DNA from: Castanea sativa
Taxonomy: Eukaryota > Streptophyta > Magnoliopsida > Fagales > Fagaceae
Direction: 5' to 3'
Assembly (NCBI RefSeq): GCF_040712315.1
Contig: NC_134018.1
Coordinates: 13,040,835-13,104,834 of the forward strand
DNA: 64,000 bases
A model generated the notes under the pieces. It worked only from the letters and a program-made list of their open reading frames with translations. It had not been told where the DNA came from and did no database searches. This document shows, in pieces, positions 1-64,000 of this stretch (the stretch's first letter is position 1; each line of letters starts with the position of its first letter). The translations under genes were made by a program, and so were the position numbers.

Positions 1-778
1 TAGAGTGTATGTTAGTTATTTGATAGAGAATGTCAAATTATGGCTCTTGCTATGTAATGATTAGGCATGATATTAGATTAGATCATCAAGTTATGAAATT
101 GGTTGGGTAAGAGAGTTTGAGGTCAATGATAAAGACTGGCTGTACTTTCTTGGCTTGGAGGGCATATGCCCTCATGTTACTCATAGAAGGGGTATTGTAC
201 TGAAAATTGATACTAGTATGGAAGCATTTACTATGTAGACCAGGCTAATAAGTAGCTGGGAATTTAAGAAACAAAAAAGGAAAACAGTAAAATTCTAGGC
301 ATCGCACTTAGGATTTCCTTGACATCACACGTCAAACAAAGTTTCATAATTTATAAAAATTTAGAAAACCTGTTCTTCTTCGCTATAGAATAGAAAGCAT
401 TACATCCATATAAAGAGATGACTAATACCCATAGAAAGCATTATATCCATAGAAAGCATTACATCAATATGAAAATTTAGAAAACCTGCACTCTACATTT
501 TATTAATCTGCTTGCATATCAGTTTATTAATTCTAATTTGGCTCTGCTGCAGTTGATTGCTACTACTTCTCTTTTTCTTGCTTCAAAACTTTACCTTAAA
601 AATAAAATCCTAAGTCTAAAAAGCTCTGTATTCATATTGGCCTCTTTTGGTTCAGTCTTTCATCTTTTACTGAATTCTCATTGTACAAACTGGCTTTAGT
701 TGCTCTAACTCATACCTAGTTCCAAAAGCATATTGTGTGTTCATATCTCAAACTAATTGCTTATCATTCTTGCACAAT
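1..778. other. AT-rich stretch without a recognisable gene
   Basis: No coding similarity is seen on either strand. Two short direct repeats stand out: an AAAATTTAGAAAACCTG motif near 356 and 473, and a GAAAGCATTA(C/T)AT motif three times between about 390 and 465. The stretch presumably holds the 5' flank of the pseudogene that starts at 779. Confidence 0.5.
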
Positions 779-3615
779 ATGACTGCTGCAAATGCTGGGC
801 AAATTGACTATACACAGCCTGGACCCATTGACAGGTCAGTGTTATCGCAACAACTCAAGCATCGGTCCGAAACTATTTGGAATGGGCAGGTAAAACACAA
901 CAAAGATTTCACTAATGTACATGCATTTAATTCATACAATGTACATGCATTTGTTGTCATATATTAATCCATGGTTCTGTTCTGTGCAGGATCCGAGGTC
1001 CGTTACCTACCGTAGCCATAGTTCAGAGTTCTCTAATTGAGAGCCAATGGTGGACCAAGTTAGGAACATTATTAAGGCAGTTGGTTTGGAGGGACTCCTT
1101 TGGGTCCCAAGTAGAGAGATTGACTTTGGCCTGATAACAGCCTTAGTGGAGTGATGGCGGCCCGAGACTCACACCTTCCACATGCCACATAGTGAGGTCA
1201 CCATCACATTGCAGGATGTGGAGGTTCTTTTCGGGCTTCCTATTGATGGTGACGCTATAACAAGGAGCACGCAAAAAACTTGGGTGGATGTGTGCCAAGA
1301 CTTCCTTGGCTTTCAACCTATAAATCAAGACAACCATAAGCAACTTACTGGCCAGAGGATTCTCACCAACCGGCTTTTGGAGCAAGTTGCTAATCCATTG
1401 CCGCCTAATGTTGAAGAGGATTAGCTGCATAAGTACGCACGATGCTACATCCTAGCGCTACTGGGAGACACAATATTCATGGACAAATCCGGCGATAGGG
1501 TGCATCTAATGTGGGTGCAGCAGTTGGAAGACCTTCACAACCCACAAAGGTACAGTCTCGGAGGTGCTTGCCTTGCATGGTTGTACCGAGAGCTATGCAA
1601 GGCAAGCGAGGACACCAGTTAGATTGGTGGGTGCTTACTGTTGGTCTAGTATTGGGCATGGGCCAGGTTCCCCTATTTGTGCCCGGTAGTTGAGCATGGC
1701 CCGCCAGTGGGTGCTTATGGTCCTCTAGTGCTTGGTCCATTGTTCCTGAAGTAAGTCTCTACCTCATACACATCATATACAATATGTGATCATTACCTAA
1801 GCCCACAATCATGTAACTTGATTTAATTTATTTATTTTAAAGGCTTTTAGCAATTTTTTATGTCAACATAAAAAATTTTTAAACAGAGGTTCAATATATA
1901 TGATTACGTTAATATAGTCTAATTTTGTGACTGTCATGTGACTTGTATGTGGTTTGTTTTTTATAAGGACTGTTTCTTATTCTAGTGATATTATTAATTA
2001 AGTAAATATCTATAAGATTATCTCAGTAGTTATATGTGATTACATTATAGTTTTAACATTGGAATTATCTTAGTAGGAAAGTTCTAGATATTGATCCCTT
2101 GTTTTTGATTGTAGGTGGTTGTGGGTCCCAAACAAGAAAAATAGGCCGCCCACATCTTCAGGGATAGGTATCGCGAGCAAATAGCTTCAATGTTGCCAGG
2201 CCAGGTATGAAAATGCATTTTTTTACATGTTTAGGAACAAGATATAGGTTTGGTGAGCTTTAAAATATAAACATTGTTGCCTAATGTGTTGTGTACTTGT
2301 TTTTTTGGCTATTGTAGGTGGTGTGGCAGCCATATGAAGCTGAGTTAGAGGACCTTCTGCTATGGTGCATTGTAAGGAGGGCTATGTGGACGACAACGGT
2401 GCCTCTTGTATGTTTCCACCTAATAGAAAAACATACACCAGATCGTGTCGTTCGTCAATTTGGGATGATCCAAGAAACTCCTCGCGATGTTGACACTGAC
2501 ATAGTGCTTCACGGCATTGATTTGAGGGGGAAGGTCGGCGTTGATTGGATGCGAAAACATGCTGTGCATATCGATGAGTGGGGTAATTGCCTTCAACAGC
2601 GTTGTGAAGTAGTGCTTGGTGATATGCCTACACAGCACAAGTACCACGACTGGTTCAAAAGGGTAACTCAGAGGTTCATCGATAGGCCCGGTGCTGTAGT
2701 GACTTTGCTGGTAACTTCTTAATGTCTTTTACATCTTACCGTACTTCTTAACATGAAACCACTGTTTAGAGAATATGATATATGTTACTACATTTTCTGC
2801 TTAGCAATTGGTCTCCCTATAATTTGCAATTATTACTAGCAGAACCAATTCAAAATCAACATTTATTTTATTATCGATTGGCATTGTTGATTTGGTATTG
2901 CATTACTAATATGTGTGGTTTTTCCATGTGCAGATTGAAGGATACGTTCGTTTGTTGAGGCGTCACCTAATGGGCATGGAGGACCACAAGGACATTACTG
3001 AGGTGCTGATGGCAGTGCATGCGATTGAATGTGTACAACCTCCTTTCCCTAAGGCCCTGAATGAGGAGGCAGCTACTTTTGCGAGCCCAAGCACGAGCAC
3101 AGCTTTGGCCTGATGTCGCCCTCGTCCGCCTGTTGCTACCCCTTGGGTCGTCCCTACCTTTGATCCCTCTCCATCCACCTCACATCCATCCCCTAGCCCC
3201 ACCATCCCTTCACCAACCCCACATCCATCTCCTTGCCCCACCATCCTTCCACCCACCCTACATCCTTGTCCTGGGTCTGACATTCGTCCACCCACCCCAC
3301 GGTCATTTCCTCAGCTGTCACCCATTCCATCCTTTGACTTGGGTATTGATCCAACCCCACCCGACATGTAGCAGGAGCCACCCTCCCACAGTACGTGTAT
3401 TGGCCTTTCTTTAGCCATCGACCCACCCTATGTTCAGGCTGAGCAGACTGTTGGGTTACTTGCAGTGGTAGAAGGTCGGTCGAAACGCATATCAAAGGCA
3501 CCTCTGTGTGGGACAGGGGGCACAAACATGGACACAATGTTGGGCCCGAGGCATCTGATGAAGGACATGCAAGACCTCCTCCTCACTATACAAGATGACA
3601 TAAGATTCAAAAAAG
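779..3615 (+). pseudogene. Plant mobile domain (MAIN/MAIL1-like) protein, decayed
   Basis: Spliced relic of a PMD protein, the family often auto-annotated as 'serine/threonine-protein phosphatase 7 long form homolog'. Family members are nuclear proteins linked to transposon silencing, and many copies are carried by transposons. Visible exons: 779-889 (ATG in TGCACAATATGAC), 990-1750, about 2116-2202, 2318-2710 and 2934 to about 3615, with GT donors at 890, 1751 and 2711 and AG acceptors before 990, 2318 and 2934. Family landmarks are [11 protein letters not shown], the [18 protein letters not shown] block, ARCYILALLGD, the WQPYEAEL exon, a long proline-rich stretch (about 3120-3360) and the terminal SKRISKAPLCGTGG. 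In-frame stops lie at 1038, 1152, 1422, 1620, 1647, 3111 and 3369, with a frameshift near 2150. Each stop is one C-to-T or G-to-A step from a sense codon. It cannot encode a full protein. The family call is firm; a link to the MULE downstream is inference. Confidence 0.85.
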
Positions 3616-5344
3616 GTAACTCAAAGCTTAATGTGAAACAACACACTTTATTCCCAGTGGTATTCCTCTTTTCACATTTCAATCTAGTGTTGAATACTTC
3701 ATGATATTATTTTTGTTTTCAATATGGTTTTAACGTACATTATTGGAACTAGGTGAATGATACAAATAAGGACATTAGCTGGAGGTAGACACTCAAACAA
3801 GGATATGTGGTTTCACGTGATCCTTAATTTGTGTTTGTCAATAAGGTGGTGCACTTATCTTACTGTTGACAACTTAAAGATGGAAGCTCTTCAAGTTTAT
3901 CACTTGGTGCTTAAAAGCTTATTATATAAACTTGCTTCAGTTTAAAATTTCAATTCTGCACTCCTATATGGCTTTTGCTTTGAAGCATTCAATGATTTTG
4001 TACCATATTCCCCCTTGTTGTAATTTGTGCAAGTCTTTACATTTCTTTTTTCTTTTTCTTTTTCCTAATTATTGCCTTCATTGGTACTTGGTTATGTGCC
4101 TAAAGTTGAGGACATGATTGTGCAAAATATTTAATTGGTTTGCTTAAATCTAATAACATAGAGAGAATTCAAGGATTTTCTTTTCCTTTTCCTAGGGTTC
4201 TCTCAATTGGCACTTATGTTGTTTCTGATAACATGTCCAGGGTTCAAATTCCCCCTCCCCTGTTGTTATAATTATTGGAAACTTTTTTTCCCTGCTGTTG
4301 CACTCTCTTCAAAGCTTTGTATGAATATGTAAAACTTTATTGGCAATAAACAAGTTCTAGCATATTTTGATAGCCAGGGTACAGTTGTTGTTGCTGGTAA
4401 GCAAGAGTTGTTGTGGTGGGAGTTGGTTCCAACACTGCGATGGGTAGCATTCGTGATTCGATGTTGCAAACAGAAGATGTAAGCATTGTGCATCTTCATC
4501 TTTGGACTGTAATTTGTATCTAGAAAGATGTCCGTTGCCCATGTCTTTTGTTTGCACATTGATTAATTATTCTTTTTAGTTCTTATGTAATGTTGCATGT
4601 TGAGAAATGTCAATTGCCAATAGCAATCTATTTGCCATTTATTTATTGCCAATTTACCGCAGAGGTGTGAAGTTGTGACCCTTATAGATACGGCTATTAG
4701 CTATTTCCTAGTCAGTAAATTGGTACTGTACAAGTTAAGGCCAATAACAGAAAACTTCCAGCAAATTAATTTAATTTGGACATAGATAAAATTCTGTTGT
4801 TTGGCCAATGAGCTTTGGCTCAAATGACACTTCTTCCTCCCCTAAGAATGGGTGAAGGGTGAGAAAGTGAGTTCAATACCTATTGTTGTGTGTAACAATC
4901 AATCAAAAAATTCTATTAAAAAAAGGCATCTGTCTTGGGATAAATATGAGCTATCTCTATTTGTGGCTTTTTGGAAATGTGAATTGTGACCCGACCTCTA
5001 GTCAGGATGGTAGCTCCCCCCACATGGATCAGTTTGGGTTCTACTCCCTGTGGGCACTAGTCCTACCTTTGTTATATATATAAAACAAAAACAAAAACAA
5101 AAACAAAAAAGGAATTGTGAATTGTGAAGTAGCCATTGACATTTGAATTGGTACCTTGGTCAGTTGGGAGACCTTGTCATATAGGCCTTAGGTTGATAAG
5201 TAATTTTTGTGCATTACATTTGATTTTCCTATTGTTCGGTGGGTAATGATATTACTGCATTCTTACCAGGAAGATAATATAATTGTACTTTTTACAATGT
5301 GCAGTATTTACATTCTAGTTGTTGATATCTATAATTGTTTGCAG
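3616..5344. other. Non-coding stretch, intron-like or spacer
   Basis: AT-rich sequence with no credible coding exon. It contains a box-B-like GGGTTCAAATTCC at about 4232 and a SINE-like repeat at 4803-4925 (separate entry). It may be an intron of the PMD relic or transposon-internal sequence; nothing decides between these. Confidence 0.4.
4803..4925 (+). repeat. tRNA-derived SINE-like repeat
   Basis: The sequence starts CCAATGAGCTTTGGCTCAAA (box-A-like), has GTGAGTTCAATACC (weak box B) about 60 bases later, and ends in an A-rich tail. A related copy lies at 52890-53010. The promoter boxes are degenerate, so the SINE call is an inference from structure and repetition. Confidence 0.4.
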
Positions 5345-5440
5345 GAAGCGACACCACTGAAAAAGAAGCTGGACGAATTTGGTACCTTTTTGGCCAAGGC
5401 GATTGCAAATCGTCTTCAGTCTTTATTTTCTTGGGCATAG
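5345..5440 (+). pseudogene. Exon fragment of an ECA3-like Ca2+-ATPase
   Basis: After a good acceptor (TTTGCAG before 5345) comes EATPLKKKLDEFGTFLAKAIA. In ER/endomembrane P-type Ca2+-ATPases (ECA3 in plants, SERCA in animals) a nearly identical segment, of the type VTPLKKKLDEFG, lies just before transmembrane segment 3. Similarity stops at 5407, and the frame runs through unrelated codons to a TAG at 5438. No other ATPase exon is visible nearby. It therefore looks like a single captured exon that kept its splice acceptor. It sits between the PMD relic and the MULE transposase relic, the position expected for host DNA captured by a Mutator-like element. The ATPase match is from memory of the family. 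Confidence 0.6.
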
Positions 5441-6695
5441 ATATGTAGTTGTCTTATGTTTGTTAGCATTTGTTTGTGGTTAAGGCTTTGTTGTTGTTTT
5501 TGTTGATTAATCATTGGTAATTGGTAAACTTAATTTCTTGGGGAAATGAAAATGTTTTTTGCTAATTTCTAATTTTCTAGGATTATTCCTATTTTAATGA
5601 GTTTGTATTGCTCGTCAAAACCACATGCACATTTGTTATTAAGAGATTTTAACTTGTATTTATCATAGTTTTCACTTATAGAATAAAGTTGCAGCTTCCT
5701 ACCATATGAATTTCAAGTTTCATATGTTAGTTGTTTTCATACCAAAATTTATTTGTCCATTCCTTTCAGAGCACCTGACACTGAAAAAAAAAAATCCTGA
5801 TATATTAGAAAGAAATGTACCAAGAATAACATATATTAGCAAGAAAGAAATGGCAATTTGTTTATAGATGTGTGTTTTAGGACCTTGCTGCTAAGGATTC
5901 TTATTTCCTTCTGTCCTGCATGATAGCTTCATTATGGTAGAATCTAAAACATGTTTTTTTCCAGTCATGAGGACCTTCGGAATCATCAATCTGGGCAAGA
6001 CAAACCATTGTCACCTATATATAAGGTATCCATAGCCTTAATTAGTGTAACATATATCACTTTAGTTAGTTGTTAATAGGATATATTTTGTATCCTATTA
6101 TTATTATCTTCTTTTATATTTGGCCACCCTGTTCAGTATGTTTTCAATATTGAGAATTCTTCTTAACCACTGAAGTCAATTTTCTCGTCAAGAGAAGTAC
6201 CATCTACTTTGATTTGTTGCTGAGAAGATAAATAATGAATTTCTGTTGTTGTCATCTAAACTTGAAGTGGATAAAACTAAGATGATTATGCACTGAAATG
6301 TCTGTATGAAGTTGATGTTCATGCTCATTTTTGCATCTGTTTTGCCTTTCATGAATTTTCCCGAGTTGGCCAATCCAGTTCCTTTCTAGAAGGCGTGTGT
6401 CGTGTTTTGATTAAGATGTGCAGAGTGCATATATCTTCACATCATCAGCCCAGGGTTGGCTGGGGCCTTTAGTAAAGGTACAAATTGGGTCTGGCTTCCC
6501 TGATCTAGGAATTTAAGATCTCTCTCATGAAAAACCTAAAAGCTACTATGCCAAGATTATTTTTTCAAATTTAATATTTATTCTTGAGATCATGGTAGCT
6601 CAACTACTATCTCTTGCAAACTCTTAGATATTGTATGTAGATATATATTAAAATAGTAATCTAATCATGTAGCATGGCCTGAGACATCTCTGCAG
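5441..6695. other. Non-coding stretch with one exon-like segment
   Basis: Mostly AT-rich and unrecognised. At 5965-6025 an open 61-base segment is bounded by a polypyrimidine-AG acceptor (TTTTTTTCCAG) and an AAG|GTATCC donor, reading HEDLRNHQSGQDKPLSPIYK in one frame. I do not recognise it, but the splice-site context matches the exon fragments at 5345 and 6696. Confidence 0.35.
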
Positions 6696-6755
6696 GTTGT
6701 TAAAACAGTTTATGCATCCCCAAGTCGTGTCAATTTTCATTTGGATTCCAAAAAG
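6696..6755 (+). pseudogene. Isolated exon fragment, KIAA0930-like (DUF2045) candidate
   Basis: A 60-base open segment lies between CTCTGCAG and a GC-type donor (AAG|GCAAGT). It reads KTVYASPSRVNFHLDSKK after two valines. The pattern VYASPSR...DSK resembles a segment of the plant KIAA0930/DUF2045 proteins, whose function is unknown. Only this exon is visible, directly beside the broken 3' end of the MULE transposase relic on the other strand. It is most simply a captured exon. The family assignment is from memory and tentative. Confidence 0.35.
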
Positions 6756-6805
6756 GCAAGTTTATATATATTCAACAAATAGATATCTTCCTCTACTTAT
6801 CAAAT

Positions 6806-9800
6806 TGATATTGGTGAAATACATGTTCTGTTCCGTCCTGACCTCTAGGCCATTCTCGAATGGCGCATTTGATACCTTTATGTCGGTTAGAAATAATGCA
6901 AATGCCCTCATCAGGTATGACATGCTCTATCGAAGTCCTGAGACACTCTAACAAGCACCCCCAACTAGGCTCTGACTCCTTGTCCACAACAGCAAAGGTG
7001 AGAGGCAAAACCTTTTGGTTAGCATCGGTTGCCATTGCAATCATCAATACCCCTTTGTATTTACCATACAAATGAGTCCCATCAATACTGATCACTAACC
7101 TGCAATATTGGAATGTAGCAATGCATGGAGCGAATGCCCAATATACATAGCGCAGTAACGCAATACCTTCGTATGGCCTAGGTATGGTGTGATAGTTGTA
7201 CTAGGTACCCGAATCCTGATCCAAGTATGCCAACAATAACTTTCACAACCTTTGGTAAGACTCCTCCCAATCCCAAAATATCTTAGTAATTGCCTTTTGT
7301 TTTGCATCTCATATTTTATAGTAAGAAAGCTCATGTTTATACTTAGTATGTATGATGTCCCAGAGCTCATCAATACGAGCAGTGTGATTTTGTCGCAATT
7401 TTCCCACAATTTCTGATGCAACAAAATTAGAATCCATCATTTTACCGTCTCTTCGCAGGCCAAAGGGTATAAAAGTGTGTGGACTCACATAGACGTGACC
7501 ATCCACAGATCATTAAGTTTAGCCTTCATGAATGCCCTAACGTACCACTTGCAGTTGTTGTCAACGCATGCGGCGCATAATTTAGTTTTGGTCAACCTCT
7601 AAATTATAAAATTTCTATTATCATTTGCTGCGTATATTATCAATGCACGCTTCATTGCCTCTTTATTTGCAAAAGTCAATTCTTTACAAAAATGCACCCC
7701 ATCTTCCCAAGTAGAAACAAATGGTATCTGAAGACGTGAAGGATCAACCATATTTTCCCAAGTATTTGCATAGAATGAGTCGGCAGGAGGTTTGTAGCCA
7801 GTGGTCGTATTTGTATCATGCTGGACGCCAATATCATTGTCTACATCACCTTCATCATGGTACTCCATATTTTCCTCTTCAAAATTGGGAACGATGTTGT
7901 AAAATTTTAAAATACTCGCAAGTGAATGAACTGTACCGAAGTATAGTTTGACAAGAACGAGGTCGAACCCATAGGGACTTGTATGAATGTAGGAAAATTA
8001 ATTAAATCTTAACCAAATTAATCCTAATCTAGTTTAATAAAAATTGGTTGTTTTGAAATTAAATAAACTAAGCAACTAATAAAATTAAGCAAATAGTTAA
8101 ACTAAGCAAAAGATATAAAGCAATAAAAAGATGTAAATAATCAAGGGAAATGAATTAAGATTTTGGAATCCACCTTATTAATTCATATCAGCATATATTA
8201 TGATCATTGATTTTTCCCAACCACAGCATGATAACCTAGAAATCAATCTTGCTATCATGGAAAATATTCTCATTAAAATCCTTATTTTAAAAAATCAAAA
8301 GCATGTTCTTCTTCGCTTCTTAAGTATAAAATCAAATCATCAATTGTATCCGTAGCCAAACAAATCACAAGATATATCCAATTCTAAAAATCAAATCATA
8401 AATTGTATCCATTAACTGATAAATCACAAGCGATATCCAATTTTATAATCAAGAATTAAAAAACCAAGCATTCAATTAATTAAGACAAATCCTAAATTAT
8501 GAGAAAAACATGATTGAACTCATATCTAGAATCTCATATCAGTCAATTGATATAAAGCAGGAACAATTTAAATCATTAAAGAACAACTATTGTGGGAAAA
8601 ATCAAATCACATAAATATTACTGATAATCCTTAACAAGATTTCATTCTCAACCCTAATTATAAATTTAGCTACTCATAGTAATTAAAATAAAATACTAAA
8701 TATTAAACTAAACAAATAAAATAGAGAAAGAAATAGTTACAGTGCTAGAGAAAAAGCATAAAGGAATTGTGTGCTGTTGCCTGCACTTCAGTTCGAGCCC
8801 TAGCCCCCTTATTTTTCTGTTTTGTTCTATATTTATAGCACACAAAGACACACACTTCAAAGAGAAGCCGCCTGACTCAATAAAAATTTCTAATACGAGT
8901 GAGACTAGGATTGTAAGCCACACGCTACACTTCAAGTTGTGCCCAGCCAAAACCAAAGACCAGCCCAAGAGTGTTTGTGTTTCAATAAGAAATAGAGGCC
9001 CACCAACAATTAACAAATTTGGACTCTAAAGCCCACCACGTTGGTTGTGTTTTTCTTTTGTGACACTTGTGCTTGCTTTTAGAGTTTCTTTCCTTGCAAA
9101 CTTCATACACGTTGGAATGCATCTCGGCTTCTTCTTATTTTTCTTTCTTTGCTTTTGGTCTTCTTTTGAATTCACGCCTGGGCTGGATGTTTACTTGGGC
9201 TGAATCTTTACTTCATGGCAAGCTCTCTTCTCTTGAATTAGCTTTATAATCGGCATGACCCATCTAGCATTCAATTTGTGACTTGTTCAGCTTCTCAATT
9301 GTGAATAGCCTTTATTTTCCACAAAACAAATATAATATATAATTAGTCACAAAATAATATAAAAATAAAGTTAACTATGCAAATTTGATGGTACTTTATT
9401 GTATATATTTCATGCATATCAAATGACTTCATGGTTATCCACATCGTTCTCAAAGTCGCCTCGCTCATTCTTCTCTTTGTAGTCATCTACATCATCAATA
9501 TTTTCACCATCATTCGCAGCATGATCTTCGTCTTCGTCTTCGTCTTCCTCCTCTAAATGTGTCTCTTGAGGATGGAGGGTTTCACTAGTATTGGCAACAT
9601 GATCTTGAGATGGGAGCGTATTAACCTCCTATTGTATACCCTCCCATTGTAATGCATCCATCATCTAGGGCTGTAAATTGTAAAGACGTAGTTGTTTGTT
9701 GCATTACCTCAGTATCAACTTCTACAAGCGGCTCCGAACTTACGTACAACTTAGCAGCATTTACTTAGGGCATTTTCTGGATCCTATTAAACATCATCTT

Positions 9801-10085
9801 TACATGTTTGTCTTCTTTGATCGCCATATACCCGTAATTTATCCGTTCATGAAGGACTTTTTGTGGGTAACGATAAATAATCTTGATGTCATACCAAGCA
9901 GGGTTCAAATTCAATTCGTCCATTATTTTCCTCTTCAAATCATTCAACGTCTTCAACTTACAGCGTATCATCATGTACTATCATTCGATACTCGGCCCTC
10001 TAAATGGGAATCCGTCAATCTCTCCAGGATTGTTAAGGGGTCCACTGTAGTATTCATTTATATCAATATTCTTCAGAGATTGTGA
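6806..10085 (-). pseudogene. MULE (mudrA-type) transposase relic
   Basis: Decayed Mutator-like transposase read from 10085 down to about 6806, split by an insertion at 7897-9422. In order: an N-terminal segment with GPLNNPGEIDGFPFRG and KIMDELNLNPAWYDIKIIYR; an acidic stretch (EEEDEDEDEDH); VPNFEEENMEYHDEGD; the MuDR DNA-binding-type region (CVDNNCKWYVRAF, IPFGLRRDGKMMDSNFVASE); and the catalytic region beginning ISIDGTHLYGKYKG. The second catalytic Asp of the DDE triad is Asn (IISNRHKGI, codon at 6886-6888), and the protein is cut off just after VFH, so the final Glu and the SWIM zinc finger are missing. In-frame stops are at 9981, 9978, 9765, 7599, 7309, 7243 and 7201, with frameshifts near 7475 and in the N-terminal part. 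It is non-functional. It is convergent with the PMD relic at 779-3615. Confidence 0.88.
7897..9422. mobile_element. 1.5-kb insertion splitting the MULE transposase, unclassified
   Basis: On the minus strand the transposase frame reads ...NDVDNHEV up to 9423 and resumes at VPNFEEEN from 7896 down. Removing 7897-9422 with one copy of the flanking ATG (7894-7896 and 9423-9425) rejoins the frame exactly. The insert begins TTGTAAAATTTT and ends GCATATCAA, carries a CGAGGTCGAACCCATAGGG motif near 7955, and has no convincing gene (a 102-codon frame at 8708-9016 is not recognised). The class is uncertain: a 3-bp duplication suits PIF/Harbinger or CACTA elements, but long terminal inverted repeats are not seen. 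Confidence 0.6.
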
Positions 10086-11010
10086 ACCTATTAGAGAGTC
10101 AAGTATAATATGTTAGTGACATATTTTATCTCTTTCATTTAACATTAATTATAAAACCTTTTCTATCTACTCAAAGTACAAAAATTACAACTTCTCACCC
10201 CACAATTGCATATACCCATCCCATATCACATACAAACACACTCAATCATTATCATTTCGTACCCAAACAAATAAAAAAACTAAAGACAAAACTCATCCCC
10301 ATTACAAAATTTCAACTCAGCTCTGACAAAAATATAAATAAAAATATCAAACCAAACAACAAAAGTCATGAGGATGTGCAAATGAATGAGTGCAATTATG
10401 TAACATCACCATTCCAGTGCAAGAAAATTCATAGCATACCCTATTACACTACTATTAATGAAATAACATACAGCAGGGTTCATCAGACCTAAAAAAAAAA
10501 TAAAAAAAATAAAAAACACCTACTTGAAAGATTGTTATTGGTAGGTAAAAAAATTATCTTTGTGGTGGATCGGGATAAGAACCATTAAAACTTACCAAAT
10601 TCAATAGATATGAAAAAAAAGTTTTTTTTTTTTTGTATGTAGCATAAAAAAATGTAACCAATTAGGAGGTAACAATAATAAAATGCCAAAAAAAAAAAAA
10701 CCCCTCAACAAGCATGCTGATATGTCAGACAGCTTTAAAAAATGTCTCCTAGTAATTACCACTGCACTGGTTGGAATATATTTGATTGCAGAGAAAGGCA
10801 TTGGATTTTAGACTAAACAAAGAAAAAATTATGCTTCATTTGAAATATTAGTTTGTTGAGGTGTTTATGTTTTAACGATTTGGCATTTTATTATTGGTCT
10901 GACGAGGGCAGGAAACATTAATTAATGCATGGATTTTTAATATAGTCCCTAGCTAATGGAAGTTATAAGGATTAATAAGTTTCCTCAAATATTCTCTTTT
11001 CTTGATTCTC

Positions 11011-11058
<48 letters not shown>
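10086..11058. other. A/T-rich stretch, no gene seen
   Basis: Upstream side of the MULE transposase relic. It holds several homopolymer A or T runs (about 10490-10515, 10612-10635, 10687-10700) and a TGAGGATGTGCAAATG motif at about 10369 that recurs at about 11435. An (AT)n tract occupies about 11027-11057. Confidence 0.45.
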
Positions 11059-11059
<1 letters not shown>

Positions 11060-11378
11060 ATATATATTCTCTTCTCTTCGAATATAAGTATAAAATATTA
11101 TTTATTCCCTCTCACTTTTCCTTCAAAATTTTCTTAATTTTCATGTTGATGTTATCAATGAATCAATGTTGTAAGCCAAAGGTATGTAGCAATTGACAAT
11201 TCTTCAGATATGTTATATATGTATATATATTCTCTTCTCTTCGAATATAAGTATAAAATATTATTTATTCCCTCTCACTTTTCCTTCAAAATTTTCTTAA
11301 TTTTCATGTTGATGTTATCAATGAATCAATGTTGTAAGCCAAAGGTATGTAGCAATTGACAATTCTTCAGATATGTTA
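11059..11378. repeat. Tandem direct repeat, two ~157-bp copies
   Basis: Positions 11059-11215 and 11222-11378 appear identical over about 157 bases, at an offset of 163. Each begins TATATATTCTCTTCTCTTCG and ends TCTTCAGATATGTTA. The AT microsatellite at the left edge of each copy suggests slippage or unequal exchange. No coding content. Confidence 0.85.
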
Positions 11379-11679
11379 AAGTAGTTATATACACTAAACA
11401 ACCAACTAGAGAGTGAGGAGACCCTTACCTGACATGAGGATGTGCAAATGTACTGTTGGGATTGTATGAAAGTGAGAGAGGGAGTGAGAGAGGGAGACTA
11501 CAATGAATGTTGGGTTTGTATGAGAGTTAAGAGGAGCAATGTCTGCTGCTGAATGTGTATGAGAGTTGAGAGCCTACAATGAGTGAGAGAGCTTTTCTGC
11601 TGAATCCTGAGAGACGACCTAGACAAAACCAAATGGGACCCAAACATGACCAGCCCACGTGGAGCAATAATTGACCACA

Positions 11680-11935
11680 TTTAAAAATCGAGTTTCTGAG
11701 ACTCGGTTTCACTTTTAGCAAACTGAGTCTTTAAGGCTCGAGATCCAAGTGGAGTCTATGTGGAATCTCAGAGCACAGAAATCGAGTTTCTAATGCTCGA
11801 TATAAAACTTGAGTCTTTAAGACTCGAGTTCCAAGTGTACTCCACGTGGAATTAGACTATATCAAACTGGGAAAACCGAGCCTCAAAGACTTGATTTATA
11901 GGCCCAAAATCGAGTCTTTGAGACTCGAGATGTTA
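11680..11935. repeat. Cluster of palindromic TCGAGTCTTTGAGACTCGA-type motifs
   Basis: Six variants of a self-complementary ~19-bp motif occur at about 11688, 11721, 11781, 11808, 11877 and 11911. The last is the clean form TCGAGTCTTTGAGACTCGA. Two copies are followed by related GTGGAGT.TATGTGGAAT / GTACTCCACGTGGAAT segments. The cluster is not coding. It may be a subterminal region of the adjacent MULE, but that is inference. Confidence 0.65.
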
Positions 11936-12080
11936 GTAAATTATATTGTTTGATAACCGGGCCTACTAACTATATAGTTGAAAAGTTATGGTTAATTTCC
12001 CATTTTCCCCTACAAATAATGATATGAACTTTTATTGACCCAATTTTATTGATCACTAAAACTTTAAAAGTGCATAATTA

Positions 12081-12220
12081 GGGGGTGTTTGATAATATTG
12101 TTCTAGTAACGTTATTTGTATTTTTTGGAAATATGTGTGGGTGAAAAAATGTGTGAAAATACGTGTAATGTTGTTTAAACACTAAAAACTATTGTTCTAG
12201 TTACACTACCAAACAACCCC
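12081..12220. mobile_element. Tourist-like (PIF/Harbinger) MITE, 140 bp
   Basis: The termini are inverted repeats (GGGGGTGTTTGATA ... TACCAAACAACCCC), flanked by TTA at 12078-12080 and 12221-12223, the trinucleotide duplication typical of PIF/Harbinger. The paralogous segment near 46716-46735 (CATAATTAAATGCTGAG) lacks the element and represents the empty site, so the insertion is later than the block A/B duplication. Confidence 0.82.
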
Positions 12221-12223
12221 TTA

Positions 12224-14255
12224 GATGCTGAGAAATTTAGAACATTACACTCTTGATCTTGATGTTTTTAGCAGTTTGCACATATGCTTCCCGATCATCA
12301 ACATTGTTATTTTTATCAATTTTCTCTTGTTTAGAGATTTTTTCTATATTTTTGCCTAAATTAGGGGTTTTCCAGGATTCTCTAGCCGCCTTGGGATTTC
12401 TTTGCTATATATTGGAAATTGTAGCCCTGGGAGGTTCATATTATTGCATAAAAAAAAATTTCAAATATATATATATATATATATTTTGTGTTGGATTTCA
12501 TAGTGTTTTTTTAAACAGCACAGATTATTTGTCATAGAACAAACTAGAACAAGTCAACAATAAAATTAAACTTGAAAATAAATGAGGGAACCTAGGAGTT
12601 ACCACGTAGGCTTGCTTGGAGTTGACACCCAGAGCAGAAAAATCACTATGAATTAGCAACTAGAGTGGAGTAGAGTTGACACTAGTGACTAGACCAAGGA
12701 GACAATTTCAACTGAAAATTAATCAAAATAATCTCCTTTTCATAGGAGTACAATACTTTGCCCATATAGGAATACCATGCTCTAATTCTAAGTGGTGTAA
12801 AAAATCCAAATTGTCTTTTGATAATCAAATCCAAATTGTATTATTACAAAAATTATACTACTTTTTTAAAATAAAAATAATCTAGTGAACTACTAAGATG
12901 TAAAATAGAAAAAAAAAATTGACAAATTATACAGTTGTCTTAAAAAATTAAATAACACTAAATTAAAATGTATATCTCTTTGTGTCTCCTGCAACATTTT
13001 CCCCTAATTGGAGAAAACTCGACCTTGAGTTTTGAAGAGCTTAATGATCAAAATTCTAGCATATAATATAACACTTGCTTCAATTTAACTATTACTTTAG
13101 GGAAAGGGAGTACTAAGAATAAAAAAACCTTGCATTTCATACCCTTAAACTCTTCAAGAATCACAAAATTAATGTATAAATCAACCTAATCTTTATCTCA
13201 AACCAAATGACGCATAGGAAATATAGTGGAGTCTTGCTGTTGAAGCTCAATAGTAGATTCTATTAGTTGCATGCTCCTTGAAGAACAAGGCTCTTATTGA
13301 ACTAAGGCTAGGATTGTCAATGAGTTGAGCCAAGCCAAGTATTAAATTTCAAGCATGTTTGTTTAATTTTATTTCGAACATTATTTGAGCTTGAACTCAT
13401 CACCAAACATAATTACATGATTTATCTGACTAATTAAACTAAATCTTTTCTTTCTCATTTGATAAATTCACTTGTGCAAATAATTGATCCATCTCAAATA
13501 ACCAATTGTTGAAAATCCTTAAATCCATATCGTTCTAACTTTTGATAATCATAAAATATGGGTGGCTCAAATTGTACCAAAAATTCTCGAAAAATAATCA
13601 GTCTCAACAGCAAATTACAAGAAGAAACTGGAATGTGGGCTGGGCTGACTAATTGATCATGGGTCTGAATAATTTGTGCTGAAACCTGCTACTGAGCTCA
13701 CGGGCTGAGTGCAACTTAAGCAGCAAAGGAACAATTAGGCCCACAAATTGGTTCGAACTTCGAACCTTGCTGTTTTATTCTGCAAGGGAGAGGTCCATTG
13801 CGGTGGAGGGAAGCCTTTGAAACGATTTAATTTTTGTTTGGTCAGTTACAATAAGAGGCTTATATATATTTTAGCTATCATAGTCAGCATTGGTTGGTGT
13901 TAGCAATATGCTCTTGCCTTTGAAGCTTTTGTTGTGATATTATTAAGGGTTAGTTTAATACCAAGGAAACATACAAGTTTCTTGCTACATAAAACTATGC
14001 TGAAGCATCTAATAAATAATTTAGTATTTGAAATTGAGTGTTTATATGAATCTCAATGTTTTGTCCCACATTTTTGGTTTTCAGTACTGGGATAGTGGGC
14101 TCGATTTGTTTCACGGGAATTAGGGAATTTAATTAATAGCTACATTTTCTGTTACGTTTGCTGCTTATTACTGTATTATGCAGTACTGATTTGGTGGAAA
14201 CAAATCTATTCTGTTTTTACCCCTGTACTGTAACATTGAGAACATGACATAGCCA
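12224..14255. other. Gene-free part of block A
   Basis: No coding exon is recognised. It has an AT-rich centre with (AT)n at about 12466-12483, and a GGTTCGAACTTCGAACC stretch at about 13750. The part around 13600-13770 is shared with 49770-49870. Confidence 0.4.
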
Positions 14256-15230
14256 ATGAGCTCTACCATAAATGGCACCTCCTCCCCTGCTTTAGAAATT
14301 AGATTTCCACTTAACCATCAGAGGTGTGGGCTGTCTGAAAACGGTAGGCTTTCATGTAGGAGCAGCTCTGGCTCGGTTGACTCCATGACTAACAGTGCTG
14401 CAGCAGTGGCAGAATTTCACAATGGCGGTGAAGAAAACGAATGTAATGGTCGGATGCCAGAAACCACGGGCTTTATAAATAATAGTGACAGTCAGCTTGA
14501 GATTGTAAATAATAGAGTGCTTAAGAATGTAGGTTCAACTCAAGTTTGTAAATAGTAACAAAGAAGGCCCGAAAATGAAGAATCGTTTTGAAGACGAAGG
14601 TGGTGAATTTGATTAGAGGTATGTTCCTTTCTGGTTTAAGTGGTTGCTCGGACATGAAAAATGAAGTTACTGAGCTTATTAGTATTGTTTGGCTTTGGAT
14701 CTAGTGAAGTTGTTACGCTGAATGAAGGCGGTATATATTTTATGCTATTAGTAAGCACTTTCTAATTTTTTTTTTTTTGGTTTCCCATAGAGTGTCCGGG
14801 CCAGCTTACGTGCACCTCGACTAATCCCCGCTCGCAGTAGGAGCTTGCTGCTGGCCACAAGGTGTTGCAACTGCTGAGACTCAAACTGGAGAGCAAACCC
14901 AGTCGAACCCCAGAGCCTTACACAGCCGTAGACAAGCCACTAGGCCACGCTTGGTGGTTAGCACTTTCTAAATTGATACAATGGCTATTTCACACTTATA
15001 ATACTTGAAATTTGATGCAATTGGCTAATATTATTACTTGAAGAATGCTATGTGCACAGTTGCACACTCTGTTGTACACCTGCTTTCCATTCCCGACCTC
15101 TAGACTTCATTTTAAATTAAAGCAGAGATCTAATTTTCTTGAATTACCAAATTACAATCACTTTTTACTTTGTTGCTCAGGTTCTGAGCCATTATCTTTG
15201 AAAGATCTGGAGAGGTCAAGAAATCAATCG
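14256..15230 (+). pseudogene. Fragments of an unidentified spliced gene (block A copy)
   Basis: A 99-codon frame at 14256-14555 reads SRSSSG-type serine-rich sequence with GSVDSMTNSAAAVAEFHNGG, then shifts frame into FVNSNKEGPKMKNRFEDEGGEFD, a TAG and a donor (AGAG|GTATG at 14619). A second exon, 15181-15230, follows a TTGCTCAG acceptor and encodes SEPLSLKDLERSRNQS. At the TAG the paralogous copy (about 53490) keeps TGG, so the stop is a G-to-A change. A SINE lies in the intron between the exons. I do not recognise the protein family. The frameshift and stop mark it as decayed. The upstream ATG is only the first in the open frame and may not be a true start. Confidence 0.5.
14766..14959 (-). 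mobile_element. tRNA-derived SINE with 12-bp TSD
   Basis: On the minus strand it has box A (TGGCCTAGTGGCTT), box B (GGTTCGACT), a body ending AAGCTGGCCCGGACACTC and an A-rich tail (T-run at 14766-14778 on the plus strand). AGCACTTTCTAA flanks it at 14754-14765 and 14960-14971. The target duplication, A-tail and pol III boxes together make a SINE retroposition secure. Confidence 0.85.
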
Positions 15231-16030
15231 GTATTTTATTTGTAAAAAAAGCAATAATATATGGAATGATTTCACAAACTTCTATTTGCTTCTACAACCT
15301 AACTTACGATGCTTCTGGGGTAGTTTTTGTTCAAGCATTGAAATTCATTCTGCCTCATTGTAATTTCTTTTTAGTTACAATTGAAATAATTTCCCGATTT
15401 GTTGCTGGCAGTTTTTTGTTATACTCTGTCCCTTTTCTCTCAGTTGTGCAGATATTATTTCATTCTCCAGTGGGGGTTTATTAACACTGTTATCACTGTA
15501 TTCTATGTTGGGATTTCGTTTACCCAACTTTGTAAATAACAACATATGTAATTTCTTAATAATCAGTTATAACATGTAGATAATAGCGGCATGCAATAAC
15601 TCTTTGTCACTGTTTCTTTATTCTATTAATTTAATTTTATTACGCTACATTATTTTGGCATTTTTATCAAAGATGAAATGCTTGAGCAATCTCATGTGTG
15701 GGTTTCTATTTTTTTTTTCTGCAACATGTTTAATTGGATTTCTTCCTGGAGTTTCTAGATTCTTTAACCAGTCGTTCTTCTCACTTAATTAAAGACTGAA
15801 ACGTGCTGTGTGTTTTGCTTCCAGCAACATCCTTTACTTTTATTATAGGACAAAAGATCTGATGCCGATGTGATTTAAGCATGCTTTTTGTAAAGTAAAA
15901 TGGAACTACAACTATGAGTGCAACCTTCTTTGAATGGTAAGTAAATGAGCTTTTTTTGCTGTACGATATATGTATTAGGTGTCCTTTGAAGATCAGCCAA
16001 CTCCATGCAATTAGGAGCTCTTCTCTTTGA

Positions 16031-16680
16031 TTCTTTAAAAAAAAAAAAGAGTAACTCTTCTATGTAGTTTCAACATGTAATTTATGCTTAGACCACAAAG
16101 AGCTCAAAATCATAAGTTACATATTTACATGGACAGGAAAATGAATATAATGCTTCAAAAGCTTAACATCTGTACTCAAATAAATACCGGAAAAGAGACG
16201 CAACATAAAATATCATAAATTTCCTATCCGAATTTTTTCAAGCTTGAATATGATTAGTATAAGCATCTTAATTCTTTAATAAGGTTGAGCTAATTTCATG
16301 CCATCTCAATAGTTCCTAATTTCATGCCTACTCAAAAGTTCCGGATTTCCAATGCACCCATTGGTGTTCTTACTTCTTACACTAATAATTTCGAATTCGC
16401 AATGCAATCAGGAGCTCTTCTATTTAGTTTCAAGACTTTATTTATATTTGGACGACAAAAAGCTGGAAATCAGAGGCTACACATTTAAATGGACAGGATT
16501 TTTTTTTTGTTGAGAAACCATGGACCGGAAAATGTATATAATACTTCAATAGCATAGCATTGCACCCGAATCTTTTATAGTAATGAAAATTCTACTACTA
16601 AAATCTTTAATTTTTTATTAGTATAAACATATCCATTTAAACAAGAAATTAAAACAAACAAAATTCAACAAACTTCACAC
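16031..16680. repeat. Diverged local duplication, no gene
   Basis: A segment beginning AGGAGCTCTTCT and running through TGGACAGG...ATGAATATAAT (about 16014-16170) recurs diverged at about 16407-16560. The copies differ by indels and an inserted T-run. No coding content. Confidence 0.5.
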
Positions 16681-16691
16681 TCAATAATTTC

Positions 16692-16790
16692 AAATTCCAT
16701 TATGAAAGATATCGATTATACCAACAAAATTCCATTACGAAAGATGTCGATTATACCAACAAAATTCCATTACGAAAGATGTATAATACA
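16692..16790. repeat. 35-bp minisatellite, nearly 3 copies
   Basis: Units start at 16692, 16727 and 16762, each AAATTCCATTAYGAAAGATR followed by TCGATTATACCAACA in the first two. The third is partial. Confidence 0.9.
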
Positions 16791-17012
16791 TATCCTTCGC
16801 TTTCACATCCGGAGGACTAAAGTTAGAACCTTAAGCCAATTTATTAAATAAAAATTAACGCTGAGTTCTTTAAAACATAAAAAAGGTAACAATATACCCT
16901 TCCTTATTATGCTTTTTAGTCATTTCCTCTTTTAAAGAGATTTAATAAGTGAAACACTGTGATGCAAATATAAAACACCAATGAATCGCATAGCAAACTT
17001 AAGTATTAGATG

Positions 17013-17106
17013 CATAGTTATTAAACCCGGAGACGTTAATCCAATCTATGAGCCGGGTCACTGGATCACTGGTTCAACAAGTGGATCAACGGCCGAATTG
17101 TAGGGT

Positions 17107-17178
<72 letters not shown>

Positions 17179-17596
17179 GTTAAAGACTTAAACTTAAAGC
17201 AATAAAAAAAAATAAAGCCCAAAAAATGTATAAAAAAAAGAAGAAGAGAAAAGAAGGGTTAAGCAATAAATTATATAACATTTACTGTTATACTCATACC
17301 AACGTGCTAACTGGCTTCATGAAACTGAAAAGAAGATTATTTATTTATGTTTTCTCTTATTTAAATTATTATATTATCACACATTAAATAGTAAAGAAGT
17401 CAATGAGATTGACCTATTAATGTAATTTTATATAATTCACAAACCTAGTTGGGTTTGCTTAGAACTTACTGAGTTTTATTGCTTTTGACCAGGTCTTGTG
17501 CACATTCGATTCAATTGATGACCCGGACCGGCTTATGTGCCAGGTCACCGAATTACTGGTCCAACCAGTTGGGTCTGGTCGGATTTAATAACACTG
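17013..17596. mobile_element. Non-autonomous hAT-like element with (AT)n core
   Basis: Inverted termini CATAGTTATTAAACCCGG / CGGATTTAATAACACTG, flanked by perfect 8-bp duplications ATTAGATG (17005-17012 and 17597-17604), the length typical of hAT insertions. Subterminal regions are rich in CCGG-type words. The interior contains a long (AT)n tract at about 17110-17177. No ORF. Confidence 0.82.
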
Positions 17597-17604
17597 ATTA
17601 GATG

Positions 17605-18328
17605 AACTAAATTAGCCAATCATGACCTAAATTATTGTCCACACAATTGATTTCCTATTCAATTGAACACTTATAGAAATGGTACCCATTGTTTACCTCT
17701 GCTTTAATTGACAAACTTTTTCAATGCCTAAACAAATAAATAGCCTGCAACTGCAATTCCTATTCAATGCTTAATTTTTTTTTTTTTAAATTAAAAATTT
17801 TTTTTTTAACAAAGCTAAATAAAACAACGCTAAAACAATTGCACAAAAAAAGTAGTAGATTTTTCTGTTCTATACCGAGAACGACTAGCAAGATCGAAAC
17901 TAATTTTTAATACTGATTATCCTAATTCAAACAAAATTTTAAAAGAATCATCCTTTCTAACATAACAAAACCATAAAATTAATAATTGCTGTGTTATATA
18001 TGCCTATTCATTACAGTGAATTGGAACAACAGTTCTGTATTTCCTAACACTAACAACAACCACCACAACAACATTATTACAATTAAGCAAATAATTTATA
18101 AACACAACCAAATAAGTTTTAACACAACAAACTTAACTAATAATTAGCATAACACTCTTCAATTAACTTAAAATAATCTATTTTGATTGATTTAAACAAA
18201 TACTATTAAAAAAAGGCCTCCTAAGGTTCATATAGGCCCAAGTATATAATTGTCGGAACTGCCATATATACTGCCTCCATTATATCAGGATATGCTCGAT
18301 AGCTATGTTTGTTCTAAGATCAGTAACA
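17605..18328. other. AT-rich spacer, no gene seen
   Basis: Homopolymer runs and simple AAC-rich sequence (about 18045-18075). It ends at the CAGTC target site of the Copia element. Nothing coding is recognised. Confidence 0.45.
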
Positions 18329-18333
18329 CAGTC

Positions 18334-18594
18334 TGTTGGAACATTTTAATATTAAATAATTAAAATAAATAAATTTTATAACATAAATGTAAAGATGTGT
18401 GAGTGAATGTGGAAGATGAGGAGTTAGTGAAAATGTTTAATCCCACATTGAAAATGAGAGAGACTATTTTATTCTTTTTAATTGTGGTGATTAATGGGCT
18501 AACATGAATTGTCTCAAATATTGGGCCAGATACGTGCGCAAGGGGGATGTGAAGGGTGGAGATGTCAAATTTGGAAATGTATCAGCACCTTGGA
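18334..18594 (+). repeat. 5' LTR remnant of the Copia element
   Basis: It matches the first 261 bases of the 3' LTR (22925-23185). Similarity breaks at CACCTTGGA, where the sequence enters gag. The TATA box and the rest of the LTR are missing. Confidence 0.93.
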
Positions 18595-21500
18595 ATAGAT
18601 AAGTATACAAAAGATGAATATAATTGTCGTTCTTATCTATTGAATTGTCTTGCTGATCATTTCTATGATTATTATGATACAACTTACAAGTCTGCTAAAA
18701 AAATTTGGAAAGCTTTACAAAGCAAGTATGATACCGAGGAGGCAGGTGCAAAGAAGTATGCTGCTAATAGATTTTTTCGTTACCAAATGGTGGATGGAAA
18801 ATCGGTGGTGGATCAAGCACAAGACTTCCAAATGATTGTAGCAGAATTGAGATCCGAAGGCATAAAGATTGGAGACAATTTGGTGGTAGCCGACATAATT
18901 GACAAACTACCACAATTTTGGAGGGAGTTCCAAAAGACTTTACGGCACAAACAAAAGGAGACATCCTTGGAGACCTTGATCACACGCATCCGTGTGGAGG
19001 AGGAGGCTAGAGGACAAGATGCACTCATGACACAAGTGAGCAATGGTAATTCTACTACAAAGGTAAACCTTATTTCATCCAATAATAATATGCCCAAAAA
19101 TCATTTTCCTAGAAATGGTCAATTGAAGCCAAAAAAGAAAGCTTTTAAAAACAATAATAGATCACCTCAAGGAAGGGGAAACCCGAATAAAAATTACAAT
19201 AAGAACCAAGGACCCCCTTCACAAGATCAATTTAATAGATCCTGTTTTGTCTGTGGCAAGAGTGGACATATTGCTCGATTTTGCAAATTTCAGAAACGTG
19301 AATCTGTCCCGCAGGCTAACGTAACCAAAGAGCCTTTAGTGGCTATGATTACAGACATCAATATGGTGCAATATGTTGAAGGGTGGTGGGCAGATTCTGG
19401 TGCTAATAGGCACGTCTGCTATGACAAATATTGGTTCAAATTGTACACTCCTTTTGAAGAAGAAAAAACTGTTATGCTTGGTGACTCTAGCAAAACCAAG
19501 GTTCTTAGGAGTGGTGAGGTTGAATTGAAATTCACTTCTAGACGTGTGCTAACATTGAAAGATGTACTTTACACTCCGTCCATGAGGAAGAATTTGATGT
19601 CAAGTTTTTTGCTTAACAAGGCTGGCTTCAAGCAAACTATGGAATCTGATAATTATGTAATCACTAAAAAGGGATTATTTGTGGGCAAGGGTTATTCTTG
19701 TGATGGAATGTTTAAATTAAATGTTGAGAATAATAAAACATCTACCAGTTCAGTTTATATGCTTTCTTCTATTAATTTTTGGCATGCTCGTTTGTGTCAT
19801 ATAAATAGTAGATATGTGGGAATCATGAGTAGTTTAGGATTAATTCCAAGACTGTCAAAAGATTTTGAAAAATATGAAACTTGTAGTCAAGCTAAGATTA
19901 CAAAAAGAGCTCATAAAAGTGTTGTAAGAAATACCGAATTGCTTGAGTTAATTCACTCCGATTTATGTGAATTTGAGGGAATTTTAACTCGTGGAGAAAA
20001 TAGATATATTATCACTTTTATTGATGATTTCTCAAAATATACAACTATTTATTTGTTGAAAAATAAAAGTGATGCTTTTGAAAAATTTCAAGATTTTTTA
20101 AAAGAAGTTGAAAATCAATTCGGTAGAAAAATAAAAAGAATAAGAAGTGATAGAGGCCGTGAGTATGAATCAAGTGCATTCAACTCATTTGTTCAGTCTT
20201 TGGGAATTATTCATGAAACTACTGCACCATATTCACCTGCTTCTAATGGTGTGGCTGAAAGAAAAAATAGAACTTTAATTGAGTTAACAAATGCCCTGTT
20301 AATTGAATCTGGTGCACCTTTACATTTTTGGGGTGAAGCTATTTTAACTGTATGTCATGTTTTAAATAGAGTGCCACATAAAAAGTCACACACCACACCT
20401 TTTGAGATGTGAAAAGGACATAAACCAAATTTGGGATATTTGAGAGTATGGGGTTGTCTTGCTTATGTAAGGCTTACTGACCCTAAAATACCTAAATTAG
20501 GTATAAGAGCTACTACTTGTGTTTTTCTTGGTTATGCATTCAATAGTGCAGCCTATAGATTTTTTGATCTTGAAAACAAAATAATTTTTGAATCTGGTGA
20601 TGCAATTTTTCATGAAGAAAAATTTCCTTTTAAATTGAAAAATAGTGGGGGTGAAGAAAATATTTTGTCACAACCTAGTTCTTCTACTTCACATTTACAA
20701 AATCAAGAAAATTTTGAAATGGAACCTAGAAGGAGTAAAAGAGCTAGAGTTGAAAAGGATTTTGGTCATGATTATTATGTTTTTAACATTGAGGAAAATC
20801 CCCAAAATTTAAAAGAGGCCATAACATCACCTGATGCAATATTTTGAAAAGAGGCTGTAAATGATGAGATTGAATCTCTAATTTCTAATAAAACTTGGAA
20901 ATTAGTAGATGTTCCACCGGGTTGTAAGACTATAGGTTGTAAATGGGTCCTTAGAAAAAAGTTGAAACCGGATGGATCAATAGATAAGTTTAAAGCTAGA
21001 CTTGTTGCAAAAGGCTTTAAATAAAAAGCTGATCTTGATTTCTTTGATACATTTTCTCCGGTAACAAGAATTACATCTATTAGATTGTTAATTGCTATTG
21101 CTGCAATTTTTTATTTGAAAATTCATCAAATGGATGTAAAAATTGCTTTTCTAAATGGGGACCTAGAGGAAGAGATTTATATGGATCAACCCAAAGGCTT
21201 TGTAGAGCCTGGACAAGAAAGCAAGGTATGTAAGCTAACTAAATCCCTATATGGCTTAAAACAAGCACCTAAGCAGTGGCATGAAAAGTTTGATTCTTGC
21301 ATGATTGAGAATGGTTATAAATCAAATGAATGTGATAAATGTATTTATTCTAAATCATGGAATAATATACATGTTATTATTAGCCGCTATGTGAATGATA
21401 TGTTGATTTTTGGCTCAAATATGCATGTTATAAATGAGACAAAAAATATGCTTAAAAGCCATTTCGATATGAAAGATCTTGGTGAGGCTAATTTTATTTT

Positions 21501-22347
21501 GGGCATGAAAATTACAAAAGCATGTGATGGAATATATCTTGATCAATCACATTATGTTGATAAAATATTGAGAAAATATAATTTTCATGATCACAAAAGT
21601 GTAGCTACTCCTTTTGATTCTAGTGTTCATTTATTTCCTGTGAATAATGATGATGAGATTTTTAATCAAAAGGATTATGCTAGCATCATTGGTAGTTTGC
21701 GTTATGCTACTGATTGTACTAGACCTGACATTGCATATGCAGTAGGAGTGCTAAGCAGATTTACTAGCAAGCCTAGTAAAGATCATTGGCTAGCTATTGA
21801 GCGAGTCATGAGATATTTAATTGGTACCAAAAGTTATGGCTTGTTTTATAAAAAATACCCTGCTGTGATTAAAGGTTTTAGTGATGCCAATTGGAATACT
21901 TTGTCAGGTGATTCTTTCTCAACCACTGGTTATATTTTTATCTTAGGTAGTGGTGCCATTTGTTGGAAATCTAAAAAACAAACAATAATTGCTAATTCAA
22001 CAATGGAAGCTGAATTAATAGCATTAGCTTTAGCTAGTGAAGAGGCAAATTGGCTTAAAGATTTGTTATATGAAATTCCACTTTGGGAAAAGCCAATTCC
22101 ACCTATATTAATTCATTGTGATAGCACTGCTGTAATTGGTAGAGTTAAAAACCGTTATTACAATGGTAAATCCAGACCTATAAGAAGAAAGCACAGTACC
22201 GTGCGATCTTATTTGAGTAGTGGCATCATAACTGTAGATTATATTAAATCTAATGATAATCTTGCAGATCCATTTACCAAGGCGTTGGCAAAAGATAGAG
22301 TATGGAATACATCAAGGGGGATGGGACTAAAATCCATAAAATCATGA
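18556..22347 (+). pseudogene. Copia gag-pol polyprotein, three stops
   Basis: A single reading frame covers the polyprotein, interrupted by TGA at 20410, TGA at 20845 and TAA at 21022; each fits a TGG-to-TGA or CAA-to-TAA change. Order: N-truncated gag; CCHC knuckle [14 protein letters not shown]; protease DSGA; GAG-pre-integrase zinc region [10 protein letters not shown]...; integrase with catalytic D (HSDL), D (SDRGREY) and E (GVAERKNR); reverse transcriptase; RNase H with SDANW, MEAEL and HCDS. Two key residues are lost. The RT box reads YVND instead of YVDD (Asn codon at 21394-21396), and the first Cys of the HHCC finger is Tyr (19873-19875). The first ten codons come from the LTR, so 18556 is not the original start. 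Confidence 0.93.
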
Positions 22348-22924
22348 GCCATGTATGAAGATACCCAACCCAAAGACCAGAGATCCTAAGAATTGGGTTC
22401 AATGGGAAAAACGAATCATACGATGGTCGTAAGAAATGCACAATTTATTTTGTAAATAATTTTTTAATTGTTCATCCCTATGATGTAAGTGCATTTATCT
22501 TGTAATGTGGAGAGGTTGAGTAAAAAACTTTTAATGAAATTTGTAGCTCGTATGAGTGGGGTGTCAGATTACAGGAGCACCCTTGACAAAATTTCACCTA
22601 TGTGAGTGTGGGGGTGGGGCCGCTCCCTATGAGATTTGGACTTAATCTCAAATACACTCATGAAACTGGGATCAGCACATGGCCATAAAGTGCTAGCTAT
22701 AAAAGCTCATGTCAACACCTGAGTTGTTATGTGTAAACAGTGACGCTTAATTTTCCTAAAGCAGTCCTAGTTCAAGTCGGAGACCACTACGACTCTAGAG
22801 TTAAGATTGCTGTTTTACTAAGTGAAGGTTCAATGCAGAGCACACCTTCATGATGCATAGTGACCCATCTTTGCCTGGTAATCTCTCTTTAACTAAAAAT
22901 TTAATATTAAAATGAGTGGGGGAT
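22348..22924 (+). other. Copia 3' internal non-coding region with polypurine tract
   Basis: Non-coding sequence between the polyprotein stop and the 3' LTR. The polypurine tract AATGAGTGGGGGAT directly precedes TGTTGG at 22925 and would prime plus-strand synthesis. Confidence 0.8.
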
Positions 22925-23689
22925 TGTTGGAACATTTTAATATTAAATAATTTAAATAAATAAATTTTATAACATAAATGTAAAGATGTGTGAGTGAATG
23001 TGGAAGATGAGGAGTTAGTGAAAATGTTTAATCCCACATTGAAAAGGAGAGAGACTATTTTGTTCTTTTTAATTGTAGTGATTAATGGGCTAACATGAAT
23101 TGTCTCAAATATTGGGCCAGATACGTGCGCAAGGGGGAGGTGAAGGGTGGAGGTGTCAAATTTGGAAATGAATCAGCACCTTGGATCCTCCTACTTGACA
23201 GCCCATTCAGAGTAATTACCATATCCGTTGGTGAGTAAATGACCCGAATTAGTATTCCATTTTTATTATAGAAAATAATGAGCCATTAACCCACTTAATG
23301 GACTATCCTGAGGCCCATTGAGCCTATAAATAGACCCATTCAGACACAATCCAACTTACTACAATATACACTAAAAAAAAAAAAATAGAGAGATTCTTGG
23401 CAAGGAAGGGTGTTCTTTCTGGTGGAGCTTTGGGCTTGAACACTTTGTGCAGAGGTTGTTCTAGCCATACGACACTTGTTGGGCTGTTGTATCCTGGGGG
23501 AGACAAGTCAGAGGCGTCCTGGATTACAAAGTTTAGCCACCAAGGCTTGAATCTCCTTAAATAGAGCGAGTGCCGCGCCTCAGTCCAAATAGTGTTATAT
23601 AATCTCTTTCTTTAAATTAATAAAAAATCTAGAAGTATTATTCATTTTCTCTTCGTGTTATTTCCATTATTATTGTGTTTGCACCAACA
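22925..23689 (+). repeat. 3' LTR of the Copia element (765 bp)
   Basis: Begins TGTTGGAAC, ends CACCAACA, and is followed by the CAGTC target duplication. It holds the TATA box that the truncated 5' LTR lacks. Confidence 0.95.
23325..23332 (+). promoter_or_regulatory. TATA box of the Copia 3' LTR
   Basis: TATAAATA within GCCTATAAATAGACCC, placed as expected for the U3/R boundary of an LTR. If active it would drive outward transcription into 23.7 kb. Confidence 0.55.
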
Positions 23690-23694
23690 CAGTC

Positions 23695-24065
23695 AAATGT
23701 CTAATCAAATCTTGCTGTTGTTGAAAAGCCTTATGGATCGTAGAAAGGAAGTTAAACACGAAACAGAAGCAGCTAAGAAAGAAAGGAATCAAATCAGACT
23801 TGAGCTTTGATTTCGTTTCCTTCTTCTTCAGTTGCTTCCGTTTAGTGTTTCACTTCCTTTGTACAATAAATGAACAGTTGAGAAGATACTAAGAGAAGAT
23901 GAAATGATAAGGACGAGAAGATCGGGTGGTAGGAAGTTAGATTTTGAAAACTTAGATTTTAAGATGATATTGTGATCTGGAGAGAAGAGATGGGAAAGAT
24001 GATAATCAGAGGAAAAATCCTGCGGCAGGAGATGAACATGTAAAAATAATACTGGTATTAAATAT
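23695..24065. other. Short spacer, no gene seen
   Basis: Purine-rich sequence (GAAGATGAAATGATAAGG type) between the Copia element and the TIR element. A KKERNQ-like reading near 23780 is too short to support. Confidence 0.4.
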
Positions 24066-24477
24066 AATGCCAAGAAACCCCTGAACTTTTAAGAAGTGGT
24101 CAAGGGACCCCTAAACTTTTATTTTAGTTAATTTACTCATTGAACCTTACTTAAGAGCCAAATTAAGACATCCGTTAAGTCTCTGTTTAAATTGACTAAC
24201 ATTGCCCATGTGAAACACACATGCAGCTTGCCAAACACCCAAATTGATGGACAGAGAGAGAGGCTGTGGCTCGTCGAAATTCATGGTCCCGCTATCACTG
24301 TTCTCTTCAACGGCCGATCTTGCCACCCTTGGCTATTGCCGCCGCTAGTGGTTTCTGACAACAACTAATAAATAGAGAGAGATTCAAACAAGCTCTTATA
24401 AATCCAAAGATTGAAAACCCATCAATCGATTAACTTGACTGTGCTATGTTTGACAAAGATAAACTTGTGGTTGTGGT

Positions 24478-25861
24478 TAGGGGTGGAAGTGGGTGGGTTT
24501 GAGTCATAAATGAGTTAGGTGTGTAATTACCCATTTATCCATTTATAATCCGTTTATATATAAATTAATTATCCATTACTAACCCAACCATTTAATTAGT
24601 AATCCACCCAATTAACCCATTATAAAATTTATATTTAGCAATTTAACAAGAAATTCTCTTGTGTAAAATTATCACACCCATACTATGCAAATCATTTTAA
24701 GAACATTGAAACTAATTCACCTTTCCCTCAAAACATAAGAACACTGAAACTAACCTACAGATTTTCTTTTCTCCCAACTTTTCTTGGCAACCAAACAGAA
24801 GATAAGTTAAAAAAAAATTAATTAAATCATGAGAATTGAGGTGTCATTCTCAGTCTTTATCTACCTTGACCAAAAATATGCAAAATTGCAAATCACATAG
24901 ATTTTTCAATCCAAAACAAACTTGAAATCTCTCTCACTCTCTCACATAAATGAAAATTCTGATGCTCTGTTCTCAACTTGCTCAGTTGCTTCCTCAGCTA
25001 ACTTAGCAGCAGAAGCAACCGAAACCACTTCGTTTTCATCGAACTTGGAATTCGCTTTTACATTTCCGTCACTGAAATTCAAAATTCCATCGGAAACTTG
25101 CTCAACAAAAGAAATCTTCGATTTCGAAATAGCTTCAGAGCCTTCATTTCCTTCAATCTCTTCCATAATTCCATTTAGTTTTCCACTTTTGCTCTTTAAC
25201 TTGGAGCTTCTCTCCACGAAAACTCTAGCATCAACTTCAGAATTCGATTCCACACACGACGACTCAGACACCTCTGCTTCACTGACTTTACCTTCATTTT
25301 CCTTCTTTCTGTAATACGATCTGGTAACTCTACAAACCGGTGCATTGGCCTTAACCACAGCTCCAGAGCCTTCAATTTCACCGAGATTTCTCTTCCGCAA
25401 GTTCGAACTCGGCTTGTTCTCCGATCCAACGGAGACTCTGCTCGAATCGCATGAAACTTCACTACTGAAGTAGGAGCAAAAGCTAGAGTCCACCGGAAAA
25501 GCAAAGAACCCAGAATTCTTACAAGGAAGAGTTAAATTCAGAGATTAATAGAGAATCGTAGAGATCTGTGATAGTTTGGTAGCTGAGAAAATGCCTAGAA
25601 AATGGAGGAGAAAACAGAGGAAGAGGCGGCTGTGATGTTTTATTGTTTGTTAGGGTTTTTGGCTTTTTGTTTTTTTAAGTATTAAATTTTAAATGGGTAA
25701 TTGGGTAGCCAGTGGTTTAACCATCAAAACCTATTTAATTGAATTATCTATTTGGGTCTTATCTATTTAACCCAAATATTTAATTGAGTTGGGTCATGAT
25801 TTATTCAAATTAAGTGGGTTTTAGATGGGTTTATGGGTTTGGATAAAAATTGCCACTCCTA
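24478..25861. mobile_element. hAT-like element carrying a captured gene piece
   Basis: Termini TAGGGGTGG ... CCACTCCTA are inverted (8 of 9) and are flanked by an 8-bp duplication GTTGTGGT / GTTGTGGC (24470-24477 and 25862-25869; 7 of 8). Subterminal regions on both sides are rich in ACCCA/TGGGT words, a usual hAT feature. There is no transposase. The centre (24940-25620) is a host gene fragment in antisense orientation with what looks like a 5' leader. This is the Pack-type arrangement, a non-autonomous transposon that has captured host DNA. Confidence 0.72.
24942..25520 (-). pseudogene. Captured N-terminal fragment of cyclin SDS (SOLO DANCERS)-like
   Basis: Open frame of about 190 codons, reading from about 25520 down to a TGA at 24942. 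It resembles the N-terminal, pre-cyclin-box region of the meiosis-specific cyclin SDS. Shared features are an EVSCDSSRV-type segment, CRVTRSYYRKKENEG, the block EVSESSCVESNSE (near identical to Arabidopsis SDS as I remember it) and ENEVVSVAS. SDS works with CDKs in meiotic recombination and pairing. The cyclin box is entirely missing, so no cyclin activity is possible. No ATG opens the frame; valine GTG at 25493 follows NSGFFAFP and a stop further upstream. The sequence to about 25650 (CCTCTTCCTCTG, CTACCAAACTATC) resembles a 5' leader. The frame has stayed open, suggesting a fairly recent capture. Confidence 0.68.
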
Positions 25862-26048
25862 GTTGTGGCGGATGCTTCTAGAGAGATCTTTATTTTTCCC
25901 GATAAATATGAAGTAAATAGAGGAATGCAAGATTAACAACATACTGAATATTGATGTTTGTCCTAGCACTAGCAATGGCAGGCCATTCCAGCAGTGGAAA
26001 AAGAAAAGGCAAAACCACTTGAACAAAAAAATCAAAATGTGTGGGTTT

Positions 26049-26980
26049 GATTTGGCTTGCGATTATTCCCACGGGCCACTCATCCATAATAAGGAGAAAC
26101 ATTCAAGTTCAACATCAAAAGATATCAATACGTGATGTGATTTAATTAGTAATGGGTTTTCGGTGGAAGCCAAGAATGGCGGTGGACAAGACCAGTGATG
26201 GCGGGACCACGAAGTCTAGCGAGCTACATCCTCTCTCTCCTCTCAACTGCAATCTTTTCTCTCGGTGTTTGGCAAGTTGCACGTGCGTGTGACGTGAGCA
26301 ATGTTAATTAGTTTAAACGGAAAGTTAACAAATGTCTCAATTTGGCCTTTAAGTAAAGTTTACGAAGTAAATTGGCCAAAATAAAAGTTCAGGGGGGGTT
26401 TTTTGGCTACTACTCTAAAGGTCAGGAGTCTCCTAGCATTTTTCCCAATATAAAACAATATAAATGGAGTGTACAAAATAGCCACTTATATATTTACATC
26501 TGTAATTTCATCGTTTGATAAATGCTTACCTTTTCATTAAATATTTGTTGCCATTTCACTATTACTAAATAAAAAATTATTATCATATACCTTAGAAGAT
26601 GACAAAACTAAAGTGATGTGGATAATAATAATAAATAATTAATGCAATTATTAAGGTTGATTACATATGTTCCTTATAAAAAACGTTGATCATATAAAAA
26701 ATGGCATGATATTTTCTTACTATTTTATATTAATAGAAGTGTTACGTTTACAATATTTTCACAATATTTTTATAACAAATCATAGGTGGTAAATTGTTAT
26801 TGATTTTAATTTGAATGCACAAATTTAATCTACTTTTTTTTTTCCACCTGTAATAACCAATAACAATATGTCATTTAAGATTTGTTGTCAAAATATTGTG
26901 GACAAATCATTTCTCTTATATTAATGTTATCCAAACACTTACGATAACTTCAAAAATAGAAAATATACTTTTACACATTT
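26049..26980. repeat. Tandem unit 1 of 3 (932 bp)
   Basis: Starts GATTTGGCTTGCGATTATTC. It contains interior sequence and the right arm of the TIR element (to about 26430), then flanking DNA with a MULE-type MITE (26735-26915). The next unit starts immediately after ACACATTT at 26980. Confidence 0.92.
26735..26915. mobile_element. MULE-type MITE (181 bp), triplicated with the array
   Basis: Inverted ends AGAAGTGTTACGTTTACAAT / ATTGTGGACAAATCATTTCT, flanked by the 10-base direct repeat TTATATTAAT (26725-26734 and 26916-26925). Mutator-type elements make 9-10 bp duplications. Copies at about 27690-27870 and 28622-28802 arose by the tandem triplication, not by new insertion. Confidence 0.7.
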
Positions 26981-27934
26981 GATTTGGCTTGCGATTATTC
27001 CCACGGGCCACTCATCCACAATAAGGAGAAACATTCAAGTTCAACATCAAAAGATATCAATTCGTGATGTGATTTAATTAGTAATGGGTTTTCGGTGGAA
27101 GCCAAGAATGGCGGTGGACAAGACCAGTGATGGCGGGACCACGAAGTCTGGCGAGCTACATCCTCTCTCTCCTCTCAACTGCAATCTTTTCTCTCGGTGT
27201 TTGGCAAGTTGCACGTGCGTGTGACGTGAGCAACGTTAATTAGTTTAAACGGAAAGTTAACAAATGTCTCAATTTGGCTTTTAAGTAAAGTTTACGAAGT
27301 AAATTGGCCAAAATAAAAGTTCAAAGGGGGGGTTTTTTTGCCACTACTCTAAAGGTCAAGAGTCTCCTAGCATTTTTCCCAATATAAAACAATATAAATG
27401 GAGTGTACAAAATAGCCACTTATATATTTACATCTGTAATTTCATCTTTTGATAAATGCTTACCTTTTCATTAAAAAAAAGAAAAAGTGAGAGCATATTT
27501 GTTGCCATTTCACTATTACTAAATAAAAAATTATTATCATATACCTTAGAAGATGATAAAACTAAAGTGATGTGGATAATAATAATAAATAATTAATGCA
27601 ATTATTAAGGTTGATTACATATGTTCCTTATAAAAAACGTTGATCATATAAAAAATGGCATGATATTTTCTTACTATTTTATATTAATAGAAGTGTTACG
27701 TTTACAACATTTTTACAATATTTTTATAACAAATCATATGTGGTAAATTGTTATTGATTTTAATTTGAATGCACAAATTTAATCTACTTTTTTTTTCCCA
27801 CCTGTAATAACCAATAACAATATGTCATTTAAGATTTGTTGTCAAAATATTATGGACAAATCATTTCTCTTATATTAATGTTATCCAAACACTTACGATA
27901 ACTTTAAAAATAGAAAATATACTTTTACACATTT
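26981..27934. repeat. Tandem unit 2 of 3 (954 bp)
   Basis: Near-identical to unit 1. It differs mainly by a roughly 20-base insertion after CTTTTCATTAAA (AAAAAGAAAAAGTGAGAGCA at about 27475-27496) and by G- and T-run lengths near 27325. Confidence 0.92.
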
Positions 27935-28866
27935 GATTTGGCTTGCGATTATTCCCACGGGCCACTCATCCACAATAAGGAGAAACATTCAAGTTCAACA
28001 TCAAAAGATATCAATTCGTGATGTGATTTAATTAGTAATGGGTTTTCGGTGGAAGCCAAGAATGGCGGTGGACAAGACCAGTGATGGCGGGACAACGAAG
28101 TCTAGCGAGCTACATCATCTCTCTCCTCTCAACTGCAATCTTTTCTCTCGGTGTTTGGCAAGTTGCACGTGCGTGTGACGTGAGCAATGTTAATTAGTTT
28201 AAACGGAAAGTTAACAAATGTCTCAATTTGGCTTTTAAGTAAAGTTTACGAAGTAAATTGGCCAAAATAAAAGTTCAAGGGGGGTGTTTAGGCCACTACT
28301 CTAAAGGTCAGGAGTCTCCTAGCATTTTTCCCAATATAAAACAATATAAATGGAGTGTACAAAATAGCCACTTATATATTTACATCTGTAATTTCATCTT
28401 TTGATAAATGCTTACCTTTTCATTAAATATTTGTTGCCATTTCACTATTACTAAATAAAAAATTATTATCATATACCTTAGAAGATTACAAAACTAAAGT
28501 GATGTGGATAATAATAATAAATAATTAATGCAATTATTAAGGTTGATTACATATGTTCCTTATAAAAAACGTTGATCATATATAAAATGGCATGATATTT
28601 TCTTACTATTTTATATTAATAGAAGTGTTACGTTTACAACATTTTTACAATATTTTTATAACAAATCATAAGTGGTAAATTGTTATTGGTTTTAATTTGA
28701 ATGTACAAATTTAATCTACTTTTTTTTCCCACCTGTAATAACCAATAACAATATGTCATTTAAGATTTGTTGTCAAAATATTGTGGACAAATCATTTCTC
28801 TTATATTAATGTTATCCAAACACTTACGATAACTTTAAAAATAGAAAATATACTTTTACACATTTT
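27935..28866. repeat. Tandem unit 3 of 3 (932 bp)
   Basis: Third near-identical copy, ending at ACACATTTTTGCC near 28866, where the array stops. It lacks the insertion of unit 2, so units 1 and 3 share the older form. Confidence 0.92.
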
Positions 28867-29340
28867 TGCCAAACGTTTGAGTCTTGCACTTAAAATTTTT
28901 TTTAAAAAAAACCTCTGAGCAAATACAACTCGTGTGCAAAATGATACACTAATATATACTAATATCGAAATATTCAAGAAAAATGAAATAGCCACTAAGA
29001 GTATTCGTAGTGATACTCTCAAATTGCTATTTTTAATAATCCACACCATAAAAACACATGCTACATTGATGGTGCTATTGTCAAATACATTGATGGTGCT
29101 ATTGTCAAATTTTGTTGCAAATTTTGTCAAATACATTGATGGACTTTCAAATTTTGTTGAAAGTCCCCTATAGCTCAAAGACTACTCTCTCTCTCTCTCT
29201 TAAAAGAATGAAAGAGGTGGGTTTGCGGTGGTTGATGGATGACAGTGATAGTAGTGGCAGTGAGTTAGTGATGTAGTGGGTATGTATTGGTTGTGGTTGG
29301 GTTCTTTTTTTTGTGTGTTTTCATATGAGTTAGGTGGTTG
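28867..29340. other. Non-coding, with a short local repeat
   Basis: A TACATTGATGGTGCTATTGT phrase is duplicated at 29062-29110 and partly again near 29131. A (CT)n run lies at 29187-29200, followed by GT-rich sequence. No gene seen. Confidence 0.45.
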
Positions 29341-29345
29341 TGGGT

Positions 29346-31423
29346 TGTTGATGCCCACTTTTGACAAAAGGGCCCAATGGCAAAAGAAACCCAACAATAT
29401 GAAAAAGACGGAGAAAGAAAATAGTAAAATAAAGACTATTAGGCCAGAATGGCAAGAATAGTGGTCAACAGGACAACAAAATAATGAGTGGCCAGAAAGA
29501 AAGCAAATGGGTCGAGGAAGCTCAAGGAATGAAGTAGTAAATCCATGGGAATTGTAAGAGATGGAGAGAAAGTAAAAATGGACCGGGGAAGCTTAAGAAA
29601 GGAATTAGTAAATTCATGGGGTTGGCACAAAAACCACTAAGCCCGAAAGGTAAAGATGTGGTAATTGGGTCGGGAAAGTCCAAAGGATTTAGCAAAACCC
29701 CATGGGAGTGAAAGAGGTAAGGAAGAATGAAATGGGCTAAAGATGCCCAAAGAATGAAATGGACTGAAGATGCCCAAAGAATGAAATAGGCCGAGGAATC
29801 CTAAGGCACGGAATGGGCTGGCCCAGCAGGAATGTTGGGCAGTAAAGTCCAAAAGAAGGAATAATATAAAAAATTGACATGGCAGGTGCTTCAGCCCGTA
29901 AGCCCAGAGGTAACAACATGTAAAATGATAAGTGATATCATAGCAGGAGCAGTGCAATGGCATGATAGGAGGATTAGTCAGCCCACGAACGCAGGACAAA
30001 AGGGGACATGGGCCAAGAAAAAGGGAAAGAGCCCACATCCAAGCAATGTCCAGTCCAAAGAGAAGATGAGATGCAAAGAATGAAAGCCCAAAGGCACATG
30101 TATCATTCACGTTGCAAGAGTTAAATAGACATCAGAATGTACAACAGAATCAAACAAATCTGGAGGCAATGACAAACGCATGAGAGCTAGAAAAGCAATG
30201 GACTTAGACGGAAGTGAAGCATCACACAAGGCTTAGGCGCCACCTACCTATACCCAGCCAATACAAGAGAGGTGGGCCACGGGTCAGAGGTATGAGAGGG
30301 TGTCGTCTGGCAGTGGGGAGAAGGGGGAGCCTATTTTGGGGGTTTTTGCTCAAGCTCTTTTGGGAGAGATGTCCTGTTGGGATAATATCTCATCCAAAAG
30401 ACGTAAACATGAGTTGGAATCACTAGATGCATGCTATAAAGGTTGGTATGGGATAGGCTTAACCCTTATTTGGATGAGAGTATTAAGAGAGGTAAGAGAC
30501 AAAACAAAACCACTTTTTTTTTTTTGTTTTGGAAATGAAGCATGGCCCAGCCAACACAGTGTAGTGGTGGTGGCTGGGTAGCTGGCAGACTAGTGAGCAG
30601 TCCTCGAAGAACACCCACAACAAGCCAAAAGCGGTTAAGGGGTAAAAATGACAAATCCTGTCACAGCAGGCAGTATAAAAGGGCCATAGACGTGCACAAT
30701 GGAAGGGGGGAATAGAAAAAAATAGAGAGATAAAAAGATAAGAAGAGAAAACAGAGTAAACAAAGAAAGAAAGAACACAGAAAACCAAAAGAAATGGAAA
30801 AAACTTGAGTGATAGGAGCAAAAGCATGCATCAATAGACTACCGATTTCTCTCCCTCTCAATAGCCCACTCTCTAATGAACTAAGAACTCGAGATTAAGT
30901 CATTTAGGTCCTTTTTCCAAAGTGTGTAACTTTTATGGCAGAAACCCCTACTGAGGTTACCCACATTGGAGATTAATTCCCTTTCGGGACTTGTATCCGC
31001 TAAAAAGCTAAGCTCATTTCTTTGGCAGACGAATCTTCTTTTCTCTTGTTTTGGTTGATTAATGACTAACTTGTTATCTTACCGTTAATTTCTCTTTGCC
31101 GTGACCTTGTCACTCATAATCATATTGTTTTATCTTCATTCCTGGAGTTATTAATATATTATTGTTATTAGTAGAAAATGTTTTAGTTATCCTGCTACAT
31201 TGTGTTTCTTGTCATACTATTTGTAAAAGTCTTTCATGCCATGAGTATGTGGTACATTTAAGGCTCCTGCCAGGACACGACTGCATAAGGATGGCCTAAC
31301 TTGTGCACAAGCTGGCATAAGGTGTGTTTCAGTTAGGCTAGTCTTGACTCTCCTACTCCAAAATCACGGGCCGTGGTACAGCAGGAGCAATCCAGTCCAA
31401 AACACAAAAAAAGGCCCACCACA
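29346..31423 (+). mobile_element. Solo LTR, 2,078 bp, flanked by TGGGT
   Basis: Begins TGTTGATGCCC and ends GGCCCACCACA, with TGGGT on both sides (29341-29345 and 31424-31428). It has a TATA box (CAGTATAAAAGGGCC) at about 30674 and transcript-leader-like sequence after it, but no primer-binding site, internal region or second LTR. Its length suggests a Gypsy-type family; that class is inferred. Frames inside it (for example 29637-30110) are not proteins. Confidence 0.82.
30674..30680 (+). promoter_or_regulatory. TATA box of the solo LTR
   Basis: TATAAAA in CAGTATAAAAGGGCC, about 1.3 kb into the 2.08-kb LTR. It fixes the transcriptional orientation as plus. Confidence 0.55.
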
Positions 31424-31428
31424 TGGGT

Positions 31429-31755
31429 CTGGTAGTTGTGGTGATGGTGGTTGAATTTGGCTGTGAATTGAGATTAGATTTAAAGTTGAAATCATGTTTT
31501 GGCTTGCGATTGTGGTAGTGGGTAGGGTGGTCTAATCTAGGTTTTTTTTTTTTTTTTTGGGTGTATATTCATATAAGTTTGTATTTGATATGGGTGTGAG
31601 TTTATTTGTTGTGGTTGTGATGTTGTGGTAATGGTGGTTTATATTGGGTCGTGGGTTTGGTAGCCGTGGGTTGAAAAGAGGGAGAAGATAAAGAGACAGA
31701 GAAGAAGAGAGAGGGAAAAAATAATAAATAAATGAATAGTGTTTAATTGTGTTAT
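31429..31755. other. GT-rich spacer, no gene seen
   Basis: Low-complexity GTGGTGGTTG-type sequence and a T-run at about 31543-31558. It resembles the sequence left of the solo LTR (29220-29340), as expected for one continuous GT-rich region split by the insertion. Confidence 0.45.
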
Positions 31756-31764
31756 AAAAAATAA

Positions 31765-32137
31765 GGGCAAATTACAACTTACCCACTTATGGTTTCACTG
31801 AAATTTAAGTTGCCTACCTGTGGTTTGAAATTTGACACTTTACCCACATGAGTTTAGCTCAAGTAGAGTTCTGTAACCTACACCTATTAAAAACAGGGTT
31901 AAATTTGTAATTTTGCTTCACTTTTGTGTCTTTCTTCTAAAAAAAAAAACATAAAAATACAAGATCAAATAAGATAAAAAAGAATATAGTGGAATACTTG
32001 TATCATAGGATTTCAAACTAGAGGCAGACAACTTAAATTTTATTCAAACCTCAGATGTGTAAAGTGTCAAATTTCAAATCACAAGTAGGCAACTTAAATT
32101 TTGGTGAAACCACATGTGGGTAAATTGTAATGTATCC
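31765..32137. mobile_element. MULE-type MITE (373 bp), copy 1
   Basis: Long inverted ends (GGGCAAATTACAACTTACCC / GGGTAAATTGTAATGTATCC) and internal near-palindromic arms (TTTAAGTTGCCTACCTGTGG and its complement). The flanks AAAAAATAA / TAAAAATAA match 8 of 9. It is the same family as 39856-40237. No ORF. Confidence 0.82.
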
Positions 32138-32146
32138 TAAAAATAA

Positions 32147-32885
32147 AAGTACTAATATAGGGTGAGTTGTGAAATAATAAATTAAAATAAATAAAGTGGC
32201 TTTTTAGATCCTAAGAGCTAAATTTTTTTAGCATCTCTACCGTGAATGCCGTAAAAGAAAATTTAGAACATACTTTTCACTGATTTGCAGCAGGAAAAAG
32301 CATGAAAGGAAAGACTTTTCAGTAAAATCAATTGGTTTGATGAGAATTAGCATTCCATTTGACCATGCAACCCATAAAGCTTTTTGTTTTTCGTTTTTTG
32401 TTTTTTTAGGAGTAGAATGCAAATAAGGTTGGTTCTACCAAATATAATTGAGCAATAAACAACATGTATTGGACCAATTTTCTGTTCTCCCAACAAGCCT
32501 TGCCGGAAAATTATGCATTCTTGCACCTAAAAAGAAGCTAGAGTCTACGTACCAAAAATAAAAATAAAAACAAGAAGAAGACGTGGTCTAGTGGGTTGAA
32601 TTTAATTAGCTTTATCTTTATTCCTAAAAAATTAACAAATAGGTTAAAACCATAAATAGACAAATTTTAAAAAAAGAAAACTAGCGGATAAACTCCCCAC
32701 TGGGCACTAGATAGATACAAATTTCCTACATTACGTTTAAAACTTCCTACACCACGATTACCCCAAGAAAATTAGAGGATAAGCTCCCTACTAGATAGAT
32801 ACAAACTTCTTACACCACGTTTATTGTCACTTTGAATTAGTGTTTGCTTTCTTACTTCCAAATGTTCTGAATGAAATCATTTTTT
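32147..32885. other. AT-rich, no gene seen
   Basis: Includes a near-duplicated phrase around GATAAACTCCCCACTGGGCACTAG (about 32692) and GATAAGCTCCCTACTAGATAG (about 32778). No coding signal. Confidence 0.4.
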
Positions 32886-32889
32886 TCTT

Positions 32890-32992
32890 TTGATAATTTA
32901 AATAGTTACAATGGGGAGGAGGGATTTGAACCCTTACTTTCTTAGAAAGATCAAAAGGTGTCAATCAATTGAGTTACAGAGTTCTTGGCGTT
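32890..32992 (-). repeat. tRNA-derived SINE-like repeat
   Basis: On the minus strand TGTAACTCAATTGATTG (box-A-like) precedes GGGTTCAAATCCCTCC (box B) by about 45 bases. The spacing fits a tRNA-derived SINE. No cloverleaf tRNA can be folded from it, so it is not a tRNA gene. Confidence 0.5.
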
Positions 32993-32999
32993 ATAGATG

Positions 33000-33590
33000 A
33001 AATCTTAAGTTAATGCTAGCCTTATTACAAGTGTTTCACGTGTGCGATGATGTTCTCTTTTTCTATTTGGGTTTAGTGCCATAATTTTCCATTCATTCCA
33101 ATTTGAGGTTTACACGTTTGACCGCTAATATTACACATTTGTGAACAAATAATATGATACAGCTTGAAGTAAACCACAATTGGAATGAATTAAAATTATG
33201 ACACTAAACTCAAAAAAAGAAGAGCCACATCATATGTACAAAATGCGTGCACTTTCTACTCTTTATCTTCACATAAAACTTTTTGATTCTCCTCCCTTGG
33301 TCTTTGCTCTCTTAAGACCCAATCTTGAAAAATGGACACTTCCAATTCCCAACCTTCGTCTCTCTACAATATTTCTCTTTTCTTCCTATGGACTCTCTTC
33401 TACGAAATCCTCATAAAGACCTACAAATCTTTCAAAGAAATCTCAATAAAGGGATTGTTCACATGCCCAAACCAACCATCAATGAAACTTATTCCACAAA
33501 ATAGTGAGAAACCCATGCCACAAAATCAAAACCTTCAAAGAAATTATCAACCTAGCAGATTCAAACTAGCAATCACAAAGAGACAAACAA
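33000..33590. other. Unassigned stretch with an open frame of unknown merit
   Basis: An open frame at 33332-33721 (129 codons) begins MDTSNSQPSSLYNISLFFLW and has one hydrophobic segment near its start. It runs past 33590 into LTR-like sequence, so its second half is unlikely to be real. I recognise no family. Confidence 0.25.
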
Positions 33591-36500
33591 TGTTAAGTTA
33601 TGATTTTTCTCATAACATTAGTGTTGGCTTATTCAATGACAAAAATTGTTGTAATTGCATTAATTTATTTCCTTGTATTTTTGTGGGATTTATTTGTAAT
33701 GGGTTTAGTATTAAGTGGTGAAGATTTGATCAAGACAACTGAAGGTCAGATGAGAAGCACATGCAGGAAGGTGAATAGTCAGGCCAGGTGTCCAGCTCAG
33801 TACAGCCTATCCAGGAGGTTAACTTACAACTTGGATTCGCGACTTGCACCAGTCGTGAGTGACCTGCGAGTTCCCTTATTTTACTGAATATTGTGACTTT
33901 TTGTATTCCCATCACTTATACTATATATACCCTTATTACCCACAAAAATGGTAAGGAGCCTATTGAGAGAAAAACTCTAAGAGGGGTTTCTACAACACAT
34001 GCACCTTATTAGAGAGAGAGCTACTCATTCTTAGAGAGAAAAATCTTTGTAGTCTCTTCTCATTTCCTCTCCCATTGTTATACCCATTGAGAGGAGATTT
34101 GTACTCAAACACTACCCACACCCATTTAGAGTGTTGAGAGTGTTTTTGGAGCTTGGGAAGCATTGGAAGATGCCAAGGATGGCAGATGCAATATGGAGCT
34201 TATTGCGGGATCCAGAAAGGTAAAGAAGACACGGTTAGGCTTAACCTTGTTGGAGCAAGAAGCTTGGAGGGCTTAGGTGCATTGGGTAGATTAGGCTTGG
34301 AGGATCTATTACTATTCCTGTATCCCAACTTTATTCTTTAGTGGATCATTTTACTGCTTGGAGGGAGGCGGAGAGGTTTTTTGCCAAGTTCTTTGGTTTC
34401 TTCTTCGATAACACGTGCCGGTGCTATTCTTGTGTTTGCATCTCTCTTCCCTTACTCTTTAACCATTAATTGCAGCTATGTTTGTGATTAATTATATGTT
34501 AAAGTAGTTTGCCAAATTGGGTATTGCTTATATTACATTTTCCCCATATATATTGTTTGAAATCGAGTGATTGCAGGATTTATTGGTTAAAATCTGCAAG
34601 GCTCGATTGATCGAAAATTAAACCCAATTAATCGAAACTCGTGCAGATTTAATTTTCTGCAGAAATTCCAATTCAGCCTAAGCCTATATGACGTGTAGGG
34701 TTAAGTGTTTTACTCTAAGCATAAAAAGAAAAATCCTAGCTACGTTTTAGAAGTCTTTGGAGAGTTGTATGTTGAATCTTCTGTGAGATCTAGAGGTGTT
34801 TACCTTCATACAAACACATAGAGTAATCAAGATCAAGATTCACGTCAAGAACTTGATGATCTCTTCAATTGCTGCATAAAGTGATGGAAATATGCATGTG
34901 TGTAGTGAAAAACAAACGGATCTACTTCATTCATAAAAGTTAACATGTAATATATAAGTTTCAGAATTTAAGAACAAGAGAGTGTACCTTGGAGTGGTGA
35001 ATTTCAAAATCGAAGATCAGAAGCACTTGGGAACACTTTCAATCTTCACTCTAATTCCACTAACGCCCAAGATGTGCGGTCTCTCAATCAGTTCCAAAGG
35101 GAGAAATGTCAAAGTGTCTAACACTAACATGCACCACTTCGTAATCGTGTTCTTACAATTCTCTACAAAAAATTCTGTATGTTTCTCCCTTTGTGTCTAA
35201 CCGATTATCTAATTGGGCTGGTCTTTTGGGCCTTTCCAATTGGACTTAAGTGCGTGGCTTGGAGTGGGACCAAAATGGACTAATAAGACACTAGCTCCCA
35301 ATGGGCCTTGAGCTTTTCGTTAACTCTTGACAAGTCCAAAGTTACCATTAACTATATTTAATACTACTATATAAATATAATTGTACTCTAGGCCTTAATT
35401 AATAAATTATATCCCAAGACTTTACTGTACATACAATCCCTTCATAAAATATTCGTACTAATACAAAGTCATTAAAGAAGACTGTCACTTCGTAGATTAT
35501 TACATCTTAATTCCTTGAGTACCCAGTTTAATCCTTTAAAGTTATTCAATATATATATATTTATGAAATCTAATTCCATAAATATATATACTTTAGTAAC
35601 TCCTTACTAAAGTGGTTAGGCATAATTCTCTGAATAACAATCTCATTAAACTTATCTCAAGGAAATATTTTGTATCTCCGTTAAGAGACTTTGAATTCCA
35701 TCTTGAGAATATATGTTCCATCAACACTAAATGTGGTTGCCCAACATACTGAGATTTTGACCGTTACTTTAGATCTCACTTCTGATATATCAAAGCAACC
35801 TACACCTCATGATCAAGTCCATTATTCACTTAGGATTAAGAGTTTATGCAAATATAAGTCGTGAGTTTATTATTCATTTGAAAGTCGTTGGAAGAATAAT
35901 AAATCTCACACGGTCCAGTTCAATATGTTTTAACTCTTAAAACATATCAACATACCAACCAAAACTCTCCATTTCCATGATCAAGACAAATAATCTTAGT
36001 TGATATGTTATAGTCTTCGCAGATGAAATGCCCAATTTTCATTACTGACTACAAACTACATTTTGAGTTTACAAGGAACTTGTGATTTACATCATCTGTG
36101 ACTAAATCACATAAATCACATACAATGCATCTCATGGACTATATGATAATGTCCCAATATTCATGTTACCATTATTTTTAGATAATAATAAAACAACTTT
36201 ATTAAACACAACATTAAGTCATACATAATGTCATAAATAATAACATACATAGCATCATACAATAGGATTTAAGGGTACTAATCCTAACATAAAGAACTTT
36301 AAAGAAGATCTGAAACTTTTGAGAGGTGTCTCAAAGTCACAAGTAGGAGAACTTGTGGTTGCTGTAGATCAAAGAAAGAAGTAGTCCATGGACTCGTAGC
36401 TGTCATGTGGTCGTGGAAGTAAGTTTTCTACTCGAGGTAGCAATAGGATGTTAGTGGTCTAAGTTCTATTGTAAAAACTTCAATTCTTTCATTGAGGATC

Positions 36501-36716
36501 TGTTTTTACCTTAAGAATAACTAGGTTAAATCCTCCCCAGGTTTTTTACCGATTACGTTTTCCTGAGTCATCATATCTTGGTGTTCTTTATATTTCCGCA
36601 TTATTTGCATGATATAATATTATTGTGTTAACCTAGAACTGAATAATTTATCTAAGTAATCACTTGGCTAAATAACTAGGTTAAACAACTTGTGTTAAGG
36701 GGTCTAAAAGTGTACA
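33591..36716 (+). mobile_element. LTR of an otherwise missing retrotransposon, interrupted by a solo LTR
   Basis: The right edge is well defined: the LTR ends TGTACA at 36716, followed after two bases by a methionine-tRNA primer-binding site at 36719. The left edge is probably near 33591 (TGTTAAGTTATGA); this is a guess. A TATA-like TATATATA lies at about 33922. The LTR is about 1.7 kb once the nested solo LTR (34882-36289) is removed. No gag or pol follows downstream, so the element is a remnant. Confidence 0.6.
34882..36289. mobile_element. Solo LTR, 1,408 bp, flanked by TAAAG
   Basis: Runs from TGATGGAAAT to AATCCTAACA with perfect TAAAG duplications at 34877-34881 and 36290-36294. It is nested in the LTR at 33591-36716. 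Its body is clearly related to the LTR that begins at 63088 (both contain TAAGAATTTAAGAACAAGA-type and CTAATTGGGCTG segments), so both belong to one family. Confidence 0.88.
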
Positions 36717-36718
36717 AA

Positions 36719-36730
36719 TGGTATCAGAGC
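36719..36730 (+). promoter_or_regulatory. tRNA-Met primer-binding site
   Basis: TGGTATCAGAGC, the usual plant LTR-retrotransposon site complementary to initiator tRNA-Met, two bases after the LTR end. It fixes the polarity of the element to its left as plus strand. Confidence 0.85.
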
Positions 36731-37002
36731 TAAGGTCATGGGTTCAAGTCATAGGAGTGTCATTGTGAGGGAAGGATTGTTGGGGGGACCACAATTTGAT
36801 TCCCTACAACTACTCTAAAAACAGGCCCGCGTGGTGTGATGTTGAATGACATAAAAGATTTGAGTGTGTCTTTTTCATCACCAATTAGTTTTGAGGTGGA
36901 ATGGCATAGCTCACAGTTCGACAAGAAATCCTTATAAAAAAAAAAAAAAAAAAAAGATAAAGAAGAAACAAAGGCAGCTATGAAAGAGAGAAAGAGAGGT
37001 AA
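36731..37002. other. Leader remnant of the LTR element
   Basis: Begins TAAGGTCATGGGTTCAAGTC, typical untranslated leader after a primer-binding site, and ends in an A-run at about 36937-36955. No gag is seen. Confidence 0.5.
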
Positions 37003-38204
37003 GTGAGAGAGAAATTAAAGCAGACTCCAGGGATCCACAGTTGTTAGAGTTGTTTACATTAGTGATCCATAGTTTTTCAAATAATTACAATAGTGTCACT
37101 CTATATTATTAGTCAAAAACTAAAAAGTGGTTCGGATGTATTTTCAAAATACAATGTTCAAACGCCTCAAATTGAGAACTCTGATTCAAAGACTCAATTA
37201 AACACTTTTACTAAACACTTTTTTTTTTGGACTCACATACTTCAACACTTAAGGTCTTAAACATTGAAAATTGTGGTTTGAACTGACATACCAAACAAGT
37301 CATTACTCTTTGAAATGACATTTTGATTGGAAAATAATAAAAGTGGAATAGTTTATGAGATATTAATTTTGATCAAATCATAACTTCTAATTTGAAGTTT
37401 AATAAATTTGAAAACATTCATGTCTTTAGCATTGCTTTTTTAACAAATTTACTCCCTATTTGCTCTTTAACAAATAAGCCAGTAGATGGAGTCCAAATCT
37501 TCTGTACCACTTTATGTTCCACTAATCACCACTTGCCATGTTTTCATTTTACTTATAGAATAACTGAAGTTTAAAATGGAAAACAATCATATACATAATA
37601 AGTAATGATTGGTGGAACATAAAGTAGTACACAAAAAGTGGTATAGAAGATTTGGACTCTAGTAGATGTGCTTATCGTTGGTTGATTTCATAGTTGAACT
37701 CTTAATTTTTCATCGGTTCCTTTATTTTTGACGTAGCGGCAAGTCCCCTTCATTTCCACTAGGTGAATTATGACATATAGCATACGTGTTATGTCTATTA
37801 TGTCGAATAATTCTAGATTCAATTGAGATTTGAGATATATTTAGTAGCGGTTTTAGAAATTTTTTTTACGATGGTCACTAACAAACTTAAATGATACAAA
37901 TTCTAATAAATGAGAGAGAAATTAAAGTAGACTCCAGGGAGGAGAGAGTATGCGTATGCGAGAGACAAAGATAGTTGTTAGAGTTGTTTACATCAGTGAT
38001 CCACAGTTTTTCAAATAATTACAATAGTGTCACTCAATATTATTACTCAAAAACTAAAAAGTGGTTCAGATGTATTTTCAAAATACAATGTTTGAACACC
38101 TCAAATTGAGAACCCTGATTCAAAGACTCAATTAAACACTTTTACTAAGCACCTTTTTTTTGGACCCACATATTTCAGCACTTAAAGTCTTAAACATTGA
38201 AAAT
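37003..38204. repeat. Two ~280-bp direct repeats with 640-bp spacer
   Basis: 37003-37272 and 37911-38204 match closely, from GAGAGAGAAATTAAAG(C/T)AGAC through TTTCAAATAATTACAATAGT to AAACATTGAAAATT. The second copy has a roughly 30-base insertion near 37940. The spacer has no gene. They could be duplicated non-coding DNA or ends of a small non-autonomous element; no TSD was found. Confidence 0.8.
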
Positions 38205-39855
38205 TTTAGCGATTCTAAGATTTTATTCTATTTTTTTGTTATTTTTTTTTTTTTTTGTGGTGGTTACTAACAAATTTAAATGATACAAAATCTAATAAAA
38301 ATTTAACTTGAATATATCAACGTCACAAAAAAAAAAAGAAGTATCACAAATTCTTTCTACTATTGTTGAGAAAAGGAAAAAGGAAAAAAAAAAAAGGATT
38401 GATAAGAGATAAAGTGAGAAATAAAATTGTTAAGATGAGAGTAATAAAGTGAGAGAGTTTGAAATGATAACATAGAATAGAAAAATGGAGAGAGAGAGAG
38501 AGATGATATTTTTTACAATTGCAAGTTGAGTCGCTAAGGAGAGAAAAATTGTTACAACTGCAAAGCTAAAGAGAGCATAGGATTGAATGAGCTACAAATT
38601 TGAATGATTAAGGATATTTATATATTTGTTTTTGAATAGGCTTTTTGTTGAATAATTTGTTCACTTGTTGCTGTTTGGTCTAATCTTGTTCCTATTTGGA
38701 TTGTTTTTGTTATTATTTGGGCCAATTTTTATTGTTGTTATTTAAAGGGCTAATTATGTTTGGAGGCCAAAATTATTTTTAAAGTACTACTATATCCACA
38801 AAAATTTCACAATAAATCTTATACGACAAGTTGTTATTGGTGGGTAAAAAGTGATGTCAGTAATGGGCCAAATTAAAATTAGTAACTAGTGGCGGCTTTA
38901 TGAATTTTTTTTTAGGAGTTACTAAGAAACTTAAATGACCCAAAATATAATGATAAAGAATTTGAATATATTGAGTTATCGAAAAACACACACAAATACG
39001 TGAAATTTTACAATTTTCTTCTACGATTTTTCATTTTTTGAAACCGTTACATAACAGTTCATTATCAGTTGTCATTATCTATTGTCAATGTGGGTAGATG
39101 TGACCATTTTATTTTATTATGTTTGTATAACATATTTATTTTTATGCAGTTTTCATTAAATATTTGCCATTTTTTTATAAAAATATTTTAGATTCAATGA
39201 CAAAAGTTAACCCACTTTCTTTGCATTATTTATTGACCTACACATTCACACTCATCCATGCACTAAATGTCTACTTAACCAACTAAATACTTGAACAATC
39301 ACTAATTTTACTTTTTTTTTTCTTATCTTAAATCACTAACTTTATAAGAAAAAAAATTATTATAACATGATAGCAATATAAAAACATATAAAAGGCCCTA
39401 GGTAGTTCTTCTTATTATTACTCTGTATAAAATTATATTATTTTTATACTATATATGAACACATTCACACATATCACAATTCACATAAATATCATTATAA
39501 CAAAAAAAAAAAAAAAATTAATGCACACAATTTGTATCAGACACACACACACACAATATAAATTTATAATAAAGAGAGAAACACTCACAATTCATGAACA
39601 TTCATTCTTTACTCTTTGAGTCGAAGATATAGAGACAGTCAAATAGAGAAGAGAGATTAGATGAGATTTATGAGAGAGAAAGAGTGATCTATGATTTGTG
39701 TTGTTTGGTTTTGAGATGAGCTAATCTATGTTATTATTTGATTTTGGGCTAGGTTGATCTATGCATGTATAAGATTTAAATCAAGGTATGCAAAAATAAT
39801 TTTAAGAAAAAATTAAATTAGTATAAAAATTATATATACATATATATAAATTTTT
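38205..39855. other. Gene-free, repeat-derived
   Basis: A phrase of the type AGTGGCGGCTTTATGAATTT followed by ACTAACAAACTTAAATGAT occurs, diverged, near 37850, 38250 and 38886. This suggests remnants of one TE family. Purine-rich and (GA)n tracts (about 38485-38500) and an (AC)n run at 39541-39556 are present. No coding sequence. Confidence 0.45.
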
Positions 39856-40237
39856 TGCCAAATTACAACTTACTCACCTGTGATTTGGCCGAAATTTAAG
39901 TTGTCTACCTGTGATTTGAAATTTGACACTTAATTCACTTGAGGTTAGCTCAGTTAAAATTTTGTAATCCACCTCTGATAAAAAAAAAGCTAAATATATA
40001 ATTTTGTTCTACTTTTATGTTTCTCTCATCCAAAAACACAAAAACCATAAAAATGCAAGATCAAATAAGATATAAAAAAAAGAACCTAATGGAACACTTG
40101 TATCCTGAGATTTCAAATTAAAGGTAGGCAACTTAAATTTTGGTCAAATCTCATGTGGGTAAAATGTCAAATTTCAAATCACAGGTAGACAACTTAAATT
40201 TCAGTCAAACCACAGGTGGGTAAGTTGTAATTTACCC
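39856..40237. mobile_element. MULE-type MITE (382 bp), copy 2
   Basis: Same family as 31765-32137, with inverted ends and a perfect 9-base target duplication TAAATTTTT (39847-39855 and 40238-40246). The 9-bp duplication identifies it as Mutator-type. Confidence 0.86.
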
Positions 40238-41514
40238 TAAATTTTTTTTTCAAGTCAGGGGGCTTCATTTGAACATTTGAACCCCCTAAAGTACAGTGGA
40301 GCAGCTCCTATCAACAACAGCTTGCTACAAAACTTTTATTATAAAATTATTGTAAAAGTATTGTGAATCTAATACTACTCTTATTTTTGTTGAATCTAAA
40401 TTCCTGTTTATATATATATACATATTTGTATTTTACTAGTCACTCATCACTCATCACTCATCATTCAGTTTTTATCACTCATCACTAATCACTCTATAAC
40501 TCATTTTCTATCACCCAATAATGATGAAATATCTCACTCATCTTGTTTGGCAACCAACACTCAGTTATGTTTTAAACCGAAAAAGCTTAAAAAACTAGGA
40601 CCCACACACTGACCCAATGTTAGAAGACTTTTCTCTCTCCTTTTTTTTTCCCCTGACTCTCATCTTTTTCTACCTCTCCTCTTTGCTTTTCCCTTCGTCT
40701 TTCTCTGCCTCTTACTCTCTTCTTTCTCCTCAATTTTCTCTTTCACACTAGCACTATCTCTCTTGGTTTTCTCTTAGCTTTTGCTTGGGTTCACTAATTA
40801 TGGCTCAAATATCCAAATAGAAGCTAGATCAAAGACATGCAAGACCGATTCCACCCCTCTTCTCTGCCCCTTTCCTCTCTTTCATTTATTACTTTTGGGT
40901 TTTGTTTGTATTTGGAGAAGAAATATTTAGATTTATTATGTGGATGAACATGTTTGTGGGTTTGTGTTTGTGTGTTAGTGTATATGATCGGAATCATGTG
41001 TTTATGGGTTTGATTTTCTAGGTTTGAGAAATTGGTATCCATGTGTTTCTGTGAAGAAGAAAAAAAAAAAAAAAAAAAGAATGAAGAAGAAATGTCTGTG
41101 AAGAAGAAAGGAGAGAAAAGTAAGGAGGAGAAAAAGAAAAAAAAAAAACCCATTGAATCTGACTTGATAGAGTGTTGGAGAGAGCAAAAGGTCTGAGATG
41201 GATTTAACTACTCTTTGCTGTGGACCCATGTGTTCCTCAAGAAATTACCAAACTGCCACTGTTACTTAGTTTCTATAACTCAAAAACACCAAAATATTGT
41301 TTCCAGTTTTCATTATTCATCACTCAATTTAGTGAAAATTGAGTGACAAAAACAAAAATTCAGATAAATCCAAACAAGTACCTGCCGTGGGACCCACCAG
41401 TTTTGAGTTATGGGTGATGAAAACTCAGTGATGGGTGATTAAACTTGCAAATCCAAATAGCCCCTCACTCAACTACTATAACAGTATCATCCTACTACTT
41501 TACTTAGCAATGCT
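40238..41514. repeat. Diverged inverted repeats upstream of the terpene synthase
   Basis: CATCACTCATCA-rich sequence at about 40441-40560 is complementary to GGGTGATGAAAACTCAGTGA-type sequence at about 41270-41435, so a degraded TIR element may span about 40440-41460. The right end continues into GCAAATCCAAATAGCCCC, a usual end for this kind of repeat. The centre is pyrimidine-rich to about 40800 and purine-rich after 41050. No gene. Confidence 0.4.
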
Positions 41515-41522
41515 TATAAATA
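41515..41522 (+). promoter_or_regulatory. Candidate TATA box of the terpene synthase
   Basis: TATAAATA in GCTTATAAATACCATGG, 102 bases before the chosen ATG. Transcription would start around 41545, so the ATG at 41525 would lie outside the mRNA. Confidence 0.5.
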
Positions 41523-41623
41523 CCATGGCCTTGAAGAAGTTCTACATAATACCCAAGAAGTTCCCAGAGAACAAATCTCATTATATCATTCAAAACTTAG
41601 AGTCGTTCTTGAACTAGGAAAAC

Positions 41624-42219
41624 ATGTCTATCCCAGTCTCAGGGGCTCCATCCCAAATTGCCAAATCAGAGGTTATTCGCCGGACAGTAAATTTCCATCC
41701 AAACATTTGGGGTGACCATTTCATCAACAACATTTCCAAGGACAAGGTAACATGTTTATTTGCCATGCTAGTTTGCAAAGATTATGTAGTAAAATTATTT
41801 ATAATATTTGTAGTTTTATTTATTTATTAAAATATGATTATTAATTTGCTTATGCAATATTTCATGGTGTAGGATATTCATTTCCGTGAAGTACGTGAAG
41901 TTGAAGAGTTGAAAGAAAAAGTAAGAAGGGAGCTTTTAGCCTCTATTGGTCATCTTTCACAACTACTAGGCTTAATTGATGCAGTCCAGCGCCTAGGGGT
42001 GGCTTACAACTTTGAAAGAGAAATCGAAGAAGCTCTAGAACATATATATGCTACTTATAATGACAATAATGATGTTGATGATGATCTTTACAATGTTTCC
42101 CTTCGTTTTTGACTACTACGTCAACAAGGATTTAAGGTTTCATGTGGTAAGACCCGAGTGTGATTTTCTTCAGATATGTCCCACATTTCTTTGGGGATGT
42201 GCTTGTTGGTACTTGGTAC

Positions 42220-42252
<33 letters not shown>

Positions 42253-43971
42253 AAATAATAGCAAATTTATTCATTAAATAAGTTTGGTGTTTATGAAACA
42301 GATGTGTTCAACAAGTTCAAAGATGAAGATGGTCAATTCAAGGAAAGCTTGACTAGCAATGTTGAAGGCATGCTAGCCTTTTATGAAGCTACACATTTAA
42401 GGGTGCATGGAGAGGACATTCTTGATGAGGCCCTTGAGTTCACCACCAGTCACCTTAAATCCACTGCATCCCCTACAAACAATCCATTGGCAGCACAAAT
42501 AAGTCGTGCCCTAAAGCAGCCCTTGCACAAGGGCATACCACGGCTAGAGGCTCAAAAATACATTGCAGTCTATGAACAGGATGATTCACATAACAAAGAT
42601 TTGCTCAAGCTTTCAAAATTAGATTTTAACCTGGTGCTGTCATTGCACAAAGAGGAATTGAGTTCTATCACTAGGTACTTAGTTCTAAATCCACACACCA
42701 AAATGAAAAAAGTACATATTTTTTGGTTCCTTACAAATGGTCAATATTAATTAACCAATTTGAATTTTAGGTGGTGGAAAGATTTAAATTTTGCGAGGAA
42801 GCTACCTTTTGCAAGAGACAGAGTTGTCGAGTGCTACTTTTGGATTATGTCGGTCTACTTTGAGCCCCAATACTCACTTGCTAGAAAAATATTAACCAAA
42901 GTTCTTACCTTAACATCCGTTATAGACGATATATATGATGCATATGGAACACTTGAAGAACTTGAGCCCTTCATTGAAGCGATTGAGAGGTTTATCAATA
43001 GAATTAACTAGTATATGTTTAGACTGTGATACATAACTTTAATTTAGTCTAACTTTAATTGGTACTTGGTACATGATATTTTCAGGTGGGATATTAGCAA
43101 CATAGACCAACTTCCAGATTACATGCAAATTTGCTATCGTGCACTCCTAGGTGTTTTCGAAGCAGCTGATGAAGAGTTGGCCAAGCAGGGAAGATCATAC
43201 CGTGTGAGCTACGCAAAAGATGCAGTACGAGTCAACCAACTCAACTATTCATGCCCTCCAACTTTTTAATGCTCTCCTAAGTATAACTTATTTCTTGAAT
43301 GTTTTTTATGTATGTTATCTTAGATGAAACTTTTGGCCCGAGCCTACTTTGATGAAGCCAAATGGTTCTTCCAAAAACACATACCAACAATGGAGGAGTA
43401 TATGAATCTCACTCTAAGAACCTCTACTTACCCTATGCTCACAACGGTGTCTTTCCTTGGCATGGGTGACATCATTACAAAAGAGGCCTTTGATTGGAGC
43501 TTTACCAACCCCAAGATTGTTATTGCTTCATCCATAATTTGTAGGCTGATGGATGACACGAGGACACACAAGGTATGCAACCAAAATTTGTTTTACCAAA
43601 TTTCATAAGCTAGTGTGAGAGGTGTATTTCATACATATTACCAAATTTCTACTTAACCTTTTGGAAAACTTTGCACGTAGTTTGAGCAAGAGAGAGGGCA
43701 TGCTGCCACAGCAGTCGAATGCTACATGAAGCAACATGGTGTCACAGAGCAAGTAGCATATGACGAATTGAACAAGCAAGTTGTTGATGCATGGAAGGAC
43801 ATTAATGAGGAGTGTATAAGGCCAACTGCTTTTCCCATGCCTCTCCTTATGCGTGTTCTTAATCTTACACGAGTAATAGATGTCGTTTACAAGGAAAGGG
43901 ATGACTACACCTTCGTTGGAGAAGAGATGAAAGACAATGTTGCATCAGTACTTGATCCAGTACCAATATGA
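41624..43971 (+). pseudogene. TPS-a sesquiterpene synthase, full length with one internal stop
   Basis: Seven exons join cleanly with GT-AG introns: 41624-41746, 41873-42146, 42302-42674, 42771-42989, 43086-43224, 43324-43572 and 43681-43971. Together they give 1,668 bases, 556 codons with the stop, the usual size and exon number of angiosperm TPS-a enzymes. No plastid transit peptide is seen, as expected for a cytosolic enzyme that would cyclise farnesyl diphosphate. Landmarks: RR-x8-W (RRTVNFHPNIW) near residue 19, the metal-binding DDIYD in exon 4, the NSE/DTE-type DDTRTHKFE across exons 6-7, and the family-typical C-terminus DPVPI. The only defect seen is TGA at codon 121 (42110-42112), in LRF*LLRQ where the family has Arg; CGA-to-TGA explains it. 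Intron 2 holds a TA/CA microsatellite. It is a very young pseudogene, a null allele or a sequencing error. The product cannot be told from sequence. Confidence 0.93.
42221..42253. repeat. (TA)n(CA)n microsatellite in terpene synthase intron 2
   Basis: About 20 bases of alternating TA followed by a short CA run. It is intronic, so length change would not affect the frame. Confidence 0.85.
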
Positions 43972-45095
43972 CTAGGGTGACAAAATATGAATCTTTCAAC
44001 TCGAAATTTATAATGAATAAGATACTTGAGTAGGACTCAAGTCCATCATATTATACTAGCTTGTAATATGTGCTTACGCATGAAAATGTTTAATTATTGT
44101 GGTATTATTGATGTTAAGCATGAGTTATTAAACATATAAAATATTAGTTTGAATAAATTAAACTTTTGTTTTATGGGGTAATTATGATGTATAATATAAT
44201 GTGCAGTGAATAATAAAAAATTAATATTTGTGAAAACATAATGATCATTTGATTTTGTTACCCAAAAATGCGTAGTAGTAGTAGTAATAATAATAATACC
44301 AAAAGCAAAACATTTGTCATATTTCTTCTCTCTTTTTATCTATTTAGCCGAAGTTGACTAACAAGATGCCTAAGACAAATAGATAACTGAATCTAGCTTT
44401 TCATTTTTAACATGGTTTATGCCAAAAAGAATCTCAGGGTTAAAGAGTAAGCAAAAAAAGACATTTGAAGGTTCTAAAATTGATATTTCTACCTATATTT
44501 TTTATGATATTGTTTCTGTGAAGTTCCATTTTATGGCAATGAAATTGTATTTTTCTTTATCCGCTTTGATTAAGTTTTTGGTTTTTTGTCAAACAACATT
44601 ATTCCTTCTTCCTCAACAATTTTACATCTAAAAATAGAAAGATATTAATTAAACACAAAATCTATTGACAATCCATGATATAGAATTATTAAAGTAAATG
44701 AATATGAACCTGTCAATAAGCTGTGCTCAGCAACCTCTTTAATCTTCAGGTTAAAATAAACTTTACTTGCCCTTGTGGTGATAAGAATTAGTTTGCCTTT
44801 AATAATAATTAAAAAAAAAAAGGAACGTTGAAGTTTATGGTTTTTTCTTTAAAAAAAAAAACATTTTGATATATATACATGTTTTTTTTTTTTTTTTTTT
44901 CACCTTGAAATGATTTTATAGTAGTTGAAGTAACAATAATTGTATATAAACCTTCGATCTTCTTTGAAAAATGCGTGACCATTTAAGTCATAGGCTCGGT
45001 AAAACTTTAAAAGTGCAAGAATTGCCAGAACCATAGGAAAAAGGTTAATAGATGGAATTATCTAGATTAAAATATATGGCATTTTGTTTCTAAAA

Positions 45096-45147
<52 letters not shown>

Positions 45148-45420
45148 CTTAAGAAAAATTAAATATTACTTAAACTCTATTATCTTGTTTTTATATGCAA
45201 AATTATTATTAATTAATAAGAATCACGTAAAAAAAATTAGAAAGTTTATAGACACAAAAAATTTGATAAAACTTTTCACACCTATTGATGTGATAGATTA
45301 ATAATGGTAAGTAAAAGAATAATGTTAGTGGTGGACTTAAGTAAGAACTAGTAAAAATTTGCCAACTGAACTATTGTGAAAAATGTTGTGAATTTTTTTT
45401 TTGTATTGCTTTTTTTTTTT
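43972..45420. other. AT-rich 3' flank, no gene seen
   Basis: Contains a GTAGTAGTAGTAATAATAATAA run (44273-44295) and an (AT)n tract at about 45103-45145. AATGAATAAGAT at about 44011 could serve as a poly(A) signal for the terpene synthase. Nothing coding. Confidence 0.45.
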
Positions 45421-45595
45421 TAAAAGTGCTACATTTACAATATTTTTCACAAAAAGTCATAGATGTTAAATTATTATTGATTCTAATTTGAATCAACATA
45501 CTAGAATTATTATTATTTTTTTCCATCAATAACAGTCTGTAACAAGTTGCTACTTAAAATTTTTTGTAAAAATATTGTGAACATAGCATTTTTTT
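45421..45595. mobile_element. MULE-type MITE, related to the one in the tandem array
   Basis: AAAGTGCTACATTTACAATA ... AATATTGTGAACATAGCATT are inverted ends similar to the MITE at 26735-26915, and internal phrases match (TTAAATTATTATTGATTCTAATTTGAAT-type). Edges and TSD are obscured by T-runs. Confidence 0.6.
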
Positions 45596-45742
45596 CTTTT
45601 TCTTTTTTTTCTTGTCTTGATAAAAAAATTTATTTTATTTATTAACTAATATTTGAGCTTAATTAATTAAAAAATAACACTATTGATTAAAATTTGAAAA
45701 AAAAAAAAAATCTTCTTTTTACTTGAAATCATAAACGATTAC

Positions 45743-45905
45743 ATCAACTATAGGGCCGGCTCTAGCGTTTGGCAGTGAACTAAATGGCCTGTAGGTTCAG
45801 CCGGCCCTTTGGCTCCGTACGGCTTACCTACATCAACTATAGGGCCGGCTCTAGCGTTAGGCAGTGGACTAAATGGCCGGCCCTTAGGCCCCGTACGGCT
45901 TACCC
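45743..45905. repeat. Tandem duplication of a GC-rich transposon end
   Basis: Two ~80-base units each run from CATCAACTATAGGGCCGGCT to CCGTACGGCTTACC. They differ by about 8 bases and a short indel. AGGGCCGGCTCTAG resembles terminal sequence of plant hAT elements, and AGCCGGCC is its complement. It is a GC-rich island in AT-rich surroundings. Confidence 0.75.
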
Positions 45906-46238
45906 AGCACGTGGTCGGATAAGAAGTAACAAAGGTTGTCAGACTTTTATTGACTGAGCTTCATATTCAAAGACTTTAGGTTGTTTCTTTGTCAATCTCC
46001 CGTGCTCTAGTGTGAATATGTACCTGCACTTGCTATTGCCTCTGACCCACTCCACTTGCGAGAACAAAACTTACGGATGTTGATTTTCACTTCATCAAAG
46101 AAAAGGCTCTTTCTAGTTTCTACCACAGATTAACTTGCCTATATTTTTCCTAAGTGTCCACCATCCTCTCGCTCTCTAGATAAATCTAATGGCACACAAC
46201 TGTTGTACAAGATACGTAGATCTTCTTCCATCTTTAAT

Positions 46239-46421
46239 GAGTAATGCTAGAGATATAAATTTTTTTTACAAAACTTTTTGCAAACAACTGATTTGGTAAG
46301 TGGTTATTTGTAAATGAAAAAATAATGTTAATGGTAAGCCTAAATGAAAACTAATGAAAAGTTGGTCATATCAATGATTTATAAAAATATTGTAAAATAG
46401 TTTGTGATTGTAGCATTACTC
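46239..46421. mobile_element. MULE-type MITE (183 bp) with 9-bp TSD
   Basis: Inverted ends GAGTAATGCTA / TAGCATTACTC are flanked by the perfect 9-base duplication ATCTTTAAT (46230-46238 and 46422-46430). Confidence 0.86.
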
Positions 46422-49400
46422 ATCTTTAATTACAGGTCGTGCACGTGATACCCCATACCCACATCACCTAACCTTGATTTTTAATAGTTTCTAGAGTTGA
46501 ATTGGTGAATTATTTAATTTGTTTCGAAGTTTACAAAAATCAGTCAAGTTTTGACTGATCTTATTTGGAATTTATGTATAATGCTTTAGCATGGTAAACA
46601 TGCCTCACTAATATGATGCACAAAGAGGCAGAGAGCTCAAAAGGAAAGGACCATGTTAAGCTAATGAAATAATGATCTGAACCTTTTATCTACCCAATTT
46701 TCTTGATCACTAAAGGCCCATAATTAAATGCTGAGAAATTTAGACACACGAACACTCATGATCTTGTTGTTCTTCTACATTACTGGTCTAGTTTTTATCA
46801 GTTAAGACATGCTTCGCACTCATCAACAATGTTAATATGATGGGTGTAAATTTAGAAAATAATGTGATACATAATTATAAATATATGTGACCTAGAATGA
46901 ATAGAACTAACTTTTCTCAAATTAAGGCACTGTGACAAGTCAAGTTGTTAGGGGCATATTTTCTATGTATTGGTTTATCTTTTCACAAAACACACTTTAT
47001 TTGTAATTGGATAGATATAAGTTGTGTTTAATGTATCAAGAAGTATGTAACGTTTAGATCCTAAATGGTATCAATAAAGACATGAAGATTGATCCAAGAA
47101 ACAAGTGAAGAAAAACAGTTTAGTATTTCTTGACACTAGCATCTATTGAGATTTAATGAAAAAACTCGACACAAGCTTGATCTATCGAGATCTACGATTT
47201 CAGAATTCGCAAATTTGAATTTCGGCACATGATGACTTGGATTGCAAGGGTTTCGTCTTCTACAACCCTAAACCATATATAAAAGACTTGTTTTAAAGTC
47301 ATCAAAGATATATAGATTCAATTAGAGAAGTAATAGTAAAAATTAGAGCGCTGTGACAAAATTGGGTGAAATTTGATGTTCTAAAGGAATTGTGATGAGG
47401 ATTAAAACTAATGCACATATGGTGGCGATCTATGTTGCTTTTCAGGAAAATTCCTTCATTTAGCACGGCATATTATCAAATTTTCTGATGGAGTCTTTTT
47501 AGCAGAGACTAATGGAAGGCCTAAAATGAGTAAATTTAAAAGTTAGAGGATTTTCATTGAACAAGTAAAATTGGAGGATTGAATTGAATTTTGGTTAAAA
47601 TTAGAAGGTGTAATTTGTAATTTAATCAAAAAAATTATTTAGATCCAGGTTGGATACAATAATGCTAAAAAATATATCACATCAATTTTCCATTCTACAT
47701 AGGATAAAAACTAACGGGCATGGACAGAACTACATAAGGTAGAATGTTTGCAAAAGTTTAGGGGCAAATTTTTTTTTTTTTTTAATCTTTTAAAGTTTAA
47801 GGAGAAAATTGAACTTCATGTAAACTACAGGAGAAATAATTTTTAAGCCCTTTTTTCCCCTATAAATCAACTTGTACTTTTTGTGATAATTATAAATAAC
47901 TTTCTCTGTGATAATTTATTAAAGGAAAAAAGTGCTACCAAATTTATTATATAAACTTTACAAATTGATGAAGTAATTTTGATTGGTGGACTCCAACCAT
48001 CTCATTAATGTATGTTTGAATTGTTTTGTCCTGATTGGTGACATATCATATTGTAAGCACAATTTAATTAAAAATCTCTCTCTCTCTCTCTGCATGTGAG
48101 CACACGTGTGTGTGAAATAATTGATAGTTATGACTGCGTGAGTATATGCCATGGTTAGTTATTGATATTATGTAAATATAGGATAAATCTCTATTTTAAT
48201 TTGTCTATTTGTTGTTGATATTTTGTTAATATTCAATAGATGATAGTTTGGATTTCGCATAATTTTTTTTCCCTTTATTCATATTTGTCCTTCAAGTTCA
48301 ATCTAATTTCTATCCTAGATTTTTATCAATCTTGATAGTATGGTCTTGAACGGCTTTCTTTAGATTTTCTAAATCTTGATATAGGGTAGATAATTCAAGA
48401 ATTGGTTGAGGACAAGGAATTGTATAAAATATCATCTATGCAATTGCATAAGCTTCAGATTATCTCTTTGATCTTAAAATTTCCTTAAGAAAATAGGGGT
48501 TGATTCTTACGAAAATACTATGAGAAATATTTAATACACAAGTCATCTTTTATTCTTTTCTAAGTAATTTGAGATTGGTGCCATCTACAGTGAAGGTTCT
48601 CATAACTGTTCTAGTACTCCAAAGATCTACTACCCAACTCCTATTTTTTCAAACCAAATCTTTTCTTTACTACGAGTAGTATTCCCGTGTGATGTACTGA
48701 TTGATGAAGATTTATATATAAGTTAAAAAAAATATATAAGTAAAGCTGAATTACTAAATATAGATAGTAATAAAAACTTGTAAAATAACTAACTAATTAA
48801 TTTTAATAAAAAATTACTTTATGTTATATGATAAATGCTGATTTTTTAAGGCTTTATTAGTGTTTATCTATTTTTATATATTAAAATTCTCTTTGTGCTT
48901 TGTATTAATTTCTTAGTATGAGATCTAAAATTAGTTTGATCATTCTTAATTTTAAATTTCATCTTTTTAATTCTAAATTTTATTTGGGTTATGTTTAATC
49001 TAGAGATTTTTCCTAGATATTCTAATTAAAAAATCAACATACTCACAAACTAAAACACAAAATCAAAACACACAAAAGAGTTCAAAATTTGACATTTAAG
49101 AAAATTAAAAAAGAAAAAAACTTACCTAAGAGGAACTAATAACTTAAATGGATGTCCCTTGTTTTACTTCTTTCTAGTAGACTTACTTTTGATATGATAT
49201 CCATGCATGCAAATTCAGAAACTAATAATAATACGTAAAATGAATTTATGAGATCAAAACTATTATATATACAAATACATAAGCGTAAGTTGCATCTTGG
49301 GAAAAAAAATGGTCGTATTGTGTGGGATTTAATTATAGTAGTGGCTTATTGTTTAAGAGAAATTGTATGAAAGACCATGGCTGAATATATATAAACTTTG

Positions 49401-51343
49401 AAAATAATAGACTTTTAGTTGGATTAGAATTTAATTTTTTGAAACTTAGATGACAAAGTTATACCTAAATTGAATTATTGTTAAATCTTATCATTTGGCT
49501 AAGAGCCTTTATTTTTTATTTTTTTTAATAAGATATAAATTATACTCTACCCTAATATAACTATAAGTATGTGTGTGTGTGAAGCTTGAACCCCGGCCCA
49601 AGAGCCTTTTAAGTTAATTGGTTGGAATAAGCACCTCTTGACTTATCCTTGTTTCAAGAAAATATATCCTAACATCTAATAAAAATTAATTTAATAATTA
49701 GTAAATGAAATATGCAACTTGAGAAAAAAGAAAAAAAAGAAAAAGAACTCAAACGTACCCAAGTCTCAGGACTCTCTAACAGAAAATTGTGACAAGAACC
49801 TGAATTATGGGCTAGGCTTGTTAATTGAGCATGGATCTGAAATTAGGCCAACAAATTGGACCGAACTGCTCCTTTCTTCTTCTTGCTCCTCTTTTTATTT
49901 TTAATTTTTTTAATTATTAAATTGGGTCGGGCCTTGGCCTTAATGAGTCTCTTTGGACCCGCGATACTTAACCGGCAAAATCTCAGTCTCAGGTACTGGG
50001 AGACGACCCGTCAGAACGGCAAATGCATGGGAGAGACGGTAGTCCGACAGAGTTTTGCAAACAACTTCGCAGCAAGCCTCTGCCCAAATGGCGATTTAGT
50101 TATTGTATGGTTAGTTATAAAAAAAAGAAGTGAATGGATTTAGATCTTGACAGCTTGTTCCTACTTAAGAATTTCAAATGTTCATGAAAATAGTTGCACA
50201 TTTGCAAGGAATTTGCACATAAATTAAATTCATAATTATGTGAAACCAGATGTACTTGAACTAGGACATGCAGAGTGTGTGAGTGAGGTTCTTTTATGCT
50301 TTAGTGGAAGATTAATTAATTTTTACTTTAAAATTTCAAGATTGATTACAATATAGCTATTTGGTTGGAAATTTTTAACTCAATATTTTATTTTGTCATT
50401 GATAATTTCACATTGAGTAGAAAATATGTATATAGATTTGTTGTTTCAAAGTGAGAGCTACATGGGCTGGGCTTGACAAGTTAGAGGGTGAGGGAGATTC
50501 CAGGTGTGGGATGTTGAGGATGCAAATAATATGTCCATGACCAAGTTTCATTCATGCAAATGCTACCAAAACCAATTGTATCAAAGAGATATCAAGACAA
50601 TTTTGTTCTGATGGGTCCCTTTCTGTAGGTAGAATAGAAACATTGATAATGGGTTAGACACTCCTTGCAATGGGAGCATCCCAAACTGCCATGATCCAGT
50701 GAGTGACAGTTGTTTGCCTACTGCTGTTTGGTTTCATTCCTTGTGATCTTAGTCTTATGTTCATGTCCTAAAGTTTATGGGTACCTGATGGCTTGCTTAT
50801 GGGTACATGATTTTCATGAGTTTTGTTTTTTCTTCTCATTGAATCCACATATATATGCCTTCCCCTTTATCTCTGTATTTTCTGTGTTTGCAAGCTTGAG
50901 TAGAGGTCATACACTTTTACTTTGCTTGTGCTACTTTACCTAGGTGAATGAATTATATTGCATAATGAAAGCTGTGACAAATTTTGTTATGGTTAACCTA
51001 TCATACGAATCATTAAGTCCATTTTGAGGCATGGGTTACCTTCTACTGAACACGGTAGCAACCTTTTTTTTTTCTCCCTTCAGTGAGTGAACATGGTAGC
51101 AACTTTGTCGTTGGCATAGATGATGAATTGATTTCTTATCTATGTCACTCCATTTTTGATCTTCAACGAACACAGTAGCAACTTAGTCTGTGGTAGATCA
51201 CACTGTTGTGTTATTTACTAGAGAAGTTATTTTATGAACTAATACTGGCATGATCCCTTTTGATATCTCAATTTTTTCCCCTAGGTTTCTTATTGTTATC
51301 TTGTGTTTATCTGGTCATTTTCAAAGATATGTTAAGCAAATTT

Positions 51344-51491
51344 GTTATTGCCCAGTTCAGGACATTCACGAGTCCTATTTATGCATTATGCTTTGATCCT
51401 AGTGGCACAACATAAATGTTATTGCCCAGTTCAGGACATTCACGAGTCCTATTTATGCATTATGCTTTGATCCTAGTGGCACAACATAAAT
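51344..51491. repeat. Perfect 74-bp tandem duplication
   Basis: Two identical units starting GTTATTGCCCAGTTCAGGAC at 51344 and 51418. Recent slippage or unequal exchange, no coding content. Confidence 0.92.
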
Positions 51492-51669
51492 GTTTTCGAA
51501 ATAATGCTTGGAAAATCTCATAAACTCCTCTGCATCTCATACTGGTACATCTTATGTACATATTTACAGGCTACAGCGTGGTTTTACAAATGTAGTGTTA
51601 GATAACTCTTTCTTGGTTCCTTCCTGAATATGTCATTGTTATTGTCAAGTGCTTATATGTTTTTTGGTT

Positions 51670-53500
51670 TTTTTAGGTCATAGAGGATATCAATTTCAGT
51701 GACAACAGAAACTAGATTATGATTAACTCATTAAGGGGGGGCACACAATTTGTTTTCTATAAATCCTTTCAGAGGATCAGTAAACTTCCAGTCTGCTGGT
51801 GCTCTAGTTTTACCACCAAAAATGGCAGTTTGGGTGTTATGGCTAAGCCTGCGGTTAGTTGGCCACCTACTCATAAATCAACAGAATAAGGAATGGAACT
51901 AATGGATGGAAAAGCTCTATACGTGGTGCTGCAGCAGCTGCAACTGGCAGGATGAGTTCCCTTTCTGGGGCTATTGCTTCATCTTCCACAATTGTAGAGG
52001 CAATGCTTTAATTGTGGATTGAAGCTCTTCAAAGGCAAATTAGTCTCTTTTGGTTTTTCCTCCTCCTAGTTGTATGGTAGAAAATGCATTGCAAACATCA
52101 ACTTGTCTAGATCCAACACCTATTGTGTCTGGATTAAGCACTGCGCATGAGTCAGCTCCAGAATGTGATGCAAGATTGGCTGTTGAAGCTATCCAGAAGT
52201 AAAATATGTCAGAAACAAAACTGAAGAGAGACAGAGAAGATATTGACATATGTGGTGAGATTGGGAATTTAGACTGCAAAAAAATATATCCTGAATGATT
52301 GAAAAAAGGAAATAGCATCTATTATCAAGCTGGGGGTGCATTCATGAAAGCAAATATCAGTCCTGAGGAGAAACATCATCTCTATATACCAGAAGCTAAA
52401 CTACAGACGCATCAGCCTTGGACCCCATTGTGGGAAAAACATGAGGTATTTGTGTTCTGGTGGAATGGAATATTGTGCTTGTTCAATCATGCATACATTT
52501 TGCTTGATGTCTGACTTGTTCTTGTAAACTTGCTTGCCAAATATTCTTTCAATCAATGATGATGGAAGGCACCAAAATGAATGAAAAAATTTCTTCTAAC
52601 GGAGAAATTGAACTTGAAAGGATCCCAACTTGCATGATTAAAGCAAGGTCAAAAGACTTGGTTCCAGTTTGTGACTTTCTTCAAACCCCCAAAATCAAAC
52701 AAACAAGGCTCACTAGGTTTTTTGTCTATTTATTTTTCATATTCTGGGTTGTGGCTAGTTCTTATATATAAAATTGCTTTCCCATTATGTTTTGGATGCA
52801 TGGGCACCTGATTATTTGCATTATCATACTAAAAGGACTTTATCTTAGATAAAGCTGACATATAATAATTATATGTCTTGTTTAATGTGCCAATGAGCTC
52901 TAGCTTATACAACACCTCCCCCTCATAAGAATGGGATAGAGGGTGAGGTTGTGGGTTTAAGATCCACTGAGTGGGTGTGCAACTTACGAATAGAATAAAA
53001 ATCATATGATTTGCTTAAATGTGCATCCGTAATGTCTTTCTGCTTTTGATCACTTTGTAAATTATCTTTTTTGTTCACAACAATGAGGGTTGTACTAACA
53101 TTTTTGGGTACCATTTCTTGTGTCATACAGAAACCCAGCTTTAGATTGCAATACCAATGAGCTTCAGCATCAGAGGTCTGAGCTGTCTGAAACAGCAGGC
53201 TTTCATGTAGGAGCAGCTCTGGCTTGCTTGACTCTATGACTGACAGTGCTACTGCAGTGGCAGAATTTCACAATGTTAGGGAAGAAACTGAATGCAGTGG
53301 TCCTCAGATGCTAGTAGGAACCAAGGGCTTTGTAAATATTAGTGACAGCCCAAGAACAAAGACTCGCTTGGGATTGTAAATAATCAAGAGAGCTTAAGAA
53401 TGGAGGCTCAATTCAAGTTTGTAAATAGTAACAAAGATGGCCTGAAAATGTATACTCATTTTAAAGATGAAGGTGGTGAGTTAGATTGGAGGTATGTTCA
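51670..53500 (+). pseudogene. Fragments of the unidentified spliced gene (block B copy)
   Basis: Copy of the gene fragment at 14256-15230, more decayed. Near 53165-53490 it keeps the CATCAGAGGT(C/G)TG..GCTGTCTGAAA, AGTGGCAGAATTTCACAATG and GATGAAGGTGGTGAGTTAGA phrases, with several stops and frameshifts, but retains TGG where block A has TAG. Upstream, 52299-52514 is open and contains KANISPEEKHHLYIPEAKL, and 51860-52200 has exon-like codon texture broken by stops. I do not recognise the protein. A SINE-like repeat (52890-53010) separates the two parts. Confidence 0.45.
52890..53010 (+). repeat. tRNA-derived SINE-like repeat, second copy
   Basis: CCAATGAGCTCTAGCTTATA (box-A-like), then GTGGGTTTAAGATCC (degenerate box B), then an A-rich tail (AATAGAATAAAAATC). 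Related to 4803-4925. Confidence 0.45.
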
Positions 53501-54747
53501 TTGTCTGGTTTAAATGGTTGGTTGGACATGAAAAATGAAGTTACTGAGCTTATTAGTATTAAATATTGATTGGTTTTCGGTCTAGTAAAGATGAAATTCA
53601 TTCTACCTTGTTTGGATTTCTTTTTAGTCACATTTTAATTAATTTCCCTATTTCTTGCTGGTAGTTTTGAGTTACACTTTGTCCCTTTTCTCTTAACAGT
53701 GTATATGATGTGTGGAAATTTAGAGAATAGTGATGCAGAACTGTGGATGCTATGTATTTGGGATTTCATCTACACAACTTTGTAAATAACAGTCTATATA
53801 TTTTCTCAATAACCAGTTTTAAATTCGTACATAATAGCATCTTGTAAAATCTCTCTCACTGTTTCTTTATTCTTTTAATTTAAATATATTCTGCTACTAC
53901 TCTTTTTACATTTTATCAAAGACGAAATGCTTGACCAATCTCTTCTTATCTTCTTTCTGCAACAATTTGTTTAATTGGATTTCTTCTTGTTCTATCATGG
54001 ATTTCCTAGATTCTTTAACCAGTTGATCTTTTCACTTGTGGACTGAAACGTGCTTACAAGTTTTACTCTCTGGCTTTCTGCAACATCCTTTAATGAGTTA
54101 TAGGGGAAAAGGGTTGATGGTTTTGTGGATTTAGGAAAGCTTTTCTTAAAGTTTTCAACAAGCGGTGTGAAACAGTGAATATTCAAACATGTTTGAAGGT
54201 ATATCTGTTTGTACCCCAAGCATCAGTGCTGTATATTCAGGGAAAATGGTTTTTATTTTCCGAAGTTAAAGATGTGATAAAGAATTGTCATTTACATGTT
54301 AACAACATAGTAACGAGATGAGGATGATATTGCATGGTCTAAAAATATCTTATTCTGCAAAGGTTCTATTATAAATGGCATTTTAATCTAATCAGTTGAT
54401 AAGCTGATTTCAAGGAATATAATACTTATTAATGAACCTGTGGAACTACGACTATGAGTCAACCTTTTTTTCTTTTTAATATAAATGGCATTTTAAACTA
54501 ATCAGATCTTGTGTGCATTTGGGTATGTGGTAGTTTTCGGTAGTTTATTTGCAAACTATAGTTTTCGGTAGCTTATTTGCATGGTTATTTTCAAAAGATA
54601 GAGTTTTTTGTAGCTTTTATGCTAAATATATGACAAAAAGTTAAAATGTTAGCTTGTTATCAATATATATATATATATATATATCAAAAAAAAAAATTCT
54701 TAAATTGAGAGAAAAAGCAAAAAAATTTGCCAAAACAGACCATCATC

Positions 54748-54967
54748 TTTCTCTAGGAAAGTTGTCCAGGCCTGTAATCTTGTACTGCTTATTTGTATAA
54801 ACAAATTGATAGTTTGGTCATGCATTTCTTGTACTATGCAGGTGAAAGACACCAGCTTAAAAGCTCTCTCTTTTTTTGGGTGCTATGTATTATGTATCGG
54901 TGTTCTGTATTTGCTGAAGATCACCTAATTCCAGGAAATTAGGAGCTCTTCTATTTAGATTCAAGTT
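54748..54967 (+). repeat. Left arm of a perfect 220-bp inverted repeat
   Basis: Base-by-base comparison with the reverse complement of 55934-56153 shows no mismatch over 220 bases. Its right part continues the block A/B homology, so this arm is probably the original. It could encode VKDTSLKALSFFGCYVLC after a TATGCAG acceptor-like site, but this is not recognised. Confidence 0.97.
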
Positions 54968-55933
54968 AAAGGTTTCAAAAGGCTGCCTCTTACTAACCAA
55001 AATGCAGGTACCATAAAAGAAATAAAAGGAGAATCACAATGGTGGGATGCTTTGGAGTGGGATGATGACCAAACCAAATCAAGTTTGCGGCCTTTTTTCC
55101 ATCCTCAGTAGTTAGAGTGGCTTCGGTCAAATAAGGGCTTTGGCCCAAAGTGGCCCTTTTGATTGTGTTTGAAAATTGAGTGAGTTAAGAGCTGTTCATT
55201 TTTGTAGTGTGAAAGCACCGATTAGTTTTTTTTTTTTTTTTATTTAAATTTTTAATTCAAGTTTGAGAGTATGTTCATTATTAGAGTGTGAGTACACCAT
55301 TGCGTGTGTCGGAAATTTGGAATAATTGAGTGTCATGTTTGTGAGTTAAGATTGAAAGAGTTTTGAGTTACCCATATTGGGTTTGAAATTGTGAGAGATT
55401 TATAGAGTTTGAAGTTTGTATCTATATCTTTCATAAATGGATTTTTTTCCTGGTGTGCCCATAGATGTCATGTAGGCATGAAGTTGAAGAAATGATATTG
55501 AAATTATGTTAATATATTTTAAATCCTTGTTTAAATGGATATATTTATACTTACTAAAAATTAAAATGTTGGTAGATATTCAGAATTATGGTAAGTAATA
55601 AAACAATTTCAGGTTTCCTTCTAGGTAGCCCTACTCCAATCAAATCCTGAGCACCACTCTTTATACTTTTTCCTTTTCCTGATTTCTTCTTCTTTTTTAA
55701 AGATCCATTAGGGAAAGAAAAACAATTATCTTCTTCTGCAAGTTATTTATATCAGCTCATCTCTTTGATTTCAAGCTTAAAATGATTCGAATAGGCAATT
55801 TATTAATAACCTTCCCAAAAAATTTCTATCTTTTCTGGTATTTAAGTTATGCTTCTGGAGCAATATAACTTTCCTGTATATGCAACTGTGTAGTCTGTGC
55901 TTTCCAGCTCTTTGCTGTGTGAACATAAATTAC
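54968..55933. other. 966-bp spacer between inverted repeat arms
   Basis: Non-coding, with a T-run at about 55226-55241. It includes ordinary AT-rich sequence and no recognisable transposase. If transcribed with both arms it would form the loop of a hairpin RNA. Confidence 0.5.
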
Positions 55934-56153
55934 AACTTGAATCTAAATAGAAGAGCTCCTAATTTCCTGGAATTAGGTGATCTTCAGCAAATACAGAACA
56001 CCGATACATAATACATAGCACCCAAAAAAAGAGAGAGCTTTTAAGCTGGTGTCTTTCACCTGCATAGTACAAGAAATGCATGACCAAACTATCAATTTGT
56101 TTATACAAATAAGCAGTACAAGATTACAGGCCTGGACAACTTTCCTAGAGAAA
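55934..56153 (-). repeat. Right arm of the perfect 220-bp inverted repeat
   Basis: Exact reverse complement of 54748-54967. It abuts the truncated internal region of the minus-strand Copia element at 56154. Confidence 0.97.
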
Positions 56154-57463
56154 ACTTCGATAGATGAAGCTATCGAGAAGGTGTCGAGGAACAAGGCAAG
56201 ACACGAGAACAGATGCTCGATCAATCCACCAGGTGTCGAGAAGCTATCGAGAGGTCAAAAGGTTTCTCGATCGATCAAGAAGATGTCAAGATTGTGATAA
56301 GAAAAAGCTAAGAAGCTTGACAAACAGTCAGGTGTCGATGAGGTATCGAGGAGGTGTCAAGCCAGCTTTCAAAAACAGTTTGTCAAGAAGGGAAAAAACA
56401 CAGATGTGAATGCAATCAAACATGCAACTCAACCAATGATCCAATCAACATAATAGATTCTCAACATCATCTCTCAACAACAATCTTAAGCACATGGATC
56501 ACAAAACACACTCACACACTAAACAAGTCTAACCGATTTTATATTTCAAAAACAAGTTAAGACAGTTTAGTAAGCATACATCAACGCATGTAAACCTTGT
56601 GATGGCCAAATCACATTGTACCTGCACATGTATCAAAGGTAGTAAAGAATATTGTGTGTTGTGTGTGAAAACATCGCATTGCATAGATGTCTCTATGTTA
56701 TGACGATTTGAGATATGAGAAAATCACTTTAACTCACACATAATCATAACTGTTTGAAGGAGACTATCACCTTCGAGGTACATCCTATAACTCCCACATC
56801 TCTTAGAAAACACGCTTGCAATCATATTTAAAGTATTTTGTTCTTTTTGCTTTTATTTTCTTTGGATATTTTCTTTTTATTAAACAAACCATGCATGGGT
56901 ATACAAAGGAGAGAGAAGAAATATCCAATTATGTTAAGCTTTTGACATTGCACTTTTGCTATGCCGAAGCATACAAATGTCATATCATGATTGGCGGGCA
57001 ATAGTGGTGAGATGATTATTTATGCCTTTCTCTTAGGATTTTCTAGTCCTACCTGTCAAAAAGAGTGATACGAGTGTTAAGTACAAGAGATCACTTAACC
57101 TTACTCATCACAAACAAAGAGCCACAAAGCTCACTTGCTTAGTTGTGCATAGAGATGCTCATTTAAGCTACAAGTGATACGAATTTTAGAAAACTCTGTT
57201 TCAATGGCCATTTTAAGGTTCACAAGAATCGATGTACACAACCACACACTGTTATTGTATTTTTTTTTTTTTTTCAATTTTTCAATTTTTTTTTTCTGAA
57301 AAACAAAATAAAACAAAAACTAAAAACACACAAACAAAAACATGTTAAACAAAGTAAAACAATGCATAAAATTAGACTGACTCAAAACATTAAAGCAAAA
57401 CACACAAGTAATGCAAAAACAAAAACAAGAACAAGAAGGGGAGAGAGAGAAAAAGTGAGTAAA
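56154..57463 (-). other. Internal non-coding region of the second Copia element
   Basis: No pol reading frame. The left part is rich in TCGATCGA and TATCGAG words (56155-56365); similar TATCGA/GTCGAG words occur in the element's own LTR near 60165-60250. Polypyrimidine and (GA)n runs flank the gag end. Short frames here are not proteins. Confidence 0.5.
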
Positions 57464-59365
57464 TCACTTGGAACCCTTTTCCTTCCACACCTTGGAAGAA
57501 CATTGCCTTTTAGCAAACCCTTAAATTGGTGATGAGGGAGAAAAGTTGAAACCGTTCAAGTTTGAAAGGAACATGAGGGCTTTAAGAAGATCTCCAAGAG
57601 GAGCAAGAGAGGTTTGAAGCTGATTCTGGTTCCCAAATGCTATCATGCCATTGCTCTGTTGAGTGGCTAACCACTTATAGCAATTTGGTCGAGTATGACC
57701 GGCAATATCACAATGATGACAGAGATGCTGCTTCTTTTGTTTAGGCTTTTGAGAGTTAGCCTTCCTAGTCCTTGGGGTTTTAGTTTCCTTCTTCTCAAAC
57801 TTAGGGGGGTGCTCCTAAGTAGATTTACCCTTGTCTAGGTTCTCACTTGCTAATTTAGTTTTAACATCATTGTTTTCAATTTTAATGTTATTAGCAGGAG
57901 GAACAAAAACAGTAGTACTGGCAGAAGCAATATTAGAAGAAGAGAATTCATACCCTAATCTGATTCGATCCGAAGCAGATTTCTGAATGTTGAGCATCTC
58001 ATCTAGCTTTGCATTTGATGTCCTTTCCAGTTGAGCTCTAACTTGAAATAGCTCCGCTTCAAGCTTCTTGGTCTTCTCAGCCAAGAAATTGTTCTCGAAT
58101 CTCAGTGCCCCAATAGTCTGATTAGCTTTATCAAACTTAGTGGAAAGCTCCTCACGGTTAAGTTCCACTTCACTGAGCTTCTTGGTGGTTAGCCTATAGA
58201 GTTTCTCATGCTTCTCAGAGAGCTTGTACAGTTTCTCATAGGCTGTATGGATATCATCTTGATCATCCATCTTTTCAAACTTGGATTCCACTAGTTCCTC
58301 TTCTTCATCCACATCTTCAACAATCCCTTCAGTAGGATTGACAGTGGCAGTGAAGGCATTCAAAATTTCGTCATGCTTATTGTTGGAATCATCTTCAGGC
58401 TTAGTGTCACTCAAAGTAGCAACAAGTGCTTTGCTCTTCCCAATACTCTTGAGATATGTGGGACACTCCTGTTTCATGTGACCGAAACCTTGACACCCGA
58501 AACACTTAGGTCCTGTGGGAACAGTGTACTGACCGTCATCCCTAGAATCCTTCTTCCCTTTATCTTGGCTCTTGAACTGAGAAGAACTAGATTGCTTACG
58601 GTCCTTGTCGAAGCCTTTTACATTGGCATTTTTCATGAATTTCTTGAATTGCCTGGTGATGTAGGACTTCATTTTAGAATCTTCATCGTTTGATGACTCA
58701 TTTGTCTCATGGCTCTTGGCCTTCAGTGCCATGCTCTTACCTTTAGTAGACTTGCCAATTCTAGTCAACCCTAGCTCAGAGGTTTGCAGATTACCAACCA
58801 GCTCAGTTAGAGGAATCTTGTCAATATCCTTTGATTCTTCTATGACCGTGATCTTGGCATGAAATCTCTCGGGCAGAGATCTAAGCACTTTTCTCACAAT
58901 CTTGGGTTCAGGAATGGTTTCCCTAATATTGAAAGCTGAGTTCACTATGTCTTTGAGCTTGGCATAGAACTCATCGAACGACTCATCCTCCTCCATCTTA
59001 ATTTCTTCGAAGCTTGTAGTGAGCCTCTGTAGCTTCGAATCTTTAACAGCCTTTGTTCCCTCATAGGTTGTCTGAAGGATGGTTCATGCTTCCTTAGCAG
59101 TTTCAGTGGAGGATATCTTCTTGAACTCCTCATTAGTGACCACACTGAATAAGGCATTCAATGGTTTGCTATTGAAATTTACCGTCTTGATCTTAGCATC
59201 ATCCCAATCAGCCAACGCTTCTTTAGGCTTGGTCCAGCCTATTTCCGCAGCTTGCCACACCTTTTCATCTAGAGATTACAAGAAAGCTCTTATGCGTACT
59301 TTCCAGTATGCATAGTTAGTACCATCAAACAATGGAGGTATAATAAGAGACTGACCTCTATCCAT
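57464..59365 (-). pseudogene. Copia gag protein, decayed, with coiled coil and two zinc knuckles
   Basis: Read from ATG at 59365 (MDRGQSLIIPPLFDGTNYAY) to TGA at 57464. In order: Copia gag core; CCHC knuckle CFGCQGFGHMKQECP; acidic linker; coiled coil with heptad texture (EKLYKLSEKHEKLYRLTTKK... to KLEAELFQVRAQLE); and a second CCHC knuckle CHHCDIAGHTRPNC. Stops occur at 59276 (TAA), 59084 (TGA), 57815 (TAG) and 57531 (TAA). The first, second and fourth fit CAA or TGG to stop; the third lies in a local double indel. The longest open part is 57815-58996. The protein would have formed the virus-like particle of the element, and no enzyme domains follow it. Confidence 0.87.
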
Positions 59366-59420
59366 AACAAACACGAGTCAATGGATCACACATAAGGATT
59401 AACCCTAATTAGAGTGTGCC

Positions 59421-59432
59421 CGCTCTGATACC
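59421..59432 (-). promoter_or_regulatory. tRNA-Met primer-binding site of the second Copia element
   Basis: TGGTATCAGAGC on the minus strand, two bases inside the LTR edge at 59435. It fixes polarity: the right-hand LTR is the 5' LTR. Confidence 0.9.
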
Positions 59433-59434
59433 AC

Positions 59435-60454
59435 TTGATAGGCCAAACACGTATTGACCCCTTGTGATGAATTAAGTTGATTAATTAGCCAAGTTATTAA
59501 TTAATCAAGTTAACATGCAAAGCGCGTGGTAGAACAAATAAATCACCAATTAAACTAAGTATGCAGTGGAAAAATTAAATAACATAGTGATTTGTTTACG
59601 AATGGGAAAAACCTACATAGAAAAAATCCCACTCGGTGATTTTAAGGTCACCACTCTCGAAATTCCACTATTATCACAACAAGCGGTTACAAGTAAAGGA
59701 ATCCCAGTACCTTATACCAACCTACAGTTGAACCTTTACCCCAATACCCAATTGGATTTGTTCTGTAGTGACAATTTCTCATTTTCAATACACGGCTCCC
59801 AGTACGTGACTAACCAATTGCGTGGATCCCAGTATGTGACTTCAATCACCAACTAGAGAAGATTGTTGGCTGCAAAATTCTTCAATTCATCCACACGATG
59901 AAGATCAAGAAGATGCTTGGAACAAAACCCTATGGTGCAAAGACACATCAACTTCTTCATAAGAGAGATGAACTAGAGCAAGAACTTTGTCTCAAGTCAC
60001 AATTTGCATGAACAAGGATTTCTCAATGCTTGTGCAACTTGCATCCCTTTGACGGCCCTTAAAAAATTATTTTATATGTCTAGGGTTAAGAGAAAAGAAG
60101 GCCCAAAGACACATCCACGGATTGGACACAGAACTTAGAATCTGTTTTTCTTAAACCTCGACAGATAGAGGTATCGAGATGCTGTCGAGCCACGGGGCTG
60201 GAACAGCTCTTTAAATCTCGATGCATGCTAGCTATCGAAATAGCTGTCGAGCTTTAATAAACTTGCACTATTTAGCTTGTTTCTTGGACAGACTTGATGA
60301 CTTCAACACTTGATCTTGAAACACAGTTTCTTGAAGTATAAAACTCATCCTAATTCTATCCAATTACAAGTAAAGTGCGTTTTGTCAAAGGATTAGCCAA
60401 TTACATTAATGAATGACATATGTTCTTAATAAGTTAAACACATATGTCATAACA
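59435..60454 (-). repeat. 5' LTR of the second Copia element (1,020 bp)
   Basis: On the plus strand it runs from TGATAGGCC to CATAACA. It is homologous along its length to the solo LTR at 61366-62404 (shared ACAAGCGGTTACAAGTA, CCTTATACCAACCTA and TAAAGTG(C/T)GTTTTGT). Confidence 0.92.
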
Positions 60455-60713
60455 GTATTCTTTGACTTGCATTCTTTTTTCAATACAATGTAGAGACATC
60501 AGTCTTTATGGAAGTATAAGCACGATCTTTTTTCCCAAAACCCATGAATACCTTATATTATGAATATTGAAATTGAAAAAAAAAAGAATATAGAGAAAGA
60601 AATATTATCTTCATCTTATAGCCTTACAAGTCTTGATTTGTTTTCTTCAACAATAATTATTTAACTTATATTCATTTCTAATGTAATCATTATGATTCAT
60701 GTATAAGATATAG
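60455..60713. other. Intron-like spacer before MULE exon
   Basis: AT-rich with an A-run at about 60575. It ends in GATATAG, a plausible acceptor for the exon starting at 60714. Confidence 0.4.
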
Positions 60714-63087
60714 GATGCCAAACAAAAGGCTGTTGCAACTATATACAGGGATTTTAAGGAGTCTTATGCAGAGTTGCCGTGTTTTTTGGTAGGACTTAAG
60801 GATGCAAGTCCGGGTACAAAGTATAAATTACTAGTGGACAATAATTACGAACGAGGGACTTGTATGTTCAAGTCTGTATTTTGGGCGTTTCGTCCATCTG
60901 TTGTTGGGTTCAAGCATTGTAGGCCTGTGATCAACATTGATGCAACCCACCTCTATGAAAAATATAAAGGGAAAGTAATGATTGCAATGACGACAGATGC
61001 TAATAATAAGATTTATCCACTAGCCTTCATCATTGTCGAGAGTGAGAGCACAGAGACTTGGGGTTGGTTCTTGGCTTGTATAAGAAAGTATGTTACCAAC
61101 CGGAGTAATATGTGCATCATATTTCACAGACACCCTGGGATATAAGCTGTCTTCAGAGACACTAGTCGAGACTTTTTGCAACCTCCCATGACAGAACAGT
61201 CATCTATGCAATAACGTTAACACTAGATGGAACAATGAAACTTTAAAGAATCTAGTATGAAGGGTAGCGAGTGCTACCCAAGAGCGAAAGTTCAATACCA
61301 CCTTCGAATTAATTGAGAATGTCAACGGGGATGCGCACTAATATCTCAAGGATGTGCCCAAAGATTGATAGGCCAAAAATTATTGACCCCCTTTGGTAAA
61401 TTAATCTATTAATTAGCCAAGTTAATTAATTAAAATCAAATACATGCAATAAGCGTGGTAGCACAAACAAATCACCAAATAACTAAATGAAGCGGAAAAT
61501 AAATTTGACATGTGTGATTTGTTTATGAATAGGGAAAACCACTGAGGCAAAATCCTACCGGGTGAATTTAAGGTTACCACTCCCGAGAATCCACTTTTAT
61601 TAAAACAAGCGGTTACAAGTACAGGAGTCCTAGTACCTTATACCAACCTATAGTTGAACCCTTATCCCAATACCCAATCGGACTTGCAATGTAGTGACAA
61701 TCTCTCTTTTTAATGTACGGCTCTTAGTACATCACTAACCAATTGATGCATGGCTCTCAGTACGTGACTTAGTCTTTTGCACAAATCTCAGTATGTGACT
61801 AACCCCTTTGCACGAATTTTAGTACGTGACTAACACACTAACTTGAGGAAGATGTTGGCTGCAAAGTTCTTCAATTTATCAACATGAAGATCAAGAAGCT
61901 CCTAGGTTACAAAACCCTTGGCACAAAGACGCAGTAACTTCTACAGAGAGAAAGATGAACTAGGGCAGTTTCTGTCTCCGGTTACAATCTATGTGTATGA
62001 ATACAACTAAACTTTTGCAACACTGAAACGACCCTTATAATAATTCTTATATATGTCTAGGGTTATGAGAAAAGAAACCGTACACAAATACACTTGGATA
62101 TGCGTGTAATCAGATTTGAAAATCCTGATTTCGTAATTCTCGACAGATACAGCTTCTGTCAAGCTACTGTTGAGCTTTAACATTAAACCTCGATAGATGT
62201 GTTCTGTTGAGCTTTAATGAACAATACTTCTTTACTTATTTTTTGAACAAATTTGCATGGCTTTAACACTTGACTTAAACAACATGTCTCTTAAAGTCCT
62301 AAACCATCCTAGATCTACCCAATTACAAATAAAGTGTGTTTTGTTAAAGGATTAGCCAATTTACATAACATATGTTTCTAACAAGTTCCACATATGTCCT
62401 AACAAAGACAAATGGGCTCTAGCTTTTGACAAGGGTTACCATCGTGTGGCGATGACCATAAACGTCTCTGAGTGCTTTAATAGTGTTCTAAAGGGTGCTC
62501 GCAGCCTGCCCATTATGGCAATGGTGAAATACACATGGTTCAAACTAAATTCCTACTTCAATGATCGTCACAATAAGAGCATAGCACAGTTGAATTCGGG
62601 CAAAAAATGGTGTAAATATGCCTTGGATATCTTCATGAGAAATAAGGAGAAGGCAAAGCATCACAAGGTGACAAGATTGAGTGTGCAACAACAATCATAT
62701 CAAGTAGATACACCACATAATCCAGGGTCTACTGGTTGGGGGGATCACACACATGGAGTTAATCTGCTGCAGAGAACTTGCACATGTCAGAAATAGAAAC
62801 TGTACAAGATACCATGTTCACATGTCATTGTAGTTTGTATTAGGTATCGACACGATGCAAAGCAGTACATTGACCCATGCTATAACGTGAACACACTGTT
62901 CTGTAGCTATGCTCCCATTTTCCTTGCGTTGAAAGATAAATTATCATGGCCGAATTCTGAAAAAACTCAAAGGGTCATCCTTAACCCCCTGATTAATTCG
63001 GGAGAAAGGTCGCCTTGTCTTAACACGAATTAGGAATGAGATGGACGAGAGCGAGAAACGGCCGAGAACCACACCATGGAAGGGAGT
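60714..63087 (+). pseudogene. Second MULE transposase relic, split by a solo LTR
   Basis: The C-terminal half of a MULE transposase of a different subfamily from 6806-10085. Segments: DAKQKAVATIYRDFKESYAE; the catalytic start VINIDATHLYEKYKG; a second catalytic position changed from Asp to His (IIFHRHPGI, codon 61125-61127); NVNTRWNNETLKNLV; then, beyond the solo LTR, INVSECFNSVLKGARSLP and the SWIM zinc finger CTCQ...PCSHV. Stops lie at 61143 (TAA), 61258 (TGA), 61339 (TAA) and 62794 (TAG). The last sits in the SWIM finger where Trp is usual. A frameshift occurs near 61190 and another near 63010. Removing the LTR plus one target copy (1,044 bases, divisible by three) restores DVPKDKWALAF. 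Its end is cut by another LTR at 63088. Confidence 0.88.
61366..62404 (-). mobile_element. Solo LTR, 1,039 bp, inside the MULE relic
   Basis: Runs on the plus strand from TGATAGGCC to CCTAACA, flanked by AAGAT (61361-61365) and AAGAC (62405-62409). The one mismatch is a transition. Same family as the LTR at 59435-60454, which shows the functional orientation is minus. No internal sequence, so the element was removed by LTR-LTR recombination. Confidence 0.92.
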
Positions 63088-64000
63088 TGTTGGAAAATAC
63101 TGGTTTTGTATCTCATACAAAATACACAGCGGAAGCAACAAACAAAGATCTATTTTATTCATGATTGATAACATGTACTATGTAAATTTAAGAATTTAAG
63201 AACAAGATAGCGTACCTTAGTGTGGTGAAATTCAAAACAAAAGATTAGAAGTACTTAGGAACACTTTTAATCTTTACTCCGATTCTACTTTACGCCCAAA
63301 AAGTGTGGTCTCTCAATCAATTTCCAAGGGAGAATAACTGTGTGGCTTTACTCACACATACACACCATTTCACAATGATGTCTCTCTTTCTCTAATAAAA
63401 AATTCTGTATGTTTTTCCCTTTATAACTAACCGATTATCTAATTGGGCTGACCTATTGGGCTTTTCCAATTGGGCTTTAGTGTATGGCTTGAAGTGGAAC
63501 CAAAAGGGACTAATAAGACACTAGCTCCAATAGGCCTTAGGCCTTTCTGTCAACTTTTGACAAGTCCAAAGTTACCATTAATTATATTTAATACCGTTAT
63601 ATAAATATAATTGCACTCTAGGTCTTATTAATAAATTATATTTTAAGACTTTATTATACATGCAACCCCTTCATAAAATATTCTTAGTAATACAAAATCA
63701 TAAATATAGACTGTCACTTTGAAAATTATTACATCTTAATCCTTGAGTACTCGGTTTAATCCTTTAAGTTATTCATCACATATTTATGAAATCTAATTTC
63801 GTGAATATATACTTTAGTATCTCCTTACTAAAGTAATTAGGCCTAACACTTTGAATAACTAAACCCATCAAACTTATCTCAATGGAATATTTTATATTTT
63901 CGTTAAAAGATTATAAATTTCATCTTGAGAATATATGTTCCATCAACATTAAATGTAGTTGCTCAATATACTGAGGTTTTGATCGTAACTTTGGATCTCA
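63088..64000. mobile_element. LTR of the 34882-36289 family, incomplete at window end
   Basis: Starts TGTTGGAAAATACTGG directly after the MULE relic and continues past the window. From about 63180 it matches 34950-35800 closely, both containing AGAATTTAAGAACAAGA and CCGATTATCTAATTGGGCTG. The first ~90 bases differ between the two copies, so they are subfamilies. Whether this is a solo LTR or a full element cannot be seen. Confidence 0.8.

What the first reader, a model, noticed from the sequence alone, without database searches (positions are those of the whole stretch)
24478..25861. hAT-like element that captured part of the meiotic cyclin SDS
Inverted TAGGGGTGG/CCACTCCTA ends and an 8-bp GTTGTGG(T/C) duplication delimit a 1.38-kb element. 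Its centre is an antisense open frame with the EVSESSCVESNS block, TRSYYRKKENEG and VSVAS segments of SDS N-termini, plus a leader-like upstream part. Captures by MULEs and Helitrons are common in plants; captures by hAT elements are reported less often. The frame has stayed open for about 190 codons, and transcripts from this copy could act on the parental SDS gene as antisense or siRNA.
Basis: partly seen in the sequence, partly recalled or inferred. Interest (0 to 1): 0.78.

Follow-up and report, generated by a model that had tools for sequence, protein, structure and literature searches.

The report
Jumping gene carrying a meiosis-gene piece
A small hAT-type transposon in what looks like a chestnut genome carries a 619-base copy of the inside of a meiosis gene (SDS), in a place where its relatives carry a piece of another gene; it looks like a decaying example of a known process and not like a working gene.

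Summary
Window 24478-25861 is a 1384-bp non-autonomous hAT-type element with imperfect terminal repeats and an 8-bp target duplication (7/8). Two paralogous empty sites read the duplicated GTTGTGGC once. Its core (24954-25572, minus strand) is 93% identical to the inside of exon 1 of the one SDS cyclin gene found in the same genome. It starts 98 nt after the SDS start codon, so the 'leader-like' part is not SDS: it is hAT arm, matched only by family copies.

New here: the lineage changed cargo. Three relatives carry pieces of about 425 bp of a dynamin gene (DRP1E: 5'UTR, exon 1, start of intron 1). A second SDS-bearing copy, on C3, still keeps 45 bp of DRP1E beside SDS. Recorded proteins of Castanea mollissima, Quercus suber and Quercus lobata look like the same captured lineage; both oak ones share the SDS-to-arm junction. 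The capture therefore probably predates the chestnut-oak split.

The open frame means little: no start codon at its head, changes as under neutrality, and 1 stop in the captured codons against 1.1 expected. Antisense or siRNA action on SDS is untested. Known kind: a Pack-hAT.

The parts
24470..24477 (.). left target-site duplicate GTTGTGGT
   Evidence: single copy GTTGTGGC at two paralogous empty sites
24478..24489 (+). left terminal inverted repeat (TAGGGGTGGAAG; family form TAGGGGTGGCAA)
   Evidence: 10 of 12 letters of the family form; 175 genome occurrences of the family's left-end 25-mer at up to 3 mismatches
24478..24953 (+). left hAT arm, shared with copies that have no SDS piece (79-89% over the stretches matched)
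24954..24958 (.). AAATT microhomology at the arm/SDS junction; same junction, apart from a few base changes beside it, in the C3 copy L014
   Evidence: random breakpoints share 5 or more bases in 0.7% of draws
24954..25572 (-). captured SDS exon-1 piece, 619 bp, equal to C3:24911308-24911926 (L013:2809-3427); 38 of 619 bases differ
24942..25544 (-).
   Evidence: neutral pattern of changes
25572..25573 (.). SDS/right-arm joint; 111 bp present in L014 (about 25 bp of filler, 45 bp of DRP1E, arm) are missing here
25573..25861 (+). right hAT arm, including the 'leader-like' part (25573-25720)
   Evidence: 25573-25720 gave 10 matches at 9 places in the genome, the window itself and 8 members of this element family
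25850..25861 (-). right terminal inverted repeat (TTGCCACTCCTA)
   Evidence: 11 of 12 letters of the family form
25862..25869 (.). right target-site duplicate GTTGTGGC

Best explanation
It is a Pack-hAT: a non-autonomous hAT-type element that filled its middle with a host-gene piece and was then moved by a transposase made elsewhere. The steps are: (1) an old non-autonomous element of about 1.2 kb (class A); (2) its middle is replaced by about 425 bp of DRP1E (class B); (3) most of that is replaced by 619 bp of SDS exon 1, with 5 bp of shared sequence on one side and about 25 bp of filler on the other (C3 copy L014); (4) a copy that has lost the remaining DRP1E stretch sits in the window. The four structures are seen in copies in this genome; their order is inferred from them (for step 3, from the DRP1E remnant beside SDS). 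That each swap was made by template-switching repair of a break in the element is inferred from the junctions. The cargo makes no protein here that I can support and is decaying.
For: Ends, duplication and empty sites. Parental SDS gene found once in the genome, with Cyclin_N and Cyclin_C exons downstream; SDS identity. Second SDS-bearing copy L014 with a perfect ATCATTTT duplication. Class B copies L018, L020 and E9 match DRP1E across 5'UTR, exon 1 and intron 1 at 86-89%; the gene's exon-1 peptide matches dynamin-related protein 1A. L014 1085-1129 is DRP1E next to SDS. Old relatives of class A: L069 at 68-69% over about 1.2 kb, L070 at 71-73% over 0.9 kb, L071 in pieces. SDS/arm junction residues in oak proteins. 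The DRP1E piece contains intron sequence, so capture was from DNA. The window copy and L014 hold no inner copy of either 12-letter end at 9 of 12 or better.
Against: No autonomous partner was found: 30 fetched transposase loci (of 150 scored matches) showed no convincing match to the outermost bases except 14 bp in L051. The window copy's 111-bp loss begins exactly at the SDS edge, an uncomfortable coincidence for a plain later deletion. Only 4 of 11 copies examined show a duplication of 7/8 or better. Pfam gave no family for the two DRP1E gene pieces tried (47 and 91 residues). Grouping of element copies apart from genes on a protein tree is weakly supported (55/67). In class B copies L018 and L020, inner right-end-like words at 9 of 12 occur within the first 200 bp of the arm; I take these as chance in arm sequence, not cargo edges.
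Confidence: 0.88

Rival explanations
1. Capture by end-bypass: two neighbouring elements flanked SDS (and before that DRP1E) and moved as one, after which the inner ends were lost (the model that Gisby and Catoni argue for Pack-TYPE elements).
For: It is the model argued for plant Pack-TYPE elements, hAT included (section 9 of PMC8903248). The SDS-bearing copy L014 lies about 485 kb from the SDS gene on C3.
Against: Cargo meets the arms with a 5-bp overlap on one side and filler on the other, and the window copy and L014 hold no inner ends. The arms are in the same order as in copies without the cargo. In the 9.9 kb held around the SDS gene the element matches only the SDS piece itself.
Confidence: 0.12
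2. The SDS-bearing elements act on SDS as antisense RNA or a source of small RNAs.
For: The window copy still shares 191 of 599 21-mers with SDS, longest run 65 nt.
Against: That is within the random-placement range (mean 155, 95% 104-208; longest run mean 65). L014 shares only 75 of 599. No RNA data could be examined.
Confidence: 0.05
3. The frame is a young gene under selection.
For: Proteins from related frames are recorded in Castanea mollissima, Quercus suber and Quercus lobata. dN/dS is 0.41 (window-parent), 0.42 (L014-parent) and 0.67 (window-L014). The 15 differences shared by both copies against the parent are 8 silent, 7 replacing.
Against: The values against the parent include the parent's own constrained branch, and the shared differences were not assigned to a branch. 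Window-only changes are 3 silent, 8 replacing, 1 stop, against 25/72/3.5% expected; L014-only changes are 8, 16, 1 against 29/68/3.4%. No ATG at the head of the frame. L014 has a stop, a 53-bp gap and a one-base gap. The two oak proteins start at different places and both carry foreign stretches.
Confidence: 0.03

Closest known systems
Maize Ds2 and Ds-l4 elements with gene fragments (PMC3260210; abstract in the listing and passages seen)
   Same: hAT superfamily, non-autonomous, pieces copied from genomic DNA, two shown with introns; the paper counts 2 Ds2 and 9 Ds-l4 such elements and calls the feature rare in hAT
   Different: In the passages seen, no lineage in which one cargo replaced another, and none shared between genera
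Pack-hAT and other Pack-TYPE elements of rice and maize (PMC8903248; abstract, section 9 and passages seen)
   Same: 8-nt duplications, shared ends, internal gene pieces; in a maize Pack-PIF family a subgroup gained a second gene piece
   Different: There the second piece was an additional insertion, here the second replaced most of the first; their model is fusion of neighbours, the junctions here look like repair
Grapevine Hatvine-6 (PMC2528002; passages seen)
   Same: hAT copies with shared ends and variable interiors that often match genes
   Different: Those elements share a transposase coding sequence; I saw none in the window copy
Animal Pack-TIRs, 208 of 370 in hAT (PMC8277862; start of abstract and passages seen)
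   Same: Microhomology at junctions, same-chromosome bias, gap-filling model; a frog hAT took a 5'UTR piece and spread in three copies
   Different: Animal elements; multicopy cases are few there

Membership tests
hAT superfamily (non-autonomous member) | 8-bp target-site duplication | tested here: met
   7/8 in the window, 8/8 in L014, 7/8 in L018 and E9; the other 7 of 11 copies examined score 0-5 at the ends located by the script; empty sites with one copy
hAT superfamily (non-autonomous member) | short terminal inverted repeats of hAT type | tested here: met
   TAGGGGTGGCAA / TTGCCACCCCTA, 10 and 11 of 12 in the window. Likeness to rice Dart/nDart and Ac ends is recalled; the one search for the nDart end word showed no occurrence in the 8 papers listed
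hAT superfamily (non-autonomous member) | mobilised by a hAT transposase; autonomous partner with the same ends | tested here: inconclusive
   PF05699 is abundant (150 matches scored of 1480 candidates), but 30 fetched loci of about 3.2 kb gave no convincing end match except 14 bp in L051 (best 60 rows shown)
Pack-TYPE (Pack-hAT) | host-gene fragment between the two ends, donor gene identifiable elsewhere in the genome | tested here: met
Pack-TYPE (Pack-hAT) | several copies, moved after capture | tested here: met
   window copy on C6 and L014 on C3, different duplications, same left junction
Pack-TYPE (Pack-hAT) | no own transposase | tested here: met
   arms plus SDS account for the whole length; frames judged by eye, only the SDS frame scanned with Pfam
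Functional SDS gene | start codon and cyclin domains | tested here: not met
   piece begins 98 nt after the SDS ATG and ends inside exon 1; no cyclin domain found in the frame

The most novel reading that the evidence does not exclude
A hAT lineage that swaps cargo has carried a piece of a meiotic cyclin gene since before chestnuts and oaks parted, and its copies supply small or antisense RNAs that adjust SDS in meiocytes.
Probability: 0.05. Interest if true: 0.75.

Novelty: new member of a known kind. Interest (0 to 1): 0.4.

Why it matters
Gene capture by hAT elements is on record but was called rare in maize (PMC3260210). Here one family shows a form without either cargo, a first cargo, a second cargo with a remnant of the first, and the second alone. 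That series, with sequence at each junction, lets the repair model be tested against the neighbour-fusion model. The oak relatives give a likely lower bound for how long such a passenger can ride.

Tried and rejected
Rejected: that the upstream part is a captured SDS leader (it matches only family copies). Rejected: that openness of the frame is evidence of function. Rejected: that E9 (C5, 9112 bp) is the autonomous element: its extra length holds reading frames that I recognise by eye as Copia-type, and a repeated 1.39-kb stretch. Left open: whether the class A middle is itself a very old capture. Besides four class A copies it matches five further places; the three fetched proved to be old copies of the same element (L069-L071), the two on C1 and C10 were not fetched. 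Led nowhere: Pfam on the frame (one match below cut-off); end matches in 30 transposase loci. I did not compare the 175 left ends with the transposase domains systematically. Paper searches for an earlier report: 2 papers; 23 listed, 0 occurrences of SOLO DANCERS in each; 10 of 382 listed; no title on such a capture. This is a thin negative.

Full report
What is there. The 1384-bp stretch 24478-25861 begins TAGGGGTGGAAG and ends TTGCCACTCCTA, and is flanked by GTTGTGGT and GTTGTGGC. Joining the flanks with one duplicate and searching the genome gave two unbroken matches, on C8 (86%) and C5 (85%); both read GTTGTGGC once at the joint. So this is an insertion with an 8-bp duplication into a sequence that exists elsewhere without it. 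The genome has 716 Mb in 13 contigs. Its SDS gene is 95% identical to a Castanea mollissima protein over my partial query, so I take the host to be a chestnut or a near relative; this is inference.

The captured piece. The element's middle, 24954-25572 on the minus strand, matches L013:2809-3427 (C3:24911308-24911926), which lies inside the first exon of a cyclin gene. SDS is a meiosis-specific cyclin; Arabidopsis mutants fail in homologue pairing, and SDS is needed to recruit DMC1 (passages of PMC3747318). The piece starts 98 nt after the ATG and stops inside the exon. A protein search of the genome found only the gene, the window copy and two parts of a second copy (4 matches).

The family. 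Eight further copies match long parts of both arms (compared); three on C4 match the left arm only and were not read. Class A (L019, L021, L022, L023) has a middle of its own; L069, L070 and L071 are older relatives. Class B (L018, L020, E9) has about 400-410 bases that align with 425 bp of DRP1E: 5'UTR, exon 1 and the start of intron 1. The gene is L057 on C11; its exon-1 peptide matches dynamin-related protein 1A in the PDB, though Pfam named nothing in the two short pieces tried. The label DRP1E rather than another DRP1 is recalled. Class C is the window copy and L014. L014 reads: left arm, SDS (with 53 bp missing inside), about 25 bp of filler, 45 bp of DRP1E 5'UTR at 93%, right arm. SDS therefore entered an element that already carried DRP1E and replaced most of it. 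The window copy lacks 111 bp between SDS and the right arm, including the DRP1E remnant; the break lies exactly at the SDS edge, with one shared base, which I cannot explain beyond calling it a deletion or a second repair product.

How the cargo was taken. At the left joint, class B reads ...GAAAATT and SDS reads ...CAAATT; both class C copies switch at the shared AAATT. Random pairs of breakpoints in the same two sequences share five or more bases in 0.7% of 200,000 draws; this is one junction of several. The other joint has filler. The window copy and L014 contain no inner end at 9 of 12 letters or better; L018 and L020 have such right-end-like words within the first 200 bp of their left arms only. 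The DRP1E piece includes intron sequence, so DNA was copied. This fits template-switching gap repair as described for Pack-TIRs (passages of PMC8277862) better than fusion of neighbouring elements (section 9 of PMC8903248), but the evidence is circumstantial.

Age. A search with the window frame found 10 proteins; I read eight of them (P0128 and P0130 were not read). P0121 from Castanea mollissima shares several of the window copy's own changes and groups with it (95/92), so the same insertion is probably in that species; it does not reach the junction. P0123 (Quercus suber), P0124 (Quercus lobata) and P0122 (unnamed contig) end ...RASEFSFP, where SDS genes read ...EFEFSEISGN or close to it. 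P0126 and P0129 read on into the left arm, and so, by eye in another frame, does P0125. P0127 looks like SDS itself. On a protein tree the 8 element rows and 6 gene rows part with one change, but with support of only 55/67. I read the first split of the clade that holds Castanea and Quercus as 64.5 Ma (67.0-62.1) in passages of PMC8921187, whose abstract also reports ancient introgression; the lower bound holds only without later exchange. The oak evidence is at protein level. The gene-to-element distances, 6.1% and 7.1%, would suit a slow tree rate, but I have no measured rate.

Is it doing anything? The frame has no methionine at its head. Changes private to the window copy are 3 silent, 8 replacing and 1 stop; to L014, 8, 16 and 1; the neutral expectation is 25-29% silent. 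The 15 differences that both copies share against the parent are 8 silent and 7 replacing, not assigned to a branch. Pairwise dN/dS is 0.41, 0.42 and 0.67. Over the captured codons the window copy has one stop, near the SDS 5' edge; placing its 38 differences at random gives 1.1 stops on average and no stop in 32% of runs, or in 56% with half as many (insertions and deletions not simulated). L014 has a stop, a 53-bp gap and a one-base gap; 16 of its 25 private changes are C>T or G>A, against 6 of 12 in the window copy, not significantly different (p 0.49). The window copy shares 191 of 599 21-mers with SDS, L014 75, together 226; chance predicts 155 (104-208) for the window copy. Small-RNA targeting is thus possible and untested, with no sign of preservation.

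Verdict. The layered captures and the oak relatives make it a good specimen, not a new kind.

Noticed in passing
window 24108-24239 and 26264-26395: Inverted arms of 132 nt, 80% complementary, surround the hAT element: it seems to sit inside another inverted-repeat element (further arms 24254-24322/26171-26239). Related sequence without the hAT lies on C8 and C5.
   Followed up: partly
L016/L017 (C5:44540463-44549574): A class B copy of 9112 bp whose DRP1E piece is interrupted by what looks by eye like a Copia-type retroelement, with a repeated stretch of about 1.39 kb, 93% alike.
   Followed up: partly
L061 (C11:53609536-53609633): A short DRP1E intron-1-like stretch about 210 kb from the DRP1E gene; its likeness to class B extends further across the arm/DRP1E junction than that of the gene.
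   Followed up: no
L022, about 1003-2004 of the element (C2): About 1 kb of foreign sequence in the right arm of a class A copy; origin not examined.
   Followed up: no
   Followed up: no
P0121, P0123, P0124: Frames from the captured element stand in public records as hypothetical or uncharacterised proteins of Castanea mollissima, Quercus suber and Quercus lobata.
   Followed up: partly
class A middle (L019 554-609 of the element): Class A copies L019, L021 and L022 repeat a stretch of about 52-56 bp of the family's left arm further inside.
   Followed up: no
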